From the NCBI GenBank assembly GCA_017461625.1, contig JAFTXJ010000008.1:1-64000 (forward strand): a stretch of DNA of 64,000 bases, in the 5' to 3' direction. This DNA comes from Clostridia bacterium. Lineage in GTDB: Bacteria > Bacillota > Clostridia > Oscillospirales > Acutalibacteraceae. The stretch's first letter is position 1, and each line of letters opens with the position of its first letter. The notes under the pieces are model-generated. The model did no database searches. It had not been told where the DNA came from and worked only from the letters and a program-made list of their open reading frames with translations. Shown in pieces: positions 1-64,000 of this stretch. Made by a program: the position numbers and the translations under genes.

Positions 1-1
1 A

Positions 2-679
2 GGTGTAATTCGTCTTTACAAAGGCGGAACGGAAGGCGCATCAAACACAGGTAATGAGCCTTATTCAGAATTTTACGCTTATCAGATTGCAGAGGCTCTC
101 GGTATAGATGCTGTAAAATACAACCTTGCAATGTGGAAGGGTAGGCTTTGCTCTCATTGCGATTTGTTCACGAGCAAAGACCTTGCCTATGTTCCTGTTG
201 GCAGAATTGTTAAATCGGGCGGTTTTAAAGCAGTTAAAGAGTTTTATGCAAGCCTCGGAGAAGACTTCGTTAAGGCTTTGAATGATATGATTCTGCTTGA
301 TGCGGTGATATTTAATTCTGACCGACACTACGGAAACTTCGGTTTTTTGGTTGATTGTAAAACCAACAAGATTGTTGCACCGGCTCCGTTATTTGACCAC
401 GGCAATTCGCTTCTGAACTTCGCAGGCAGGGATGCTTTGGAAAGTGAAGAGGCATTACAGAAATATGCCGATACAATAATGCCGTGTGTTTATGACAACT
501 TCGTAGAGGAAGCTGTATCGGTTCTTTCGCATGAACAAAAGAACAATCTTCGCAAACTTCTTGAGTTTAAATTCAAGCGTCACAGTCGTTACAATCTGAG
601 TAAAGACAGACTTGTTATGCTTGAGAAAATTGTTCAAAACAGGGCTAAAGAGATTTTGGATAAATCCAATCAGCTATAA
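2..679 (+). CDS. HipA-like kinase domain protein, C-terminal part (5' end outside window)
   Basis: The frame is open from the first bases of the window to the TAA at 677-679, so the start lies to the left. The visible 225 residues carry the C-terminal catalytic signature of HipA/CtkA-type kinases (PI3/4-kinase-like fold): NSDRHYGNFGF, holding the catalytic Asp and Asn, followed about 25 residues later by APLFDHGNSL, the metal-binding Asp segment. HipA proteins are serine/threonine kinases, often the toxin of HipBA modules, but many clostridial relatives are stand-alone. No HipB-like antitoxin can be seen because the upstream DNA is missing. The family is clear; whether it acts as a toxin is unknown. 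Confidence 0.75.
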   Translation, partial: GVIRLYKGGTEGASNTGNEPYSEFYAYQIAEALGIDAVKYNLAMWKGRLCSHCDLFTSKDLAYVPVGRIVKSGGFKAVKEFYASLGEDFVKALNDMILLDAVIFNSDRHYGNFGFLVDCKTNKIVAPAPLFDHGNSLLNFAGRDALESEEALQKYADTIMPCVYDNFVEEAVSVLSHEQKNNLRKLLEFKFKRHSRYNLSKDRLVMLEKIVQNRAKEILDKSNQL

Positions 680-820
680 TAAGTTGTTTGTGGATTTGTC
701 CTCCGTTGTACTCCAAAGTGTTGTTTACAAGAAAGTTTGAAGTATGCTGATAAAGTGCAAAAAGTACGATTCATAGTAAAAAAAGTATGATACCTTTAAC
801 AAGAAAGTGCAAAAAAGTCG

Positions 821-901
821 CGTTTGTTCATACCTCACGGATACGGTAACAACCCGATGGTGGGTATGCAGTTGCTGTTGAAGAAGCAAGCAAATGATTG
901 A
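821..901 (+). other. short unassigned open stretch in a 369-bp gene-poor gap
   Basis: Between the HipA-like gene and the next promoter (680-994) no full gene is visible. One open stretch with no start codon ends at TGA 899-901 and is followed by a good terminator. Its peptide contains PHGYGNNPMVGMQLLLKKQ, which looks protein-like, so it may be the 3' remnant of a deleted gene. I do not recognise the family. The gap also holds a loosely repeated A-rich motif containing GTGCAAAAA at about 756 and 808. Confidence 0.15.
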
Positions 902-927
902 TGAATAAAGATTTTAACTGATTTTAA

Positions 928-959
928 GACTCCTGAACACACAGTTCGGGGGTCTTTTT
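928..959 (+). terminator. intrinsic terminator
   Basis: The stem GACTCCTGAAC / GTTCGGGGGTC (11 pairs including G-U) is followed by TTTTTA. It closes transcription of the left-edge region before the lipase promoter. Confidence 0.75.
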
Positions 960-994
960 ATGTGTTAAATCCACACAAATCAAAAAACATGTTG

Positions 995-1023
995 TTGAAT
1001 AGCGTTGAGCTTGGTGTTATAAT
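995..1023 (+). promoter_or_regulatory. SigA-type promoter for the lipase-like gene
   Basis: TTGAAT (995-1000), a 17-nt spacer, then TATAAT (1018-1023), 25 nt before the ATG at 1049. Confidence 0.7.
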
Positions 1024-1048
1024 AAAACCATAGTGCAAAGGAGAGAGT

Positions 1049-2206
1049 ATGATGGACAAAATTAAAACGCAATATCCGATTGTTTTTGTTCACGGAATGT
1101 TTGGCTGGGGCGACAACGAAGGAATAAACCGTAAAGCACCTTACTGGGGCGGCACAACAGGCAGCCTGACGGAATATCTTTCGGGTAATGGTGTTGAGTG
1201 CTATGCGGCATCTGTTGGTCCTATGTCAAGTGCGTGGGATCAGGCGTGTGAGTTGTACGCTCAGTTAATGGGCACACGAATTGATTACGGTGAACACCAT
1301 TCCCGTGTTTTGGGTCACAAACGCTTCGGCAGAACATATAAAAAGCCGTTGTTTGAAAACTGGAGCAGTGAAAGGAAAGTCCATCTGGTAGGTCACAGCT
1401 TTGGCGGTAATGCCATTCGTCTTCTTGTACATCTTCTTGAATACGGTGCACCTGATGAGGTTAATGAAAACCAAGAGAATATATCTCCTCTTTTTGTTGG
1501 TGGTCAGAAAGACCTTGTTTGCAGCATCACAGCAATATGTTCACCCTTAAATGGTACAGATGCTTATGAAACAATTCAAAGGTTTAAGCTTATGGGCCTT
1601 ACAAAATTCTTAACCTTGAATTATACCATGATTGCAGCTCGATCAGGACTTCAAGGCAAACTTGTTGACTTTCATCTTGAGCAAATGGGTGTTCATAAAA
1701 CGGATGAAATTAAAGATCAAAAGCCGTTTTTGAAAGCAATAAAAGACCTTTACTTGTGCAAAGAAAGTATCGATTACGATATGTCTGAAAAAGGAACGCA
1801 AGAGTTGAACGGATTTATTAAAACCGTTCCGGCGGTGTATTATTTTTCATATCCGTTTAATACAGTAGAGAAAAACAAAAAGGGCAAACCCACCCCTAAA
1901 AATATAAAGTTCCCTTTGTTGTTGACTTCCAACCTTATGCTCAGCAATGATAAGCGTGCCAACAGAACCACAGTGGGCAATGACGGATTGGTTGATGTCA
2001 GCTCTGCGATGTATCCTGAAAATGAGCCACATAAGCCATATTCTCCTGATGAACAGCCTGACCCCGGAGTGTGGAGTGTTATGCCTGTGAGAAAAGGGGA
2101 TCACGGCACACCAATCGGTCTTTTGGCAGATAAAGGAGAAACCTATAAATTCTACGATGAAATGGTTGATCTTTTGAAAAAGATTGAACCCCAAGCCAAT
2201 AATTGA
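1049..2206 (+). CDS. lipase-like alpha/beta hydrolase, cytoplasmic paralog
   Basis: A 385-residue alpha/beta hydrolase resembling the Staphylococcus/Geobacillus-type triacylglycerol lipases. Visible features are the oxyanion-hole motif VFVHGMFGWG near residue 12, the nucleophile elbow GHSFGG with Ser about 117, a late Asp in GNDGLVDVSS and the family's terminal His segment KGDHGTPIG. There is no signal peptide, unlike its paralog at 51940-53154, which shares HGM.(G)WG, SSAWD.ACELYA and GHSFGG. AAGGAGAG sits 4-5 nt before the ATG; an alternative ATG follows directly at 1052. It is monocistronic, with its own promoter and terminator. The likely substrates are acyl esters, but the true substrate is unknown. 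Confidence 0.8.
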   Translation: MMDKIKTQYPIVFVHGMFGWGDNEGINRKAPYWGGTTGSLTEYLSGNGVECYAASVGPMSSAWDQACELYAQLMGTRIDYGEHHSRVLGHKRFGRTYKKPLFENWSSERKVHLVGHSFGGNAIRLLVHLLEYGAPDEVNENQENISPLFVGGQKDLVCSITAICSPLNGTDAYETIQRFKLMGLTKFLTLNYTMIAARSGLQGKLVDFHLEQMGVHKTDEIKDQKPFLKAIKDLYLCKESIDYDMSEKGTQELNGFIKTVPAVYYFSYPFNTVEKNKKGKPTPKNIKFPLLLTSNLMLSNDKRANRTTVGNDGLVDVSSAMYPENEPHKPYSPDEQPDPGVWSVMPVRKGDHGTPIGLLADKGETYKFYDEMVDLLKKIEPQANN

Positions 2207-2215
2207 ATTGTTTAA

Positions 2216-2257
2216 CAAGAGCTTTATCTCGGTTGGGATTAAGCTCTTGCTTATTTT
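2216..2257 (+). terminator. intrinsic terminator overlapping the next promoter
   Basis: CAAGAGCTT / AAGCTCTTG stem with a 16-nt loop, followed by a T-rich run. Its distal part doubles as the -35 of the next promoter. Confidence 0.6.
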
Positions 2258-2274
2258 TGCCGTAGTGCTATAAT
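2247..2274 (+). promoter_or_regulatory. promoter for serine hydrolase / MFS pair
   Basis: TTGCTT (2247-2252), 16-nt spacer, TATAAT (2269-2274), 25 nt before the start codon at 2300. Confidence 0.65.
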
Positions 2275-2299
2275 AGAACAAAGAAAGGGGAGTGGCAGA

Positions 2300-3823
2300 A
2301 TGTTAGTTAAAAGCGAGAACAAGATCAGTGCCGGTCCGATTCTTGAGTTTTACCGTGAGCTTGATAAGTATAATGTTGAAAATCACAGTCTTATTATTCT
2401 TTATAAAGGTGAGGTAGCTTTTGAACATTACATAAAGCCTTATTCTGCCGAGATGCCTCATACTATGTTTTCACTTACAAAGTCCGTTGTTTCAACTGCG
2501 GTGGGCTTTGCTATTGATGAAGGCTTGTTTAGCCTTGATGACAAAGTGATTGACATTTTTCCCGAATATGAAGCTTGCGAAAGCGATGAGTGGGACAATA
2601 TCACCGTTCGTTCTCTTTTGACAATGCAAAGCAACAAGGAGTTTTCCTTTACTCAGGATATGAGGGGGAATTATGTTGAGATGTTTATGAAAGCTCCGTT
2701 TCGCCAAAATGGTAGGGGATTTTTGTATAGTAATAACGATGCCCATGTGGTAGCTGCTATTGTGCAGAAAAAATCAGGTATGAACCTTGTGAATTATCTT
2801 ACTCCACGCCTTTTTGAGCCTTTGGGAATTGATAAACCCTTCTGGGAGTTTAACTGTGTTGGTGAACTTGTCGGCGGAACAGGTTGCTATATGAAGCTCA
2901 GAGACCTTGCGAAAATCGGTCAATGCTACTTGAATGACGGCAAGTGGAACGGTGAACAGGTTATCCCTGAATGGTGGACAAAAGAAGCAACCAAAATGCA
3001 TGTTCGTTTTGGCAACAAAAGCACCGAGGGCTACGGATACCTTTTTTGGATTCATAAGGGTGGCTACAGTATGACCGGTATGTACGGTCAGCAGGTGACG
3101 TGCTTCCCGGAAAAAGATCTTGTTATGGCAAGCTTTAATTGCTGCCTTAATGACGGGGATTTCAGCCGTTCATTTGAAAATATTCTTCCACGTGCTTTTG
3201 AAGAAGAACCCGACTCCAAAGTTGAAGAGCAATTGCGTATTTACCTTGAAAGTAAAAATGTAAAAGCTGTTCCTTGTGAAAAGCTTCCCAAAATTCCGGT
3301 TGACAAAACATTCAGACTGTCAAAGCTTTCTGATATTATTGCAGGTCTTGTTTTTCCTGCTAACGTGATTCCACGTTCAGTTATCTGCAGTATGGCAATG
3401 AGACCGGGTAAAAATCTCAACAATCTTTCCTTTGCTTTGAGTGAGGATGTGCTCACAATTAAGTGGAAGGAGGACGACGACGAAGTTGTTATTGATTGCG
3501 GTCTTGACGGTAAGCCGAGGGAAACTAAAGTCATAATCAAGGGCTATCCGTATATCCTGTGGTCATATGCTTTTATGAAAGACGGCAGATTAAATGTTGT
3601 TGTAAAACCGTTGAACACTCTTTCAACAACAAATATTGTTTTTGATTTTTACAAAAACAAGGTAAAAATCAAAATCGACGGAACACCTGATTTTGTTGAG
3701 TTTATAAGCAAAAATGCGAACAAAAGCGACTTTGTCAACAATCATCCTAAAATGAGGCCCTATATTATGAAGGTGGTTAATAAAGCCCTTTTATTTATGC
3801 AACGACCTATGACATTCAGATGA
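2300..3823 (+). CDS. beta-lactamase-fold serine hydrolase (class C / esterase-like)
   Basis: A 507-residue protein whose first ~330 residues form the serine beta-lactamase/penicillin-binding fold: SxxK motif S58-L-T-K61 in MFSLTKS, the YxN equivalent YSN at about 143-145, and a glycine-rich C-terminal strand region near GGYSMTGMYG. There is no signal peptide, so it probably acts in the cytoplasm. The last ~170 residues are an extra domain I do not recognise. AAAGGGGAG lies 7 nt before the ATG. The MFS transporter starts about 20 nt downstream, suggesting that the two work as an import-and-hydrolyse (or modify-and-export) pair. Relatives include esterases and D-aminopeptidases; true beta-lactamase activity is not implied. 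Confidence 0.8.
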   Translation: MLVKSENKISAGPILEFYRELDKYNVENHSLIILYKGEVAFEHYIKPYSAEMPHTMFSLTKSVVSTAVGFAIDEGLFSLDDKVIDIFPEYEACESDEWDNITVRSLLTMQSNKEFSFTQDMRGNYVEMFMKAPFRQNGRGFLYSNNDAHVVAAIVQKKSGMNLVNYLTPRLFEPLGIDKPFWEFNCVGELVGGTGCYMKLRDLAKIGQCYLNDGKWNGEQVIPEWWTKEATKMHVRFGNKSTEGYGYLFWIHKGGYSMTGMYGQQVTCFPEKDLVMASFNCCLNDGDFSRSFENILPRAFEEEPDSKVEEQLRIYLESKNVKAVPCEKLPKIPVDKTFRLSKLSDIIAGLVFPANVIPRSVICSMAMRPGKNLNNLSFALSEDVLTIKWKEDDDEVVIDCGLDGKPRETKVIIKGYPYILWSYAFMKDGRLNVVVKPLNTLSTTNIVFDFYKNKVKIKIDGTPDFVEFISKNANKSDFVNNHPKMRPYIMKVVNKALLFMQRPMTFR

Positions 3824-3844
3824 ATTTATTCAAAGGTGATGAAT

Positions 3845-5302
3845 ATGAGAGTTAAAGAAATCACTCCCGAAAAGCAGCAGAAAATTATTCTTAAAAGGCA
3901 AAAGGAAATTGCCCGTTGGGAAAAGGAAAAAGCTCGCCCCAAAAAGAATCTTTATTTTGTTTATCTTGTTTTCATCATTTCGCTGATTTATGCAACAGAT
4001 GAAATTGCATCACAAATCGGTACCTTGATGAAAACCGAAATTGCCAATGATCTTTTTTCAAAATACGGTGAAAGCTCTGTTGGTTTGCTCGATATTTTAT
4101 CAATTGCCGTTGTGCCGTTTCAAGCAATCGGTCTTTTGTATCGCCCGCTTGCTGACCGATGGGGCAGAAAAACTTTTTTGATTATCAACACCTTTGGTAT
4201 GAGCCTTGCGATGCTGGTTATTTTTATGTCTGATAACCTATTCCTTTATTTTATCGGTGCGTGTATGATTCAGTTTTTTATTCCTCACGATATGCACGTG
4301 GTTTATATTATGGAATCATCACCGTCAAAGCACAGAGCAAGGGTTTATTCTTCAATCAAGTTTTTCGCAAATATGAGCGTTATGCTTATTCCTCTTTTAA
4401 GAAAGGCACTTATGCACGATGCCTCTGAGTGGCGAATGGTTTACTTTATACCTGCAATTGTTGGTGTTGTGTGCAGCTTTATTGCTTTGATGACAGCAAG
4501 GGAAACTGACTCGTTTATTGACTCACGCCTTAGATATTTGCGTATGACTGACGAAGAACGTGAACTTGAAAAGCAACAAAAAAGCTCAGAAAATGCCCAG
4601 GGAGGACTTATTACTGCACTGAAATTTGCAATGAAGCATAAGCAGCTTCGCTGGCTTTACATAACGTCGTCTCTTGTAAATATCGGTTTTATCGGTACGG
4701 TGAATTATCAGGTTATTCTTTCTTACGGATATGCTCAGAATTATGTAGAAAACGGTTTGTTTGCTTCTTTGGGTGAGGAAGTTATGAATGCCGTAAGCAT
4801 AGGTCCTGTGACAACGGCACTGTTTATGTTCCCTGTGGGTTGTGCGATGGCTCAGGTGATAATGGGCTTTATTTCAGACTCAAAGGGAAGAAAGGCTGCA
4901 GCTATTACCACGGCTGTAAACTGCCTTATGGCGTTTGTTGGTTTTTCGCTCGGTTCAAGGCTTGCGTGGAATCCTTATTTTATAGGCTTCCTTTGCGGTG
5001 CATTTGTCGGCAGCTTCTATTCAACAAATGACGTGCTGATTATGATGATTGGTGAGTCTGCACCGACGAACCTGCGTTCGTCAACTATGTCGGCTCAATT
5101 TATTGTAACTGCCGTAGGCTTTGCTTTGTCTTATGCAGTGAGTTTGCCTATTATCACTATTCTCGGCAACAGCATAACGGGAATCGTCAGCTTTACACTT
5201 CTTGTGCCTGCGTTTGTTTCGGCATTCTTTGCTCTGGTTCGCAAAACTCACGACACAAAAGGAATTGATATGGACACAGTTACAGGCTGTGATTGGGATT
5301 AA
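3845..5302 (+). CDS. MFS transporter
   Basis: Major facilitator superfamily permease, about 485 residues, with around 12 hydrophobic segments after a strongly charged ~35-residue N-terminus. The signature loops are visible: RPLADRWGRKTF between helices 2 and 3, and the second-half equivalent GFISDSKGRKAA. A central hydrophilic loop (TARETDSFIDSRL...) separates the halves. The start at 3845 places AAAGG 8 nt upstream; ATG 3839 is also in frame but too close to that site. It sits behind the serine hydrolase and ends at a strong terminator. The substrate cannot be told from sequence; sugar-phosphate or organic acid/peptide carriers are possible. Confidence 0.85.
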   Translation: MRVKEITPEKQQKIILKRQKEIARWEKEKARPKKNLYFVYLVFIISLIYATDEIASQIGTLMKTEIANDLFSKYGESSVGLLDILSIAVVPFQAIGLLYRPLADRWGRKTFLIINTFGMSLAMLVIFMSDNLFLYFIGACMIQFFIPHDMHVVYIMESSPSKHRARVYSSIKFFANMSVMLIPLLRKALMHDASEWRMVYFIPAIVGVVCSFIALMTARETDSFIDSRLRYLRMTDEERELEKQQKSSENAQGGLITALKFAMKHKQLRWLYITSSLVNIGFIGTVNYQVILSYGYAQNYVENGLFASLGEEVMNAVSIGPVTTALFMFPVGCAMAQVIMGFISDSKGRKAAAITTAVNCLMAFVGFSLGSRLAWNPYFIGFLCGAFVGSFYSTNDVLIMMIGESAPTNLRSSTMSAQFIVTAVGFALSYAVSLPIITILGNSITGIVSFTLLVPAFVSAFFALVRKTHDTKGIDMDTVTGCDWD

Positions 5303-5328
5303 AGACTTCCGAAAGGAAGTCTTTTGCA
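5301..5328 (+). terminator. intrinsic terminator
   Basis: Perfect 9-bp stem AAGACTTCC / GGAAGTCTT with a GAAA loop, followed by TTTG. Confidence 0.8.
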
Positions 5329-5364
5329 TTCGTACCTATTTAAATGTCTTTCGTACCAAAACTA

Positions 5365-5393
5365 TTGACATCAAAAAATTGCCGTGATAATAT
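5365..5393 (+). promoter_or_regulatory. strong SigA promoter for the secreted acidic protein
   Basis: TTGACA (5365-5370), 17-nt spacer, TAATAT (5388-5393). A leader of about 70 nt follows. Confidence 0.7.
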
Positions 5394-5469
5394 GGAAAAA
5401 ACAGAGAATGAAGGGAGGCTGTAGGGGGTTATTTTTACAAGTCAAATTAATATTATGGAGGATATATTT

Positions 5470-6198
5470 ATGAAAAAAATTACTAAAAAAATACTTTCAG
5501 TTGTTATTGTTATCAGCCTTTTACTTTGCTCTTCTCTTGCATTTTCAGCAAGTGCTTACAAAGTAAATATCTACGAGGAAAACGTGTGCGATTATTTGGG
5601 AACTGAATTCAGCGGTATTACTTATTACGGTACTCCCGGTGAGTATATGGCATTTGATTATTCCGGACCGGATGAAGATTATGAATATGTTGATGCAATA
5701 AGTCTTGATTCAGGTGTTTTTGAATGCATTTATGATGAAGAAACCGGTTTCGTTACAGACCTTTGGGCTGTTGATAACGGTGTTGCACTTATCTATATTT
5801 ATTTTTTGGATGAAGAATGGAATCTTGTAGATGACTATTATGCTCTCGTTGTTGTTTCTGACGGAACAGACCTTGGCGAAGTTACCGATGTAGAAATGGA
5901 TGATGTAACATTAAATTATAATGAATATGGATATATCGGTCCTGACGTTTATGGTTACGGTGATGAAGGTGCATATTACTGCACACTTTATAATTATGAT
6001 TACGACAATTCTCCGTTTTATCTTGATAACGATGGTTTTATTGATTCTAGTTATGGCAGAGGCACAGATTATGCAGAGTGCTATGTAATCGATGCACAGG
6101 GTAACATTTTCTGTGAAAGTTTTGAAATCGAAGTCAAATTCTCACCCATCCAGTGGATTATTTATTATCTTATTTTCGGATGGATCTGGTGGAATTAA
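5470..6198 (+). CDS. secreted acidic Tyr/Asp-rich protein with hydrophobic C-terminal tail
   Basis: The start is set at 5470 because the in-frame ATG at 5455 lies inside the GGAGG site. The 242-residue product has a signal peptide (MKKITKKILS... ending near ASAYK). The mature part is very rich in Asp, Glu and Tyr and looks like an extracellular beta-sandwich (Ig-like) region. It ends in FSPIQWIIYYLIFGWIWWN, an aromatic hydrophobic tail that may anchor it to the envelope. It has its own strong promoter and terminator and no operon partner. No catalytic motif is visible and the family is not recognised. A surface or binding role is inference. Confidence 0.65.
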   Translation: MKKITKKILSVVIVISLLLCSSLAFSASAYKVNIYEENVCDYLGTEFSGITYYGTPGEYMAFDYSGPDEDYEYVDAISLDSGVFECIYDEETGFVTDLWAVDNGVALIYIYFLDEEWNLVDDYYALVVVSDGTDLGEVTDVEMDDVTLNYNEYGYIGPDVYGYGDEGAYYCTLYNYDYDNSPFYLDNDGFIDSSYGRGTDYAECYVIDAQGNIFCESFEIEVKFSPIQWIIYYLIFGWIWWN

Positions 6199-6225
6199 TA
6201 ACTAAACATATGTAGTTTAACAGCC

Positions 6226-6254
6226 AAGGCTCTCGGGAAACCGGGAGCCTTTTT
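6226..6254 (+). terminator. intrinsic terminator
   Basis: AAGGCTCTCGG / CCGGGAGCCTT stem with a GAAA loop, followed by TTT. Confidence 0.85.
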
Positions 6255-6258
6255 GCAC

Positions 6259-6287
6259 TTGTCAAAATAATATTATTATGCTAAAAT
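6259..6287 (+). promoter_or_regulatory. promoter for the yfcE-like/deoB/pdp operon
   Basis: TTGTCA (6259-6264), 17-nt spacer, TAAAAT (6282-6287); GAAGAGGTG follows before the ATG at 6305. Confidence 0.7.
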
Positions 6288-6304
6288 TTTGAAGAGGTGT
6301 TTTT

Positions 6305-6844
6305 ATGAAAATTATGGTTGCATCAGATATCCACGGCTCATACTATTATTGCAAAAAGCTTGTGGAGTGTTATAAAAACAGTGGAGCTGACAAGCTTCTT
6401 TTGTTGGGTGATGTTTTATATCACGGCCCGAGAAATGATTTACCCCGTGAATACGAACCTAAAAAAGTGATTGAGCTTCTCAATTCAATTAAAAATGAAA
6501 TTCTCTGTGTACGTGGCAATTGCGATACGGAGGTAGACCAGATGGTGCTTGAATTTCCTATTCTTGCCGATTATGCAATTCTTTTTGACGGCAAAAATAT
6601 GGTTTATGCAACTCATGGTCATATTTATAACAAAGATAATCTTCCGCCACTTTCTGACGGCGATATTCTTCTTCACGGTCACACTCATGTTCCTGTGTGT
6701 GAGGCTATAGGGCATATAACCGTTATGAATCCCGGCTCTGTTTCTATTCCGAAAGAAGACAGTTGGCATGGATATATGGTTATAGAAAAAGGAAAATACA
6801 GTTGGTTTGATTTTGACGGACACAATTATATTACGGTAGAGTGA
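6305..6844 (+). CDS. yfcE: YfcE-type metallophosphoesterase
   Basis: A 179-residue calcineurin-like phosphoesterase. All metal-ligand motifs are present in order: SDIHGS (residues 7-12), GDVLYHGP, RGNCD, THGH and GHTH. Length and motifs match the YfcE/MJ0936 phosphodiesterase group, which cleaves phosphodiesters in a Mn-dependent way; the physiological substrate is uncertain. It is the first gene of an operon: the deoB start follows its stop by 4 nt. The context suggests nucleotide or nucleoside turnover. Confidence 0.85.
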   Translation: MKIMVASDIHGSYYYCKKLVECYKNSGADKLLLLGDVLYHGPRNDLPREYEPKKVIELLNSIKNEILCVRGNCDTEVDQMVLEFPILADYAILFDGKNMVYATHGHIYNKDNLPPLSDGDILLHGHTHVPVCEAIGHITVMNPGSVSIPKEDSWHGYMVIEKGKYSWFDFDGHNYITVE

Positions 6845-6848
6845 TAAA

Positions 6849-7976
6849 ATGAAATTTCAGCGAGTGTTTTTAATTGTGCTTGACTCTTTCGGAATCGGTG
6901 AAATGCCTGATGCCAAAGATTTTGGCGATGAGGGCAGTAACACCCTGAAAGCGGTTTTTAACTCAAAAGAATTTAATGCACCCAATCTGCAAAAACTTGG
7001 TCTTTTTAATATTGACGGTGTCACAGTAGGAGAAAAGGTTGAACACCCTACAGCGAGCATAGCAAGGCTTTGCGAAAAGTCCAGCGGTAAAGACACAACC
7101 ACAGGTCACTGGGAGCTTTGCGGAATTATATCTGACAAACCTATGCCCACTTACCCTGACGGATTTCCCAAAGAAATTCTTGATGAGTTCAGTGCAAAAA
7201 CAGGTAAGAGAATCCTTTGTAATATGCCTTATTCGGGCACTCAGGTTATTGCTGATTTTGGTAAAAAGCACCTTGAAACAGGTGACTTAATCGTTTATAC
7301 TTCTGCTGACAGTGTGTTTCAGATTGCTGCCCATGAGGATATTGTTTCTGTTGAAACCCTTTATGAATATTGCCGCATTGCAAGAGAAATTCTCAAAGAT
7401 GAGCACGCAGTGGGCAGAGTTATTGCAAGACCTTTCACCGGTGAAAACGGTAACTTTAAACGCACTGAAAATCGCCACGATTTTTCACTTTTGCCACCAA
7501 GCGACACCACTATTGATCGACTTAAAAATGCAGGCTTTGATGTGATTTCTGTCGGCAAGATTTATGATATTTTTGCAGGTAAGGGTATTACTGAAAAGCA
7601 CTTGACTAAAAATAATTCTCAGGGTATGGCAAAAACCAAAGAACTTTTAAATAAAGATTTCTGCGGACTTTGCTTTACAAATCTTGTAGATTTTGATATG
7701 GTCTACGGCCACAGAAATGATACCGACGGCTATGCAAAAGCACTTAGCGAGTTTGACTGCTGGTTAGGTGGATTTGTTGAAGAAATGAGCGAAAACGATT
7801 TGCTTATTGTTACCGCTGATCACGGCTGTGACCCTTCTACCGAAAGCACCGACCATTCAAGGGAATATGTTCCTTTTATTGCTTATGCTCACAATGAAAT
7901 TCATCAGAATTTCGGCACGGTTAACGGATTTGACTTTGTTGGCAGAATGATTGAAAATAATTTTATGGGTGATTAA
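6849..7976 (+). CDS. deoB: phosphopentomutase
   Basis: Interconverts ribose-1-phosphate/deoxyribose-1-phosphate with the 5-phosphates. The 375-residue alkaline-phosphatase-superfamily protein shows the N-terminal metal site LDSFGIGEMPDA, the catalytic Thr in GKDTTTGHWE and the late metal motif TADHG (residues about 313-317), with the DeoB cap domain between them. The length is slightly below the usual ~390. It sits 4 nt after the phosphodiesterase gene with a weak ribosome site, so translational coupling is likely. The next gene, the pyrimidine nucleoside phosphorylase, produces its substrate. Confidence 0.95.
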   Translation: MKFQRVFLIVLDSFGIGEMPDAKDFGDEGSNTLKAVFNSKEFNAPNLQKLGLFNIDGVTVGEKVEHPTASIARLCEKSSGKDTTTGHWELCGIISDKPMPTYPDGFPKEILDEFSAKTGKRILCNMPYSGTQVIADFGKKHLETGDLIVYTSADSVFQIAAHEDIVSVETLYEYCRIAREILKDEHAVGRVIARPFTGENGNFKRTENRHDFSLLPPSDTTIDRLKNAGFDVISVGKIYDIFAGKGITEKHLTKNNSQGMAKTKELLNKDFCGLCFTNLVDFDMVYGHRNDTDGYAKALSEFDCWLGGFVEEMSENDLLIVTADHGCDPSTESTDHSREYVPFIAYAHNEIHQNFGTVNGFDFVGRMIENNFMGD

Positions 7977-9278
7977 ATGAGAATTTATGATATTATCCAA
8001 AAGAAAAAGCAGGGCGAAGCCCTAACAAAAGAAGAAATAGAATTTTTTGTAAACGGCTTTACCTCAGGTGATATACACGATTATCAGGCATCTGCGTTGA
8101 TGATGGCAATATGGTTTAACGGAATGACTGATGAAGAAATAACCGATTTGACTCTTGCAATGGCTCATTCGGGGGATATGATTGATTTGAGCGATATTGA
8201 CGGCTTCACTGTTGACAAGCACTCAACAGGTGGAGTTGGTGACAAGACCACGCTCATTGTAGCCCCCATAGTTGCCGCTTGCGGTGGTAAGGTTGCCAAA
8301 ATGTCGGGCAGAGGCCTCGGTCACACAGGCGGAACAATTGATAAGCTTGAATCAATTGCCGGCTTTGACACTGCGCTTTCAAAAGAAAACTTTGTCAAAG
8401 CCGTAAATCAGCACGGGATTTGTGTGGTTGGACAAACTGGTAATCTTGCGCCTGCCGATAAAAAGCTCTATGCTCTTCGTGATGTTACCGCAACTGTTGA
8501 CAGTATTCCTCTTATCGCTTCAAGCATTATGAGTAAAAAGCTTGCCGCAGGCTCACAGGGGATTGTCCTTGATGTTAAAACAGGTAGTGGTGCTTTTATG
8601 AAAACTGTTGAAGCATCAACTGAATTGGCACAAAAAATGGTGGCAATCGGAAATGCCGCAGGCAAAAAAACAGTTGCACTTATTACCGATATGGATGTGC
8701 CACTGGGCAATGCTATAGGTAACTCCCTTGAAGTGATTGAGGCAATAAATGTGTTAAACGGCAAGCAGAAAGACGACCTTTTCGAGGTTTGCATTGCCCT
8801 TGCATCAAATATGCTGAGCTTGGTTCACTCAAAGAGTTATGATGAGTGTGAAAAAATGGCACTTGATGCTGTTGAAAACGGCTCAGCCCTCCAAAAGCTC
8901 AAAGCAATGGTTATGGCTCAGGGCGGTAATGGTGAATGGATTGAAAATCCTGATTTGTTCCCTAAAGCAGAACATAGCTTTGAAATTATTTGTGAAAACG
9001 ACGGCTTTATCAGCTTTATGGATGCTCAAAAAATCGGCACTTCGTCTGTTATTCTCGGTGCAGGCAGAGAAAGTAAGGATGATACAATCGATTTTTCGGC
9101 AGGTATTTTGCTTCATAAAAAAACAGGGGACAGGGTTCAGAAAGGCGACATCCTCGCAACCCTTTATTCAAATAAAAAAGGCAGCTTCTCTTCTGCTGAA
9201 AAGCTGTTTAAAAGTGCACTTGAATTTTCTGACCATTACACAAAAACCAATAATGCAGTAATAAAAGTGATAAAATAA
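7977..9278 (+). CDS. pdp: pyrimidine-nucleoside phosphorylase
   Basis: Phosphorolysis of uridine, thymidine or deoxyuridine to the base and (deoxy)ribose-1-phosphate. The 433-residue product has the thymidine phosphorylase signature KMSGRGLGHTGGTIDKLES, the phosphate loop DKHSTGGVGDKTT and the conserved AxSIMSKKLAAG segment. Length and motifs favour the clostridial/Bacillus pdp type over E. coli deoA. Its ATG directly follows the deoB stop codon, so the two form one nucleoside-catabolic unit. Confidence 0.93.
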   Translation: MRIYDIIQKKKQGEALTKEEIEFFVNGFTSGDIHDYQASALMMAIWFNGMTDEEITDLTLAMAHSGDMIDLSDIDGFTVDKHSTGGVGDKTTLIVAPIVAACGGKVAKMSGRGLGHTGGTIDKLESIAGFDTALSKENFVKAVNQHGICVVGQTGNLAPADKKLYALRDVTATVDSIPLIASSIMSKKLAAGSQGIVLDVKTGSGAFMKTVEASTELAQKMVAIGNAAGKKTVALITDMDVPLGNAIGNSLEVIEAINVLNGKQKDDLFEVCIALASNMLSLVHSKSYDECEKMALDAVENGSALQKLKAMVMAQGGNGEWIENPDLFPKAEHSFEIICENDGFISFMDAQKIGTSSVILGAGRESKDDTIDFSAGILLHKKTGDRVQKGDILATLYSNKKGSFSSAEKLFKSALEFSDHYTKTNNAVIKVIK

Positions 9279-9307
9279 TTGCATTGACATAATTTATATG
9301 ATAAAAT
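9279..9307 (+). promoter_or_regulatory. promoter for argH
   Basis: TTGCAT (9279-9284), 17-nt spacer, TAAAAT (9302-9307). It begins at the stop codon of pdp. Confidence 0.65.
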
Positions 9308-9339
9308 AGCTAAGATTTATAAACTAAGGAGCGACAAAA

Positions 9340-10659
9340 ATGAAACTTTGGGCAGGCCGTTTTTCAAAAGAGGCTGATAAAAAAACCAACGACTTCAATT
9401 CATCAATAGCAACCGATAGCCGTATGTATATGGAAGATATCAACGGCAGCATCGGTCACGCAACAATGCTTGGTGCACAGGGAATTATCAGCACGGAGGA
9501 TTGCGATATTATAGTTAAAGAGCTTAATAAAATCCGTGATGAAATCACAGCAGGTGAGCTTATGATTGACCCGGATGCAGAGGATATTCACACCTTTATT
9601 GAGCAGACACTCACTGCCCGTGTAGGCGACCCGGGTAAAAGACTTCACACAGCCCGTAGCCGTAATGACCAGGTTGCTACCGATGTGAGAATGTACCTTA
9701 AAAAAGAATGTGCATCAATCAAGGCTCAGCTTGAGGAACTTCTCACAGTTCTCCAAAAGAAAAAGAAAGAATATTCCAAAATGGTTATGCCGGGCTACAC
9801 TCATCTTCAGCGTGCTCAGCCTATTACAATGGGTTACCACTTCGGTGCATACATTGAAATGTTTAAGCGTGATGTCAGCCGACTTGAAGATGCCGTTGAA
9901 AGAATGGATGTTTCGCCCCTCGGCTCAGGTGCTTTGGCAGGCACTACATATCCTATTAACAGAGCAATGTCTGCCGAGCTTTTAGGTTTTTCAGGCGGAT
10001 ATACACAGAACACTCTTGATGGTGTTGCAGACAGAGATTTCTGCGCTGAAATTGCTTGCGCAATGTCACTTATTATGGTGCATCTTTCACGTTTTAGTGA
10101 AGAGATTATTCTCTGGTGCTCCTGGGAGTTTAAATTTGTTGAGCTTGATGATGCATTTTCAACAGGCTCCAGCATTATGCCACAGAAGAAAAACCCTGAC
10201 CTTGCAGAGCTTATCCGCGGTAAGGCAGGTCGTGTTTTCGGTGATTTGAACGCACTTCTCACAATGATGAAAGGTCTTCCTCTTGCATACAACAAAGATA
10301 TGCAGGAAGATAAAGACCTTACATTTGAAGCTATTGACACAGTGAGAATGTGCCTTACAGCATTTATTCCTATGATTGACACAATGACCGCTTTGCCCGA
10401 AAATATGAGAAAAGCAGCTGCAGGCGGATTTATTAACGCCACCGACTGTGCAGATTATCTTGTAAGCAAGGGACTTGCTTTCCGTGATGCATACAAGGCT
10501 ACAGGCGAAATCGTTGCATTCTGCATTGCAAACAACTATACCCTTGAAACTCTTCCCCTTGATGAGTACAAAAAAATCTGCGACCTCTTTGATGACGGCG
10601 TTTATGACGCAATCAACCTTGAAACATGCGTTAAAAGAAGAGGACTTTTTGATATTTGA
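9340..10659 (+). CDS. argH: argininosuccinate lyase
   Basis: Last step of arginine biosynthesis: argininosuccinate to arginine plus fumarate. Fumarase/aspartase superfamily motifs are all visible: MKLWAGRFSK start, TARSRNDQVATD, SPLGSGALAGT and the catalytic-serine signature GSSIMPQKKNPD. The 439-residue protein stops after ETCVKRRGLFDI, roughly 15-20 residues before the usual GG(T/P)AP-containing end, so the C-terminal helix is short. No other arg genes lie nearby; argG is not in the window. Confidence 0.95.
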   Translation: MKLWAGRFSKEADKKTNDFNSSIATDSRMYMEDINGSIGHATMLGAQGIISTEDCDIIVKELNKIRDEITAGELMIDPDAEDIHTFIEQTLTARVGDPGKRLHTARSRNDQVATDVRMYLKKECASIKAQLEELLTVLQKKKKEYSKMVMPGYTHLQRAQPITMGYHFGAYIEMFKRDVSRLEDAVERMDVSPLGSGALAGTTYPINRAMSAELLGFSGGYTQNTLDGVADRDFCAEIACAMSLIMVHLSRFSEEIILWCSWEFKFVELDDAFSTGSSIMPQKKNPDLAELIRGKAGRVFGDLNALLTMMKGLPLAYNKDMQEDKDLTFEAIDTVRMCLTAFIPMIDTMTALPENMRKAAAGGFINATDCADYLVSKGLAFRDAYKATGEIVAFCIANNYTLETLPLDEYKKICDLFDDGVYDAINLETCVKRRGLFDI

Positions 10660-10680
10660 ATATAATATGGGGTGAGTATT

Positions 10681-11166
10681 ATGATTCAAAAAGATAAATA
10701 TTCAACTGAAAATTGCACAAGAATATATTTGTTTAATCATGAGCAATATCTTGAAGTTTTAAACAGAATAAGAAAAGATACCCAAAAAATTATAATTATT
10801 CAAATAGACGGTTATGAAGAAGATGACCCGATTGTTAATACTGCAATGGAAATGATGATATTGGAAGAGAAAGAGAAAACAAGCCAATGGTACGGTACAC
10901 TGACAAGTAGTGATAGAGGCTTACAATATACTTTCTTGAAAAAAAGAAACTTTTTCGATTATTTGAGTTGCTTTGAATCTTTTTTTATTTCAGATATTAG
11001 CAATAATGGTTATGAGGTCAAAAATACAGATTTTGGTATTGATGACATTGCTTTTATTGATTCAAACGGTGAGTTGTTATTTTATACCACAACTCACGAA
11101 GGTATTGCGGCTATTAACAAGAAATACATGAAAGAAAAAGGCATTTTGTGTCCGCTTCGTTCATAA
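10681..11166 (+). CDS. hypothetical protein
   Basis: A 161-residue soluble protein. The start is set at ATG 10681, with GGGGTGAG just upstream; a GTG at 10672 inside that site is less likely. It is rich in Lys, Glu and aromatic residues, with no signal peptide or membrane segment. I recognise no domain. The end FYTTTHEGIAAINKKYMKEK resembles immunity- or SMI1-like small proteins only vaguely. It follows argH by 21 nt without a clear promoter and may be read through from it. Confidence 0.6.
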   Translation: MIQKDKYSTENCTRIYLFNHEQYLEVLNRIRKDTQKIIIIQIDGYEEDDPIVNTAMEMMILEEKEKTSQWYGTLTSSDRGLQYTFLKKRNFFDYLSCFESFFISDISNNGYEVKNTDFGIDDIAFIDSNGELLFYTTTHEGIAAINKKYMKEKGILCPLRS

Positions 11167-11180
11167 ATTTAAATCAATAA

Positions 11181-11204
11181 AGGAGGGCGGTCGCCCTCCT
11201 TTTG
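11181..11204. terminator. bidirectional terminator between convergent genes
   Basis: AGGAGGGCG / CGCCCTCCT stem with A's on the left and T's on the right, between the + strand hypothetical gene and the - strand GH110-like gene. Confidence 0.75.
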
Positions 11205-12836
11205 CTATGTCACCATATTATTTTGCTCGTCTATTTTGCCCACGCAATTTGTTGTGATTGAATACGGTGCATCAAAAACATTGTTTTTGATTTCCGCTTC
11301 TCTCAGATATTCAAGCCATATCAGGTGCTTGCCCTCCCGTGGGCATTTGAAAATGTTATTTACAAGTGTCAGCTTGCCGTGTACAAATTCTTTTGAATTT
11401 TTATCCATAACCTTTGGTGTGTAGCGTATGGTTGGTGCTCCTTGCCACATTTTTGCATAGTCGCAGTTGCTTATGGTATTGTTTCTGAAAATGATTTCGT
11501 TTGTATATCCTGACTCAAACCAGAAGTTGCAGTCATCTTCAATCAAAAGTGCAGGCCCCCACAGGTTACGGAACTGATTGTTTTCAATAATAACTTCGCC
11601 CCTTGTGGTGCAAAGAATCCCTCTGCCCGATGTGGGGCCGAAGCTGCAGTTTCTTACATAAAGGTCGGGCGTCCAGGTTGCATTTTCAACCACATCTTTT
11701 TTTAGTGTTATGTCAGGTAATTTGCCTTTGAGATAAAGTTTGATGTCTGTGTCGTTGAGCCTTTTGTAATCCGTCACTTCTGCACTTGAGTATGGAATAA
11801 GTGTGTCCCATTTGATAAAGTCAATTTTGTCACCTTTTTCAAATGCCTGAAAGCCCCATGTTTCGGGGTGCATAAAGCGAACGGTTATGCTGTTTTTACG
11901 CTTGTTTTTTCTTATTATGCGAAGATGTGTGCCGTGGACGTTGATGTAATCGTCGTGAGCACCGTTTGCTTTGCAGTTTTCAATTGTGAGTTTGCCCTTG
12001 CAACCTGAAAACTGAAAAAAGTCTGCCGTGCTTGCGGTTGTGCGACCCTTACGGGGAGTAAAATCACAGTTGCGGAATGTTACCGTGTCACAAAATTGTG
12101 AAACCATACCCAACCCATGCATAAATTCAACTTTCAGATTTTCAAAGGTAAGGTTTTTGCATCGCTGAAAAAGGCTTCCTGTCTGGTCACGGACAATGCT
12201 TCTTGTTTGCATTATATAACCTGCAGGGAAAAATGCAGATCTATTTTTAAGCGTTACCTTTAGGGTATATTTTCCTGTTTGCTCAACCTTAGAGAATGCA
12301 AGGTCAGCTTTGCTGAAATCGCGGCATTGCTGAGTTTCAGGGTCATAGAGCTTAAAATATCTGCCCTTGCCGATGTGCTTGCTTTCCCACAAAGGCTTGC
12401 CGTCGGCACCCGGTTCACCCTCCCAAATAATGTCGTTTTTCTTTATCCGAAAACGACATTCGGGATTTATTTTTATTTCACATTCACCGTCATTGTTTGA
12501 CAGAATTTCAAATTCAGTCATTGTGGGGCAGGCGTAGTCAATACGGAGGTTTTTAACGGCAATGTTTTCACATTCATCAAAAAGCAGGGGAGTCATCTTA
12601 CCATGGATGAGAATAGAGGCTCCATTGCCGTCAATGGTGATGTTTTTCTTTTGCTTAAGGTAAATTGCACTTCTGCGAAGACCCTTGGGATTTTCGTGCT
12701 TTTTAGCGGTGTTTGAGCAAAAATATCCTGTAAGTTCAAATGAATCATCTTGCCACACATGGTAGATTTTATTTTTTTGCAGTGTAACACAGTCTCCGTT
12801 TTTGATATTTAAAAATAAACTGCTGAGTTTATTCAT
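11205..12836 (-). CDS. GH110-like alpha-galactosidase, right-handed beta-helix
   Basis: A 543-residue parallel beta-helix protein resembling GH110 exo-alpha-1,3-galactosidases (the blood-group-B-cleaving type). Visible family-like blocks are NITIDGNGASILIHG, FQFSGCKGKLTIENC, AHDDYINVHGTHLRII and a late run of short NN/F beta-helix rungs. It lacks a signal peptide, so it may act on imported oligosaccharides. The start is set at ATG 12836; an in-frame TTG lies at 12857. It has its own promoter. Assignment to GH110 rests on motif memory; another beta-helix glycosidase family is the alternative. Confidence 0.7.
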   Translation of the reverse strand: MNKLSSLFLNIKNGDCVTLQKNKIYHVWQDDSFELTGYFCSNTAKKHENPKGLRRSAIYLKQKKNITIDGNGASILIHGKMTPLLFDECENIAVKNLRIDYACPTMTEFEILSNNDGECEIKINPECRFRIKKNDIIWEGEPGADGKPLWESKHIGKGRYFKLYDPETQQCRDFSKADLAFSKVEQTGKYTLKVTLKNRSAFFPAGYIMQTRSIVRDQTGSLFQRCKNLTFENLKVEFMHGLGMVSQFCDTVTFRNCDFTPRKGRTTASTADFFQFSGCKGKLTIENCKANGAHDDYINVHGTHLRIIRKNKRKNSITVRFMHPETWGFQAFEKGDKIDFIKWDTLIPYSSAEVTDYKRLNDTDIKLYLKGKLPDITLKKDVVENATWTPDLYVRNCSFGPTSGRGILCTTRGEVIIENNQFRNLWGPALLIEDDCNFWFESGYTNEIIFRNNTISNCDYAKMWQGAPTIRYTPKVMDKNSKEFVHGKLTLVNNIFKCPREGKHLIWLEYLREAEIKNNVFDAPYSITTNCVGKIDEQNNMVT

Positions 12837-12875
12837 GCTATCACCGTATTTCAACAATATTTTTAACTAAAATTA

Positions 12876-12904
12876 AATATACTTTAAATGCAGTGAAAAA
12901 TCAA
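12876..12904 (-). promoter_or_regulatory. promoter for the GH110-like gene
   Basis: On the minus strand TTGATT (12904-12899), 17-nt spacer, TATATT (12881-12876). Confidence 0.65.
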
Positions 12905-12951
12905 TATAAAAAATTTAAAAATATGTGTTACGGTTTTGATACAATCTTGTC

Positions 12952-13056
12952 TAATTAAGTAGGTGGGGAGTAATATCTTCCTGCCACCGTCGGGGGTGTG
13001 AATAAACACCGCAGGCAGGGGGCGAACCTCTTGTGTAAAAGCAAGGGGTTCTTTTC
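12952..13056 (+). ncRNA. candidate structured small RNA, ~100 nt, unknown family
   Basis: An extended -10 (TGATACAAT, 12937-12945) precedes it. Hairpin 1 pairs GGTGG (12962-12966) with CCACC (12984-12988). Hairpin 2 pairs GGTGT (12995-12999) with ACACC (13006-13010). CCTGCC (12980-12985) can instead pair with GGCAGG (13014-13019), which excludes hairpin 1. It ends in a terminator, GAACCTCTTG / CAAGGGGTTC plus TTTT (13024-13056). A separate promoter for the nitroreductase follows, so the RNA looks free-standing. It lacks the SRP GGAAG core and does not match 6S or common riboswitches by eye. Confidence 0.55.
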
Positions 13057-13065
13057 TTTAAACTG

Positions 13066-13094
13066 TTGTATAATTTTAAAGAATGTATTATAAT
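13066..13094 (+). promoter_or_regulatory. promoter for the nitroreductase gene
   Basis: TTGTAT (13066-13071), 17-nt spacer, TATAAT (13089-13094), downstream of the small-RNA terminator. Confidence 0.65.
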
Positions 13095-13125
13095 TATAAT
13101 AAGGAAAATTTAAGGAGCGTTTTTT

Positions 13126-13653
13126 ATGAATTTTATAGAAATTGCTGAGGCACGCCAATCCTGCCGAAATTATGATGAAAATAAACCGGTTGAAAAAGAA
13201 AAAATTGATGCTATTTTGGAAGCAGCTCGTCTTTCTCCGTCTGCTTGCAACGGTCAGCCGTATCATTTTACCGTTTGTCAGGGCGAAACAGCCAAAAAGG
13301 TTGCCAAAGCCACAACCGGACTGGGTATGAATAAGTTTGCTCCTGATGCACCTGTTTTGATTGTTGTGTCAGAAGAGCCTTATACCAAAATGGCAGCCGC
13401 AGGTTCAGTTGTGAGTAAAAATGACTACCGTTCAATGGATATCGGTATTGCTGTGGCATACCTCACCGCAGAAGCGGCGGTACAGGGCTTGGGCTCTTGT
13501 ATCCTCGGTTGGTTTGATGGTTCGGAAGTTAAAAAAATTTGCGGAATCAAACACACCGTCAGATTAGTGATTGCAGTTGGTTATCCTAAAGAGGGCGACA
13601 GACTTCGCACCAAAAAGCGAAAATCAATTGAAGAACTTGCAACATACAAATAA
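13126..13653 (+). CDS. nitroreductase family protein
   Basis: A 175-residue FMN-dependent NAD(P)H oxidoreductase of the nitroreductase fold. Visible: the N-terminal FMN-phosphate motif RQSCRNYDENKPV, SPSACNGQPYHFTV, and the C-terminal GSCILGWFDGSEVKKI and AVGYPKEGDRLR segments. Short members of this group reduce nitro compounds, quinones or flavins; the physiological substrate is unknown. GGAGCG precedes the ATG. It has its own promoter and ends at a bidirectional terminator. Confidence 0.9.
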   Translation: MNFIEIAEARQSCRNYDENKPVEKEKIDAILEAARLSPSACNGQPYHFTVCQGETAKKVAKATTGLGMNKFAPDAPVLIVVSEEPYTKMAAAGSVVSKNDYRSMDIGIAVAYLTAEAAVQGLGSCILGWFDGSEVKKICGIKHTVRLVIAVGYPKEGDRLRTKKRKSIEELATYK

Positions 13654-13657
13654 AATT

Positions 13658-13690
13658 TATGGGTACAGCCTGAACTGTACCCATATTTTT
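13658..13690. terminator. bidirectional terminator
   Basis: ATGGGTACAG / CTGTACCCAT stem between convergent genes, with T's on both strands. Confidence 0.8.
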
Positions 13691-16613
13691 ATATGCCTAT
13701 TGTGATGATTTCAAAGGGTTTAAACTCGATGATGTCGGTTTCTCCTTCAATGTCTTCAAGCATATTGAGAAGCTTGACCTTACTTGGCAGCTTAATTGTT
13801 CCGCGTGTTCCGTCTTGCTCGCAAAGTCTGATAACCGTCATTTTGCCGTCTTCACTCTTTTTAATAGCCTGAAGATATAACGGCTCAAATGTGGGCAAGC
13901 TCCATTCACAGTCCGCCTTAATAAGGGGAGTGTTATATTGAAGTGCAAGGCGGTTGATGTCTGCCGAAACAGCATCATTCTTGTGAGGAACTATCATATA
14001 TAGGAAGCTGTGCTTACCTATGTCAGATGTAACATCAGGTCGTTCTGTGGCTCTTAACAGTGACAGGCTCATTGAATTATCGAGTAAACCTACACCATAT
14101 TTACCGTCATTGATAAGAGCAACACCACCGCCTGATTCTGAAAGGTCACACCATTTATGGTGGCAGGTTTCAAACCTTGCCTGTTGCCAGGTGGTGTTGC
14201 GATGTGTCTCACGCTCAATAAAGCCTGCCGATGTGTCACAAAGAGCCTTTCTTGTTAAAACGTTGCAATTAAACTCCACCTTAGCAAGCTTGTGCTTTTC
14301 GTTCCAATCAACATTGCTTTCCACCTCAATACCTCTGCTTCGACGGAAAAATCTGATAAGCATTTCCCAAGTGGACTTTTCTGTTACCAGTGTAACACCT
14401 AAGGTGAGGCTTTCTGAATCACTTTCAACCAATGTGAGAGGAGAAGCTATTTTAACTTTAATCTCTTTTTCACGGTAGTTGGGGAGGATGTCCCACGCAT
14501 CATAGTTGCCGGGGCAGTCCACAAAAATTTTAAGCTTATTAAATTCTCCGTTTGTCCATTCCCTTGAAAGCTCTTTGTCATAAAGCGAAGCCATTGAGCC
14601 GTCGGGGTTAAACTTGACTTTGTAATATTCGGTTTCAAGATTATTATCGTCAAAATCAAACCAGTTACCGTTGTAAGCGGTTTTTCTTAAATTTTTGCCT
14701 GAAAGGGCGGGTATATCGGGAACAATCCAATTTCCCTTTTTGCCGTAGCGTGTAGCGGTTCCGTTTTTATTTTCCACAAAGGTCAGAGCGTTTCTTTTAA
14801 AGTTAAGAGAGTTAAAATACTTTGTTCCTGTGCCGATAATTTTATCAAGAGCTTGCTCAATTTCGGAATAATCTCTCATTGCATCTTCATACACAGGGTG
14901 AATGTGAGATCCCGGGAGAATATCGTGAAACTGATTTATCAAAAACTTTTTGTAAAGCTCGGTGATTTCGGCTGTTTTGTTTTCATTTTTTAAAACGCAA
15001 AGCATTTCTGCCATTCTGAACTTTTCTTCAAGTCTGCGGTTTGCACGTTTGATGTAGCTTTTTGTGGTGAAAGTACCGCGGTGCATTTCAAGGTAAAGCT
15101 CACCGTCCCACACTTCAAGATTTTTGTTGTTTTTGAGATTTTTTTCAAGGAATTCTGCACCGCCTGTATGAGTGCATTTTGGCATAACAGCAAGCTTGTC
15201 AAAGCGGTTCATCATCTCAATCATTTCTTCGGTGCAGCCTGAACCACCGTCGCCATAGCCAAACATATTGAGTGTCTGACCGCCTGAATCCTTATCGATG
15301 TATGCTTCCCAGTTTTCCTGAATCTGTGAGGGCATATTCCATGTTATAAAGTGAGTCGGTGGAACACAGGCGTAAACCTCACTGCCGTCAATTCCTCGCC
15401 ATATAAAGTTGTTATGGGGGAATCTGTTTGTGTCATTCCAGGTAGACATTTTGTTTGATACAAAGTATTCCACACCGCTTTTTTTGAGAATCTGAGGTAA
15501 TACCCAACTGTTTCCGAAAACATCGGGCAGCCATGCATTATTAACACGTTTGCCAAACATTCTTTCATATGTTTTTTGACCGTAAAGACATTGCCTGATA
15601 AGGCTTTCGGCATTTGGCACATTACAGTCAGGCTCAACATACATTGCACCCACAGGCTCAAACTGACCGTTTGCTACCTTAACTTTCAACTCTTCAAACA
15701 CATCGGGGTAATATTTTTCAAGGGTTTCATAAGTGTACGGTTGAGTGTGAGTGTATTTAAAGTCAGGGTATCTGTCCATTAGGCGGAGCTGAATAAGAAC
15801 GGTGCGAAGATTTTTTTGAACCGAATGGATTCTTCGCCAATAATATGCAATATCAAGGTGTGAATGGGCAACCAACGCAACATCTCCGCAACCCTTATAA
15901 GTGTCATTGGCAAAGATAACATCTTCAATATATTTCTTTGCTTCATCAACACCTGCTAATTCATCAGATTCAAAATTGATGAAGTTCATAGCATTGTTCA
16001 GCTCTTTGTTAAGAAAAGCTCTGTAATCTTCATTAAAAAGTTCGCTTTTGGCAATGTCAAGCAAAAGCTCAAAGTCATACACAAGTCTCTGAACAGCGTG
16101 GTTAACAGTGCAGATATATGCACCCTCAAAAATCTGACGACAACCTCTCACAGAAAGGCTTTCGGGGTTACGCTCGTCATCAGGTTTGCTTCGGTTGTAA
16201 CCCATCATATCAAAATGAAGAGTTTCGTTTGTGTTAACATATGGTGAAAGCAACATTCTTTCTCTGTTGGGGTCAACTCCGCCTATGTATTTGCCGTTGA
16301 CCTTAACGCAGATTTCTGCAGCAGTTTTAAGTGAAAACCACAGCTCTTTGCCTTTTAAGTTATCAGGAATATCAACATCAGCCTTGATAAACGCTGTTCC
16401 GTCAGGGGTAAAATACATATCACCCTGTTTAAGCGGTCGGTAGTCAGCTGAATAATATTCAAATTTCATTTCGTCGGTTTGACGTGCATCTCTTATCTGA
16501 AGGTTTTTAATTTCCCATTTTTCATTATAAATATGCCTTTTAAGCCAGCCGAAACGTAAATCTGTCCATTCTTCGGGACGCATAGAACGCCTTACTACTT
16601 TAATATGAGCCAT
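13689..16613 (-). CDS. alpha-mannosidase, GH38
   Basis: A 974-residue glycoside hydrolase family 38 enzyme, hydrolysing alpha-mannosides. Motifs in order: the Zn-site HSHLDIAYYWR near residue 250, EPDCNVPNAESLIRQ, the nucleophile region WLPDVFGNSWVLPQ, and GYGDGGSGCTEEM, followed by the beta-sandwich domains. There is no signal peptide, so it is probably cytoplasmic and trims imported mannosides. Only 11 nt separate it from the upstream NifU-like gene, so they share a transcript. GGTG lies close to the ATG. Confidence 0.92.
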   Translation of the reverse strand: MAHIKVVRRSMRPEEWTDLRFGWLKRHIYNEKWEIKNLQIRDARQTDEMKFEYYSADYRPLKQGDMYFTPDGTAFIKADVDIPDNLKGKELWFSLKTAAEICVKVNGKYIGGVDPNRERMLLSPYVNTNETLHFDMMGYNRSKPDDERNPESLSVRGCRQIFEGAYICTVNHAVQRLVYDFELLLDIAKSELFNEDYRAFLNKELNNAMNFINFESDELAGVDEAKKYIEDVIFANDTYKGCGDVALVAHSHLDIAYYWRRIHSVQKNLRTVLIQLRLMDRYPDFKYTHTQPYTYETLEKYYPDVFEELKVKVANGQFEPVGAMYVEPDCNVPNAESLIRQCLYGQKTYERMFGKRVNNAWLPDVFGNSWVLPQILKKSGVEYFVSNKMSTWNDTNRFPHNNFIWRGIDGSEVYACVPPTHFITWNMPSQIQENWEAYIDKDSGGQTLNMFGYGDGGSGCTEEMIEMMNRFDKLAVMPKCTHTGGAEFLEKNLKNNKNLEVWDGELYLEMHRGTFTTKSYIKRANRRLEEKFRMAEMLCVLKNENKTAEITELYKKFLINQFHDILPGSHIHPVYEDAMRDYSEIEQALDKIIGTGTKYFNSLNFKRNALTFVENKNGTATRYGKKGNWIVPDIPALSGKNLRKTAYNGNWFDFDDNNLETEYYKVKFNPDGSMASLYDKELSREWTNGEFNKLKIFVDCPGNYDAWDILPNYREKEIKVKIASPLTLVESDSESLTLGVTLVTEKSTWEMLIRFFRRSRGIEVESNVDWNEKHKLAKVEFNCNVLTRKALCDTSAGFIERETHRNTTWQQARFETCHHKWCDLSESGGGVALINDGKYGVGLLDNSMSLSLLRATERPDVTSDIGKHSFLYMIVPHKNDAVSADINRLALQYNTPLIKADCEWSLPTFEPLYLQAIKKSEDGKMTVIRLCEQDGTRGTIKLPSKVKLLNMLEDIEGETDIIEFKPFEIITIGI

Positions 16614-16624
16614 AAATTTTCACC

Positions 16625-16858
16625 TCACACATCCTGAAAATAAGGCTTTTTGCGAATAGCCTTTATTTTAACTTCTTTTTTAAGATTCTTTTTTATTTCA
16701 CTTTCAATCCAATCAATACAGCGGTGAAGAATCAGGCATTTTGAACATTCGCCTCTGAAAATTAAAGTAAGCTCACCGTTTTCAAAGCTTACATATTCAA
16801 TCCAACCACCGTCACCCTGAAGCTTGGGTGATATAATTTCATTTATATATTTTTCCAT
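16625..16858 (-). CDS. NifU-like (C-terminal domain) mini-protein
   Basis: A 77-residue protein. ATG 16858 is preceded by GAGGCGG; longer frames upstream run through the neighbouring terminator and are rejected. It matches the NifU/Nfu C-terminal domain: KLQGDGGWIEYV gives the DGG motif and GECSKC gives the CxxC that binds an Fe-S cluster. The second Cys stretch (CLILHRC) is unlike the usual CPSS. It has its own TTGACA promoter and is cotranscribed with the mannosidase. A scaffold role in Fe-S assembly is the family expectation; the link to a mannosidase is unexplained. Confidence 0.75.
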   Translation of the reverse strand: MEKYINEIISPKLQGDGGWIEYVSFENGELTLIFRGECSKCLILHRCIDWIESEIKKNLKKEVKIKAIRKKPYFQDV

Positions 16859-16886
16859 AATACCGCCTCTTTTTCTGCTTTTAAAA

Positions 16887-16915
16887 ATCGTAACATTTAA
16901 TTGAAACAATGTCAA
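16887..16915 (-). promoter_or_regulatory. promoter for the NifU-like/GH38 operon
   Basis: Minus strand TTGACA (16915-16910), 17-nt spacer, TACGAT (16892-16887). Confidence 0.7.
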
Positions 16916-16918
16916 TAA

Positions 16919-16949
16919 AAAAGCTGAGACACCGAAGCATCTCAGCTCA
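16919..16949 (-). terminator. terminator of the AGCS symporter gene
   Basis: AGCTGAGA / TCTCAGCT stem capped by a TTCG tetraloop region, followed on the minus strand by a T-run. Confidence 0.8.
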
Positions 16950-16955
16950 AAATTT

Positions 16956-18356
16956 TTACTGCCAATAATCAACATCGTGGGGGAGGTTAATATTTTTTGA
17001 TTTAAATACAGGGGTTTTGCCTTGCTTTCTCTGAGTGTCATAGTCCTTAAGTGCGGCAACCGCATATTTGCTCAGATACAGGATTACAGGCATATTGATA
17101 ACGGTCATAAGTCCCATAGTGATGTCTGCAATGTTCCACAAAAGGTCGGCTGAAAGACCTGCACCCAGGAAAATTATAACAGCCGCTATGATATGATAAA
17201 CTGTCATAAACTTTTTACCCGGAATTTTGCCTAAAATATAATAAATACACTGGTCAACATAATAGAGATTGCCGAGGAGAGTGGTAAATGCAAAAAGAAT
17301 CATAGCGGCAGTAATGAAAATCGGACCGAAGTTGCCGAGTGTTGCCGACAATGCTGCCTGAACATACGGTGCACCTGAAAGTTCAGCTGACGGTTCAACA
17401 CCGGAGCACATACACATAAATGCTGTTGCAGAGCAAACAAGGATTGTATCGAGGAAAACAGAAAGCACCTGAACCAATCCCTGCTTAACAGGGTGTGAAA
17501 CCTCAGCGGATGCAGATGCGTTTGGTGCAGAGCCAACGCCTGCTTCGTTGCTGAAAAGTCCGCGTTTAATGCCATACATAACACATGAACCGCTGAAACC
17601 GCCGAAAATTGCTTTAAAATCAAAAGCACCCTCAAAAATCTGCTGAAAAACAGAGGGGAGAGATTTAAAATTTAAAGCAATGATAACAAGTGAAACAAGG
17701 ATGTAAGCAACACCCATAATAGGCACGAGGAAGCTCGTGGTTTTAACAACTCTTTTACCGCCACCCATAAGGCAATAGCCAACAATAGCGGCAATGATAA
17801 AGCCGATTATCCAAGGGGATTTTTCAGCAACATAAAAGCTGTATGCAGAAAAAGTTGACTGCAGATTGTATGAAGCCAACATATTGAAGCCTAAACCGTA
17901 AGTGAGGATAAGGAAAAAAGCAAAAACAATTGCAAGAGGTCTGCATTTTATAGCTTTTTCAATGTAATATGCAGGTCCTCCGTAACAACCGTCAGGCCCC
18001 TTCTTTTTATAAATCTGAGCAAGGGTACTTTCAATCAATGCAGAAGCACTGCCGATAATTGCTATTACCCACATCCAGAACACTGAGCCGAATCCGCCAA
18101 GGCAAAGAGCTGTTGAAACACCTATAATATTGCCTGTGCCAACTCGTGAAGCAGTGGAAACCATCAAAGCTTGAAAAGATGAGACACCCTTTCCGTCAGT
18201 TGGTTTTTCGGTGACCGCCCTGATTTGCTCTCCGAATAAACGGAATTGAGCGAACTTGGTTCGGAAAGTAAAAAACAATCCGCCTAAAACGAGAATGATA
18301 ATAAGCAAATAGCTGTATAATGCATCGTTTATTGATGCGATAATTGTGTTAAGCAT
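16956..18356 (-). CDS. sodium:alanine/glycine symporter (AGCS family)
   Basis: A 466-residue membrane protein with about 10-11 hydrophobic segments. AGCS signatures are visible: FFTFRTKFAQFRLF near the start, SSFQALMVSTASRVGTGNI, GGPAYYIEKA and FSNEAGVGSAPNASA. AGCS carriers import alanine or glycine with Na+ (or H+). AAAGGAAG precedes the ATG. It is monocistronic, between a near-consensus promoter and a strong terminator, and divergent from ddh; alanine uptake and cell-wall precursor supply could be linked. Confidence 0.92.
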   Translation of the reverse strand: MLNTIIASINDALYSYLLIIILVLGGLFFTFRTKFAQFRLFGEQIRAVTEKPTDGKGVSSFQALMVSTASRVGTGNIIGVSTALCLGGFGSVFWMWVIAIIGSASALIESTLAQIYKKKGPDGCYGGPAYYIEKAIKCRPLAIVFAFFLILTYGLGFNMLASYNLQSTFSAYSFYVAEKSPWIIGFIIAAIVGYCLMGGGKRVVKTTSFLVPIMGVAYILVSLVIIALNFKSLPSVFQQIFEGAFDFKAIFGGFSGSCVMYGIKRGLFSNEAGVGSAPNASASAEVSHPVKQGLVQVLSVFLDTILVCSATAFMCMCSGVEPSAELSGAPYVQAALSATLGNFGPIFITAAMILFAFTTLLGNLYYVDQCIYYILGKIPGKKFMTVYHIIAAVIIFLGAGLSADLLWNIADITMGLMTVINMPVILYLSKYAVAALKDYDTQRKQGKTPVFKSKNINLPHDVDYWQ

Positions 18357-18386
18357 CTGATCTTCCTTTCTGCATATATCTTGTTA

Positions 18387-18415
18387 ATTATATCTTAAAT
18401 ACAGTTGAAAGTCAA
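18387..18415 (-). promoter_or_regulatory. promoter for the AGCS symporter
   Basis: Minus strand TTGACT (18415-18410), 17-nt spacer, TATAAT (18392-18387). Confidence 0.75.
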
Positions 18416-18464
18416 ATACGATAAAAAACATCAATATTAATTTCAAAAATCCAATAATTTTTTC

Positions 18465-18493
18465 TTGAATAGTGAGTTTTGTTGTGATATACT
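18465..18493 (+). promoter_or_regulatory. promoter for ddh
   Basis: TTGAAT (18465-18470), 17-nt spacer, TATACT (18488-18493). A small TGTAGC / GCTACA hairpin (about 18504-18523) sits in the 5' leader before GGAGG. Confidence 0.7.
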
Positions 18494-18537
18494 TCATCGT
18501 TGTAGCAGTTTTTAGCTACACTATTGGAGGTCTTTTT

Positions 18538-19524
18538 ATGAGTATTAAAATCGGAATTTACGGCTACGGCAATCTTGGTCGTGGTGTAGAAAACGCAATT
18601 CGTCAGAATGATGACCTTGAGCTTGCGGCAGTGTTTACACGCCGTGACCCATCGACTCTTAAAATTAATACACAAGGAGTTCCTGTTTATCATGCCGATA
18701 AAGCAGCAGAGCTCAAAGATGAAATTGATGTTATGATTATCTGCGGAGGCAGTGCCACAGATTTACCTGAGCAGACTCCTGCTTTGGCAAAGCTTTTTAA
18801 TGTTGTTGACAGCTTTGACACCCACGCAAAAATTCCCGAGCATTTTAAAAATGTTGATGCAAGTGCTAAAGAATCAGGCAAGGTTGCTGTTATTTCTGTT
18901 GGTTGGGATCCGGGTATGTTCTCGGTAAACCGCCTTTATGGTGGTGCAATTCTCCCTGACGGTAAGGATTACACTTTCTGGGGCAGAGGAGTAAGCCAGG
19001 GCCATTCAGACGCGATTCGTCGCATTGATGGTGTTGCTGATGCAAAGCAATATACCATTCCTGTTGATGCGGCACTTGATGCTGTAAGGGGTGGCACAAA
19101 TCCCGAACTCACCACTCGTCAGAAGCATATCAGAGAATGCTTTGTTGTGGCAAAAGAAGATGCAGATAAGGCAAAGATTAAAGAAGAAATCAAAACAATG
19201 CCTAACTACTTTGCTGATTATGATACAATAGTGCATTTTATTTCTCAGAAGGAGCTTGATGAAAATCACAGCGGAATTCCACACGGTGGATTTGTTATCC
19301 GTTGCGGCAAGACAGGTGCAGACCTTGAAAATACACACATTATTGAATACAGCCTGAAGCTTGATTCAAACCCTGAATTTACTTCATCTGTATTGGTCGC
19401 TTACGCAAGAGCTGCTGCAAGGCTTAACAGTGAGGGTGCATCAGGCTGCAAAACCGTTCTTGATATTCCGCCTGCATATATTTCACCCAAATCAGGCGAA
19501 GAGCTCAGAAAAGAATTACTGTAA
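18538..19524 (+). CDS. ddh: meso-diaminopimelate dehydrogenase
   Basis: One-step NADPH-dependent conversion between tetrahydrodipicolinate and meso-DAP, used for lysine and peptidoglycan. The start at 18538 follows TTGGAGG and gives 328 residues, the normal length. Motifs: nucleotide-binding IGIYGYGNLGRG at the N-terminus, AAVFTRRDP, ICGGSATDLPEQTP, SVGWDPGMFS, and GRGVSQGHSDAIRRI at the active site. It is a single gene with its own promoter and bidirectional terminator. Having ddh implies the short dehydrogenase route to DAP, at least as an option. Confidence 0.96.
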   Translation: MSIKIGIYGYGNLGRGVENAIRQNDDLELAAVFTRRDPSTLKINTQGVPVYHADKAAELKDEIDVMIICGGSATDLPEQTPALAKLFNVVDSFDTHAKIPEHFKNVDASAKESGKVAVISVGWDPGMFSVNRLYGGAILPDGKDYTFWGRGVSQGHSDAIRRIDGVADAKQYTIPVDAALDAVRGGTNPELTTRQKHIRECFVVAKEDADKAKIKEEIKTMPNYFADYDTIVHFISQKELDENHSGIPHGGFVIRCGKTGADLENTHIIEYSLKLDSNPEFTSSVLVAYARAAARLNSEGASGCKTVLDIPPAYISPKSGEELRKELL

Positions 19525-19529
19525 AATAA

Positions 19530-19567
19530 AAACTCGGATAGGGCTGACCTATCCGAGTAATTTTTTG
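19530..19567. terminator. bidirectional terminator
   Basis: Perfect 11-bp stem ACTCGGATAGG / CCTATCCGAGT with a GCTGA loop and T/A-runs on both sides, between ddh and the permease gene. Confidence 0.9.
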
Positions 19568-19568
19568 C

Positions 19569-20942
19569 TTATTTCCAGATGAACCAGATAAGAAGGTATC
19601 CTGTAATAACTGCTGAGAGTGTAAATGGTACACCGTATTTCATAAAGGTTGTGCTTTTAACCTCATGACCTTCTTTTCTGAGGATGCCGATACCTGCAAT
19701 GTTTGCACTGGCACCGATTGGGGTGAGGTTACCGCCAAGTGTTGCACCGCAAAGAAGACCGTAGTAAAGAAGCTTTGGCTCAATGCCTAAATCCATAGCG
19801 ATAACAGGAACGATAGAAAGCATTGTTGCAGTGTAAGGAATGTTATCAATGAATGCTGAAAGAATAACTGACATCCATACGATTATTGTAAACACAAGGA
19901 AGGTTGAGCCTGAACCAAGGCTTGCAATGGCACTGCCGATAACATCAATAACGCCTGCGTTTTTGATACCGCCGATTACAACAAACAAGCCTGCAAGAAG
20001 AGCGATTGTGTAATAGTCAATTTCTTTAAATGCGTTTTTAACAATTTCTTTGTTTTTCTTGAATAAAAGCTCACGAATGATACCAACAAGGAAGAAGCCT
20101 ATGCAAATGATACCGTTGGTGATGTCGGGCTTGTAGAACTGACCCTCAGCGGCTGCATCCTTATAAGGAATGAATGAAACAGCAATAAGGGCAACAACTG
20201 TGCCAACCAATAAGAATGTGGGGAATTTATCTTCAACCTTTGTTCTTGAGTCGAAAGAAATTTCTGCCTTTTCCTTGCGGAACATAAAAAGAATAATTAA
20301 AGCACTTGCTAAAGCTCCTGCTTCAACCACCCAGAACATACCGGGCTTACCGTCGTCAACAAAGAAATCTGAAAAGTCGAGGTTAGCCTGCTTTGCAAGA
20401 AGAATTGATGTTGTGTCGCCAACAAGAGTAGCCGCACCCTGAAGGTTTGATGAAACCGCAATACAGATAATTGAGGGAACAGGGGATATGTTAACTTTTT
20501 TGCAGAAAGCCAAAGCAACAGGTGCAATCATCAAAACAGTTGCCACATTGTCAACAAAAGCTGAAACTATGCCTGCAAAAAGTGAAAGGGCAACAACGGT
20601 CCACTTAACATTCGGCATTTTTGAAATAAGAATGTCAGACATAAGCTGAGGCATTTTTGACTCGATAAACAGATAAACAGTACCCATAGTACCTGCAATC
20701 ATCATAATAACGTTCCAGTCAATTTCACCCAGAGCGTCAAGTATTCCGTAAGAATAGCTGCCTTCTGCAAGTGAGAAAAAGCCGCTGCCGAAAAGGTCAG
20801 GTGATGCAGAGGCGATAATGCCTAAAACAACAAAAAGGATACCTGAACCGATGGTTACGTATGGTCTGATTTTCTGAAACGCCAGCATAAGAATATACGT
20901 TATGGCAAAGAGAATCAGTGCGGTGATGGTAATTGGACTCAT
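19569..20942 (-). CDS. ArsB/SLC13-type anion permease
   Basis: A 457-residue membrane protein of the ion-transporter superfamily (ArsB/NhaD/DASS). About 11-12 hydrophobic helices and the paired internal-repeat signatures are visible: DNVATVLMIAPVALAF in the first half and DNIPYTATMLSIVPV with GGNLTPIGASANI in the second. The start is ATG 20942 behind GAGGAGG; the in-frame TTG at 20957 lies upstream of that site. Candidate substrates include dicarboxylates, sulfate, arsenite or Na+/H+; sequence alone does not decide. It is preceded by a structured leader with a terminator, so expression is probably controlled by attenuation. Confidence 0.85.
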   Translation of the reverse strand: MSPITITALILFAITYILMLAFQKIRPYVTIGSGILFVVLGIIASASPDLFGSGFFSLAEGSYSYGILDALGEIDWNVIMMIAGTMGTVYLFIESKMPQLMSDILISKMPNVKWTVVALSLFAGIVSAFVDNVATVLMIAPVALAFCKKVNISPVPSIICIAVSSNLQGAATLVGDTTSILLAKQANLDFSDFFVDDGKPGMFWVVEAGALASALIILFMFRKEKAEISFDSRTKVEDKFPTFLLVGTVVALIAVSFIPYKDAAAEGQFYKPDITNGIICIGFFLVGIIRELLFKKNKEIVKNAFKEIDYYTIALLAGLFVVIGGIKNAGVIDVIGSAIASLGSGSTFLVFTIIVWMSVILSAFIDNIPYTATMLSIVPVIAMDLGIEPKLLYYGLLCGATLGGNLTPIGASANIAGIGILRKEGHEVKSTTFMKYGVPFTLSAVITGYLLIWFIWK

Positions 20943-20972
20943 AAAGTTCCTCCTCAAATGTGGGTGTCTGCC

Positions 20973-21099
20973 TAAAAAATAACAGAATCCGGAAAAGGAT
21001 TCTGTCAGAATTCGGTAAATATATTATCACCAAACGCAATTCACAACAAATAGAATGATAACATTCTATGACAGACTCCACCACTTATTTTGAACTGCA
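20973..21099 (-). promoter_or_regulatory. structured 5' leader with attenuator (candidate riboswitch)
   Basis: Minus-strand leader of about 125 nt. P1 pairs GCAGTTC (21098-21092) with GAATTGC (21042-21036) right at the +1. P2 is a perfect ATAGAATG / CATTCTAT hairpin (21069-21050). P3 joins 21034-21027 to 21019-21011. A terminator ACAGAATCC / GGATTCTGT plus T-run (21005-20973) comes next. TCTGTC (21075-21070) can pair with GACAGA (21006-21001), which would break the terminator. No known riboswitch class is recognised. Confidence 0.6.
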
Positions 21100-21104
21100 A
21101 AAAA

Positions 21105-21133
21105 ATTATACTATATCGATAATTCAAAGTCAA
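21105..21133 (-). promoter_or_regulatory. promoter for the permease leader
   Basis: Minus strand TTGACT (21133-21128), 17-nt spacer, TATAAT (21110-21105). Confidence 0.8.
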
Positions 21134-21217
21134 CTTTTTTCATTTAATTAAAATAATATCGTTATTTTTGCCAATTTATCGGTTATATATGTGTTGAATA
21201 TTAACCTATGCGAAACC

Positions 21218-21246
21218 TTGACTTTTGAAAACGGGAATGATAGTAT
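21218..21246 (+). promoter_or_regulatory. promoter for the phosphodiesterase-like gene
   Basis: TTGACT (21218-21223), 17-nt spacer, TAGTAT (21241-21246). Confidence 0.6.
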
Positions 21247-21279
21247 AATCCCAAACACTAATTCAAAAGGAGAATTGAG

Positions 21280-22053
21280 ATGAATCAAAAAGTAGTTCTT
21301 GTTTTGGTTGACGGTATGCGCCCTGACGGTATGCTTGAGTGCGGTCAGCCATTTGTAAATGAGCTTATTAAAAAATCAACATTTTGTCTTAAAGGCAGAA
21401 CGGTTATGCCCTCTGTTACTTTGCCTTGTCATATGTCATTGTTTCATAGTGTTGACCCTGATCGCCACGGAATTGTTACCAATACATATATCCCTCAGGT
21501 ACGCCCCATTTCGGGTCTTTTTGATCAGCTTGATAAGTATGACAAAAAGTGTGCATTTTTCTATACGTGGGAAGAGCTTCGTGATTTATGTCGCCCTGAC
21601 CATTTGCATACTGCAATGTGCCTTAATCAGCATAAGCAGGCTGACACCGATATTAAAATCACCGATGCTCTTATTCCTTATATCAAAGATGAGCTTCCTG
21701 ATTTCACTTTCCTTTATCTTGGTGAAACTGATGAAGTCGGCGGTCATGATTGCGGCTGGATGAGCGAACAGTATCTTAAGAGCGTTAATAAAGCTTTTAC
21801 CTGCATTGAAAAGCTTTATAACAACCTCCCCGAGGGCTACACTATGATTGTTACTGCCGACCACGGCGGACATGACAGAGTTCACGGTCATGATATTCCT
21901 GAGGATATGACAATTCCGGTATTGTTCTGCGGACCCAAATTCCCTGAGAACAACGAGCTTCCCGAATGTTCAATCAAGGATATTGCAGTAACTGTAGCTC
22001 AGTTACTTGAAGTTCCAAAGGTAAAAGAGTGGGAAGGTACATCAAGAGTATAA
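21280..22053 (+). CDS. alkaline-phosphatase-superfamily phosphodiesterase/pyrophosphatase
   Basis: A 257-residue type I phosphodiesterase/nucleotide pyrophosphatase-like enzyme. Visible metal and nucleophile motifs: LVDGMRPDGM (first metal Asp), the nucleophile Thr in MPSVTLPCHMS, GETDEVGGHDCGW, and TADHGGHDRVHGHD (metal His/Asp cluster). It lacks a signal peptide, so it is cytoplasmic. Small members of this family hydrolyse nucleotide sugars, phosphonates or phosphodiesters; the substrate here is unknown. AAAAGGAG precedes the ATG. It is monocistronic. Confidence 0.85.
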   Translation: MNQKVVLVLVDGMRPDGMLECGQPFVNELIKKSTFCLKGRTVMPSVTLPCHMSLFHSVDPDRHGIVTNTYIPQVRPISGLFDQLDKYDKKCAFFYTWEELRDLCRPDHLHTAMCLNQHKQADTDIKITDALIPYIKDELPDFTFLYLGETDEVGGHDCGWMSEQYLKSVNKAFTCIEKLYNNLPEGYTMIVTADHGGHDRVHGHDIPEDMTIPVLFCGPKFPENNELPECSIKDIAVTVAQLLEVPKVKEWEGTSRV

Positions 22054-22058
22054 AAATT

Positions 22059-22096
22059 AAGCACTTTGAGTTTTGGCTCAAAGTGCTGCTTTTATA
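22059..22096. terminator. bidirectional terminator
   Basis: AGCACTTTGAG / CTCAAAGTGCT stem with a TTTTGG loop between convergent genes; it slightly overlaps the DMT permease stop region. Confidence 0.85.
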
Positions 22097-23000
22097 TTGT
22101 TTTCTTTTTATCAGGCAGTTGTGCCAGAATTATTGCACCAAACATCAATATGCAACCGATAAATTCTCTTGAAGATGGGATATTTCTTAAAATCACCATC
22201 TGTGCTAACACCGAAAATACGGATTCAAGGCTCATTAGCAGTGAAGCAACGGTTGGATTTGTGGAATATTTCTGACCGATAATCTGCAACGTATAACCTC
22301 CTGCACAGGACAGTGCACCTGCATAGGCAATCGGTAACCAGGCAGATATAAGGTCGCTTATCTGTGGCTTTTCCATAATCAGCATTATTGCCACAGAAAT
22401 TATACCGGCAGTAACAAATTGAACGATTGAAAGCCTTATACCGTCACAGTTTGGCGAGAATTTGTCAATAACCATAATGTGAAAAGTAAAGCCGATTGCA
22501 CAAAGGAGCAACAGCATATCACCTTTATTAACTGAAAGGCTTTCATTGATGCATAAAAAATAAAGACCTGCAACGGCAATTGCAACACCAATCCAGACTT
22601 TAAGGGATACTTTTTTCTTAAGAAAAATCCCTGCAAGAGGAACAAAAAGAATATACATCGCAGTGATGAATCCGCCTTTGCCCGGGGTAGTGTATTGCAA
22701 AGCAATTTGCTGAATATTGGCTGCAACGGCCAACACAACTCCGCAGATTATACCGCCTTTTATATGGTAGCTTTTTTGTTCTTTTGTGAGGGGAATATAA
22801 TCGCCTTGCTTTTTCTTAATACTGTCAGATATGAGCATTACGGGAATGAGAACAATCACCGCAATAACAAATCTTGAACCTTGAAATGTGAATGGCCCTA
22901 CATATTCCATTCCCTCAGTCTGTGCAACAAAAGCAACGCCCCACACAAATGCGGCAAGCAAAAGAAACAGACTGCCTAAAAGTTGTTTTTTCTTCGTCAT
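22092..23000 (-). CDS. EamA/DMT-family permease
   Basis: A 302-residue drug/metabolite transporter-superfamily protein with about ten hydrophobic helices in two EamA repeats. FVWGVAFVAQTEGM near the N-terminus and the final helices are typical. The start is ATG 23000 behind GGAGG; the longer open frame to 23135 overlaps the ABC ATPase gene and is rejected. It lies downstream of the amino-acid ABC operon, after a terminator-like hairpin, so it may be expressed by read-through. The substrate is unknown, possibly amino acids given the neighbours. Confidence 0.85.
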   Translation of the reverse strand: MTKKKQLLGSLFLLLAAFVWGVAFVAQTEGMEYVGPFTFQGSRFVIAVIVLIPVMLISDSIKKKQGDYIPLTKEQKSYHIKGGIICGVVLAVAANIQQIALQYTTPGKGGFITAMYILFVPLAGIFLKKKVSLKVWIGVAIAVAGLYFLCINESLSVNKGDMLLLLCAIGFTFHIMVIDKFSPNCDGIRLSIVQFVTAGIISVAIMLIMEKPQISDLISAWLPIAYAGALSCAGGYTLQIIGQKYSTNPTVASLLMSLESVFSVLAQMVILRNIPSSREFIGCILMFGAIILAQLPDKKKTI

Positions 23001-23009
23001 ACGTCCTCC

Positions 23010-23037
23010 AAAAAAGCCGCCAATTAAGCGGCTTTTT
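23010..23037 (-). terminator. terminator (partial?) after the ABC operon
   Basis: Minus-strand GCCGC / GCGGC hairpin flanked by A5 and T6. The T-run merges into the GGAGG of the DMT gene. Confidence 0.65.
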
Positions 23038-23040
23038 GTT

Positions 23041-23850
23041 TTATATGATACTTTGTAAGAATTGCTTTGTTCTTTCGTTTTTGGGGTTGTCAAACACCTC
23101 TTCGGGTGTGCCTTCCTCGGCAATAACTCCGTCACTCATAAACACAACGTGGTCTGCAACCTCTCTTGCAAAACGCATTTCGTGGGTAACAACCACCATA
23201 GTCTTTCCGCTTTCTGCAAGGTTTTTGAGCACCTTAAGCACCTCACCAACCAACTCGGGGTCAAGGGCTGATGTGGGTTCGTCAAAGCAGAGAATTTCAG
23301 GCTCTAAGGCCAAAGCTCTTGCAATTGCAACACGCTGTTGCTGACCTCCTGAAAGCTCACAGGGGTATGAGTTGATTTTTTCACTAAGTCCTACCTGCTC
23401 AAGAAGGCGGATTGTGTTTTCTTCAATCTCTTCTTCTCTTTTTGCTTTTTCAGCCTTTGCAGCAGAAGCACCGTGAGCTTTTTTATATTCTTTAATTTCA
23501 CTCTTTAAAGCAAGCTTGGGAGCAAGAGTAAGATTTTCTTTAACTGAATACTGAGGAAAAAGGTTAAACTGCTGAAAAACAAGACCAAAGTGTAAACGGT
23601 TTTTACGGATAATTTTATCTGATAAGGTGGCTTTGTCTTCACCGTCAATAAGCACTTTGCCGTTTACGGTGATTGTGCCCTTGTCAGGGGTTTCAAGGAA
23701 GTTGAGGCAACGAAGCAAGGTCGTTTTGCCACTGCCTGATGAGCCGATGATTACAAGCACATTGCCTTTTTCAAGAGAAAGGTCAATGCCCTTGAGCACC
23801 TTGGTGTTGCCAAAGTTTTTATGAAGATTTTTAATTTCAAGTATAGCCAT
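23041..23850 (-). CDS. polar amino-acid ABC transporter, ATP-binding protein
   Basis: A 269-residue GlnQ/ArtP-type ATPase. Walker [10 protein letters not shown], the Q-loop in [12 protein letters not shown], signature LSGGQQQR, Walker [15 protein letters not shown] and the H-loop VVVTHEM are all present. An extra ~30-residue Lys/Glu/Ala-rich insertion (about residues 115-145) sits between the Q-loop and signature and explains the length above the usual 240. AGAGGTT precedes the ATG. It is third in an SBP-permease-ATPase operon. Confidence 0.93.
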
Positions 23851-23854
23851 GGCA

Positions 23855-24550
23855 TTAACCTCTGTAATAGCTTAATTTCTTTTCAATCTTGCCAAAGATG
23901 ATTGTAAGCAATCCGTTAAATGCAAGATAGAAAGCGCCTGTGTAGAACAACGGCCAGATGATACCCTCGAGCTTGATGTAATTCTGACCCATAAAGATAA
24001 TCTCATAAACTGCAATAATTCTTGCAAGTGATGTATCTTTAACAAGGGTGATGATTTCATTGCTCATCGGGGGAATAATTCTCTTAATAACCTGCATAAG
24101 AGTGATTTTAAAGAAAATCTGAGTCTTTGTAAGGCCAAGCACCTGACCTGCCTCTTTCTGACCAACAGGGATTCCCTCTATACCACCTCTGTAAATTTCA
24201 GAGAAATAGCAGGCATAGTTAATAACAAAAGCTATAAGCACTGCCACAAAGCGGTCAAACACGCTCCAAGAAGCAAGCCAGCTCATAATAAGGTTTGGAT
24301 TTTCAATGGAAGAAGCGTAGCTGCCCACAAGACCGGGACCGTAATAAATAACAATCATCTGGAGCATCAGGGGGGTACCTCTGATAATCCAAACAAAGGT
24401 TTTAATAAGCCATTTAACGGGCTTGAATTTGCTCATTGAGCCAAAGCTGATTATAAGACCCAACGGCAAAGCAAAAAGCAATGTCAGGCCAAATAATTGG
24501 AGAGTGGTTCCGAAACCTTCCAAAAGGTCTTTGGTAACCTGCCAGAACAT
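23855..24550 (-). CDS. polar amino-acid ABC transporter, permease
   Basis: A 231-residue HisM/GlnP-type inner-membrane permease. About five hydrophobic helices, the N-terminal [17 protein letters not shown], the [16 protein letters not shown] segment and the EAA-loop sequence [19 protein letters not shown] are visible. GAGAGGAG precedes the ATG and the gene ends 4 nt before the ATPase start. It probably works as a homodimer with the ATPase and the lipoprotein receptor encoded upstream. Confidence 0.93.
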
Positions 24551-24576
24551 AAGTTATCTCCTCTCGATAAACTTAA

Positions 24577-24610
24577 AATTAACAACAAGCCGTGAGACTT
24601 GTTGTTAATT
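24577..24610 (-). promoter_or_regulatory. strong intercistronic hairpin
   Basis: Perfect 13-bp stem AATTAACAACAAG / CTTGTTGTTAATT with an 8-nt loop between the binding-protein gene and the permease gene. It is followed by TTTTAAGTTT. Such hairpins often stabilise the upstream mRNA or cause partial termination, giving excess binding protein. Confidence 0.65.
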
Positions 24611-24632
24611 TCATGGTTTTATTTTTGTTTAA

Positions 24633-25430
24633 TTATTTAACAAGTGTAAGGTCGTATTTTTCTGCAAGAGCATCGAGTTTGCCGTTTGCTTTCATCTCAG
24701 CCATAATCTCGTTAACTTTAGCTGTGATGTCAGATCCTGTTCTGAAAGCGATGCCGTATTCTTCTTCATTAAGTGAGCAAACCTGAGTAAGGTCAGCATA
24801 GCTTGTGCCTTCGCCTGTCATGTTGTTTGCCATTGTGATGTCGATTACGCAAGCATCTGCAGAACCTGATGCAACCTCAAGAAGAGCATCTGACTGGTTA
24901 GCAAGAACAACGATGTTGTCAGCTGCAACCTTGCCTTCAATTTCTTTATGACCTGCTGATTCGCCTTCAACTGCGAATTTAAGATCTTTCATTTCTTCAA
25001 GTGAAGAATATTTTGCTGCATTGTCTTTGTTGGCAACGATAACCTGAGCGTTTTTAACATATGGGTCAGAAACGCTGGCATTTTTGAGAGCTTCGGGAGT
25101 GATTGTCATACCGTTCCAGATACAGTCAACTGATTTTGAATTGAGCTCAAGGAATTTTGTTTCCCAATCTGAAAGCTCAAAGAACTCTGCTTTAACACCT
25201 AATTCAGCACAAACAGCTTCTGCAAATTCTGTGTCGAAGCCTGTCCATTTGCCGTCTTCTTTATAGTTCATAGGCTCGTATGCTGTAATACCAATAATGA
25301 GTGTGCCCTTATCCTGAACATAAGCAAGGTCAGAATTTGATGTGTCTTCCTGCTTGTTGCAGCCTGCAAATGCAAGGATTGCACCGAGAGCAACGATAAT
25401 TGCAAGAACTAATGCTATTTTCTTTTTCAT
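24633..25430 (-). CDS. amino-acid ABC transporter substrate-binding lipoprotein
   Basis: A 265-residue extracellular binding protein of SBP family 3 (SBP_bac_3). A lipoprotein signal with lipobox LAFAGC gives the mature Cys near residue 24. Typical blocks follow: GTLIIGITAYEPMNYKE, GFDTEFAEAVCAELGVK, and AYGIAF-like EEYGIAFRTGSD late. The start is ATG 25430 with GAGG upstream; an in-frame start at 25448 has no ribosome site. It is first in the operon, with a near-consensus promoter. The ligand is probably a polar amino acid; its identity is unknown. Confidence 0.92.
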   Translation of the reverse strand: MKKKIALVLAIIVALGAILAFAGCNKQEDTSNSDLAYVQDKGTLIIGITAYEPMNYKEDGKWTGFDTEFAEAVCAELGVKAEFFELSDWETKFLELNSKSVDCIWNGMTITPEALKNASVSDPYVKNAQVIVANKDNAAKYSSLEEMKDLKFAVEGESAGHKEIEGKVAADNIVVLANQSDALLEVASGSADACVIDITMANNMTGEGTSYADLTQVCSLNEEEYGIAFRTGSDITAKVNEIMAEMKANGKLDALAEKYDLTLVK

Positions 25431-25472
25431 AGTAACAACCTCTTTCAATTTATTACTTTACTAAGTTAATAT

Positions 25473-25501
25473 ATTATAACAGTAAAGACCGATTTAATCA
25501 A
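25473..25501 (-). promoter_or_regulatory. promoter for the amino-acid ABC operon
   Basis: Minus strand TTGATT (25501-25496), 17-nt spacer, TATAAT (25478-25473). Confidence 0.75.
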
Positions 25502-25663
25502 TACTTTATGATGAAATTTTTGTATAATCAGAAGATTTTGGGTTATACACATATGATAAAATGAGATTTTAAGGTATTTTTAGGGTATATTTCCAAAATG
25601 GCACTTAATTTTTGTGAATATGATATATTATTATCTTTGATAAATTTTAGAGAAGGTTTTTGA

Positions 25664-26626
25664 ATGAATAAGGGAAAAATAGCAATCACAATTATTAAAT
25701 GTGTTACTGCCATTGTGTGTTGTGCAGCGGTTTCGGTTACAAGCACTTCTGTGGTGAACAAAGTCTGTGACAATAGGGAAGCGATTGCAAACATTGCTTT
25801 GAGCGATTCAACGGGCAGTTATTCCGATTCTTCAGATGATTATTATTCGGAAGATTCAGCATCCGACGATTACTATATTGAAGATGAAGCTGAAGGAAAT
25901 ATCGTCGATGGTTCATCAGGCAGTGTGACGAGTGAAAATGCGGCTGATTCAGCAGTTAGACCCGAAGATACAATTGCATCAGATAAAGTGATCACAGTTA
26001 CATCGGGGCTCAACAGCACCAACAAGGCGGAAGTTCTCAAATATTACCAGATGGTAATGACCAAAAACGAAAAAGACGGATTGGGTCATAACCTTAAGCT
26101 TACACTTATTAAGCTTGACGGTGGCAGTGGCGGAATTGGTGAACTTATTTCAATGTTTGAGCCTGTTGCCAAAAGAGCCCTCGCTGAAAACTCAACACCA
26201 AATGAGGGGCTTCCCGGTGTTCACGATCAGATTAAAGTAACTGATATTGCATCAGCAAAGGCTGTTAATGACGGCAGATATACAACCGTTACAATGAATA
26301 TTGTCGAGCAGACAGACGGCCCTTACGGCAAGGTTAATGAAGGTCCTGTTGGCAGAACCATCGGTGTTCTTGATGGTGTTGCACTTGCTATTGAGAAGAT
26401 TAAAGGCTTTAAAGCAGATTTCCAAAACGGCAGTCTGGCTCTTCATTATAAAAATCCTAAAGTGGTAATTAAGGTGGATAATAAAACAGGTGCTCTTGTT
26501 AAAGGTGCTTGCTCATGGAATTATCAGGTTCACGTTGAAATTGAGGAGCTTGCAGTTGAAATGTCAATCTTCAGCCTCACTCTTCACGGAACATCAGGTA
26601 TAGTTGAATTAACATCATCATATTGA
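25664..26626 (+). CDS. membrane-anchored hypothetical protein with acidic linker
   Basis: A 320-residue protein. Residues 8-30 form a signal/anchor helix (KIAITIIKCVTAIVCCAAV). Residues 45-85 are a Ser/Asp/Tyr/Glu-rich linker. Residues ~110-320 are a compact mixed alpha/beta domain beginning VTSGLNSTNKAEVLKYYQ and ending with beta-strands. There is no catalytic motif I recognise. AGAAGG precedes the ATG. It stands alone between the ABC operon promoter (divergent) and a terminator. An extracytoplasmic role, possibly ligand binding, is inferred only from topology. Confidence 0.65.
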   Translation: MNKGKIAITIIKCVTAIVCCAAVSVTSTSVVNKVCDNREAIANIALSDSTGSYSDSSDDYYSEDSASDDYYIEDEAEGNIVDGSSGSVTSENAADSAVRPEDTIASDKVITVTSGLNSTNKAEVLKYYQMVMTKNEKDGLGHNLKLTLIKLDGGSGGIGELISMFEPVAKRALAENSTPNEGLPGVHDQIKVTDIASAKAVNDGRYTTVTMNIVEQTDGPYGKVNEGPVGRTIGVLDGVALAIEKIKGFKADFQNGSLALHYKNPKVVIKVDNKTGALVKGACSWNYQVHVEIEELAVEMSIFSLTLHGTSGIVELTSSY

Positions 26627-26634
26627 TAAAACTT

Positions 26635-26661
26635 AGGAGCAGTGTTGAACTGCTCCTTTTT
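26635..26661 (+). terminator. intrinsic terminator
   Basis: AGGAGCAGT / ACTGCTCCT stem followed by TTTT. Confidence 0.85.
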
Positions 26662-26665
26662 AATG

Positions 26666-26700
26666 TTAAAAACTGCGGGAGCTTAATTACTCCCGCAGTT
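26666..26700 (-). terminator. terminator of the HtrA-like gene
   Basis: Perfect 11-bp stem AACTGCGGGAG / CTCCCGCAGTT with an 8-nt loop, followed by a T-run on the minus strand. Confidence 0.85.
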
Positions 26701-26708
26701 TCAATTTA

Positions 26709-28196
26709 TCAATATCCGAAGAACTGATTCCAGTCAAATACAGTGGTGGTAATCATTTCTTCCGTTGTGCCTGTGTCTTCCACAAGTGTAACAGTAACGT
26801 CAAATTCACTGATTTCATAATTCTGATTGATTCTGCAAAGTGTGAGTGTAAGCTTATCACCAACATTGCCGTTTTCAATCTTGTCAAGAAGAACATCTGC
26901 TGTGGTCATTTCTTCACCGTTTACTGCAATAATAAGGTCGCCTACCTCAGCTTTTGTGCCCTTGAAAGCACTGTCAGAGCTTATTTCTGCAATAATGAGT
27001 GAGCCTGCCGGAAGTCCCTTGATTTGAACAACCATCGCATACTGCTGATAGTTAGAAGCAGCCGAATATTTGATACCAAGCTTAGGTCTGTTGGTTACAT
27101 ATCCGTTTGCAATAATGTCGTTGATTATAGGTTGAGCTGATGTGATCGGAATGGCAAAGCCCATTCCTTCATATTCGGTTGAAGCAATTTTTGAAGAGTT
27201 GATGCCGATTATCTGACCGGCTTCGTTAATGAGTGCACCGCCTGAGTTACCTGGGTTGATAGCAGCATCGTGTTGTACACATTTCATATCATAGCCGATT
27301 TCACTGCTTACCGAACGGTCAATAGCTGAAACCATACCTTTTGTGAACGAACCGAAAAATTCTGTTCCGCCGGGGTTGCCGATTGCATAAACAGTTTCGC
27401 CGATTTTGATTTTTGAAGAATCACCGAATGATGCTGCCTTAAGACCTGTCTGTGCAATTGAAAGAACACCAAGGTCAGTTTTTGAATCAAAACCAACAAC
27501 TGTTGCGTCATACTGCTCACCGTTATGATCCTGAACAACAACTTTGTAGCCGGAAGAGCCGGCAGAAGCAATAACATGAGCACAGGTGATAATATATGTT
27601 TTGGTGGAATCTGAATTTTCACCCATTATAATTCCTGAACCCTGACCTGCAATGTTTGATGTGTTGGCAGAATTACCTGAAGAAAACAGTGAACTTCCTG
27701 TTGAATAAAGGATGATTCCCACACAAGAAGGTGAAACCTTTTCATAAACTGAAACAGCATTTGAGCCGTCAACAATTTTAACCTCGTCTGAAGTCTGAAT
27801 CTGAAGCTGTGCATCACCTTTTTTGGTTTCTTCAATATTATTCTGATTTCTTGAATCTTTAAAGAGAAAAGCACCTAAAACAGCACACAAAACAACAACA
27901 ACTGACAAAAATACTGCAAGAAGCTTGCGACCCTTGTTCGATTTTTTCTCAGGCTCCTGTGGGGGAGTGGGTTGGCTGTTATAATAGTTAGCCGAATAGC
28001 TTTGCTGATTAGAGTATGGGCTGTAGGTCGGCTCAGCTTCACGCGGGGGTGTGTAGCTTTGTTGGGTGGTGGATTGCTGATACCAAGGTGTGCCGTTGTC
28101 ATAATCAGGCTTTGATTCACCCTCAGGTTCAACAGGTGTGTTTGTTTCGGGTGTATCATTTTCCTGAGAGGGGAAAATGTTATCTTTCTCGTCCAT
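26709..28196 (-). CDS. HtrA/DegP-like serine protease with PDZ domain
   Basis: A 495-residue membrane-anchored S1C protease. The start is ATG 28196 behind AAGGAGG. Order: a cytoplasmic Pro/Gln/Ser-rich tail (~85 residues), one TM helix (KLLAVFLSVVVVLCAVLGAF), a trypsin-like domain with His in ITCAHVIA, Asp in KTDLGVLSI and Ser in NPGNSGGALIN, then one PDZ domain (GSLIIAEISSDSAFKGTKAE). It degrades or refolds damaged exported proteins at the outer face of the membrane. A two-component system lies directly upstream on the same strand, as with CssRS/htrA in Bacillus; regulation by it is inference. Confidence 0.92.
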   Translation of the reverse strand: MDEKDNIFPSQENDTPETNTPVEPEGESKPDYDNGTPWYQQSTTQQSYTPPREAEPTYSPYSNQQSYSANYYNSQPTPPQEPEKKSNKGRKLLAVFLSVVVVLCAVLGAFLFKDSRNQNNIEETKKGDAQLQIQTSDEVKIVDGSNAVSVYEKVSPSCVGIILYSTGSSLFSSGNSANTSNIAGQGSGIIMGENSDSTKTYIITCAHVIASAGSSGYKVVVQDHNGEQYDATVVGFDSKTDLGVLSIAQTGLKAASFGDSSKIKIGETVYAIGNPGGTEFFGSFTKGMVSAIDRSVSSEIGYDMKCVQHDAAINPGNSGGALINEAGQIIGINSSKIASTEYEGMGFAIPITSAQPIINDIIANGYVTNRPKLGIKYSAASNYQQYAMVVQIKGLPAGSLIIAEISSDSAFKGTKAEVGDLIIAVNGEEMTTADVLLDKIENGNVGDKLTLTLCRINQNYEISEFDVTVTLVEDTGTTEEMITTTVFDWNQFFGY

Positions 28197-28305
28197 ATAT
28201 GTGCCTCCTTCCCGCATCTGTCAGATACGAGGTTTATGATAGAAATAATACAATATAATATTTAATAAAATATCTTTAATCTGTGAACAAATAATAAACA
28301 ATAAT

Positions 28306-29781
28306 TTATTGTTTAACCGGTATCCAGAAAGAGAAGTCTGTAAATTTGCCTTCTTCGCTGGTAGCCTTGATTTCACCGCCGTGAAGTGTAATTATGCTTT
28401 GAACAATATAAAGACCGAGACCGGCACCTTTAACATCAAAGCTTCTGGATTTATCAATTTTATAAAATCTTTCAAAAACTTTTTCAAGTTCTTCCGGTGA
28501 TATGCCGTCACCACTGTTGCGTATTGAAAAATAAGCCTTGTTGTTGGCTGAAAAAAGCTTGAAAGCAATGTATCCGTTATCAGGTGTAAACTTTATAGCA
28601 TTATCAATAAGGTTATACACCACTTGCATAAGCATATCTTCGTCAGCACTTACCTTGAAACTCTCTAAACTTTCAAGACCAACCACCTCAATAGACTTTG
28701 ATGTGATTTTTGTTTCAAAATTCAGAATAGTTTTGATAATGCTTTGAGAAAGGTCAAATTCTTTCGCATTTATCTGCATTTCACCGGCTTCAAGCTTTGA
28801 CATATTCAGCATGCCCGTAACAAGGCGTGAAAGCCTTTTAACCTCATCTGCAACAATATTTAAATAATATGCTTCTCTTTCTTTTGGGATTGTTCCGTCA
28901 AGAATTCCGTCAATAAAACCGCCGATTGTGGTCATAGGTGTTTTAAGCTCGTGCGAAACATTTGCAACAAAGCTTCGTCTTGAGCCTTCAAGCACAGACA
29001 GCGATGATGCCATTTTATTAAGCGCTTTTGCAAGATCGGTAAGCTCATCATTGCCGCTTTCGGGGATTTTATAACTGAAATCACCCTCAGCAAAGCGTTT
29101 TGTGGCATAAGACATCTGCCTCAAAGGTCTTGTAAAGCGGTAAGCCATCAGATAAGAAATCAGCGTAACGGCTATCAGCACAACAACCGCAGAGAATAAT
29201 ACAATTCTCGATATATTAATTATATAAGTATAGATTGTTGAAGCAACAGATTTTGATGCAAAAACAACACCAACGGTGTTTGAACCCGATTTTATCGGGG
29301 TGCCGACAACAAGCTGATTAACAGTGTAGATTCCGCCTAGAAGAGTAACGTCACTGTATTGACCGTTTTCAGCCTTTTTTATAATGCTTTCGGGTATGAT
29401 ATATTGTGAATGGATTTCGCAGAAGTTTTTGTTTCTGATTTCTCCGCCTACCATTTCGCGGCAGAGAATTACCTTCCCGCTTAAATCACATATAAATATA
29501 TCACAGTTATTAGCTGTGCACATAGTGTTCAGATTGTTGGCGAGAATATAGACCGGAATAGTGTTTGTTAAAGCACTGTCATGATAATTGTGCATCAGAT
29601 TTTTTACATTGCCTGCAATAACATCTGTGTAGCTTGAAAGGGTATCTGTCTGTTCATTTTGCCAACGGCTGGTTTCAATGCCTAAAAACAAAAGGCTCAT
29701 AAGCATAAGGCTTACCATAACTATTGAAAAAATGCCGAGCAGATACCGTCTGAACAGTTTACTGCCTTTCCTCTTTTTCAT
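28306..29781 (-). CDS. sensor histidine kinase
   Basis: A 491-residue membrane kinase. TM1 (~residues 10-33), an extracytoplasmic sensor of ~140 residues resembling a dCache/PAS-like domain, TM2 (~residues 175-200), HAMP (RFTRPLRQMSYATKRFAEGDF), the H-box FVANVSHELKTPMTT, N-box NLIDNAIKFTP and G-boxes GDGISPEELEKVF and GAGLGLYIV. It starts 2 nt after the response-regulator stop, so the genes are coupled. A short palindrome (AAACAATA...TTATTGTTT) covers its stop codon and may terminate weakly before the protease gene. Confidence 0.94.
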   Translation of the reverse strand: MKKRKGSKLFRRYLLGIFSIVMVSLMLMSLLFLGIETSRWQNEQTDTLSSYTDVIAGNVKNLMHNYHDSALTNTIPVYILANNLNTMCTANNCDIFICDLSGKVILCREMVGGEIRNKNFCEIHSQYIIPESIIKKAENGQYSDVTLLGGIYTVNQLVVGTPIKSGSNTVGVVFASKSVASTIYTYIINISRIVLFSAVVVLIAVTLISYLMAYRFTRPLRQMSYATKRFAEGDFSYKIPESGNDELTDLAKALNKMASSLSVLEGSRRSFVANVSHELKTPMTTIGGFIDGILDGTIPKEREAYYLNIVADEVKRLSRLVTGMLNMSKLEAGEMQINAKEFDLSQSIIKTILNFETKITSKSIEVVGLESLESFKVSADEDMLMQVVYNLIDNAIKFTPDNGYIAFKLFSANNKAYFSIRNSGDGISPEELEKVFERFYKIDKSRSFDVKGAGLGLYIVQSIITLHGGEIKATSEEGKFTDFSFWIPVKQ

Positions 29782-29783
29782 AA

Positions 29784-30476
29784 TTATTCCTTCGTTGTGA
29801 ATTTATAACCAACGCTCCAGACTGTAGCAAGCTCCCATTTGTCAGAAACATTGGCAAGCTTTTCACGGATTCGTTTAATGTGAACATCAACTGTTCTTGA
29901 ATCACCGTAAAAATCAAAGCCCCATACTTCATCAAGGAGCTGATCACGGGTAAACACTCTGTCAGGATTGCTTGCAAGGTGGAAGAGAAGCTCCATCTCT
30001 TTAGGGGGAGCTTCAACTTTTTTGCCGTCAACTATAAGCTCGTAGTTTGTCAGGTTAATTGAAAGTTTGTCGTACTCTACCTTTTTTGTGTCGGATTCTT
30101 CAACAGCACTGCCTGAACGGCGCAAAACGGCTTTGATTCTGGCAATAACTTCTTTGGTGTCAAAGGGTTTAGTGATGTAGTCATCTGCACCCAATTCAAG
30201 ACCAAGCACCTTATCAAAAACCTCACCTTTGGCAGTAAGCATAATAATGGGCTTGTTTGAAGTTTTTCTCACTTCTCTTAAAATCTGCCATCCGTCAAGC
30301 TGAGGAAGCATAATGTCAAGCAAAGTGATGTCAGGCTGAATCTGGTTAAAAGTTTTAACAGCAGACATACCGTCGTTTACAATGGTTACTGAATAACCGT
30401 CTTTTTCAAGATAGAGCCTTAATAACTCACAAATGTTTAAATCATCATCAACGACAAGAACTTTTTCTTTACTCAT
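29784..30476 (-). CDS. OmpR/PhoB-family response regulator
   Basis: A 230-residue regulator. The receiver domain has the acidic pair VVDDD, the phospho-acceptor Asp in ITLLDIMLPQLDGW (residue ~54), Thr in MLTAKGE and Lys in YITKPF. A winged-helix output domain follows (MELLFHLASNPDRVFTRDQLL, GDSRTVDVHIKRIREKL). AAGGGG precedes the ATG. It is the partner of the adjacent histidine kinase. Targets are unknown; the neighbouring protease gene is a candidate. Confidence 0.95.
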   Translation of the reverse strand: MSKEKVLVVDDDLNICELLRLYLEKDGYSVTIVNDGMSAVKTFNQIQPDITLLDIMLPQLDGWQILREVRKTSNKPIIMLTAKGEVFDKVLGLELGADDYITKPFDTKEVIARIKAVLRRSGSAVEESDTKKVEYDKLSINLTNYELIVDGKKVEAPPKEMELLFHLASNPDRVFTRDQLLDEVWGFDFYGDSRTVDVHIKRIREKLANVSDKWELATVWSVGYKFTTKE

Positions 30477-30573
30477 AGTAAATACCCCTTTTCGTTATAA
30501 TTCTTATCTTTGATTTCAATTATATTCCGCAATTTGTATTTTTTGTGAACAATAAAAGAAATATTTGTAATAA

Positions 30574-31611
30574 TTAGAATTTGAACTGATATTTTGTGGT
30601 GGAACGGAACACTTCACCTGCTTTGAAGTTGCACTGGGGGAACTGAGGCTGGTTAGGCGTGTCGGGATAGAACTGTGTTTCAAGGCAGAAGCCTGCATTT
30701 TTAATAAGCGGTAATCCGCCTTTACCGATGATTGTTCCGTCAAAGAAATTGCCTGTGTAAAGCTGCACACCGGGCATATCAGTGTAAACATCCATTTCAA
30801 TACCCGAGCTTTCTTCCTTGGCTGTTATAACAGCGCCTGCAGTTTCATTAAGGCCGAAGTTGTGGTCATAACCCTTGCCGATAGTGAGCTGTTCGTCTGC
30901 CATTTCAATATCTTTGCCGATAGATTTCTCGGCGGTAAAATCAAATGCTGTGCCTTTAACAGGTCTGATTTCACCTGTAGGGATGCTGTCTGCATCAATT
31001 GGAGTGAAAGCATCAGAATCGATTCTCAGCGTGTGAGAAAGAACGTTCTGCTCAGTGCTGCCTGTGAAATTGAAGTAAATGTGATTGGTAAAGTTGATAG
31101 GGGAGTCAGCACTACAGATAGCTGTGTAAGAAATAACGATTTCATTGTCATTGGTGAGCGTAAAACGTACTTTTGATTTCATTTCACCGGGGAAACCCAT
31201 TGAAGCATTGGGGCTTGTGTATGACATAACAACGCTGTTGTCGGTGTCAACAATGGCATCCCATACTGCTGTTGAAAATTCACCACCACCGTGAAGGCAG
31301 GTTTTACCTTTTTCGTTGGCACTTACGTTATACTTCTGACCGTTAACAGAAAACTGAGCGTTATGAAGTCTGTTGGCATAACGACCAACAGTGTTGCCCT
31401 CATAGTCTGAGTGATTGATATGACCGTCAAGGCTGTCAAATCCAACAGCTACATCACGGATTTTACCGTCAGCACAAGGGATAAGAACAGACTGAATAGT
31501 AGCTCCGTAGGTGATAAGCTCAAGTGTCATTCCGTTGTTATTTGTAATAGAATATTTATCAACATCTTTTCCGTTTGGTGTTGTCCCGAATAAGCTTTTT
31601 TCGATTTTCAT
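30574..31611 (-). CDS. galM: aldose 1-epimerase (mutarotase)
   Basis: Interconverts alpha- and beta-anomers of hexoses such as galactose and glucose. 345 residues from ATG 31611, which is behind GGAGG. Motifs: NNNGMTLELITYGATIQS, EGNTVGRYANRLH, the catalytic His in NFTNHIYFNFTG, DHNFGLN and the C-terminal Glu in GFCLETQFYPDTPNQP. It starts only 28 nt after the giant dockerin protein gene and may be co-transcribed. Together with galK elsewhere in the window it fits galactose use. Confidence 0.94.
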   Translation of the reverse strand: MKIEKSLFGTTPNGKDVDKYSITNNNGMTLELITYGATIQSVLIPCADGKIRDVAVGFDSLDGHINHSDYEGNTVGRYANRLHNAQFSVNGQKYNVSANEKGKTCLHGGGEFSTAVWDAIVDTDNSVVMSYTSPNASMGFPGEMKSKVRFTLTNDNEIVISYTAICSADSPINFTNHIYFNFTGSTEQNVLSHTLRIDSDAFTPIDADSIPTGEIRPVKGTAFDFTAEKSIGKDIEMADEQLTIGKGYDHNFGLNETAGAVITAKEESSGIEMDVYTDMPGVQLYTGNFFDGTIIGKGGLPLIKNAGFCLETQFYPDTPNQPQFPQCNFKAGEVFRSTTKYQFKF

Positions 31612-31639
31612 AATGCCTCCATAAAAGTGTATCTTGTTA

Positions 31640-34600
31640 TTAATACTGCTGAACAGTCTGAAGCATTGCTCCGCATTTTTGAACATAGGCAATGTCAGCT
31701 GAGTTTACGCTTGATGTGTTGTCAATATCACTTGCTTCAATCTGAACGGGTGAAAGATCGGCTGAAGTGAGTGAGCCTGCAACATAGCATGACATGAGCA
31801 TTGAATCCATACCGTCAATTTTGCCGTCACAGTCAACATCGCCGTAAATAACTATGTAAATTGAGTCAACAACGGCTGTTTCGTCAGCGTTATAAAGGTT
31901 AACAACACAGCCTGTTGTAACCGTATCACCTGATGAGAGAATATTGCCGTCAGTGCCGATGATTTCGATTTTATCGGTGTTGGCAAACTGATTTATTACA
32001 TAGCCGACAAGATTCATTGAAGTGTTGATACCTGATACATAATTAAGAGTACCTCGTGTAACAACATAGGAAGATGAGCTTGACGGAACAAGCAGGTTTA
32101 CTCCTAATGTGCCGTCAGATTCAATACAATAACCGGGGGTTGTAATATCAAAGTAAGTGTAGTGAAGTGCAACATCAGTGCCTTTAAGCACAACCATTCC
32201 CACAGTGTATGACGGGTATGTGACATAGATGGTTGCAGGAGTTTCATCCTCTGTTGTGGGTATGTCGGCTGTTTCTGAAAGAAGAACCTTTGATTCAACA
32301 TTTGAGAGGGTGATTTTCTTTCCGCTTGCCATATAAACATCGTTATCACTTGTGATTGTGGTAAATGTTTTTTCTCTTGCAACTTCAACATCATTCTGAT
32401 AGTAGACATATGAATGGGCTGCTCTTGTAAGGTTGCCTGCACAATAAATTGCCTTGCCGCATCCTGAACCGGTTAACAGGTTGTTGGTGATAGTTCCACC
32501 GTAAAGGTAAGCATATCCTCCGGTAGAAATATTAATTGCACCACCGCTTGACGCCAGGTTATTTTTTATTGTTCCGCCAAACATATACATTTCACCAAGG
32601 ACCGAGATCGTTCCTTCTGTGGAATAACCGTATTCAAGATAGAAATCGTCATAAGTGTAAAGTGTGCCGCCTTTGAGCACCTTGATACTTGATGTGCCGG
32701 TTGCACCGTAGTAGTTGTTGCCGCCGTCAAGGTGATATTCACCACCGATGGAAGCTAATGAAACATCATTTTCTTCCGAAGGAGTCATATCTGCACTGCC
32801 TTCGACCTCAACAGGCGAGTATCCGAGGCGAAGTGTACCGCCCGACTGAACCTCAAACAAAGCGCCTGTAAAGCTGCCGCTTCTTCTTGAAGTGAATGAT
32901 TGCTCTGTTTCACTGAGGATAGTGACGTCACCATAAATCTTGATGGTTTCAGAAATAGTGTTGTCAGCAATTATGGTAATAATACCTTCTTCGCCTGCAC
33001 CTACATTTGAAACAGCCTCAGCCAGCGAAACATATTCAACAGAATATGCACCGAATTTACTCAGTGAAGCAACATTTGAAATTGCTGTGTTCATAAGGTA
33101 GCCGCTGGAGTTTACGTTCCATTCGGTTGTTGTGCCGTCAGGCGTAATTTCAACCTTTGTGTAGCTAAGACCCATGCCTGTACCGCTTAACACATAAGAG
33201 CCTGCGGTATAGGCATATGGTGTGATTGTCAAGGCTGTTCCGCTTGCAGTGAGCCCGTCTGTTATTTCAACAGTTTTGTTTTTGGCAAGATAAATATCGT
33301 TGTTGGTAACAGCGGCCGATCCACCCATCTGCATCACACCGTAAACTACAAAGCCGTAACCTGAGCCTGCCTGAGTGTAAACATAGTTGCTGTCAATAAG
33401 ACCACCTGTCATGGTGAAGGTACCGTTTGTGTTAACAGTTGCAGCACCGCCGCCGCCTGCAGTTGCAGTGTTACCTCTTGAGTTGTAAGCAAAGTTTTCG
33501 CTTACTGTGCCTCCCGACATAACAAAACTGCCTGAGTTAACATAAAATGCACCGCCTGCTTTTGCGTGGTTGCCTGTGAATGAAGCAGTGCCTGAAATTG
33601 TAACAACGGAATCTGCACCTATTGAATATATTGCACCACCCAGAGTTTTGGCATAGTTGTTTGAAAATGTGCCGCCACTGATATTCATAATTCCGTAGTT
33701 GTTGTAAACTGCACCACCTTTTGTAAGGCTGTAGCTTGAATCAATTGTACCTGCTGTCATATTGATTGTGCCCATGTTGTTATAAATCGTGCCGGCATCG
33801 CAGGTTGTCTGGTTGGATTTAAGAACACCGCCGTTGATGTTGGCTGTACCTTCGTTATAAATAACACTGCCCACAGTGGAAGAGATAGCATTGGTTATCG
33901 TATAACCGGGATAAGTATTAAGTGTAGCACCTGAATTAACATTAATAACAGGGGATACTGCTGTTACGTTACCGCCGTTACCGTCAATGGTGAGAAGAAT
34001 ATTTTCGTCGTTACCGTTTTTGATGTCACCCAGTGTCAGTGTGCCTGTAACATCAAACATAACACCGGTGAACGAAGCGTCTCTTGTGATTGAACGGTTA
34101 AAATTGAGGCCGTAAATGGTTATGTTGTTGGCAATTGTGATAGTTTCGCTCAAAACAATATTGCGAATTGGGATGATGTATCCTTTTTTGGTGCCGATAG
34201 CTGTCAAAGCATCTGCAAATGTTTCGTAGTAAGAGTCTTCTTTACCGTCAATTTTAATGTGAAGCATAAATTGCTTCTGAACAATTTTTGCACTTTCAAG
34301 TGAGTCAGCTCTCATTTTGTCACAGTTAGCTGTTGAAAGAGCAGTTATCTGCGGATAATAGTCAAAATATGAGTCGCTTGCCTTGCTGGTCCATATACCT
34401 GATTGGAAGCCGAGCGTTGATGCAATGCCTGAACCTGTAAGACCTGATGTATCAAGACCTACTGCATCGGTGGTGTTAGTCATAACACTGTTTTCAATTG
34501 ATGTGTCGTAATAACAGTTGGTAAGAGTACAGGTGCCGTTAACGAAGCCGATGAAATTGCCGGTGTTAGTACCCATTGAGTTTTGCGAGTTAACATATCC

Positions 34601-36547
34601 GCGGTTGTAGCAGTTGGTGATTGTAGCGGTTGTTACATAACCGGCAATACCACCGATGTAGTAACCGCCATTAATTGAACCTGAGTTGTAGCAGTTATAT
34701 ATTCCGTCGCCTGTGGAACTGCCGCAAACACCACCGAAATAGTTGCCTGCAGCACCCTGAACAACACCGTTGTTAAAGCACTGTTGAACTTTACCACGCT
34801 GGTTTGTACCCACAACGCCACCAATATGAGCACCTGAGGCTGAATTACATTCAACTGTGCCTACGTTGTATGATGTGGTAACAGTACCTGAGTTATATCC
34901 TGTGATACCACCAACATATTTTGCACCTCTTACTGTGCCGTCGTTACCTGATGTTGAAATTATGCCTTTGTTATAGCCTGCAACACCGCCTACGTAGTCT
35001 GTGCCGGTGATAAGGCAGTCAAGCATTACGATGTTGCTTACGTTTGCATCTGCACCAACATTGCCGAAAAGGCCCTGATATGATGTTCCGTTGGTATATA
35101 CACCTGCAATATTAAAGTGGTTGCCGATAAATATTCCGTTAAACGGTGAGTCGGCTGTGCCGATTGGGGTCCATACGTTTGTTTCGTCAGAGCCTTCAAC
35201 AACGAAAATGTTGAGAAGAATGTTTTCGGTAACCTTTGCATTGGCGGATGTGTTCTGATCAACACCGGCTAAAGTGCCGTTAACAAGACCCGAGAACCAG
35301 GCAAGCTCATCAGCTGTGGAAATAAGATAATATCCTGCACTGTCTTTCTGCGGTTCTTCTTTACCGCCTGCCCATACTGCTGTTTCAAGTGTCCATGCGA
35401 GCACAGGGTAGCCGTTGTTAAGCTCCATATAGTCATAAGTAAAAGCGTTGCCGTTTTCATTAAGTTCACGTGCAAAACTGAACTTTTTCATCTGTTCAAG
35501 AGTTCTTGCTGTTGCGTTGTCATCAATCCAGAGGCTGGTTGCCTCGTTATAATAACAGTTATAGTATGAACCGCCCAGGCTGTAACCTGCAATAGCGGCA
35601 ATTGAGTCGGTGTTGTTAAGGATAGTGGTATAAACCGGGGCAAGTGTATAACACCCCAAAAGAGTTGAGTAAGAGTTTGTGCCAACAATGCCACCGACTT
35701 TTTTAGGACCGTAAACTCGACCTAAAAAGTAACAGCCGTTAACTGTGCTTGCGGAAACTGTGCCCACAATACCGCCTGCGTTACCGTTAACATTTGCATT
35801 GCTGAAAACGTCGGCTGTTGAATAGCATTTTAAAACAGTGGTGTTACTGTTACTGTAACCGCAGATTCCTCCTGATCTGATAACACCCTGAATTGTGCCG
35901 TGAGTAACAGAACGCTGAATTTTTGCATAGTCAAAAATATAACCTGCAATACCGCCTGCACTGTTGGCTGTTGCGTTTACCTCACCGTTGAAAGAGCAGT
36001 CTGTGATAATGCCGTAGCTGATAAAGCCTGCAATACCGCCGACATTCTGGTTACCGTTGACAGATGCACCTGAAAGATGAACATTGTAAATCATATTAAG
36101 TGGGTTTGCTTTGAAAACTTCTTCTGTTGAGTCATCATTGTCGTCAACAACGGGTCTGTTACCTGCAACATAGCCGAAAAGACCAACGTAGTCTGACGTT
36201 GTTTCTATGTAAAGGTTGGATATTGTAAATCCGCTGCCGTCAAACTCACCGGCAAACGGATAGTCCACTGTGCCGATAGGTGTAAAGTTGTTAGTTGTTG
36301 AATATTGCTCGTTCATCACAATGTTGTCGGTGAGCTTACCTTTGATTGTGGTGCTTCCGCTGTTAACCTGTTGGGCAAACCACGCAAGCTCTTCACCATT
36401 TGAAATCTGATAAAATCCGTCAACAAGAGAGGGGACAGAAGTTCCTCCTCCCCATACCGAGCTTGTTGCAAATATGTGTGCAATCGGCTGAATAACTGAT
36501 AAAACTAAGCAAATTGAAACGATTACCGAAAGTATTTTTTTCTTCAT
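31640..36547 (-). CDS. giant secreted beta-helix protein with C-terminal dockerin
   Basis: A 1635-residue exported protein. The start is ATG 36547, since ATG 36556 is inside the AAAGGATG site. A signal peptide (~1-28) is followed by two related ~370-residue modules, each opening with a VW.GG/GY.(L)IS...ELAWF block and carrying GLUG-like repeats (e.g. YVGGIAGY). Next come ~750 residues of Gly/Asn/Thr-rich polymorphic right-handed beta-helix. The C-terminus is a type I dockerin: VYGDVDCDGKIDGMDS, then a second Ca loop SDIDNTSSVNSADIAYV. Dockerins bind cohesins on scaffoldins, so this may be a cellulosome-type subunit or adhesin. No catalytic domain is recognised. Confidence 0.82.
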   Translation of the reverse strand: MKKKILSVIVSICLVLSVIQPIAHIFATSSVWGGGTSVPSLVDGFYQISNGEELAWFAQQVNSGSTTIKGKLTDNIVMNEQYSTTNNFTPIGTVDYPFAGEFDGSGFTISNLYIETTSDYVGLFGYVAGNRPVVDDNDDSTEEVFKANPLNMIYNVHLSGASVNGNQNVGGIAGFISYGIITDCSFNGEVNATANSAGGIAGYIFDYAKIQRSVTHGTIQGVIRSGGICGYSNSNTTVLKCYSTADVFSNANVNGNAGGIVGTVSASTVNGCYFLGRVYGPKKVGGIVGTNSYSTLLGCYTLAPVYTTILNNTDSIAAIAGYSLGGSYYNCYYNEATSLWIDDNATARTLEQMKKFSFARELNENGNAFTYDYMELNNGYPVLAWTLETAVWAGGKEEPQKDSAGYYLISTADELAWFSGLVNGTLAGVDQNTSANAKVTENILLNIFVVEGSDETNVWTPIGTADSPFNGIFIGNHFNIAGVYTNGTSYQGLFGNVGADANVSNIVMLDCLITGTDYVGGVAGYNKGIISTSGNDGTVRGAKYVGGITGYNSGTVTTSYNVGTVECNSASGAHIGGVVGTNQRGKVQQCFNNGVVQGAAGNYFGGVCGSSTGDGIYNCYNSGSINGGYYIGGIAGYVTTATITNCYNRGYVNSQNSMGTNTGNFIGFVNGTCTLTNCYYDTSIENSVMTNTTDAVGLDTSGLTGSGIASTLGFQSGIWTSKASDSYFDYYPQITALSTANCDKMRADSLESAKIVQKQFMLHIKIDGKEDSYYETFADALTAIGTKKGYIIPIRNIVLSETITIANNITIYGLNFNRSITRDASFTGVMFDVTGTLTLGDIKNGNDENILLTIDGNGGNVTAVSPVINVNSGATLNTYPGYTITNAISSTVGSVIYNEGTANINGGVLKSNQTTCDAGTIYNNMGTINMTAGTIDSSYSLTKGGAVYNNYGIMNISGGTFSNNYAKTLGGAIYSIGADSVVTISGTASFTGNHAKAGGAFYVNSGSFVMSGGTVSENFAYNSRGNTATAGGGGAATVNTNGTFTMTGGLIDSNYVYTQAGSGYGFVVYGVMQMGGSAAVTNNDIYLAKNKTVEITDGLTASGTALTITPYAYTAGSYVLSGTGMGLSYTKVEITPDGTTTEWNVNSSGYLMNTAISNVASLSKFGAYSVEYVSLAEAVSNVGAGEEGIITIIADNTISETIKIYGDVTILSETEQSFTSRRSGSFTGALFEVQSGGTLRLGYSPVEVEGSADMTPSEENDVSLASIGGEYHLDGGNNYYGATGTSSIKVLKGGTLYTYDDFYLEYGYSTEGTISVLGEMYMFGGTIKNNLASSGGAINISTGGYAYLYGGTITNNLLTGSGCGKAIYCAGNLTRAAHSYVYYQNDVEVAREKTFTTITSDNDVYMASGKKITLSNVESKVLLSETADIPTTEDETPATIYVTYPSYTVGMVVLKGTDVALHYTYFDITTPGYCIESDGTLGVNLLVPSSSSSYVVTRGTLNYVSGINTSMNLVGYVINQFANTDKIEIIGTDGNILSSGDTVTTGCVVNLYNADETAVVDSIYIVIYGDVDCDGKIDGMDSMLMSCYVAGSLTSADLSPVQIEASDIDNTSSVNSADIAYVQKCGAMLQTVQQY

Positions 36548-36629
36548 AAAAAACATCCTTTCACACGGATTTATGTTTTAAAACAGTATTTATGTAAAAA
36601 AGGTTATACTAACCCACATATACACTATA

Positions 36630-36665
36630 ATTATACATTAATTCAATTGTAAAGTACAGTACTTT
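36630..36665 (-). promoter_or_regulatory. promoter with palindromic operator over its -35
   Basis: Minus strand TGTACT, 17-nt spacer, TATAAT (36635-36630). The weak -35 lies inside a perfect 15-bp palindrome AAAGTAC-A-GTACTTT (36651-36665), the layout of a regulator binding site. Confidence 0.5.
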
Positions 36666-36707
36666 CACCATAAAAATTTAGACTTATAATTTATGAAATC
36701 TGCATAA

Positions 36708-36757
36708 TTCTAAAAAAGAAAAGCTTCGGATGCACAATAATTGTACTATCCGAAGCT
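36708..36757 (-). terminator. terminator of the ADP-ribosylglycohydrolase-like gene
   Basis: AGCTTCGGAT / ATCCGAAGCT stem with an inner ACAAT/ATTGT extension and a T-rich tail on the minus strand. Confidence 0.85.
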
Positions 36758-36778
36758 AAATTTCGACTTAAATTATGA

Positions 36779-38134
36779 TTATTTTATGTGTTCAAAAGTT
36801 TTGTTTACAAGCTCGCTTATCAAAAGCTCATTATGACCGAGGATTGATGTTTTAAGCTGTCCGTTAAGGGGAGCATACCAGCAACTGTCAATCGAATCAA
36901 TTCCGTTTGCCATACCCAAAACCGAGCCGACGGTTGCACCGTTGCAGTCGGTATCAAAGCCTGATTGAACAGCCATACACACGCTTTTGCCGTAGTCACC
37001 GCCACCGTAAAGCAAAGCGGCAGCCACAATCTTTGCGTTAGAAATGGTGTGGCACCATCCGTGGTCAGAGTATTCATCATATTTTTTATGAATTTTTGTG
37101 ATAACGGTGTCAAAATCAATACCATTATTGAAATCGCCCATAACATCACAGATTTCTTCATAAAGTCGGCTTGTTTTCGGAATCTGACCGAGACCTCCTT
37201 TGATGATGTTCATAATATTGTTAGTTACAGCTGCACATGAAATCATAGCAGATGCCCACATCTCACCGTAGATTCCGTTTTTGATGTGCGAAATTCTTGC
37301 ATCACGCCAAGCCATATCAGCAGCGACTTCGGGATTTGCAGGGTTGATATACCCGAAATAGTCACCACGAATCTGAGCACCAATCCATTCTCTGTACGGG
37401 TTTTTATACATAGCACTGGCAGGGGCAGAGTAGCCGTTAACAAGGTTTTTAAAAGCAATTCGCTCTGCAGTGAAATAATTGCAAATCGGCTGAGTTGAAA
37501 GCCACATATCACCCACATTTTGTGATGTAAAATCTCTGCCGTGCTTTTCAACAATAAGCTGTGACATAACAGTATAATTGGTGTCATCGTCAATAGGAGC
37601 ACTGTCCAGCACATCAATGTAATTAACACCGCCGAGATAATGGTCGTATTTTTCAATCATTTCATCAGTGATTTCACTGCGAAGAATATATCTGTGCATC
37701 GGATAGTTGCCGGTTTCTTTCAAAAGGGGAACAAGGTCATGTTGTCTTGCTCCTTCAACAGGCTTACCTAAAAGGCAACCGCAGATTCTTCCGACCCAAG
37801 CTCCTTCTATTTTCTTTTTGAGTTTATCGCCTTGAGGTGCTTCACCCTCTATCTCAAATCCGTCACGAAGAGCCTGAATCCCTTCTAAATCAGAAGGTTC
37901 GTTATACTGATAACCAACACGGATTTTTGCCTTTGAAACAATACTGAAAAGTGCATCTGCAATGTCATCTTTTTCTTTGCAGTTCGGCATTTTTGAAGCA
38001 GAAATAAACAAATCTTTGTATTGTTCAATATCAAGCCCTTCTTCAAAGCTTTGCTTATATTCAAGCTCCAGTTTTCTGCAATATTCTCGCCATTCCATAG
38101 AATTCACATAATCGGGAGCAATAATATTTTCCAT
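36779..38134 (-). CDS. ADP-ribosylglycohydrolase-fold protein
   Basis: A 451-residue DraG-like protein. The start is ATG 38134, with AGGAAGG upstream. After a ~110-residue N-terminal extension, fold motifs appear: AWVGRICGCLLGKPVEG, the metal-binding SAPIDDDTNYTVM, a central helical region and the C-terminal metal site SGFDTDCNGATVGSVLGM. DraG-type enzymes remove ADP-ribose from proteins; many bacterial relatives act on unknown ADP-ribosylated or nucleoside-like substrates. It has its own promoter and terminator. The N-terminal extension may define a subgroup. Confidence 0.85.
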   Translation of the reverse strand: MENIIAPDYVNSMEWREYCRKLELEYKQSFEEGLDIEQYKDLFISASKMPNCKEKDDIADALFSIVSKAKIRVGYQYNEPSDLEGIQALRDGFEIEGEAPQGDKLKKKIEGAWVGRICGCLLGKPVEGARQHDLVPLLKETGNYPMHRYILRSEITDEMIEKYDHYLGGVNYIDVLDSAPIDDDTNYTVMSQLIVEKHGRDFTSQNVGDMWLSTQPICNYFTAERIAFKNLVNGYSAPASAMYKNPYREWIGAQIRGDYFGYINPANPEVAADMAWRDARISHIKNGIYGEMWASAMISCAAVTNNIMNIIKGGLGQIPKTSRLYEEICDVMGDFNNGIDFDTVITKIHKKYDEYSDHGWCHTISNAKIVAAALLYGGGDYGKSVCMAVQSGFDTDCNGATVGSVLGMANGIDSIDSCWYAPLNGQLKTSILGHNELLISELVNKTFEHIK

Positions 38135-38165
38135 AAAATCAATCCTTCCTGTTGAGAGTGATTTC

Positions 38166-38194
38166 ATTTTACAAAACTAAACAGAAAAATGCAA
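38166..38194 (-). promoter_or_regulatory. promoter for the ADP-ribosylglycohydrolase-like gene
   Basis: Minus strand TTGCAT (38194-38189), 17-nt spacer, TAAAAT (38171-38166). Confidence 0.7.
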
Positions 38195-38202
38195 TACCCA
38201 AA

Positions 38203-38233
38203 ACAAAAAGCGTACCGGAAATCGATACGCTTT
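38203..38233 (-). terminator. terminator of the pgk-tpiA-gpmI operon
   Basis: AAAGCGTA / TACGCTTT stem followed by TTGTTTT on the minus strand. Confidence 0.8.
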
Positions 38234-38245
38234 AAAGTGTTTTAT

Positions 38246-39760
38246 TTATTTAATCATGCTTTCACCGGTCATTTCTTCGGGTTGAGGAAGACCGAGAATT
38301 GTAAGCATTGTGGGAGCAATGTCAGCAAGTCTGCCTGTTTCTTTAAGCTCGCAATCATAACCGACTACGCAGAAGGGAACAGGGTTTGTTGAGTGGGGAG
38401 TGAAAGGGTTACCGTCATCACCAATCATTCTGTCAGCATTACCGTGGTCAGCTGTAATGATAACAGCACCGCCCATTGAAAGTGCAGCGTCAACAACTTG
38501 GCCAACGCAATCGTCAACAGCTTCAACAGCCTTAACTGCAGCGTCCCAGATACCTGTGTGACCAACCATATCGCAGTTAGCAAAGTTGAGGATAACCGCA
38601 TCATATTTGCCTGACTTAATCTGCTCAACAACAGCTTCACAAACAGGGTAAGCACTCATTTCTGGCTGGAGGTCAAATGTGGGAACATCAGGTGACTGAA
38701 TAAGAATTCTGTCTTCGCCTTCAAATGTCTTTTCTTCACCGCCGTTAAAGAAGAAAGTAACGTGAGCATATTTCTGAGTTTCGGCAATTCTGAGCTGAGT
38801 TTTGCCACTCTTTGCAAGGTATTCGCCCATTGTCATTGTAAGCTCTTCGGGAGGGAACGCAACTGAAACGTTGGGCATTGTTTCGTCATACTGAGTCATG
38901 CAGACAAAGTTGAGAGGGAAGAAGCCGTTCTTTCTTTCAAAGCCGTCAAAAGCTTCGTCAACAAATGTGCGTGTAATCTGACGGGCTCTGTCAGGGCGGA
39001 AGTTAAAGAATACAACGCTGTCGTTGGCTTTGATTGTGCCTTCAGCGTTAACAACTGTAGGAACAATAAATTCGTCTGTTACGCCGTTAGCATATGAATC
39101 TTCCATGGCCTTAACGGGGTCACTTTCCATAATGCCCTCGCCGTAAACCATGGCTGAATAAGCTTTAACAACTCTGTCCCAAGCGAAGTCACGGTCCATA
39201 GCGTAATAACGGCCTGAAATTGTTGCAATTTCACCAACGCCGAGCTCTTTTGTCTTTTCAACAACATCCTTAATGAAGCCAACGCCTGATGTAACAGAAA
39301 CGTCACGACCGTCCATAATGCAGTGAACATAAACCTTTTCAAGACCTGCTCTTTTTGCCATTTCAATAAGACCGAAAAGATGCTCAATGTGTGAATGAAC
39401 ACCGCCGTCTGAAAGAAGACCCATCAAGTGAAGAGCTGAGTCATTCTTTTTGCAGTTTTCAATAGCATCCTTAAGAGCACCGATTTCAAAGAAGTCGCCG
39501 TCCTGAATTGACTTTGAAATTTTAACAAGCATCTGATAAACAACACGACCTGCACCGATGTTGGTGTGACCTACTTCGCTGTTACCCATCTGTCCGTCGG
39601 GGAGACCAACGTCAAGACCTGATGCACCGATTGTTGTGAAAGGATTTTCTTTAAAAATCTTTGTAAGATTGGGTGTGTTTGCAGCTTCAATAGCGTTGCC
39701 GTTAGCACCGGGATTGATGCCGAAACCGTCCATAATACATAAAACTACAGGTTTTTTCAT
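38246..39760 (-). CDS. gpmI: 2,3-bisphosphoglycerate-independent phosphoglycerate mutase
   Basis: 3-phosphoglycerate to 2-phosphoglycerate in lower glycolysis. The 504-residue, Mn-dependent alkaline-phosphatase-fold enzyme shows the first metal site CIMDGFGINP, the phosphoserine nucleophile S61 in GQMGNSEVGHTNIGAGR, HLMGLLSDGGVHSH and the late metal motif ITADHGNADRM. It is third in the pgk-tpiA-gpmI operon. A 78-nt gap with a hairpin separates it from tpiA. Confidence 0.97.
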   Translation of the reverse strand: MKKPVVLCIMDGFGINPGANGNAIEAANTPNLTKIFKENPFTTIGASGLDVGLPDGQMGNSEVGHTNIGAGRVVYQMLVKISKSIQDGDFFEIGALKDAIENCKKNDSALHLMGLLSDGGVHSHIEHLFGLIEMAKRAGLEKVYVHCIMDGRDVSVTSGVGFIKDVVEKTKELGVGEIATISGRYYAMDRDFAWDRVVKAYSAMVYGEGIMESDPVKAMEDSYANGVTDEFIVPTVVNAEGTIKANDSVVFFNFRPDRARQITRTFVDEAFDGFERKNGFFPLNFVCMTQYDETMPNVSVAFPPEELTMTMGEYLAKSGKTQLRIAETQKYAHVTFFFNGGEEKTFEGEDRILIQSPDVPTFDLQPEMSAYPVCEAVVEQIKSGKYDAVILNFANCDMVGHTGIWDAAVKAVEAVDDCVGQVVDAALSMGGAVIITADHGNADRMIGDDGNPFTPHSTNPVPFCVVGYDCELKETGRLADIAPTMLTILGLPQPEEMTGESMIK

Positions 39761-39793
39761 AGATAATACCTCATTAGTGTGAATAACATTTTA

Positions 39794-39821
39794 CAGACTC
39801 ACCGTAAAAACAGTGAGCCTG
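39794..39821 (-). promoter_or_regulatory. intercistronic hairpin in the glycolytic operon
   Basis: CAGACTCAC / GTGAGCCTG stem (one G-U) between tpiA and gpmI with no T-run. It is likely an mRNA processing or stability element. Confidence 0.5.
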
Positions 39822-39838
39822 CATACTTGAATTATAAA

Positions 39839-40609
39839 TTATTTAGAAGCTGCTTTAACGATAGCTGCGAAATCGGGAGCTTTAAGTGAAGCACCACCGA
39901 TGAGACCACCGTCAACATCAGGCTGAGCAAGAAGCTCGTCAGCGTTAGCAGCGTTCATTGAACCACCGTACTGAACAACAGCTTTGTCAGCAGTTTCTGC
40001 GTCATAAAGCTCGCCTACAAGCTCACGGATAGCCTTGTTAACTTCGTTAGCCTGTTCTGCAGTAGCGGTTTTGCCAGTGCCGATAGCCCAAACGGGTTCA
40101 TAAGCGATGATGATGCTGTTAATCATTTCTTCTTTAGAAACGCCTGCAAGAGCAATCTTTGTCTGAGAGCGAACAACTTCCATTGTAACGCCCTGTTCTC
40201 TCTGCTCAAGGTATTCACCAACGCAAACGATAACCTTAAGACCGTTGTCAAGAGCAGCACGTGTGCGGTCGTGTACAGTAACATCTGTATCGCCGAAATA
40301 TGTGCGTCTTTCACTGTGGCCTGTGATTACATATTCAACACCGCAAGCTGCAAGCATGGGAGCTGAAACTTCGCCTGTGAAAGCACCGCTTGCTGCCCAG
40401 TGGCAGTTTTCAGCGCCAACTTTGATGTTTGAGCCTTTTGTTGCTTCAAGAGCAGCTGCAAGGTCGATGTAAGGAACACATACGATAACTTCGCAGTCAG
40501 CGTCAGCAACGAGAGGTTTAATCTCATTGATAAGAGCAGTTGTTTCAGCAGGAGTTTTGTTCATTTTCCAGTTACCTGCGATAACTGCTTTACGAAGCTG
40601 TTTATTCAT
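39839..40609 (-). CDS. tpiA: triose-phosphate isomerase
   Basis: Interconverts dihydroxyacetone phosphate and glyceraldehyde-3-phosphate. 256 residues, a TIM barrel. Substrate Lys in GNWKMNKTP, catalytic His in GHSERRTYFG, catalytic Glu in AYEPVWAIGTGKTAT and the phosphate-binding GGLIGGASLK near the end. It is second in the operon, 28 nt after pgk. Confidence 0.98.
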   Translation of the reverse strand: MNKQLRKAVIAGNWKMNKTPAETTALINEIKPLVADADCEVIVCVPYIDLAAALEATKGSNIKVGAENCHWAASGAFTGEVSAPMLAACGVEYVITGHSERRTYFGDTDVTVHDRTRAALDNGLKVIVCVGEYLEQREQGVTMEVVRSQTKIALAGVSKEEMINSIIIAYEPVWAIGTGKTATAEQANEVNKAIRELVGELYDAETADKAVVQYGGSMNAANADELLAQPDVDGGLIGGASLKAPDFAAIVKAASK

Positions 40610-40637
40610 AATTTACAAGTCCTTTCAAATAGAAATC

Positions 40638-41828
40638 TTATTTATCGTTAAGAGCGTAGATACCGGGAAGCTCTTTGCCTTCAAGGAATTCAAGTGAAGC
40701 GCCGCCGCCTGTTGAGATGTGAGACATCTTGTCAGCAAAGCCAAGCTTCTGAACAGCAGCAGCTGAGTCACCGCCACCGATGATTGAAATAGCGCCTGAT
40801 TCAGCAACAGCAGTAGCAACTGCGATTGTGCCTGCAGCAAAGTTTTCCCATTCAGAAACGCCCATAGGTCCGTTCCAGATTACTGTGCCGCTGCCTTTAA
40901 CAGCTTCTGCAAAGAGCTCCTGAGTTTTAGGACCGATGTCAAGACCCATCCAGCCTTCGGGGATAGAGTCGCTGTTGATAACCATAGCTTCTGTGTCGGG
41001 AGCATATTCTTTACCAACTTTATTGTCAACAGGGATAAGGAACTTAACGCCCTTAGCCTTAGCTGTTTCCATCATATTCTTAGCGTCTTCAACTCTGTCA
41101 GCCTCAAGAAGAGATGTGCCGATTTCGTAGCCGAGAGCTTTCATGAATGTGTAAGCCATACCGCCGCCGATGATGATTGTGTCACATTTGTCAAGAAGGT
41201 TTGTGATAACGCCGATTTTGTCAGAAACCTTAGCACCGCCGAGGATAGCAACAAGAGGTCTCTTGGGGTTAGCAAGAGCACCGCCGATGAATTCGATTTC
41301 CTTCTGAATAAGGTAACCGCAAGCAGCAGGAAGATAATCAGCAACACCTGTTGTTGAGCTGTGAGCTCTGTGAGCTGAACCGAAAGCATCGTTTACATAA
41401 AGGTCAGCAAGAGCAGCGAACTTTTTGCTGAGTTCGGGGTCGTTCTTTGTTTCGCCCTTTTCATAGCGAACGTTTTCAAGAAGAAGAACTTCACCGTCTT
41501 TAAGTTCAGCAGCAAGAGCCTGTGCGCTTTCGCCAACAACGTCTTTTGCCATTTTAACTTCTTTACCGAGAAGCTCGCCAAGGCGAACTGCAACGGGAGC
41601 GAGTGAAAACTCGGGAACAACTTCACCCTTTGGACGGCCGAGATGTGAGCAGAGGATAACCTTTGCTCCGTTTTCGATAAGGTATTTGATTGTGGGGAGT
41701 GAAGCAACGATTCTCTTATCGCTTGTGATAACTCCGTTTTCCATTTTTACGTTGAAATCGCAACGAACAAGAACTCTCTTGCCGGCAACTTCAAGGTCTT
41801 CAACAGACTTTTTGTTAAGTGCGTTCAT
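40638..41828 (-). CDS. pgk: phosphoglycerate kinase
   Basis: 1,3-bisphosphoglycerate plus ADP to 3-phosphoglycerate plus ATP. 396 residues from ATG 41828, which is behind GAAAGGAC. Motifs: [36 protein letters not shown], the hinge and nucleotide region [26 protein letters not shown] and [11 protein letters not shown]. It heads the operon with tpiA and gpmI. No gap gene is found in the window. Confidence 0.97.
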
Positions 41829-41874
41829 GTATATTCGTCCTTTCAAAATAATAATTCCAAAATTTTGCATTGTA

Positions 41875-41903
41875 ATTTTATAACAAAACAGAAATTTTTG
41901 CAA
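41875..41903 (-). promoter_or_regulatory. promoter for pgk-tpiA-gpmI
   Basis: Minus strand TTGCAA (41903-41898), 17-nt spacer, TAAAAT (41880-41875). Confidence 0.75.
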
Positions 41904-41985
41904 CAATATTTTGCCATATTTTTATTATTTTATCAGTATTACCATAAAAAAGCCCCAAATTGATAAAAAATTAACAATTTTACCG

Positions 41986-42017
41986 ACTAAAAAAGAGCAA
42001 TCCGTGAAGATTGCTCT
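41986..42017 (-). terminator. terminator of uxaC
   Basis: AGAGCAATC / GATTGCTCT stem with a 6-nt loop, followed by TTTTTT on the minus strand. Confidence 0.85.
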
Positions 42018-42027
42018 TAAAATTGGC

Positions 42028-43431
42028 TTATACACCAAAATATTTAATTGCGTTGTTATATGCAACATCCTGCATAATTGAGCCTAAAAGCTCCATATCA
42101 CTGCCGGGGTAAAGGCCGCCGTCAACCATATCTCCAACCATACCGCAGAGAATACGGCGGAAATATTCGTGGCGTGGGTAAGAAAGGAATGATCGTGAGT
42201 CTGTAATCATACCTACAAACTTACCGAGAACTCCGAGATTACCGAGGGCTTTAAGCTGCTCACGCATACCGTCAAGGTTATCGTTAAACCACCAGGCTGA
42301 GCCGAACTGAATTTTTGAAGCAGCCTCGTCTGACTGGAAATTACCGAGCATTGAGCCGAGAACATAGTTGTCTTTAGGATTGAGAGTGAAAAGAACTGTT
42401 TTAGGTAAAGCACCCTCAGCATCAAGGCTGTCAAGCATTCTTGAAAGTGAAAATGCAATTTCTCTGTCATCAATTGAGTCAAAGCCTGTGTCGGGACCTA
42501 TGGATTTAAACATACGTGCATTGTTGTTTCTCATTGCACCAATGTGAATTTCACATCCCCAACCGCGTTTTGCATACTCTTTTGCAAAAAATCTGAAAAG
42601 CTCTGTTCTCCATTTATCGTTGTCAGCAACTGTAAGATCTTCGCCTGCAAGAGCTTTTTTGAAAATAGCTTCAAGCTCATCGGGAGTTGCCCTGTTATAA
42701 GGAACATAAGTGAATGCGTGGTCGCTTGCACGGCAACCCATTTTTTTAAACAAATCAATTCTTGTTAAAAGAACATCTGTCATTTCCTTGTATGAGTTAA
42801 TCTTTACACCGCTTGCAGCTTCAAGGCTTTTAAGCCAGGGGATAAACGTAGGCTGGTCAATGTAAAGAGCCCTATCAGGTCTGAAGGCAGGAAGAACCTT
42901 GCACTTAAAGCTGTCATCATTTTTGAGTAAGTCGTGATATTCAAGTGAATCCGCAGAATCATCTGTTGTGCAAAGGTGAGAAACATTTGAGTTTACAATA
43001 AGCTCTCTGGGGGTAAATCCGCCGGATGCGATTTTGTCATTAGCGGCTGTCCAGATTCTGTCAGCGCTCTTTTCACTAAGCGGCTCATATATATCAAAAT
43101 ATCTCTGTAATTCAAGGTGAGTCCAGTGGTAAAGAGGATTACCTATTAAATAAGGCATAACAGTTGCCCAGGCTTTGAATTTTTCATAGCCGGATGCATC
43201 ACCGGTGATATATTTTTCATTAATGCCGAATCCTCTCATTGCACGCCATTTGTAATGGTCACCTGCAAGCCAGAGGAAAGCGATATCTTCAGGCTGTTTA
43301 TTTTCATAAATCTCTTTTGGTGAAAGATGACAGTGCCAGTCGAAAATAGGCATTTTGTCAGCATAGTCGTGAAAGAGAGTTTTGGCCGTGTCATTATTAA
43401 GCAAAAAATCTTTATCCATAAACTGTTTCAT
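42028..43431 (-). CDS. uxaC: glucuronate isomerase
   Basis: Isomerises D-glucuronate to fructuronate (and galacturonate to tagaturonate) in hexuronate breakdown. A 467-residue amidohydrolase-superfamily protein: MPIFDWHCHLSPKEI near residue 32 (metal HxH), DDPTDSLE-like TTDDSADSLEYH, and EIHIGAMRNNNARMF, all typical of UxaC. The start is ATG 43431 with AGGA 10 nt upstream; an in-frame TTG at 43440 is less likely. No uxuA/uxuB lie nearby. A repeat island separates it from the ArsR gene upstream, and no clear promoter is visible. Confidence 0.95.
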   Translation of the reverse strand: MKQFMDKDFLLNNDTAKTLFHDYADKMPIFDWHCHLSPKEIYENKQPEDIAFLWLAGDHYKWRAMRGFGINEKYITGDASGYEKFKAWATVMPYLIGNPLYHWTHLELQRYFDIYEPLSEKSADRIWTAANDKIASGGFTPRELIVNSNVSHLCTTDDSADSLEYHDLLKNDDSFKCKVLPAFRPDRALYIDQPTFIPWLKSLEAASGVKINSYKEMTDVLLTRIDLFKKMGCRASDHAFTYVPYNRATPDELEAIFKKALAGEDLTVADNDKWRTELFRFFAKEYAKRGWGCEIHIGAMRNNNARMFKSIGPDTGFDSIDDREIAFSLSRMLDSLDAEGALPKTVLFTLNPKDNYVLGSMLGNFQSDEAASKIQFGSAWWFNDNLDGMREQLKALGNLGVLGKFVGMITDSRSFLSYPRHEYFRRILCGMVGDMVDGGLYPGSDMELLGSIMQDVAYNNAIKYFGV

Positions 43432-43477
43432 AGGTAACAATCCTTTCGTAGAAGTGGTTAAGTAGTTGTTTGAAACA

Positions 43478-43589
43478 GGCTTCTCCTTGAGTAGAAGCTG
43501 TCACGAAGTGACTGATGAGGTGTAAAAATTGTTTATAAACACCTCATCCACCGCTTGTGCGGTCCCCCTTCTCCTGGAGGAGAAGGCTT
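43478..43589. repeat. dispersed palindromic repeat, copy A
   Basis: An imperfect inverted repeat of about 110 bp. The left arm starts GGCTTCTCC, includes GTCACGAAGTGAC and ends GATGAGGTGT (43514-43523). The right arm begins ACACCTCATC (43539-43548, exact complement), then has ACCGCTTGTGCGGT and ends in CTTCTCC/GGAGAAGG. An AT-rich centre separates the arms. It lies just after the ArsR stop codon. It is non-coding and MITE- or REP-like. Confidence 0.7.
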
Positions 43590-43595
43590 TTGAAG

Positions 43596-44045
43596 TTAAA
43601 GCAACCAGCCGTTTGGTCTTGACCCTTTCTGGCGAACAGGGGAGGCAGGCTCTTCTTTCTTTTCTTCTGTGGGTTCTTCCTTTTGCGGTGCCTTGGCGGC
43701 AAACTTTTCCCAAGGAATTTCTTCATAAACGGGAATTCTCACAGTTCTTGAAGGTTCAACTTCCTCCTCAACACCTGTTAATCTTCGCAAAAGCTCAATG
43801 GCAGATTTTGCACCGTCAGGGTTGATAGAATAGTAGGTAGCAGTACCTGATTTTCTGCTTTTGATAATGCCCGAAACACACATGAGCTTAATGTGATGAG
43901 AAAGGGTAGACTGGCCGATGCTCATTTTTTCAAGAAGCTCACTGACGCACTTTTCACCGTCGAGCAAAAGCTCAAGCACCTTGAGCCTGTTTTCATCACT
44001 GAGAGCCTTGAACACATTGGCGTTGTCAGTATAATTACCTGCCAT
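43596..44045 (-). CDS. ArsR-family transcriptional regulator
   Basis: A 149-residue winged-helix regulator. Residues 8-85 form the HTH: ALSDENRLKVLELLLDGE, recognition helix SIGQSTLSHHIKLM and wing RKSGTATYYSI. A Pro/Glu/Lys-rich tail of ~45 residues extends into the boundary of the adjacent repeat. No Cys pair of the classic ArsR metal site (CxC in the recognition region) is seen, so a non-metal signal or a different site is likely. It is transcribed from a near-consensus promoter. Targets are unknown; it may act on itself and on uxaC. Confidence 0.9.
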   Translation of the reverse strand: MAGNYTDNANVFKALSDENRLKVLELLLDGEKCVSELLEKMSIGQSTLSHHIKLMCVSGIIKSRKSGTATYYSINPDGAKSAIELLRRLTGVEEEVEPSRTVRIPVYEEIPWEKFAAKAPQKEEPTEEKKEEPASPVRQKGSRPNGWLL

Positions 44046-44075
44046 AAAATCACCGTCCGTTTAAAGTATATAATA

Positions 44076-44104
44076 AGTATAATATCGCAAATTAAAAGTG
44101 TCAA
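44076..44104 (-). promoter_or_regulatory. promoter for the ArsR-family gene
   Basis: Minus strand TTGACA (44104-44099), 17-nt spacer, TATACT (44081-44076). The -10 lies in a repeated AGTATA-taata-AGTATA stretch, a possible auto-operator. Confidence 0.75.
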
Positions 44105-44121
44105 GAAAAAATAATGAACTG

Positions 44122-44811
44122 TTAATCAGTTGTATTTAATGTTTTTATATATTTTTGTGTCCATGGACAAACCGAAATACAAATTCCGCAACTCCCAACA
44201 GTTATACCCATTTCTTTGCCACGCTCAATGACTTTGTTTTTACAAGCGAGAACATTGATGAGTTCATTTCTATCTGTTTCAATATTCCAATTTGTTCCGC
44301 TGATTGCTTGAGCAGGGCAATGCTTAACACATTCATTGCAATTTCCGCAGTATGATTTAGTAATTGGTTTGTCTGTTTTAAGAGGCATATCTGTAACAAC
44401 ACCATTTAATCTAATTGCATTTCCATATTTTTGCGTTATTAGTGTTGAGGATTTGCCAATCCAACCCAAACCGCACTGTGTAGCCAAAGTTTTAAATGGA
44501 AGAATAGTTCTAAAGTCATCATTCTGTCGATTTCTCGAAAGTGAATGAGCCTTGTATCCTTTTTCAATAATTTTTTCTTCAATCAATAAACTTATTTCTT
44601 TTAATTTTTTATTTATTCTTTTGTATTCGTCATAATAATCTTGCGTCGGATTATCACCTATGCTTGGAAAAATATCAAGAGCGATACCGAAACATATACC
44701 ATAACGCAGTCCATTTCGTTGCTCAATATTGATATTATCTAAGTCAGCAAATCTCCATAAAGAGATATGGTTATCTCGTAAGATATTAGCTATGTAGTCG
44801 TTGTTATTCAT
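44122..44811 (-). CDS. QueG-like 4Fe-4S double-cluster protein
   Basis: A 229-residue protein from ATG 44811, behind AGAAGGC. The C-terminal third has two ferredoxin-type clusters: CGNCNECVKHCPAQAI and GSCGICISVCPW. The N-terminal part contains the epoxyqueuosine-reductase-like motif GLGWIGKSSTLIT. QueG reduces epoxyqueuosine to queuosine in tRNA, but it is normally over 300 residues, so this short form may be a related reductase of other function. No other queuosine genes lie nearby. Confidence 0.75.
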   Translation of the reverse strand: MNNNDYIANILRDNHISLWRFADLDNINIEQRNGLRYGICFGIALDIFPSIGDNPTQDYYDEYKRINKKLKEISLLIEEKIIEKGYKAHSLSRNRQNDDFRTILPFKTLATQCGLGWIGKSSTLITQKYGNAIRLNGVVTDMPLKTDKPITKSYCGNCNECVKHCPAQAISGTNWNIETDRNELINVLACKNKVIERGKEMGITVGSCGICISVCPWTQKYIKTLNTTD

Positions 44812-44841
44812 TTGAAGCCTTCTTTTCAAAGTGTTTTGTAT

Positions 44842-44861
44842 GGTCAATTCACGAATTGACC
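44842..44861. repeat. 20-bp palindrome at edge of repeat island
   Basis: GGTCAATTC-AC-GAATTGACC (44842-44861), perfect 9-bp arms, directly upstream of the QueG-like gene. It is either an operator or the terminal palindrome of the repeat island. Confidence 0.5.
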
Positions 44862-44869
44862 GTCTATCA

Positions 44870-45060
44870 GGCTCCCCCTATTGAAATAGGTGGGAGCTGT
44901 CACGAAGTGACTGAGGGGGTAAAGAAAAGTGATGTATTGCTCCGCGATATGATGTTTGCTTTCGTAAATGATGTTTTTGCCTTAACAGGCAAAAAGTTCG
45001 GGTCTGCGACGCATTTTCCCCCCACCGGTTCGCTACGCTCACCACCTCCCCCGAGCTTCG
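44870..45060. repeat. dispersed repeat, copy B
   Basis: The left arm GGCTCCCCC...GGGAGC-TGTCACGAAGTGACTGAGGGGG matches copy A in layout and in the GTCACGAAGTGAC core. A GC-rich segment (CCACCTCCCCCGAGCTTCGGG) follows. The whole 44870-45190 stretch has no supported gene. Confidence 0.6.
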
Positions 45061-45088
45061 GGTGAGGCTTAAGGCTATGCGATGCAAT

Positions 45089-45142
45089 GTAGTGACCGAT
45101 GCCCACATCGGTCAAAGGGATGATGTAGGCATCATCCCCTAC
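45089..45142. repeat. inverted REP pair (BIME-like) with GTAG feet
   Basis: REP 1: GTAG (45089-45092) then a 9-bp stem TGACCGATG / CATCGGTCA (45093-45114). REP 2 is in opposite orientation: stem GGGATGAT / ATCATCCC (45117-45138) ending CTAC (45139-45142). A hairpin-less GTAGCCCCTAC (45178-45188) lies close by. GTAG at the hairpin foot is the mark of REPs mobilised by REP-associated transposases. Confidence 0.6.
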
Positions 45143-45203
45143 AAACCAACAGTAAAAACGAATGAACTGACACAATGGTAGCCCCTACGAGCATACTGTA
45201 AAA

Positions 45204-46040
45204 TTATTTCACAAACTCTTTAATTCTCGCCCCGTCGTTATATCCTTTTTCATAGAGGGCGTGGAGCTTGTCTTTTTCTTTGGTAAGGGTGCTCACTCCG
45301 CAACAATCATCAGGGGCGATGATAATACATTTTCCTTGCTTTTCTAACTCAATTGCAATATCGAGCCCTTTTTTATAATTAACGGATTTGTTCCTGAGAC
45401 TTTCAGAAAGCTCGGGATATTTACCCCTGAGGAGCTTTGCCGCTTTGCTGTCACGGGCAAGAGTGTTACTGATTTCAATGGGCTTTGTGAGGATTAACAC
45501 AACTTTTTCACAGCCGTCTGCAAGAGCTTTTTCAATCGGAACAGGGTCAGATATTCCGCCGTCAAAATACATTCTGCCGTTTATCTCGTAGCTTTTGCAC
45601 ACAAGCGGTAGGGCAGAGGATGCCTTTAAAATCCTGTAATCATCCTGCACCATATCGTGCTTTGTGAAATATGTAGGCTCGCCTGTTTCGGCATCAGTCG
45701 CAACCACAGTGAGACTGCTTTTATTTTGCATAACTTCATAAAAATTCAACGCATCCTCACCACCACTGTTGGTAAGGGTTCCGTAAACATAATCAAGGTC
45801 AATATACTGGCTGTGCTTAAAAAAGTTGCCGAAGCTCATGTATTCTTTTCTGCTTGAATAATCGTGATAAAATCGGTAAGTTCTGCCCTTCTGACCGGCA
45901 AGATAAGTTATTGCATTGGCACTGCCTGCAGAAACACCGATGCAATAATCAAAAACTACGTTGTCATCAAGGCAACGGTCAAAAACCCCTGAGCCGTAAA
46001 TTCCGCGAAGTCCGCCGCCCACATCTATAATTCCAACCAA
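45204..46040 (-). CDS. patatin-like phospholipase
   Basis: A 278-residue acyl hydrolase of the patatin/RssA group. Oxyanion motif VGGGLRGIYGSGV (residues ~8-20), catalytic Ser in GVSAGSAN and catalytic Asp in FDGGISDP. These enzymes cleave acyl chains from phospholipids or related esters, usually in the cytoplasm. The start is TTG 46040 with AGGAG 6 nt upstream; no ATG gives the intact N-terminal motif. It is downstream of the Cys-cluster protein by 9 nt, in one operon. Confidence 0.9.
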   Translation of the reverse strand: MVGIIDVGGGLRGIYGSGVFDRCLDDNVVFDYCIGVSAGSANAITYLAGQKGRTYRFYHDYSSRKEYMSFGNFFKHSQYIDLDYVYGTLTNSGGEDALNFYEVMQNKSSLTVVATDAETGEPTYFTKHDMVQDDYRILKASSALPLVCKSYEINGRMYFDGGISDPVPIEKALADGCEKVVLILTKPIEISNTLARDSKAAKLLRGKYPELSESLRNKSVNYKKGLDIAIELEKQGKCIIIAPDDCCGVSTLTKEKDKLHALYEKGYNDGARIKEFVK

Positions 46041-46049
46041 AATAAACTC

Positions 46050-46541
46050 CTATCTGAAAACCGACATCAGCTTTGCGATGTCTTCAATTTCCTGCTGCAT
46101 ATTTAAAATGTAATTTTTAGTTTCTTCATCACGGATTAAATACCGTGTTGCTTTTCTCATATTTCTTAAAAATTTTAAATCAGGCTTCAATTTATCCTTT
46201 AAAATCGGGCAGGAGGATATTCCTCTCAAATCCTTGATAACGCTGATTTTATTACCGTCAATTTTAGGATAAAACGGATAAATCCTACAGGCGAGGGGAC
46301 GCACACGTCTGTCGCATGTGCCGTTGCAGATAATCATATTGTATCCGAAATTTCCGTCAGTTTCTTTAATTGTGAAATTGGGATTATCTTTATATAATTC
46401 TTCTTCTTGGGGGAACAGCCACATACCTGTGTCGTTGTCACCTTTGCAGCAAAGACCCGAGCAGAGCTTACCGCAGTCAAATCTGCCAAGAGGTGCAGAG
46501 CGTTCAAGCAAATCCCTTGCTTTGATTAAATTATCGTCCAT
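46050..46541 (-). CDS. YkgJ-type cysteine-cluster protein
   Basis: A 163-residue protein with a metal-binding Cys pattern: FDCGKLCSGLCCKGD near the N-terminus, CNGTCDRRVRPLACRIYPFYP in the middle and SSCPIL later. This resembles the zinc/iron-chelating UPF0153/YkgJ family, of unknown function. GGAAGTG precedes the ATG. It is co-transcribed with the patatin gene, which may point to lipid-linked chemistry, but this is speculation. Confidence 0.75.
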   Translation of the reverse strand: MDDNLIKARDLLERSAPLGRFDCGKLCSGLCCKGDNDTGMWLFPQEEELYKDNPNFTIKETDGNFGYNMIICNGTCDRRVRPLACRIYPFYPKIDGNKISVIKDLRGISSCPILKDKLKPDLKFLRNMRKATRYLIRDEETKNYILNMQQEIEDIAKLMSVFR

Positions 46542-46570
46542 ATTATCACTTCCGCAGTAATACTATATTC

Positions 46571-46718
46571 GGCTCCCCTTGTCAGGGGAGCTGGGTCAGA
46601 GACCCTGAGGGGTAGTTGGATTTTGTGAAAATATTTTTATATTTACAATGTTTTCTGTATTCTCTCCCTCCGTCTTTTGCTTTGCAAAATCCACCTCCCT
46701 CATCAGAGGGAGGCAAGG
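46571..46718. repeat. dispersed repeat, copy C
   Basis: Left arm: hairpin GCTCCCCT / AGGGGAGC, hairpin GGGTC-aga-GACCC, then TGAGGGGT. An AT-rich centre follows. Right arm: TTTTGCTTTGCAAAA, then CCTCCCT / AGGGAGG. The layout matches copies A and B. It fills most of the gap between the Cys-cluster gene and the thrS promoter. Confidence 0.6.
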
Positions 46719-46777
46719 AAGACTCGTCTAAAATAACTTAATAAAAGTCTGTTTCAAGGGAATTATAACACAAGGTG

Positions 46778-46806
46778 TTGACTTTTTCAAATCAAGGTGA
46801 TAAAAT
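46778..46806 (+). promoter_or_regulatory. promoter for the T-box/thrS transcript
   Basis: TTGACT (46778-46783), 17-nt spacer, TAAAAT (46801-46806). Confidence 0.8.
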
Positions 46807-46812
46807 TATCTA

Positions 46813-47040
46813 AATCGTTGATGCAGAAGGCAACGCTTATAACGTGAATCAGAGAGTTTCCGTCATCGGCTGAAAGCGGAAATATCACCGGAGCTGTTGT
46901 TACCACTGCTGAGAGCTGCCGAAATAAGGTGTGCCGTTTGCTGCGTTAAGGCATTGAGTGGCGGGTAACCGCAAACCGGGTGGAACCGTGGAGTAGATTA
47001 TGCTTCATCCCAGTGTATGGGGTGGAGCTTTATTTTTTTG
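46813..47040 (+). promoter_or_regulatory. T-box leader, threonine-specific
   Basis: Stem I base pairs GCAG (46823-46826) with CTGC (46906-46909). CAAC (46831-46834) pairs with GTTG (46896-46899), leaving a specifier loop with ACC (46902-46904), a Thr codon. The T-box core TGGAACC lies at 46981-46987. The terminator is GCTTCATCCC / GGGGTGGAGC (47002-47028) plus TTTATTTTTTT. Uncharged tRNA-Thr is expected to stabilise the antiterminator and turn on thrS. Confidence 0.92.
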
Positions 47041-47051
47041 GAGGTAATATT

Positions 47052-48998
47052 ATGATTAACGTAACATTAAAAGGCGGAGTTGTTAAGGAATACGCCGAAG
47101 GCACTACAGCCCTTGAGGTTGCAAAGAGCCTTGGTATGGGTCTTTACAAGGCTGCCTGCATCTGCAAAATCAATGATGTTTATTGCGATTTGAGAACTCC
47201 TCTTACTGAGGATTGCTCACTTGAAATTCTTTCTTTTGAGGAGGACGAAGAGGCTCAGCGTTGCTTTCGCCACACTGCCTCGCACGTTCTTGCGCAAGCT
47301 GTTAAAAGGCTGTTCCCGCAAGCGAAATTGGCCATTGGCCCTGCTATTGACGGCGGATTTTATTACGACTTTGATGTTGAAAAAGCTTTCTCAACAGAAG
47401 ACCTCGACGCAATCGCCGCAGAAATGAAAAAAATCGTTAAAGAGGCTCTTCCTCTTGAACGTTTTGAGCTTGAACCTGAAGAGGCAATAAAACTTATGGA
47501 AGAAAGAGACGAGCCTTACAAGGTTGAGCTTATCAAAGAGCATGCCGGCAAGGGTGAAAAGATTTCATTCTTCCGTCAGGGTGAATTTGAAGAGCTTTGT
47601 GCAGGTCCTCATATTCCTGACACAGGCAGAATCAAGGCTTTCAAAATTACATCATGCACAGGTGCTTACTGGCGTGGTGACTCAAACAAAAAGATGCTTC
47701 AGAGAATTTATGCAACAGCTTTCACTAAGCAGAGCGTAATGGAAGAGCACCTTGCTGCCCTTGAAGAAGCTAAAAAGCGCGACCACAACAAACTCGGTCG
47801 TGAGCTTGAGCTTTTCACAACTGTTGACTCAATCGGTCAGGGTCTCCCCATTCTTCTTCCTAAGGGAACATTTATTATTCAGACTCTTCAGCGTTTTGTT
47901 GAAGATGAAGAGGCAAGAAGAGGTTGGGTACGCACAAAAACTCCTCTTATGGCTAAGAGCGACCTTTACAAAATCTCAGGCCATTGGGACCATTATAAAG
48001 ACGGTATGTTCGTTCTCGGTGATGAAGAAAAGGACGACGAAGTTTTTGCTCTTCGTCCTATGACTTGTCCTTTCCAGTATCAGGCATACCTCAACAGAGC
48101 AAGGTCTTACCGTGACCTTCCTATGAGATTGGCTGAAACTTCAACTCTTTTCAGAAATGAATCATCAGGCGAAATGCACGGTCTTATCCGTGTTCGTCAG
48201 TTCACAATTTCAGAGGGTCACCTTATGTGCCTTCCCGAGCAGCTTGCAGACGAGTTCAAGCGTTGCCTTGACCTTTGCATCTTTATGCTTAAAACTCTCG
48301 GTCTTTATGAAGATGTATCTTACCGTTTCTCACAGTGGGATCCTGCCGACACAGAGAAATATATCGGCACTCCCGAGCAGTGGGATGAGGCTCAGGGCAT
48401 GATGAAAGAAATTCTTGACGACATCGGTCTTGAATATAAGGTTGGTGTTGGTGAAGCCGCTTTCTACGGACCTAAGCTCGATATTCAGATTAAGAATGTT
48501 TACGGTAAGGAAGATACACTTATCACAATTCAGATTGACCAGATGCTTGCTGAAAAATTCGGTATGGAATACGTTGCAAGCGACGGAACAAAGAAGAATC
48601 CATATATCATCCACAGAACATCAATCGGCTGCTATGAAAGAACACTTGCTCTTCTTATTGAAAAATATGCAGGTGCATTCCCTGTATGGCTTGCGCCTGT
48701 TCAGGTTAAGCTTCTTCCCATTGCTGACAGACATCACGATTATGCTTATGAAATTGCTGCAAAGCTTGAAAAAGCAGGTATCCGTTGTGAGGTTGACACA
48801 AGAAGCGAAAAGACAGGCTACAAAATCCGTGAAGCACAGCTTGAAAAAGTTCCTTATATGCTCCTTATGGGCGATAAGGATATTGAAGCAGGCTCAGTAT
48901 CAGTGCGTAAACGTGGCGAGGGTGACATCGGTGCAGTAAGCGTTGACGAGTTCCTCAAAACAATCCTCGAAGACGTTGATACAAAAGCAATCTGGTAA
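47052..48998 (+). CDS. thrS: threonyl-tRNA synthetase
   Basis: Charges tRNA-Thr and edits mischarged Ser. 648 residues from ATG 47052, behind GGAGG; the open frame upstream runs through the T-box and is rejected. Order: TGS domain (~1-62), editing domain with HTASHVLAQAVKRLFP (HxxxH), the class II catalytic core (motif 2 TSTLFRNESSGEMHGLIRVRQ-type region, motif 3 SIGCYERTLALLIE), and the anticodon-binding domain (PVQVKLLPIADRHHDYA). It is controlled by the threonine T-box upstream. Confidence 0.97.
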   Translation: MINVTLKGGVVKEYAEGTTALEVAKSLGMGLYKAACICKINDVYCDLRTPLTEDCSLEILSFEEDEEAQRCFRHTASHVLAQAVKRLFPQAKLAIGPAIDGGFYYDFDVEKAFSTEDLDAIAAEMKKIVKEALPLERFELEPEEAIKLMEERDEPYKVELIKEHAGKGEKISFFRQGEFEELCAGPHIPDTGRIKAFKITSCTGAYWRGDSNKKMLQRIYATAFTKQSVMEEHLAALEEAKKRDHNKLGRELELFTTVDSIGQGLPILLPKGTFIIQTLQRFVEDEEARRGWVRTKTPLMAKSDLYKISGHWDHYKDGMFVLGDEEKDDEVFALRPMTCPFQYQAYLNRARSYRDLPMRLAETSTLFRNESSGEMHGLIRVRQFTISEGHLMCLPEQLADEFKRCLDLCIFMLKTLGLYEDVSYRFSQWDPADTEKYIGTPEQWDEAQGMMKEILDDIGLEYKVGVGEAAFYGPKLDIQIKNVYGKEDTLITIQIDQMLAEKFGMEYVASDGTKKNPYIIHRTSIGCYERTLALLIEKYAGAFPVWLAPVQVKLLPIADRHHDYAYEIAAKLEKAGIRCEVDTRSEKTGYKIREAQLEKVPYMLLMGDKDIEAGSVSVRKRGEGDIGAVSVDEFLKTILEDVDTKAIW

Positions 48999-49005
48999 AA
49001 AGCGA

Positions 49006-49034
49006 TTGACTTTTAACCATTTGAGTGCTACACT
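49006..49034 (+). promoter_or_regulatory. promoter for the leader-peptide/GNAT transcript
   Basis: TTGACT (49006-49011), 17-nt spacer, TACACT (49029-49034). Confidence 0.75.
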
Positions 49035-49065
49035 CTACAAAAAGCTTGAAAGGCAGGTGGACAAA

Positions 49066-49122
49066 ATGACAATGATGATTAGCACAATGAATCGGAGAGC
49101 CCTTTTGTCCGTTTGCGATTGA
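49066..49122 (+). CDS. 18-residue leader peptide
   Basis: ATG 49066 to TGA 49120-49122 encodes MTMMISTMNRRALLSVCD, with AGGTGG 6 nt upstream. It lies between a promoter and an intrinsic terminator, and its codons CGG-AGA-GCC form one arm of a possible antiterminator. The peptide has no evident enzymatic role; its translation probably senses ribosome state, as in ribosome-mediated attenuation of antibiotic-resistance genes. It is Met-rich at the start and ends in LLSVCD, a plausible stall sequence. Confidence 0.6.
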   Translation: MTMMISTMNRRALLSVCD

Positions 49123-49183
49123 TGTGATTTATATCTTTCTGTGAATTGCAGGCATCTCCGTTTCGGAGATGCCTTTATTTTTT
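49093..49183 (+). promoter_or_regulatory. attenuator: terminator with competing antiterminator
   Basis: The terminator stem AGGCATCTCCG / CGGAGATGCCT (49150-49174) is followed by TTATTTTTT. CGGAGAGCC (49093-49101, inside the leader ORF) can pair with GGC-A-TCTCCG (49151-49160, one bulged A) and exclude the terminator. GCGATT (49115-49120) can also pair with AATTGC (49144-49149). The tandem-GNAT start is at 49201. Confidence 0.7.
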
Positions 49184-49200
49184 ACAGAAAGGGATTTTAA

Positions 49201-50448
49201 ATGTTTAAAATTAAAATTTTAGAAAAAGAAACCGTTCCGTTTGTCTGTGAGATTATGTGTGAACCTAATAATGTTTCTGCTTTACACACAAACACAATTT
49301 CATTAGAAGAATGGAAAAACATTTTTGAAAGAGCCGAATATGATACAGACGAAGAAAATTATATTGTATACCAAAATGATACACCGTGTTGTTGGCTAAA
49401 AATTAATGGATTGCAAAATAAATACACTGCTTGGATTTCAATGCTTGTTGTTTCCGAGAGATTCAAGCATCAGGGTGTTGGAAAATTTGCTGTAGAGTTT
49501 GCGATTGAATATCTTGCGAAACGAGGATATCAACATATAAACCTACAAACAACAGCAGATAATCTATCGGCAATAAGACTTTATGAAAAAAGTGGGTTTA
49601 GATTAATCGAAAACAAGGAAGACAAACTAACTTTCAGAATAACTTTAAACAATCTGACTTTCACAAATATTACAAAAGAAAACATATGCAATTACAAAAA
49701 ACTCCGCAAAATCTATGCGAAGTATAAGATTAAGTCCTTGCGCAATCAAGGCGAAATGCCCGGAAACAAGAAGATGTTTTATGTGTTGTTTGACAGCATT
49801 ATTTCAAATTCATCCCGTAGTAATTCTGACTATTTCATCGTTATGGAATCAGCCAAGGAACTCATTGGCTTTGCTTCAATTTCGACATCATCAACCGATG
49901 TGATTGACATTCCGTACAGTTACGGCATTGTTAAGGATTTTTATATTTCTCCCAAACACAGGCGAAAAGGTTATGGCAGAATTCTGAATAATTACATTGA
50001 AAACATCTTCAAGGATAACGAAACAAATACTGTTTTGCTAAGTCCCGACCCGGTAAGCGGAATTGATTTCTGGAAAGCTATGGGGTATTGCGATACGGGT
50101 ATTCATCAAGGGTGGGGAAGACATTTGGTTTATATCAAACATTTAACCAAATGTGAATATTCAATCGAAATTGATAATGCAATATCAGCACTTGTTACGT
50201 CAATAGATTTGATTGGGATAAATCCATATAACAAACCGCAGATAAAAGAGGTTTATGGAGTGTGGAAAGAATATTGCAAAGAAATTAACCAAAAGCCACA
50301 CATAAAAGATATTAAAAATATGGCTTGGAATTCAAGAAAAAGCAGAAATGTCAGTTTTCAGTCATTGTATTATAAGGGGAAAATTATTGGTTTTAAGTAC
50401 AATGCAGATGATGAAATTAACTATGTGTCACCTGAATACAGAAAATAG
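49201..50448 (+). CDS. tandem GNAT acetyltransferase
   Basis: A 415-residue protein with two GNAT domains. Domain 1 (~1-150) has VVSERFKHQGVGKFAVEFA, the acetyl-CoA loop, and LYEKSGFRLIE. Domain 2 (~155-320) has FYISPKHRRKGYGRIL and a terminal WKAMGYCDTG. A ~95-residue C-terminal helical region of unknown type follows. GNATs transfer acetyl groups to small molecules or proteins; some inactivate antibiotics. It sits behind a leader-peptide attenuator, which favours a drug- or translation-stress-responsive role. GAAAGGG precedes the ATG. The substrate is unknown. Confidence 0.82.
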   Translation: MFKIKILEKETVPFVCEIMCEPNNVSALHTNTISLEEWKNIFERAEYDTDEENYIVYQNDTPCCWLKINGLQNKYTAWISMLVVSERFKHQGVGKFAVEFAIEYLAKRGYQHINLQTTADNLSAIRLYEKSGFRLIENKEDKLTFRITLNNLTFTNITKENICNYKKLRKIYAKYKIKSLRNQGEMPGNKKMFYVLFDSIISNSSRSNSDYFIVMESAKELIGFASISTSSTDVIDIPYSYGIVKDFYISPKHRRKGYGRILNNYIENIFKDNETNTVLLSPDPVSGIDFWKAMGYCDTGIHQGWGRHLVYIKHLTKCEYSIEIDNAISALVTSIDLIGINPYNKPQIKEVYGVWKEYCKEINQKPHIKDIKNMAWNSRKSRNVSFQSLYYKGKIIGFKYNADDEINYVSPEYRK

Positions 50449-50459
50449 GATAAAATTGT

Positions 50460-50814
50460 ATGAACCGTCCGTGGTGTGAACTGTCGGAATACGGAAAAAT
50501 TGTTGATGAAGCAATCAATAACATTGAGAAAAAATACGATAAATTAAGGCTTGATAAATACGTAATTATGCCGGACCATATTCATTTGTTGGTCACCATT
50601 TTGCCAAATGAAAGCGGATGCCCAATGAGCGCCCCCCACGATACCGAATATGGTAAATCAGCTTAAAAGATATGTAACCAAGAGAATTGGTTTCCCGGTT
50701 TGGCAGAAATTATATTATGACCACATCATACGTGATGAAGAAGATTACAATATAAAATGGGAATATATTAAAAATAATCCGATAACATGGTTGGATAAAA
50801 ATAAAGAGGTGTAA
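50460..50814 (+). pseudogene. REP-associated tyrosine transposase remnant, copy 1
   Basis: This looks like a Y1/HUH transposase fragment. MPDHIHLLVTILPNES carries the HUH pair. A +1 change in a run of six C's (about 50631-50637) shifts the frame; the continuation reads RYVTKRIGFPVWQKLYYD and the catalytic-Tyr region DHIIRDEEDYN, ending at TAA 50812-50814. The N-terminal third is missing: homology to copy 2 begins at the right end of a REP (CCGTCCG). It immediately precedes the next GNAT gene, whose GAGGTG site it contains. It is inactive as it stands. Confidence 0.8.
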
Positions 50815-50817
50815 TAT

Positions 50818-51333
50818 ATGAAAGGTGGATTAAAACACATAGAGTTTGTCCGGATGAAAGAAGACGAATTTAAAATTTATTCAAAATGGTCTGTAAAGGC
50901 TTATGCCGAGCATCTGATAAAATCGGGCGATGAAAGATTTATGTGGAAAGCAAAAAAAGAGGCAAAGGCGGAGTTTAATGATATTTTCCCTGAAGGTGCT
51001 GACTCTGCCGATAACTACCTTTATGTTGTTGTGAATGAAAAGGGTGAAAAAATCGGAGTTATCGGGTATCAGAAAAGTCCTTTTGAAGAAAACGCAGCTT
51101 TTGTAACCGAGAATGTGATAAAAGAAGAATACAGAGGAAAAGGCTACGGTAAAAGTGCTTTTGTGAAGATTCAGGAAGATGCAAAAGAAAAAGGCTTTTC
51201 AAAAATGGTGCTGAACGTTTTTAAACATACACCGGTTTCCTATGCGATGTATGAGAAAAACGGGTTCAAAGTAGTTGAGGACCACGGCGGAAGTGCAATA
51301 ATGGAGAAGTATTTTGACAGCGAAAGCAAATAG
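50818..51333 (+). CDS. GNAT acetyltransferase
   Basis: A 171-residue single-domain GNAT. Core motif A is VIKEEYRGKGYGKSAFVKI, the acetyl-CoA pyrophosphate loop, with motif B-like MYEKNGFKVVED near the end. The N-terminal helical part (ELL..KWSVKAYAEHLIKSG) is typical of small-molecule acetyltransferases. GAGGTG precedes the ATG at 50818. Its substrate is unknown. The following P-loop gene starts 25 nt downstream, so they are probably co-transcribed. Confidence 0.88.
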   Translation: MKGGLKHIEFVRMKEDEFKIYSKWSVKAYAEHLIKSGDERFMWKAKKEAKAEFNDIFPEGADSADNYLYVVVNEKGEKIGVIGYQKSPFEENAAFVTENVIKEEYRGKGYGKSAFVKIQEDAKEKGFSKMVLNVFKHTPVSYAMYEKNGFKVVEDHGGSAIMEKYFDSESK

Positions 51334-51358
51334 CTTTTGTGAAAGTGATAGGGTTAAA

Positions 51359-51862
51359 ATGAACAAAGTTATCATAATCGGTTGCCCCGGTTCGGGGAAA
51401 ACCACTTTTGCCGAAAAACTTAATAAGCTAACCGGCTTGCCGTTATATCACCTTGATGCAATCTGGCATAAGCCTGACAAAACTCATATTCCGAGAGAAG
51501 AATTTGACCAAAGAATATCGGAGGTTTTTGCAACCGACAGTTGGATAATTGACGGCAATTATAACCGAACAATTGAAATGCGTCTTAAAGAATGTGACAC
51601 GGTTTTTCTCTTTGATTTGCCGACAGAAGTTTGTCTGCAGGGTGCAACCGAACGCCTCGGAAAAGGTCGCTATGACTTACCGTGGATTGAAACAGAATTA
51701 GACCCTGAATTTGAAGGGTTTATTAAGGATTTTGCAAAAACATCTTTACCGAGAATATATGAGCTGATAGAAAAATACAAAGAAGAAAAACAAGTTATAA
51801 TATTCAAATCAAGAAATGAAACTGACGAATATCTGAATAAACTGTCAGTTATACTGTTTTGA
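51359..51862 (+). CDS. P-loop kinase, FlaR/adenylate-kinase-like
   Basis: A 167-residue small P-loop NTPase. Walker A IIGCPGSGKTTFAEKL is at the N-terminus, followed by LYHLDAIWHKPDKTHI, WIIDGNYNRTIEMRL and the lid-like ATERLGKGRYDLPW. This arrangement matches the DNA-topology-modulation/FlaR-like family of adenylate-kinase-related proteins; its cellular substrate is unclear. The start is ATG 51359; the longer frame overlapping the upstream gene is rejected. Confidence 0.8.
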   Translation: MNKVIIIGCPGSGKTTFAEKLNKLTGLPLYHLDAIWHKPDKTHIPREEFDQRISEVFATDSWIIDGNYNRTIEMRLKECDTVFLFDLPTEVCLQGATERLGKGRYDLPWIETELDPEFEGFIKDFAKTSLPRIYELIEKYKEEKQVIIFKSRNETDEYLNKLSVILF

Positions 51863-51889
51863 AACAACAGATTATAAGAATGTTGTTTA

Positions 51890-51918
51890 TTGATTTTTTA
51901 TATTACTTATGTTAAAAT
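51890..51918 (+). promoter_or_regulatory. promoter for the secreted lipase/EEP operon
   Basis: TTGATT (51890-51895), 17-nt spacer, TAAAAT (51913-51918); AAAGGAGG follows. Confidence 0.7.
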
Positions 51919-51939
51919 CTGTTAAAAGGAGGAATTTTT

Positions 51940-53154
51940 ATGAAAAAGATTTTGTCCGTATTATTAAGTGTTGTTTTGATTTTTTCTGCAACTGTTCCTG
52001 CATTTGCAGTTGAAGAAAAATACCCATTTATTTATGTTCACGGTATGGGTGCATGGGGCGAGGGTAACCCTGTCGAAAACATCGTTCCCAACTGGTGCGA
52101 TGCTGACGGCAATGACATTATCCCTATGCTTAACGAAAGAGGCTATGAGGTTTATAACCCTGCTGTTGGTATTCTCAGCAGTGCTTGGGACAGAGCCTGT
52201 GAGCTTTATGCTGCTTTGACCGGCACTATTACCGACTACGGTGAAGCTCATTCTGCTGCAGCCGGTCACGACCGTTACGGCAGAGACTACACAGGCAACG
52301 CTGTTATGGGTGAACCATGGGATATGGAAAGCCCCATCAACCTTCTTGGTCACTCTTTCGGCGGTGAAACCGTAAGAATGCTCGCTTCACTTCTTGCTTA
52401 TGGTGATGAAAGCGAAAGAGCTGCATCAGGTGACGATTGTTCACCGCTTTTCAAAGGTGGTCACGGCAAGGCTGTTCACGCTGTTATTGCTCTTTCTTCA
52501 CCTCACAACGGTTCACAGGTTGCTAATACTCTTTATGACCCTGAATGGCCTGTTGTTATGATTATTGCATTGATGAATGTTCTCGGTGCAATTAACAGAG
52601 TGATCCCTGTTTATGAGCCCCTTATGGAGCAATGGGGAATTTCGGGTGAAGGAATGACCTTTAATCCTTTGAATTGGTTCAAAATTGCACGCAGCACCGA
52701 TAACTGCGGTTATGAGCTTACACTCAGAGGTGCGGCTGCCCTTAATGAACAGATTAAAATGAACCCATATGCATATTATTATTCTTACACTTCTCTTTGC
52801 TCAGGCACACCTGAGTTTGAGGGTGTTGAGCCTGATTTCAGTATTTTTATTTTTGATTTATCCTGTAAGGATATTCTTGAATCTGAGGGTGAAATCATTG
52901 ACGGAATTGAAATGAAAGACGGTTGGATTGCCAATGACGGCATTGTTCCGTTAATCAGTGCTCTTTATCCCTTTGATGACCCTCACGCTGATTTTGAGGA
53001 GAGTAAAAAAATCGAAAAAGGTGTATGGTATGTTATGCCAACTCTTATGGGAACAGACCATTACGATTTCAGCCGAGGTACCGATATTGAGGGTGGCTAT
53101 ATCGAGTTTTATATGAATATGATGGATATGGTAAACACAAACGGTGGCAAGTGA
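51940..53154 (+). CDS. secreted lipase
   Basis: A 404-residue exported paralog of the hydrolase at 1049-2206. A signal peptide (MKKILSVLLSVVLIFSATVPAFA) is cleaved near residue 24. Motifs: YVHGMGAWGEG (oxyanion), the nucleophile elbow GHSFGGETVRM (Ser ~136), a late Asp in ANDGIVPLIS and His in GTDHYDFS. It is likely a triacylglycerol or phospholipid lipase acting outside the cell. It is coupled to the membrane-anchored EEP protein 1 nt downstream. Confidence 0.88.
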   Translation: MKKILSVLLSVVLIFSATVPAFAVEEKYPFIYVHGMGAWGEGNPVENIVPNWCDADGNDIIPMLNERGYEVYNPAVGILSSAWDRACELYAALTGTITDYGEAHSAAAGHDRYGRDYTGNAVMGEPWDMESPINLLGHSFGGETVRMLASLLAYGDESERAASGDDCSPLFKGGHGKAVHAVIALSSPHNGSQVANTLYDPEWPVVMIIALMNVLGAINRVIPVYEPLMEQWGISGEGMTFNPLNWFKIARSTDNCGYELTLRGAAALNEQIKMNPYAYYYSYTSLCSGTPEFEGVEPDFSIFIFDLSCKDILESEGEIIDGIEMKDGWIANDGIVPLISALYPFDDPHADFEESKKIEKGVWYVMPTLMGTDHYDFSRGTDIEGGYIEFYMNMMDMVNTNGGK

Positions 53155-53155
53155 T

Positions 53156-54055
53156 ATGAAAACATTTAAAAAAGTTGCCTTATCGGTTGTTTGTGTTATT
53201 CTTGTTCTTGCAGTTGTGGTAACAGGTGTTTTAGGTTTTTATTTTCCGAGATACCTCAATAAAAAAGAGGTTGCCGAAATTAAAATTGAAAATACCGATG
53301 AAATTACAATGATGAGCTGCAATCTCCGTTGCCTCACTCCGCTTGATTTTGGTAAAAAATCGTGGTTTTACAGAGCCGAGCTTGTTATGGAGGGCATCAA
53401 AACCAATGCACCCGGAATTATTGGTTTTCAAGAGGCTACCAAATGGCAGTATAATTACCTTGTGGACTGCCTTGAGGGTTATGACTCGGTTATAACTTAT
53501 CGAGATAATTCAATAATTGCCGAAGGATGCCCTGTTTTTTATAACACTGCTCTTTACACCCTTGTGGATAAAGGCTCATTTTGGCTTTCTGAAACTCCCG
53601 AAGAAATGAGTAAGGATTGGGGCGCGGCCTGTTACAGAATCTGCAGTTATGTTATCCTCACAGAAAAGGCAACCGACAAGCAGTTTGTTGTTTTTAACAC
53701 TCATCTTGACCATATAAGTGATGAAGCGAGAATTAAGGGTGTAGGTGTTATTCTTGATAAAATCAAACAGTTCGGCTCATATCCCAGTGTTATTATGGGT
53801 GATTTCAATGCCGAGGAAGGCACTGAAACTTACATAAAGGTTACAGAAAATTTCCTTGATGTGCGTTATGAAACCGAAAATACAGATGATGCAATTACAT
53901 ATCAGGATTGGGGGCAGACAGGACTTCAACTTGACTATTTTATGATTTCAAAAACAGGATTTGAAGTGCTCAGCTATGATGTTGTTGACGAGCTTTACGG
54001 TGGCAATTATTCTGCCGACCATTTCCCCATAGTTTTAAAAACTAAATTGAATTGA
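53156..54055 (+). CDS. membrane-anchored endonuclease/exonuclease/phosphatase-family hydrolase
   Basis: A 299-residue EEP-fold protein with an N-terminal membrane anchor (VALSVVCVILVLAVVVTGVLG). Catalytic motifs: SCNLRCLTP (Asn), IIGFQEATK (Glu), NTHLDHISD (His/Asp), MGDFNAEEGT (Asp-Asn) and the C-terminal Asp-His in YSADHFPIV. Extracellular EEP members include phosphodiesterases, nucleases and sphingomyelinases. It starts 1 nt after the lipase stop. A joint role in membrane-lipid or nucleic-acid scavenging is inference. Confidence 0.87.
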   Translation: MKTFKKVALSVVCVILVLAVVVTGVLGFYFPRYLNKKEVAEIKIENTDEITMMSCNLRCLTPLDFGKKSWFYRAELVMEGIKTNAPGIIGFQEATKWQYNYLVDCLEGYDSVITYRDNSIIAEGCPVFYNTALYTLVDKGSFWLSETPEEMSKDWGAACYRICSYVILTEKATDKQFVVFNTHLDHISDEARIKGVGVILDKIKQFGSYPSVIMGDFNAEEGTETYIKVTENFLDVRYETENTDDAITYQDWGQTGLQLDYFMISKTGFEVLSYDVVDELYGGNYSADHFPIVLKTKLN

Positions 54056-54059
54056 CCAG

Positions 54060-54088
54060 AAGCGGTGAGTAAAGGCTCACCGCTTTTT
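54060..54088 (+). terminator. intrinsic terminator
   Basis: AGCGGTGAG / CTCACCGCT stem with a 6-nt loop, followed by TTTTG. Confidence 0.85.
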
Positions 54089-54140
54089 GAATATAAATCC
54101 TCATTTAGTGAATATTATAAAGTATATTTCAAAAAATCGG

Positions 54141-54169
54141 TTGACCTCGGGCTGAATTTATTATAAAAT
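54141..54169 (+). promoter_or_regulatory. promoter for the TVP38-like/galK operon
   Basis: TTGACC (54141-54146), 17-nt spacer, TAAAAT (54164-54169). Confidence 0.7.
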
Positions 54170-54201
54170 AGAATGATTGAAAAAATAAGGAGTGATGATG
54201 G

Positions 54202-54972
54202 CTGGATAACAAGAGAAAAAGATATATTAAAAGAAATCTTCTTAACATCGCTTCTTTTATATTTTTGCTCATAGCTGTTGCACTGGTTGTTTTGCTTATT
54301 CTTTCAACTAACGATAAGATTCAGTATTGGTGGCAAACCTACCAATCGTATCTTGATATTGTTCAACAGCGGGTTGAAAATATGGGCAGTGAGGCATATT
54401 TGATATTTACCCTTATGTTCTTATTTTCGTTTAAAGCGTTTATTCCCATATATCCGATTTCCATCGTCTGTGCCGCAACGGGTGTTGTTTTTCCCTTTTA
54501 CTTTGCTTTGCCACTCAATATTATCGGAATGGGTCTTAATTATACCCTCAAGTACTGGTGGGGAAAGCGAATAGGTCCGGGCGGAGTTAATGTTATTTTA
54601 AAGCGTAATGAAACCTTACGCATTGTAATGAGACAAGACGGCAGAGGGAACCCGTGGCTGTTGGTGTTTTTTAGATTATTGCCCAGCTTTCCGATTAACC
54701 TTGTAAGCCAACTTTACGGCTCTATGGGCTTTAATTATTGGAAATATTTAGGTCTTTCACTTGCAGGTAATCTTCCGCTGCTTATTTCTTACACGGTAGT
54801 CGGTCGCCATATGTATAATCCGTTTTCTGCAGGATTTTTATTGCCGCTTATCATTATTGCATCTTTGTCATCTGCTGCGTGTTACCTTGCAGGTGTTATT
54901 CTTTATTACAAAAAGAAAAAAAGGAGAAAGAAAAATGTCAGACATCAAAATCTTAAAAACCAGTCTTATTAA
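54202..54972 (+). CDS. TVP38/TMEM64-family membrane protein, unusual start
   Basis: A DedA-like/TVP38 family protein of about 256 residues. AAGGAG (54187-54192) sits 9 nt before CTG 54202, which opens a frame with a basic N-terminus then TM1. The only ATGs nearby (54195, 54198) read just MMAG before a stop one frame away. The first ordinary start in frame, TTG 54265, lacks a ribosome site and would cut into TM1. Either CTG is used or one base is inserted near 54200-54205. SNARE-associated motifs are visible in FFRLLPSFPINLVSQLYG and GNLPLLISYTVVG. It overlaps galK by 38 nt. Confidence 0.75.
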   Translation: MDNKRKRYIKRNLLNIASFIFLLIAVALVVLLILSTNDKIQYWWQTYQSYLDIVQQRVENMGSEAYLIFTLMFLFSFKAFIPIYPISIVCAATGVVFPFYFALPLNIIGMGLNYTLKYWWGKRIGPGGVNVILKRNETLRIVMRQDGRGNPWLLVFFRLLPSFPINLVSQLYGSMGFNYWKYLGLSLAGNLPLLISYTVVGRHMYNPFSAGFLLPLIIIASLSSAACYLAGVILYYKKKKRRKKNVRHQNLKNQSY

Positions 54973-56215
54973 CGGCGAGCTTGACGAAGCTTTGCTTAAA
55001 GTATATACACCCGAATCATTGCCTTTCCAGAAAGAAAGGCATGCAAAAGTTTTTGATACTTTTGCAGAGCTTTACGGTGAAAATGAAGACGTTGCAATGT
55101 TCAGTGCACCGGGCAGAACAGAAGTTGGTGGTAACCACACCGACCATAACCACGGTAAGGTGCTTGCTGCTGCAATCAATCTTGACACAATTGCCCTTGC
55201 ATCAAAAAGAAGTGACAGCATTGTTTGTGAAAAGTCAGCAGGTCATTCTATGAACAAGGTTGATGTTTCTGATCTTTCGGTTCGTCCCGAAGAGTTTGGT
55301 GAGTCAGCCGCACTTATTCGCGGTATGTGTGCAGGTTTTAAAGAGTACGGCTATGAAATCGGCGGCTTTAATGCCACAGGCGTAACTCAGGTGCTTTCAG
55401 GCTCAGGTCTTTCATCTTCAGCTGCATTTGAAGTGCTTATAGGTGCAATTCTTAACGGACTTTATAACGACAACAAGGTTTCTGCAGTTGACATTGCAAA
55501 AATCGCACAGTATGCAGAAAACAAATATTTCAATAAGCCAAGCGGTCTTATGGATCAGATGGCAAGCTCTGTGGGTGGATTTATTTCAATTGACTTTGAA
55601 GATACAAAGAACCCTGTTATTAATAAGATTGACTTCGATTTTGGTGCAACAGGTCATTCTCTTTGCATTGTTGATACAAAGGGAAGTCATGCAGATTTAA
55701 CTGATGAATATGCCGCAGTTCGTGGTGAAATGGAAGCTGCAGCTGCTTGCTTTGGAAAGAGTGTTCTTCGTGAAGTTGATGAAAATGAGTTTTATAAGAA
55801 TATTAATCTCGTTCGTGAAAAGGCTAACGACAGAGCTGTTCTTCGTGCAACCCATTTCTATAACGAAAACCGTAGGGTAGAGGAGCTCAAAGCTGCTCTT
55901 TCTCAGGGCGATTTTGAGGCTTTCAAGGCTGTAATCACCGAAAGTGGACATTCTTCATTTATGTTTAACCAGAATGTTTTTGCCGCTTGTCAGACTGCCA
56001 CTCAGCCTGTCTCCGTTGCACTTTCAATTTGCGAAAGAGTGCTCAAAGGTAAAGGTGCTTGGCGTGTTCACGGTGGCGGATTTGCAGGTACAATACAGGC
56101 CTTTGTTCCCGATTGTGCACTCCAAGAGTTCAAGTCAGCTATGCAGGCAGTTTTTGGTGATGATGCTTGCTATATTCTCAAAATCCGTAACTTCGGTGGA
56201 ATTGAGCTTTATTAA
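54935..56215 (+). CDS. galK: galactokinase (divergent clostridial type)
   Basis: ATP-dependent phosphorylation of galactose, first step of the Leloir route. 426 residues, a GHMP kinase. ATG 54935 is behind AAGGAGAAAG. Motif 1 is PGRTEVGGNHTDHNHG instead of the usual GRxNLIGEHxDYN; motif 2 is VLSGSGLSSSAAFEVL; motif 3 is RVHGGGFAGTIQAFVP. The changed motif 1, which holds sugar-contacting residues, could shift specificity. No galT or galE is in the window; galM lies at 30.6 kb. Confidence 0.85.
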   Translation: MSDIKILKTSLINGELDEALLKVYTPESLPFQKERHAKVFDTFAELYGENEDVAMFSAPGRTEVGGNHTDHNHGKVLAAAINLDTIALASKRSDSIVCEKSAGHSMNKVDVSDLSVRPEEFGESAALIRGMCAGFKEYGYEIGGFNATGVTQVLSGSGLSSSAAFEVLIGAILNGLYNDNKVSAVDIAKIAQYAENKYFNKPSGLMDQMASSVGGFISIDFEDTKNPVINKIDFDFGATGHSLCIVDTKGSHADLTDEYAAVRGEMEAAAACFGKSVLREVDENEFYKNINLVREKANDRAVLRATHFYNENRRVEELKAALSQGDFEAFKAVITESGHSSFMFNQNVFAACQTATQPVSVALSICERVLKGKGAWRVHGGGFAGTIQAFVPDCALQEFKSAMQAVFGDDACYILKIRNFGGIELY

Positions 56216-56225
56216 TACATAAATA

Positions 56226-56259
56226 ACAGACACCGCCCACCAAGGCGGTTGTTTGTTTT
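56226..56259 (+). terminator. intrinsic terminator after galK
   Basis: ACCGCC / GGCGGT hairpin followed by TTGTTTGTTTT. Confidence 0.7.
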
Positions 56260-56271
56260 AGAGGGTAGTAT

Positions 56272-57294
56272 ATGAATATTAAAGAAACTTTATTTGACTT
56301 AGCTAAGGCTTCATCTGCTCCGGGGCAGGAATGTTGCATTGCCCCTGTTGCTGAGAAGTTGCTTTCACAGTATATGAGTGTTGCCACCGATAACTTAGGT
56401 AATGTAGTGGGTCATAAAGAGGGTAACGGCACTCACTTTTTGCTTGATGCTCACCTTGACTCAATCGGAATGATTGTAACTGCTGTTGAAGAAAACGGAT
56501 TTCTCAGAGTTGATAAATGCGGAGGAATTGATATTCGCACAATTTCAGCTCAGGACGTAATTGTTCACGGTCGGGAAGATTTATTTGGCGTTGTTACTTC
56601 AACTCCGCCCCACCTTGCCTCAGGTGACGGCAAAAAAGCATCGGGTTTTGATGAGATTATGATTGACACAGGCATTGACGGTGACAGAATTTCCTCTCTT
56701 GTTTCACCGGGTGACAGAGTTACTCTTAAAACACCTTATAATGAAATGGAAAACGGAACATTGTCAGGTGCTTATTTTGATAATAAAGCAGGTGTGTGTG
56801 CCGTTCTGCGTTGCCTTGAAATTTTAAAAGAAAAAGACTGCAACAATGAAATCACTGTGCTTTTCTCTGCTCAGGAGGAGGCAGGTCTTATCGGCGCAAG
56901 AGCAGGGGGATTTAACTGCAATGCAGACAAATGCTTTTGTGTGGATGTGAGCTTTGCCAAAACAAACGCAACTCCTAAAAATATCACTGCAACTCTTGGT
57001 GGCGGTACAATGATTGGCTTTGCACCGGTTCTCAGTTATGAAATGAGCCGACAGCTTGAAAGTCTTGCTAAAGAAAAAAATATTCCTTATCAGCTTGAAA
57101 TAATGTCTTCTTCAACAGGCACAAATGCCGATGTTATTGCGGTTTCTGCTCAAGGTAAAAAGACTGCACTTTTGTCTTTGCCTCTTAAGAATATGCACAC
57201 AGGTGTTGAGATGATTAACCCTGTAGATATTGAATATACTTCTCAGCTTATGGCTGAATACATTCTCACTTTCGGAGGTGCCGACAATGCTTGA
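56272..57294 (+). CDS. M42 family aminopeptidase/glutamylpeptidase-like, copy 1
   Basis: A 340-residue dinuclear metallopeptidase. Metal and catalytic residues are visible: LLDAHLDSIG (His), YFDNKAGVC (bridging Asp), FSAQEEAGLIGA (general base Glu pair), CVDVSFA (Asp) and KNMHTGVEMI (final His). It is cytoplasmic, trimming peptides from the N-terminus, and is expected to form large dodecamers. It precedes a second M42 gene whose start overlaps its stop by 8 nt. Confidence 0.9.
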   Translation: MNIKETLFDLAKASSAPGQECCIAPVAEKLLSQYMSVATDNLGNVVGHKEGNGTHFLLDAHLDSIGMIVTAVEENGFLRVDKCGGIDIRTISAQDVIVHGREDLFGVVTSTPPHLASGDGKKASGFDEIMIDTGIDGDRISSLVSPGDRVTLKTPYNEMENGTLSGAYFDNKAGVCAVLRCLEILKEKDCNNEITVLFSAQEEAGLIGARAGGFNCNADKCFCVDVSFAKTNATPKNITATLGGGTMIGFAPVLSYEMSRQLESLAKEKNIPYQLEIMSSSTGTNADVIAVSAQGKKTALLSLPLKNMHTGVEMINPVDIEYTSQLMAEYILTFGGADNA

Positions 57295-58309
57295 TTTAAT
57301 TAAAAATCTTTGTGCTCTTGACGGCATTTCAGGCAGAGAAAGTGCAGTAAGAGATTATATTATTTCTCAGATTAAAGACTATGCAACCGACATTATGGTT
57401 GACCCTCTGGGTAATCTTCTTGTGTATAAAGGTGGTGCAAAAGAGGGTAATAAAAGGGTGCTTCTTGATGCACATATGGATGAAGTGGGTTTTGTTATCA
57501 CCTCAATCAATTCTGACGGTACACTCAGTTTTGAATGTGTCGGAGGAATTAACGCTTCTGTTATGCTCGGCAGACCCGTAACGGTTGGCGAAAATAAAAT
57601 TAACGGTGTTATAGGTGTGTTGCCTGTTCATCTTTTGCCCGCCGATAAGAAAGCAGAGCTTCCGGACGTAAAAAGCCTTTGCATTGACATCGGTGCCAAT
57701 ACAAAAGAAGAAGCAGAAGACCTTGTAAAAGCAGGCGATATGGCTTGCTTTCAGTCAGAATTTGTCGCTTACGGTGACGGATATATAAAATCCAAAGCCC
57801 TTGATGACAGAGCAGGCTGTGCAATTTTGATTGATATGATAAAATCCGATTTGCCTGTTGATATGTATTTCAGTTTTTCTGTTGGTGAAGAGGTTGGTAT
57901 GGGTATGGCAGGCACAGGTGTTTTTACCGTTGAGCCTGACTACGCCATTGTTGTTGAAACTACTACTGCCGCAGATTTAGCAGGTGTAGAAGAGCATAAA
58001 ACCGTCTGTAAGCTTGGCAATGGAGGAGTTGTTTCTTTTATGGACAGACGTACTGTTTATGACAAACAGCTTTTTGACCGTGCTTTTAAAATTGCAGAAG
58101 AAAAGGGTATCCGTTTGCAAACAAAATCAATGGTAGCAGGTGGTAATAATGCAGGTGTTATTCATACATCTGTCGGGGGAGTGAAAACAGTTGCGGTGTC
58201 ACTTCCTTGTCGCTATCTTCATTCACCCTCTTGTGTAATTAAGGCAAGTGATATTGAAGAAACAAAAAAGATTATCCTTGCCCTTTCGGAGGAGTTTGCA
58301 AATGATTAA
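57287..58309 (+). CDS. M42 family aminopeptidase, copy 2
   Basis: A 340-residue paralog. Motifs: LLDAHMDEVGF, KALDDRAGC, FSVGEEVGMGMAGTG, IVVETTTAAD and CRYLHSPSCVI with the terminal His. The start is ATG 57287 behind GGAGGTG, overlapping the upstream stop; the longer frame from 57230 is rejected. The two copies have different Glu/Asp metal ligands (VDVS vs VETT), so they may differ in metal or substrate preference, or form mixed oligomers. Confidence 0.9.
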   Translation: MLDLIKNLCALDGISGRESAVRDYIISQIKDYATDIMVDPLGNLLVYKGGAKEGNKRVLLDAHMDEVGFVITSINSDGTLSFECVGGINASVMLGRPVTVGENKINGVIGVLPVHLLPADKKAELPDVKSLCIDIGANTKEEAEDLVKAGDMACFQSEFVAYGDGYIKSKALDDRAGCAILIDMIKSDLPVDMYFSFSVGEEVGMGMAGTGVFTVEPDYAIVVETTTAADLAGVEEHKTVCKLGNGGVVSFMDRRTVYDKQLFDRAFKIAEEKGIRLQTKSMVAGGNNAGVIHTSVGGVKTVAVSLPCRYLHSPSCVIKASDIEETKKIILALSEEFAND

Positions 58310-59057
58310 GTTTGTTGATTCAGGCGAATACAGCCTTGATGAAGTCTGCTCAAAGGATGTTTTCGGAACAAGGATTTTAGCGTATTTCAACACTTATTCC
58401 TACGAGTTTGATTTTATAAGATTCTGGGTTCAGCTTGATGAAAATAACGCCATAGTCGCTGCTATCAGCCTTATTGACGGCAGTATGACTCTAACCTGTG
58501 ATGAAAATGCCGATTTTGAAGAGCTTGCTGCTTTTATTAAAATGATAGGTTATTCATCATTGCAATGCGAGCGTCAGGCGATGAAAAACCTCAGCTTAAA
58601 TGAAGACATCTGGGGATATGTTGTAAGATACAGTAACATAACCGACAGAGAAAAATATAATATAACCCTTTGTGAAAATGTGGATTACAAGGATGTTTAT
58701 CACCTTATAAAATCTGCCGACCTTCTGGGAGTCGGCGAATATCTGCCATGGCTTTCTGATGTTACTCACAGAGTGAAAAAAGGAACAGCCAAAGCTGCCC
58801 TTGCTTTAGAAAACGGTGAGCCTGCCGCTTGTGCAATGAAACTGTTTGTTACGGATAAAGCTGTTCTTTTAGGTGCAGTTGCCACCGACAAAAATCACCG
58901 TGGCAAAGGTCTCGGTGGGGGATTGGTTACCCTTTTAGGCAATGAATCTGTGAGCGAGGGAAAGCGAACAGAGCTTCTTTGCAAACACGATTCAATAGTT
59001 GATTTTTACCGTTCAATCGGTTTCACCGTTGTGGGAGAATGGGCGATAGTAGATTAA
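58302..59057 (+). CDS. GNAT acetyltransferase
   Basis: A 251-residue protein. The C-terminal half has the GNAT core: AVATDKNHRGKGLGGGLVTLL and FYRSIGFTVVGEW. The N-terminal half is a divergent GNAT-like domain lacking the acetyl-CoA loop. The start is ATG 58302 behind GGAGGAG, overlapping the M42 stop by 8 nt, so it is translationally coupled to the peptidases. It may acetylate peptides or amino acids; this is inferred from context only. Confidence 0.8.
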   Translation: MIKFVDSGEYSLDEVCSKDVFGTRILAYFNTYSYEFDFIRFWVQLDENNAIVAAISLIDGSMTLTCDENADFEELAAFIKMIGYSSLQCERQAMKNLSLNEDIWGYVVRYSNITDREKYNITLCENVDYKDVYHLIKSADLLGVGEYLPWLSDVTHRVKKGTAKAALALENGEPAACAMKLFVTDKAVLLGAVATDKNHRGKGLGGGLVTLLGNESVSEGKRTELLCKHDSIVDFYRSIGFTVVGEWAIVD

Positions 59058-59103
59058 TCGCTATTAAAATGATAGGTGTTATTTATATAACAGAGGTGTA
59101 AAA

Positions 59104-59622
59104 ATGGCAAAACGAGTTGTAGTTGTTCCTTATGATGAACAATGGAAAACAGATTTTGAAACGATTAAGCAATATCTTTTAACGGCAGTAAAGGATATTG
59201 TAATCAGTGTTGAACATATCGGCAGCACTTCTGTTGAAGGTCTTTCTGCAAAACCGATTATTGACATCGATATTGTTATCAAAGATTATTCCGTATTTGA
59301 TGATGTTGTTGAAAACTTAGCGTCTCTTGGCTATATATACGAAGGAGATCTCGGCATAAAAGACAGAGAAGCATTTGATTATAGGGGAATTGCAGATTTA
59401 CCGAAACACCATTTGTATGTTTGCCCTGAATTTTCAGCAGAGCTTCACAAGCATCTTTCTTTCAGAAATTATTTGAGAAATAATACCGAAGCTGTGTTGA
59501 AATATAGCAATGTTAAAGAAGAGGGTGCAAGATTATTCCCTGACAGCATTGATGATTATATTTCCTATAAAGCACCTTGTATTGAGGAGATTTATAGGAA
59601 ATGCGAAAAGATAACAGATTAA
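59104..59622 (+). CDS. GrpB/UPF0157 nucleotidyltransferase-fold protein
   Basis: A 172-residue GrpB-family protein of the polymerase-beta nucleotidyltransferase fold: VVVPYDEQWKTDFE start, HIGSTSVEGLSAKPIIDIDIV (GS...DxD motif) and LPKHHLYVCPEF. Relatives have no agreed function; some are linked to CoaE. GAGGTG precedes the ATG. Its 3' end overlaps the start of the broken transposase copy 2. Confidence 0.88.
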   Translation: MAKRVVVVPYDEQWKTDFETIKQYLLTAVKDIVISVEHIGSTSVEGLSAKPIIDIDIVIKDYSVFDDVVENLASLGYIYEGDLGIKDREAFDYRGIADLPKHHLYVCPEFSAELHKHLSFRNYLRNNTEAVLKYSNVKEEGARLFPDSIDDYISYKAPCIEEIYRKCEKITD

Positions 59623-59701
59623 AAGGATTTGATTATTCTTCCGATGGAACATATTTCATTACAATCTGTGTAAAAGATAAGCAGAGAATTTTCGGTAACA
59701 T

Positions 59702-59726
59702 CGTAGGGGAGGCCATTGGCCGTCCG
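59702..59726 (+). repeat. REP with GTAG foot, inside transposase copy 2
   Basis: 25 bp: GTAG at 59703-59706 followed by the stem AGGCCATTGGCC-type palindrome. Inside the reading frame it encodes about VGEAIGRP. Confidence 0.7.
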
Positions 59727-59870
59727 TGGTGTCAGCTTTTGGAACACGGAAAAGTTGTTGAAGAAGTAATCAATAATATTGATAAAATATATAGCGGAGT
59801 CAAAATTGACAAACATAATAATTATGCCTGACCATATTCATTTGTTGGTTACTATTTTGCCAAATGAAAG

Positions 59871-59895
59871 CGGACGCCCAATGGGCGCCCCTACG
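59871..59895 (-). repeat. inverted REP with GTAG foot, inside transposase copy 2
   Basis: 25 bp in opposite orientation: stem GCCCAATGGGC, foot CTAC at 59891-59894. Against the first copy it differs at three sites, two of which (stem positions 11 and 19) are compensatory. Confidence 0.7.
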
Positions 59896-60096
59896 ATACC
59901 AAATATCATAAATAAATTCAAAGGATATGTCACAAAAAGAATAGGTTTCCCTGTTTGGCAGAAATTATATTACGACCACATCATTCGCGATGAAGAAGAC
60001 TACAATACGAAGTGGGAATATATTGAAAACAATCCGACCGCTTGGTATGATAGAAACAAAATATGATTTATAATCAGCGGTCAACGAGGAGGAAGT

Positions 60097-61356
60097 ATGA
60101 AAAAAACATTTTTTGAAATAGACGAAAGAATACAAAAAGCGGCTGACCTTGCAATGGAAAAGGTTGCCAATAAATTCAAAGAGCTTGAAGAAATCAGCGA
60201 ATATAACCAGCAAAAAGTGCTTTCTGCTTTTATTAAAAATCAGGTGAGCGAAACAATGTTCACAGGCACAACCGGCTACGGCTACGGCGACAGAGGCCGT
60301 GAGGTGCTTGACAGCGTTTTTGCCGACATTGTAGGTGCAGAGGATGCCCTTGTTCGCCACAATTTCACTTGTGGCACGCACACCCTCGCTGTTGCCCTTT
60401 TTGGTGTGTTGAGAATGGGCGACACCATGCTCTGCGTAACAGGCACACCTTACGACACCATTCATTCAGTAATCGGTATTAACGGCAAAGGTGACGGTTC
60501 ATTGGCTGATTTCGGGGTAAAATATAAGCAGGTTGACCTTAAAAATCAAAAGCCTGATATTCCTGCTATAATTGATGCTCTTGATGACAGCATCACAATG
60601 GTTTACATTCAGCGTTCACGTGGATACGATATGCGACCAAGCCTTTCTTGTGAAGAAATCAAAGAAATTGTTGATGTGGTTAAAGCTCATTCAGATGCAA
60701 TAGTAATGGTTGATAACTGCTACGGTGAATTTGTTCAGGAGTTTGAGCCTATTGAAATGGGTGTAGATTTGATTGCAGGCTCCCTTATTAAAAATGCAGG
60801 CGGCGGAATTGCCAAAACAGGCGGTTACATAGCAGGCAGAGCGGATTTGGTTGAAAAATGCTCATACCGCTTAACAACCCCAGGTATCGGTAAAGAGGTT
60901 GGGGCAACCCTTGATCAGAACAGAGATTTATTCTTGGGCATTTTCTCAGCCCCACGTGTTGTAACAGAGGCACTTAAGGCTATGGTTTTTGCTGCGGCTT
61001 TACTTGAACAGTTCGGCTTTGAAACAACTCCTTCAAGCGAAGATAAACGCTGTGACATTGTGCAGACCGTGAAGCTTAACACTGCCGACAACCTTGTTGC
61101 TTTTTGTCAGGGGCTTCAGAAGGGAACGCCCATTGATTCCTTCGTTTTGCCCGAGCCTTGGGATATGCCCGGTTATGACGACCCTGTTATTATGTCCTCA
61201 GGTGCGTTTACTTCAGGCTCAACAATAGAACTTTCGGCTGACGGTCCGTTGCGTGCTCCTTACGCTGCGTGGATGCAGGGCGGAATCAGCTTTTACAGTG
61301 CAAAAATGAGCATTATGCTCGCCGTTAACGAATTAATTAAAAAAGGACTGATATAA
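60097..61356 (+). CDS. methionine-gamma-lyase-like protein (Alum_res/YnbB family)
   Basis: A 419-residue PLP-dependent protein of the aluminium-resistance family, related to Cys/Met metabolism enzymes. N-terminal helices precede TGTTGYGYGDRGRE and HNFTCGTHTLAVALFG; the PLP Lys lies in AGSLIKNAGGGIAKTGGYIAG (approx. residue 231). GGAGG precedes the ATG. Family function is uncertain; the original aluminium-resistance phenotype is indirect. It overlaps the DUF2461 gene through TAATG. Confidence 0.88.
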   Translation: MKKTFFEIDERIQKAADLAMEKVANKFKELEEISEYNQQKVLSAFIKNQVSETMFTGTTGYGYGDRGREVLDSVFADIVGAEDALVRHNFTCGTHTLAVALFGVLRMGDTMLCVTGTPYDTIHSVIGINGKGDGSLADFGVKYKQVDLKNQKPDIPAIIDALDDSITMVYIQRSRGYDMRPSLSCEEIKEIVDVVKAHSDAIVMVDNCYGEFVQEFEPIEMGVDLIAGSLIKNAGGGIAKTGGYIAGRADLVEKCSYRLTTPGIGKEVGATLDQNRDLFLGIFSAPRVVTEALKAMVFAAALLEQFGFETTPSSEDKRCDIVQTVKLNTADNLVAFCQGLQKGTPIDSFVLPEPWDMPGYDDPVIMSSGAFTSGSTIELSADGPLRAPYAAWMQGGISFYSAKMSIMLAVNELIKKGLI

Positions 61357-62054
61357 TGCCTTATAACGGAATTAAGAGCGAAGCTATGTGGCTTTTGGCT
61401 CAGAATAAATTTGAAAACAGTAAGCTTTTTTACGAAGAACATAAGGAAGAAATAAAAGCAGGTGTAACTGTTCCTTTGCGTCAGTTGGCAGGGGAGTTGT
61501 CACCTCTTATGTATGAAATTGATGAAATGATGAACCTTGACCCTGTTAAAATGGTGTCGAGAGTGAGAAGAGATACACGTTTTTCAAAGTACAAGCATCT
61601 TTACCGTGATAACCTGTGGGTTATGTTTCAACGCCCGAAGCGTGAATGGCAGTTTCATCCTTGTATGTGGTTTGAAGTCAGTCAGGATTGTATTTCATAC
61701 GGCATAGGTCACTATGATACAACCCCCGCCATGATGGAAATTTACCGTCAGCACCTTGTAAAATATGAGCAGGAATTTGTTGAGGCTGTTAAAAGCATTC
61801 GCAAAACAGGAGCTGAGTTTTCTGCTATTGGCTATAAAAAGCCAAAAGGCGGTGACCCATCACCTGCAGTTTTGCCATATTACAATGTCAAAAGAATGTG
61901 CTTCGTTAAATTCAGAAATGATTTCAAAACTCTTGAAACCGATGAAATTATTAAACAGCTTGAGGCTGAATATAGGGCATTTGCTCCGATGTATAAATTT
62001 CTTTTAAGAATATCTGATGAATATGTATCAACTTTGAACGGAGGGTCAGAATGA
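61356..62054 (+). CDS. DUF2461 family protein
   Basis: A 232-residue protein of unknown function matching the DUF2461 (TIGR02453) pattern: FYEEHKEEIKAGV in place of the usual NN.KEWF start, RRDTRFSKYKHLYRDNLWVMF, and GIGHYDTTPAMMEIYRQHL. No catalytic residues are known. It is coupled on both sides: its ATG shares the A of the upstream TAA and its TGA overlaps the phosphohexomutase ATG. The conserved three-gene operon suggests a common pathway, not yet identifiable. Confidence 0.85.
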   Translation: MPYNGIKSEAMWLLAQNKFENSKLFYEEHKEEIKAGVTVPLRQLAGELSPLMYEIDEMMNLDPVKMVSRVRRDTRFSKYKHLYRDNLWVMFQRPKREWQFHPCMWFEVSQDCISYGIGHYDTTPAMMEIYRQHLVKYEQEFVEAVKSIRKTGAEFSAIGYKKPKGGDPSPAVLPYYNVKRMCFVKFRNDFKTLETDEIIKQLEAEYRAFAPMYKFLLRISDEYVSTLNGGSE

Positions 62055-63562
62055 GTTATTCTTTATTAAAAAGCGGAACTGATATAAGAGGCTTTGCTGC
62101 CGACGGATTTGAAAACGAACCTTTATTTTTAAGCGATGAAAAGGTAGAAAAAATTGCACTCGGTTTTGTAAACTTCCTTTGCAACAAAACAGGTAAAAAG
62201 TCTGATGAAATATCCGTTTGTGTTGGTCACGATTCACGAGTTTCTGCCGAAAGAATAAAGGCAGCTCTGCTTCGTGCATTTTCTTCAAAAGGTGTAAGTG
62301 TTTTTGATTGTTCCCTTGCTTCAACTCCTGCTATGTTTATGGCTGTTCTTGATTTAAAGTGCGACGGCTCTGTGCAGATTACTGCAAGCCATCATCCATG
62401 GGAAAGGAACGGTCTCAAGTTTTTCACCCCTGACGGCGGACTTGAGGGCAGTGATATTTCAGCTATTCTCTCAGACGCTGAAAAAGAAGACAATGACTCT
62501 CTTGTTTTGAATGAAAGCAAAATAACACCTGTTGATTATATGAGCACTTATGCCCAAAACCTTCGTGAAATGATTAAATCTGGTGTAAATTCAAAGAATT
62601 ACGACAAGCCCTTAGAAGGCTACAAAATCATTGTAGATGCAGGCAATGGTGTGGGAGGATTTTATGCAGAAAATGTGCTCAAACCCCTGGGTGCGGATGT
62701 TACCGGCAGTCAGTTTTTGAACCCTGACGGAATGTTCCCTAATCACATTCCAAACCCTGAAAATGCTGATGCAATGGCAAGTGTGACCAAAGCGACTGTT
62801 GAAAACGGAGCTGATTTAGGTGTGATTTTTGACACCGATGTTGACCGTGCAGGTTGTGTTGACAAAAACGGAGAAGAAATCAATCGAAACAATCTTGTTG
62901 CCCTTGCTTCAGTTCTTGCTCTTGAAGGTTCTGGCGGTGGTGTAATTGTTACCGACTCTGTAACTTCAGACGGAATACCTGGGTTTATAAAATCCCTCGG
63001 TGGTGAGCATTATCGCTACAAGAGGGGATACAGAAATGTTATTAACAAGCAGATTGAGCTTAATAATGAGGGCAAATTCTGCCCTCTTGCCATTGAAACA
63101 TCGGGTCACGCAGCGTTTAAAGAGAATTATTATCTTGATGACGGTGCATACCTGATGACAAAGATAATTATCTATATGGCAAAGCACGGTGCAGATTCTA
63201 TCAAAAAAGTGCTTTCAACCCTAGCTCAACCCAAAGAAGCTAAAGAGCTGCGGTTTAATATTACCTGCGAAGATTTCAAATCTTACGGAAATGCTGTTCT
63301 TGATAATCTTGTTGCATATTTTGGTAGCAAAGATGGTTGGAGAATCGCTGATGACAACCGTGACGGAATCAGAATCTCTGCCGGTAAAGAAAACGGTGAC
63401 GGCTGGATTTTGCTCAGACTCAGCGTTCACGACCCTGTTATGCCCTTTAATGCAGAAAGCAATTTAGTCGGTGGTGTAAAAGTGATGCTAAATGAGTTTT
63501 ATAATTTTATAAAAGAACAAAAAAGTCTTGATATTACACCTATCGAAAATTTTTTTAAATAA
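62051..63562 (+). CDS. phosphomannomutase/phosphoglucomutase
   Basis: A 503-residue alpha-D-phosphohexomutase. Four domains with the active-site phosphoserine in ITASHHPWERNGLKF (residue ~112), the metal loop FDTDVDRAGC, the sugar-specificity loop IETSGHAAF, and a C-terminal phosphate loop (GIRISAGKENGDGW). It interconverts hexose-1- and 6-phosphates for glycogen, nucleotide sugars and cell envelope. The mannose vs glucose preference cannot be set from sequence alone. It is the last gene of the operon. Confidence 0.92.
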   Translation: MSYSLLKSGTDIRGFAADGFENEPLFLSDEKVEKIALGFVNFLCNKTGKKSDEISVCVGHDSRVSAERIKAALLRAFSSKGVSVFDCSLASTPAMFMAVLDLKCDGSVQITASHHPWERNGLKFFTPDGGLEGSDISAILSDAEKEDNDSLVLNESKITPVDYMSTYAQNLREMIKSGVNSKNYDKPLEGYKIIVDAGNGVGGFYAENVLKPLGADVTGSQFLNPDGMFPNHIPNPENADAMASVTKATVENGADLGVIFDTDVDRAGCVDKNGEEINRNNLVALASVLALEGSGGGVIVTDSVTSDGIPGFIKSLGGEHYRYKRGYRNVINKQIELNNEGKFCPLAIETSGHAAFKENYYLDDGAYLMTKIIIYMAKHGADSIKKVLSTLAQPKEAKELRFNITCEDFKSYGNAVLDNLVAYFGSKDGWRIADDNRDGIRISAGKENGDGWILLRLSVHDPVMPFNAESNLVGGVKVMLNEFYNFIKEQKSLDITPIENFFK

Positions 63563-63575
63563 TTAAAAAAAAGAC

Positions 63576-63604
63576 TTGCTTTTTAAAGAATAATGTGCTA
63601 TTAT
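63576..63604 (+). promoter_or_regulatory. promoter for tRNA-Pro
   Basis: TTGCTT (63576-63581), 17-nt spacer, TATTAT (63599-63604). Confidence 0.75.
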
Positions 63605-63614
63605 GTAATGCGTT

Positions 63615-63690
63615 CCGGGTGTGGCGCAGCTGGTAGCGCGCTTGACTGGGGGTCAAGAGGCCGTGAGTTCAAGTCTCGCCACTCGGACCA
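63615..63690 (+). tRNA. tRNA-Pro (GGG)
   Basis: A full cloverleaf: acceptor CCGGGTG / CACTCGG (one G-U), D-arm GCGC / GCGC, anticodon stem CTTGA / TCAAG with loop CTGGGGG (anticodon GGG, 63648-63650), T-arm GTGAG / CTCGC with loop TTCAAGT. CCA is encoded at 63688-63690. Confidence 0.97.
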
Positions 63691-63735
63691 TAGTGAGTAT
63701 TCATAACACAAGTGAATACTCACTATTCTTTTTTC
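63690..63735 (+). terminator. terminator after tRNA-Pro
   Basis: Perfect 13-bp stem ATAGTGAGTATTC / GAATACTCACTAT followed by TCTTTTTT. Confidence 0.85.
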
Positions 63736-63774
63736 ATTTCCTCACAGTTTAATAAATATAGTTTATTATGTATC

Positions 63775-63801
63775 GAGCAGGTTTTGAGCCTGCTCTTTTT
63801 T
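63775..63801 (+). terminator. second terminator-like hairpin
   Basis: GAGCAGG / CCTGCTC stem plus TTTTTT on the + strand, between the tRNA and the recombinase. It may mark the junction of an integrated element. Confidence 0.6.
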
Positions 63802-63802
63802 G

Positions 63803-64000
63803 TTATGCCGTGAGATATTCCACGGCTACGCCTTGTCTTGCTTCGAGGACTATATTTTCCTCTTTTACGGGATTCTCAATAACCCCGATGAAGCGGTAAT
63901 GAATAATAATTTTCTGCGTTCTGTTCTTTCCCTTACCCTCAATGGAATGAACCTCAATTTTCTCAATAAGTTCATTCAGGAGTGCAGGTGTTAATGTTTC
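63803..64000 (-). CDS. large serine recombinase, C-terminal DUF4368 part (5' end outside window)
   Basis: The minus-strand frame is open from the window edge to TAA 63805-63803: 65 residues with LTPALLNELIEKIEVHS, QKIIIHYRFIGV and the end RQGVAVEYLTA, the pattern of the DUF4368 tail of TnpX-like large serine recombinases. Its catalytic N-terminus lies beyond the window. Its position 113 nt past tRNA-Pro suggests the end of an integrated conjugative or mobilisable element. A + strand frame over the same bases (63800-63994) is a shadow. Confidence 0.8.
   Translation of the reverse strand, partial: ETLTPALLNELIEKIEVHSIEGKGKNRTQKIIIHYRFIGVIENPVKEENIVLEARQGVAVEYLTA

Follow-up and report, generated by a model that had tools for sequence, protein, structure and literature searches.

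In the amino-acid leader attenuators (trp, his and thr), competing hairpins are governed by the place of the ribosome on the leader. The leader that we describe here lies between thrS and a tandem GNAT acetyltransferase gene, in a 64,000-nucleotide stretch of DNA from a Clostridia bacterium (the window). It shares the competing hairpins but has no run of a single regulatory codon and no cognate biosynthetic operon, and an amino-acid leader peptide was rejected on these grounds.

The logic of the leader is of the type known from cplR. The sections of the cplR study drawn on here describe a uORF attenuator of an ARE-ABCF gene in C. difficile, related uORFs at vmlR, vmlR2 and lsaA, and mutants in which transcriptional and translational attenuation act together (PMC10201436). 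As predicted for the window leader, a 5′ hairpin sequesters the cplR uORF and a stall on the uORF lets an antiterminator form; the cplR terminator hides the Shine-Dalgarno sequence of the cargo (PMC10201436), much as a helix around the terminator (P3) would hide the cargo ribosome site here. In the same sections the cplR uORF is MR[I/M] and the cargo is ARE-ABCF (PMC10201436), whereas the present leaders are 16–35 codons long, their conserved end supplies the 3′ strand of another helix (P1), and one core is common to unrelated genes, mainly GNATs plus other families. We rejected the ARE-ABCF attenuator class for the window locus because its cargo is a tandem GNAT and not an ABC-F gene; ABC transporters are the cargo at 4 of 59 loci.

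Two other described systems are similar in part. The toiL uORF of E. coli topAI-yjhQ, in the portion of the paper used here, senses several antibiotic classes by stalling, at the start codon with tetracycline and retapamulin and later with others, and so opens a hidden ribosome site; it differs in acting through translation and Rho with no intrinsic terminator, and is described for one locus (PMC12121999). The ‘mobile attenuators’ of the Naville and Gautheret survey, again as the consulted part presents them, are likewise related attenuator sequences before unrelated genes, but they are terminators borne by insertion sequences (PMC2965389), whereas here the leader ORF is conserved. At the window locus, one weak Y1_Tnp match lies downstream of the cargo.

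We consider it probable that the window leader is a ribosome-controlled attenuator acting on both the transcription and the translation of the GNAT gene. The class of mechanism is known; the family appears to be new and modular, its RNA core, cargo breadth and mosaic make-up not having been found in our searches of the open PMC literature. To judge from listings and the openings of abstracts, no paper there was recognised as being on this leader family, and a search of the same literature with the peptide motif found nothing.

The locus between thrS and the GNAT gene

All features lie on the forward strand. The thrS stop codon ends at 48998, the leader follows directly and the GNAT gene comes next. 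The putative promoter of the leader transcript (49006–49034) consists of TTGACT, 17 nt and TACACT with an extended −10 TG, and matches the consensus at 9 of 12 positions besides the TG. Promoter-like sites around the locus are at chance level (8 found, 11.1 expected from shuffles), and the call is therefore based on position and on likeness to the promoter at the same thrS-proximal site of genome G005 (55-nt identity 0.84). The leader ribosome site, AGGTGG, stands five bases 5′ of the ATG, and the 18-codon ORF with its stop (MTMMISTMNRRALLSVCD) occupies 49066–49122.

The RNA can pair in four ways. In P1, the 5′ strand GCAGGTGGACAAAA (49053–49066), which holds the leader ribosome site and the first base of the start codon, pairs with TTTTGTCCGTTTGC (49103–49116) at the end of the ORF. 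In the antiterminator, CGGAGAGCC (49093–49101, codons 10–12) pairs with GGCATCTCCG (49151–49160) via one bulged base, a duplex of −15.2 kcal/mol. The latter strand doubles as the 5′ arm of the intrinsic terminator (49150–49174; 11 bp, a 3-nt loop and a T-rich tail). In P3, TCTTTCTGTGAA (49134–49145), after the leader stop, pairs with 49181–49192 at −15.5 kcal/mol and encloses the terminator; its 3′ strand carries the GNAT ribosome-binding site (AGAAAGGG, 49181–49193). P3 and the antiterminator are mutually exclusive because the antiterminator loop would contain the 5′ strand of P3 but not its 3′ strand. The cargo (49201–50448) encodes 415 aa with two Acetyltransf_1 stretches in the Pfam scan (E 2.9e-28).

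The first-pass annotation, made from the letters alone, had listed a promoter, an 18-codon ORF with a good ribosome site, a terminator and the pairing of codons 10–12 with the terminator arm before a tandem GNAT gene. Each of these is present; the pairings of the two ribosome sites, P1 and P3, were absent from it. The fold of RNA 49066–49200 beats 200 of 200 shuffles (z −4.6), and the arrangement is not a chance one, since the leader is conserved at all six loci encoding relatives of the GNAT found by a protein search of genome_contigs. These loci all come from metagenome-assembled genomes of Clostridia or Oscillospiraceae, five with titles that name the animal gut, and their upstream sequences differ, except that L009 and L014 are alike.

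We weighed two simpler readings of the site behind thrS. One is that a plain promoter and terminator were left behind thrS, with a chance ORF and no regulation. Promoter-like sites are indeed common here, and in genome G009, where a thrS fragment is 99% identical in protein, a similar hairpin with a T tail (GGCATCTCC..GGAGGTGCC) follows thrS with no leader. The conservation of the frame, the antiterminator, P1 and P3 over tens of loci (see below) rules out a chance ORF and makes this reading scarcely credible. The other, threonine attenuation tied to thrS, would suit a leader with two Thr codons directly behind that gene. We reject it as extremely improbable, given that the leader stands at many other sites before unrelated genes, that L013 has no Thr codon, and that among 14 loci of the genus compared only G005 has a leader within 330 nt of thrS (G009 has the hairpin, and the 12 other thrS loci have no leader within that distance). 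A riboswitch or T-box was also rejected: at gathering score the only Rfam match in the window is a tRNA at 63615. At E values up to 10, the region 48950–49250 gave 16 matches, of which one, PyrR, is named cis-regulatory, at 23.5 of 54 bits.

A family of leaders with conserved pairings

A strict pattern search matched 4 of 198 genomes, the window's own among them. A covariance model of the leader (R1; 75 nt, 11 sequences) gave 61 matches, spread over 37 of 398 family genomes; one of the 37, G119, is counted solely on a match (L077) that was later dropped. A second model (R2), built from 59 sequences, gave matches in 18 of 394 genomes of the order, 15 of them outside the family and spread over seven other families. 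Of the 15 leaders read outside the family, 13 have an in-frame LS, L101 has LF and L111 lacks the motif. In a phylum-wide draw of 398 genomes, the own genome was the sole match, and the element looks confined to one order of bacteria, within searches whose filters for large genome sets may miss weak matches. Plasmids and phages gave no match to the leader DNA, viral_contigs none to the exact leader pattern, and plasmids none to the GNAT protein.

The 68 initial matches were reduced to 66 by removing two judged false. One is L081, the own genome's second match, which runs on into a long protein; the other is L077, with a stop after two codons. Leaving L044 (motif LSI) out of the pair counts and removing six loci identical in the compared parts gave 59 leaders; L079, which reaches its contig end before any terminator, is omitted from the 58 loci used for the antiterminator, and the 56 used for P3 also lack L069, whose terminator lies 108 nt away, and L062, where too little sequence is available. 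L069, a degenerate leader that reads on after LP, was retained in the sets of 59 and 58. For the frame test, only identical ORF stretches were removed (57 leaders).

The frame test measures the distance from the ATG to the best TTTTGTCC-like site irrespective of frame. One common frame was found in 56 of the 57 distinct leaders over nine lengths, from 31 to 85 nt; the odd one out, L079, is explained by the end of its contig. Such a shared frame is expected of a translated ORF and not of a bare RNA hairpin, and the leader is best described as a short ORF under selection for its frame and predicted to be translated. The first half of the peptide is variable and its end is [AV][VI]LS[VA] in most leaders. 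Between the start and the VLS motif the leaders have 703 residues in total, 10.8% of them methionine; counting the start, at least two in-frame ATG codons are present in 49 of 59 leaders. Divergent ends occur in L070 (EILSVSCL), L073 (VIVSASC), L080 (VIMSASC) and L114 (VIVSASVC), the first three of which precede ABC transporter genes.

For the antiterminator, the segment 5′ of TTTTGTCC was paired with the terminator arm of its own locus. Over 58 loci the summed energy is −753.7 kcal/mol, against a permuted mean of −539 (sd 19), and none of 5000 permutations reaches it. With one locus for each of 16 arm clusters, the values are −186.5 against −117 (sd 11), reached by none of 20 000 permutations, and the own pairing exceeds the mean of the others in 12 of the 16 representatives and is the best in six. 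The strands vary between subfamilies while the pairing is kept (GGAGAGCC/GGCATCTCC; CGAAGTGCC/GGCATCTTCG; TGAAATCAG..TACC/GCGTTTCTGATTTCA; AAATCAGA/TCTGATTT). Ranked against the arms of all loci, the own arm comes first for the leader segment in just 10 of 58, which is due in part to the likeness of related arms. When the arm was slid along the leader, the best partner lay elsewhere in 25 of 58 loci: 7–13 nt downstream in 11, 7 nt upstream in L070, 25 nt downstream in L063, and 39–56 nt upstream, near the leader ribosome site, in the remaining 12. In L063 the antiterminator is almost missing (−3.9 kcal/mol). Conservation of the ORF frame and of this pairing had been named beforehand among the points on which ribosome-mediated attenuation could fail, and both are borne out. 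From sequence comparison, an intrinsic terminator with a mutually exclusive antiterminator is thus predicted across the family.

P1 would sequester the start of the leader ORF in a 5′ hairpin. In the 59 leaders, 98.2% of the alignment cells in P1 are paired, against 94.9% in shuffles (reached by 0 of 500), and 14 cells are changed on both sides, against 2.1; these numbers come from an alignment fitted to the structure and are inflated by relatedness. An ungapped count anchored on the ATG and the LS codons gives 737 paired cells, against 723 (sd 4.8) with permuted partners, a value reached by 8 of 2000 permutations. The helix is mostly invariant, and the number of pairs with change on both sides, three, is not unusual (40 of 500 shuffles have at least as many). 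In L080 a U-A pair takes the place of the usual A-U, and in L112, by eye, U-A replaces the usual C-G, next to one mismatch.

P3 would hide the cargo ribosome site in the OFF state. Over 56 loci the own pairing sums to −598.9, against a permuted mean of −499.4 (sd 19.8), and beats 5000 of 5000 permutations; with 30 representatives, 9 of 20 000 permutations reach it. The helix has −8 kcal/mol or better in 36 of the 56 loci and is weaker in 20, and its paired strand contains a ribosome-site-like motif in 37 of 56.

Ribosome position and the predicted switch

We modelled the folding of the nascent RNA up to the terminator loop with a ribosome footprint placed at different codons. In the window, with no ribosome, P1 has 12.8 pairs and the antiterminator 0.1. 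With the footprint at the start codon, the antiterminator has 10.2 pairs; at codon 4, 8.8; at codons 6–16, 0.0; and at the stop codon, 8.4. Across the 58 loci, at least five antiterminator pairs form in 56 when the start codon is occupied, in 40 when the stop codon is, and in 22 on a ribosome-free leader, so P1 is not a good lock everywhere; with a ribosome over the antiterminator the count is 0 of 58, by construction. Once the window RNA is complete, the equilibrium favours the terminator and P3 for every ribosome position tried, which means that antitermination would have to be kinetic.

The models suggest the following switch. When no ribosome is on the leader, P1 would form, the antiterminator would be excluded and transcription would stop at the terminator; leaked transcripts would be kept untranslated by P3. 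A ribosome traversing the middle of the ORF would cover the antiterminator strand, and the terminator would form again. A ribosome held at the first few codons would cover the 5′ strand of P1 and leave the antiterminator free while the polymerase copies the terminator, giving read-through, and the conflict of the antiterminator with P3 would free the cargo ribosome site. Holding the ribosome at the stop codon would act in much the same way, though less generally. The signal is likely to be an impairment of translation, whether a slowing or a block, such as that imposed by inhibitors which trap ribosomes at start codons. The first-pass annotation had proposed ribosome-mediated attenuation with early stalling as the ON state, which the start-codon footprints support in the model; early stalling is the better supported ON state, and a stop-codon stall may be a second one. 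Ribosome occupancy in the cell, the inducer and a role of the acetyltransferase in detoxification are all presumed in this scheme.

A nascent-peptide arrest would place the decisive stall at the other end of the ORF: the C-terminus [AV][VI]LS[VA] would halt the ribosome at or near the stop codon with a ligand or drug, masking the 3′ strand of P1 and leaving the antiterminator free. The L and the S are each retained in 57 of 59 leaders, L112 by eye keeping its Leu via TTA instead of TTG. Moreover, 52 of 58 loci have the 3′ end of the antiterminator 16–21 nt ahead of the leader stop, a position that a ribosome on the stop codon would narrowly leave uncovered; the footprint of such a ribosome frees the antiterminator at the 40 loci given above. 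TTG is preceded by an NTT codon, and TCC followed by one that begins GT or GC (57 of 59 each), but these are the bases expected from ribosome-site pairing alone. Most of the conserved peptide end is explained by the RNA because those bases pair with the ribosome site, and we do not read the conservation of VLSV as demonstrating an arrest peptide. LS is followed by a variable number of codons, 1 to 4 in 58 of 59 leaders and 9 in L069, and in three loci of the KS..VLSA type (L047, L049 and L067) the stop-codon footprint fails to free the antiterminator. We regard arrest as unlikely, if worth keeping in mind, and prefer control by early stalling.

Cargo genes and exchange around the leader core

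Cargo was assigned by Pfam for the scanned loci and by blastp against those for the rest. The 59 non-identical leaders precede 33 GNAT genes (L023 and L069 are weak calls), 20 other genes and six that are unassigned or off the contig. The others comprise four ABC transporters, three histidine phosphatases, two phosphorylase/nucleosidases, two GrpB, two LytTR regulators, two of a 605-aa kind with no family name, and one each of HAD, AAA_18, protein-kinase-like, rhomboid and methyltransferase genes. The non-GNAT cargo thus has ten named families, two of them (AAA_18 and kinase) on weak matches below the Pfam cut-off; the rhomboid gene begins 476 nt from its leader. A TIM-barrel gene follows L044, which is not one of the 59. 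Of 10 cargo proteins scanned outside the family, 7 have an Acetyltransf_1 match; the own genome has 22 such matches in 1.85 Mb. To our knowledge, it is unusual in leader-peptide control for a single attenuator core to precede about a dozen unrelated gene families. The E. coli protein YjhQ, named above with toiL, we take to be a GNAT as well.

The window GNAT combines two parts that are found elsewhere as single genes behind the leader, the first in L029, L052 and L098 and the second in L010, L011 and L036, with identities of 58–83%. It has no NCBIfam match above the cut-off, and among solved chains diamine and N-alpha-acetyltransferases come closest, at E 1.5e-5 or weaker. The best NCBIfam matches of the ABC transporters behind L050 and L070 are MsbA-type exporters.

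Beyond the window cargo lie a second GNAT gene (50818–51333), with DNA that aligns at 88% to a stretch behind thrS in G009, and a P-loop, AAA_18-like gene (51314–51862); the cargo of L048 has a similar weak AAA_18 match. Between the two GNAT genes, from 50460–50666 to about 50812, is a remnant resembling a Y1 (IS200/REP-type) transposase, the first piece of which has a Y1_Tnp Pfam match of 21.9 bits, below the curated cut-off of 23.

Promoters, leaders and cargo appear to combine freely. At the thrS site of G005, the DNA is 94% identical over 2190 aligned bases and the promoter is similar, with a different leader body and a different cargo, a phosphorylase/nucleosidase. Among 48 locus pairs with an upstream identity of at least 0.80, the cargo families differ in 17, and L019 and L022 have an identical leader body with different upstream sequences (0.62) and cargo. 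Where upstream sequence is shared, it often stops about 92 nt short of the leader core. Loci from the same or near species are among the pairs, which are not independent, and control 55-mers taken 700 nt upstream reach 0.80 in 15 of 1891 pairs, so these numbers are descriptive and are not a test.

The mosaics could be read to mean that the conserved core GAAAGGCAGGTGGACAAAATG is primarily the crossover site of a cassette-exchange system, with regulation secondary. The 17 of 48 pairs, L019 and L022, and the end of upstream homology near the core are what such a system would leave, but ordinary homologous recombination at a conserved sequence gives the same mosaics, and the dependence between pairs and the control 55-mers count here too. 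We consider a dedicated crossover site improbable and keep to a primarily regulatory element.

A broader proposal can be put forward tentatively, as one that may well prove wrong: one order would share a plug-in stress-response unit, in which a leader of about 75 nt with a near-invariant core (GAAAGGCAGGTGGACAAAATG ... TTTTGTCC) couples ribosome stalling to any downstream gene. Promoters, leader bodies and cargo (GNATs, phosphatases, nucleosidases, kinases, a methyltransferase and exporters) would be shuffled at the core across genera, some copies also being under a LytTR-type activator. The result would be a common regulon of drug- or metabolite-modifying genes, exchanged at a regulatory element and not at an integron site. 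Bacteria known mainly from metagenomes carry many genes for what look like small-molecule-modifying enzymes, and nothing indicates under which conditions these come into play. If true, the proposal would tie such genes to translation stress through a stall-sensing leader, the leader would mark candidate resistance or detoxification genes by sequence alone, and the inducer could be tested with a single reporter.

Some members of the family carry direct repeats around TTTTGCA/TTGTGCA, mostly within ACACTTTTGCA, 21 bp apart and upstream of the −35 element. They occur upstream of the leader in L024, L031, L071 and L078 (at about −66 and −87 from GAAAGG), and one exact repeat is found in L010, L032, L042, L064 and L068; the window copy is not among the repeat-bearing loci. 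The spacing fits a LytTR-type operator, which we take the repeats to resemble. In L064 and L071 the cargo itself is a LytTR response regulator; L068 and L078 have a homologue downstream.
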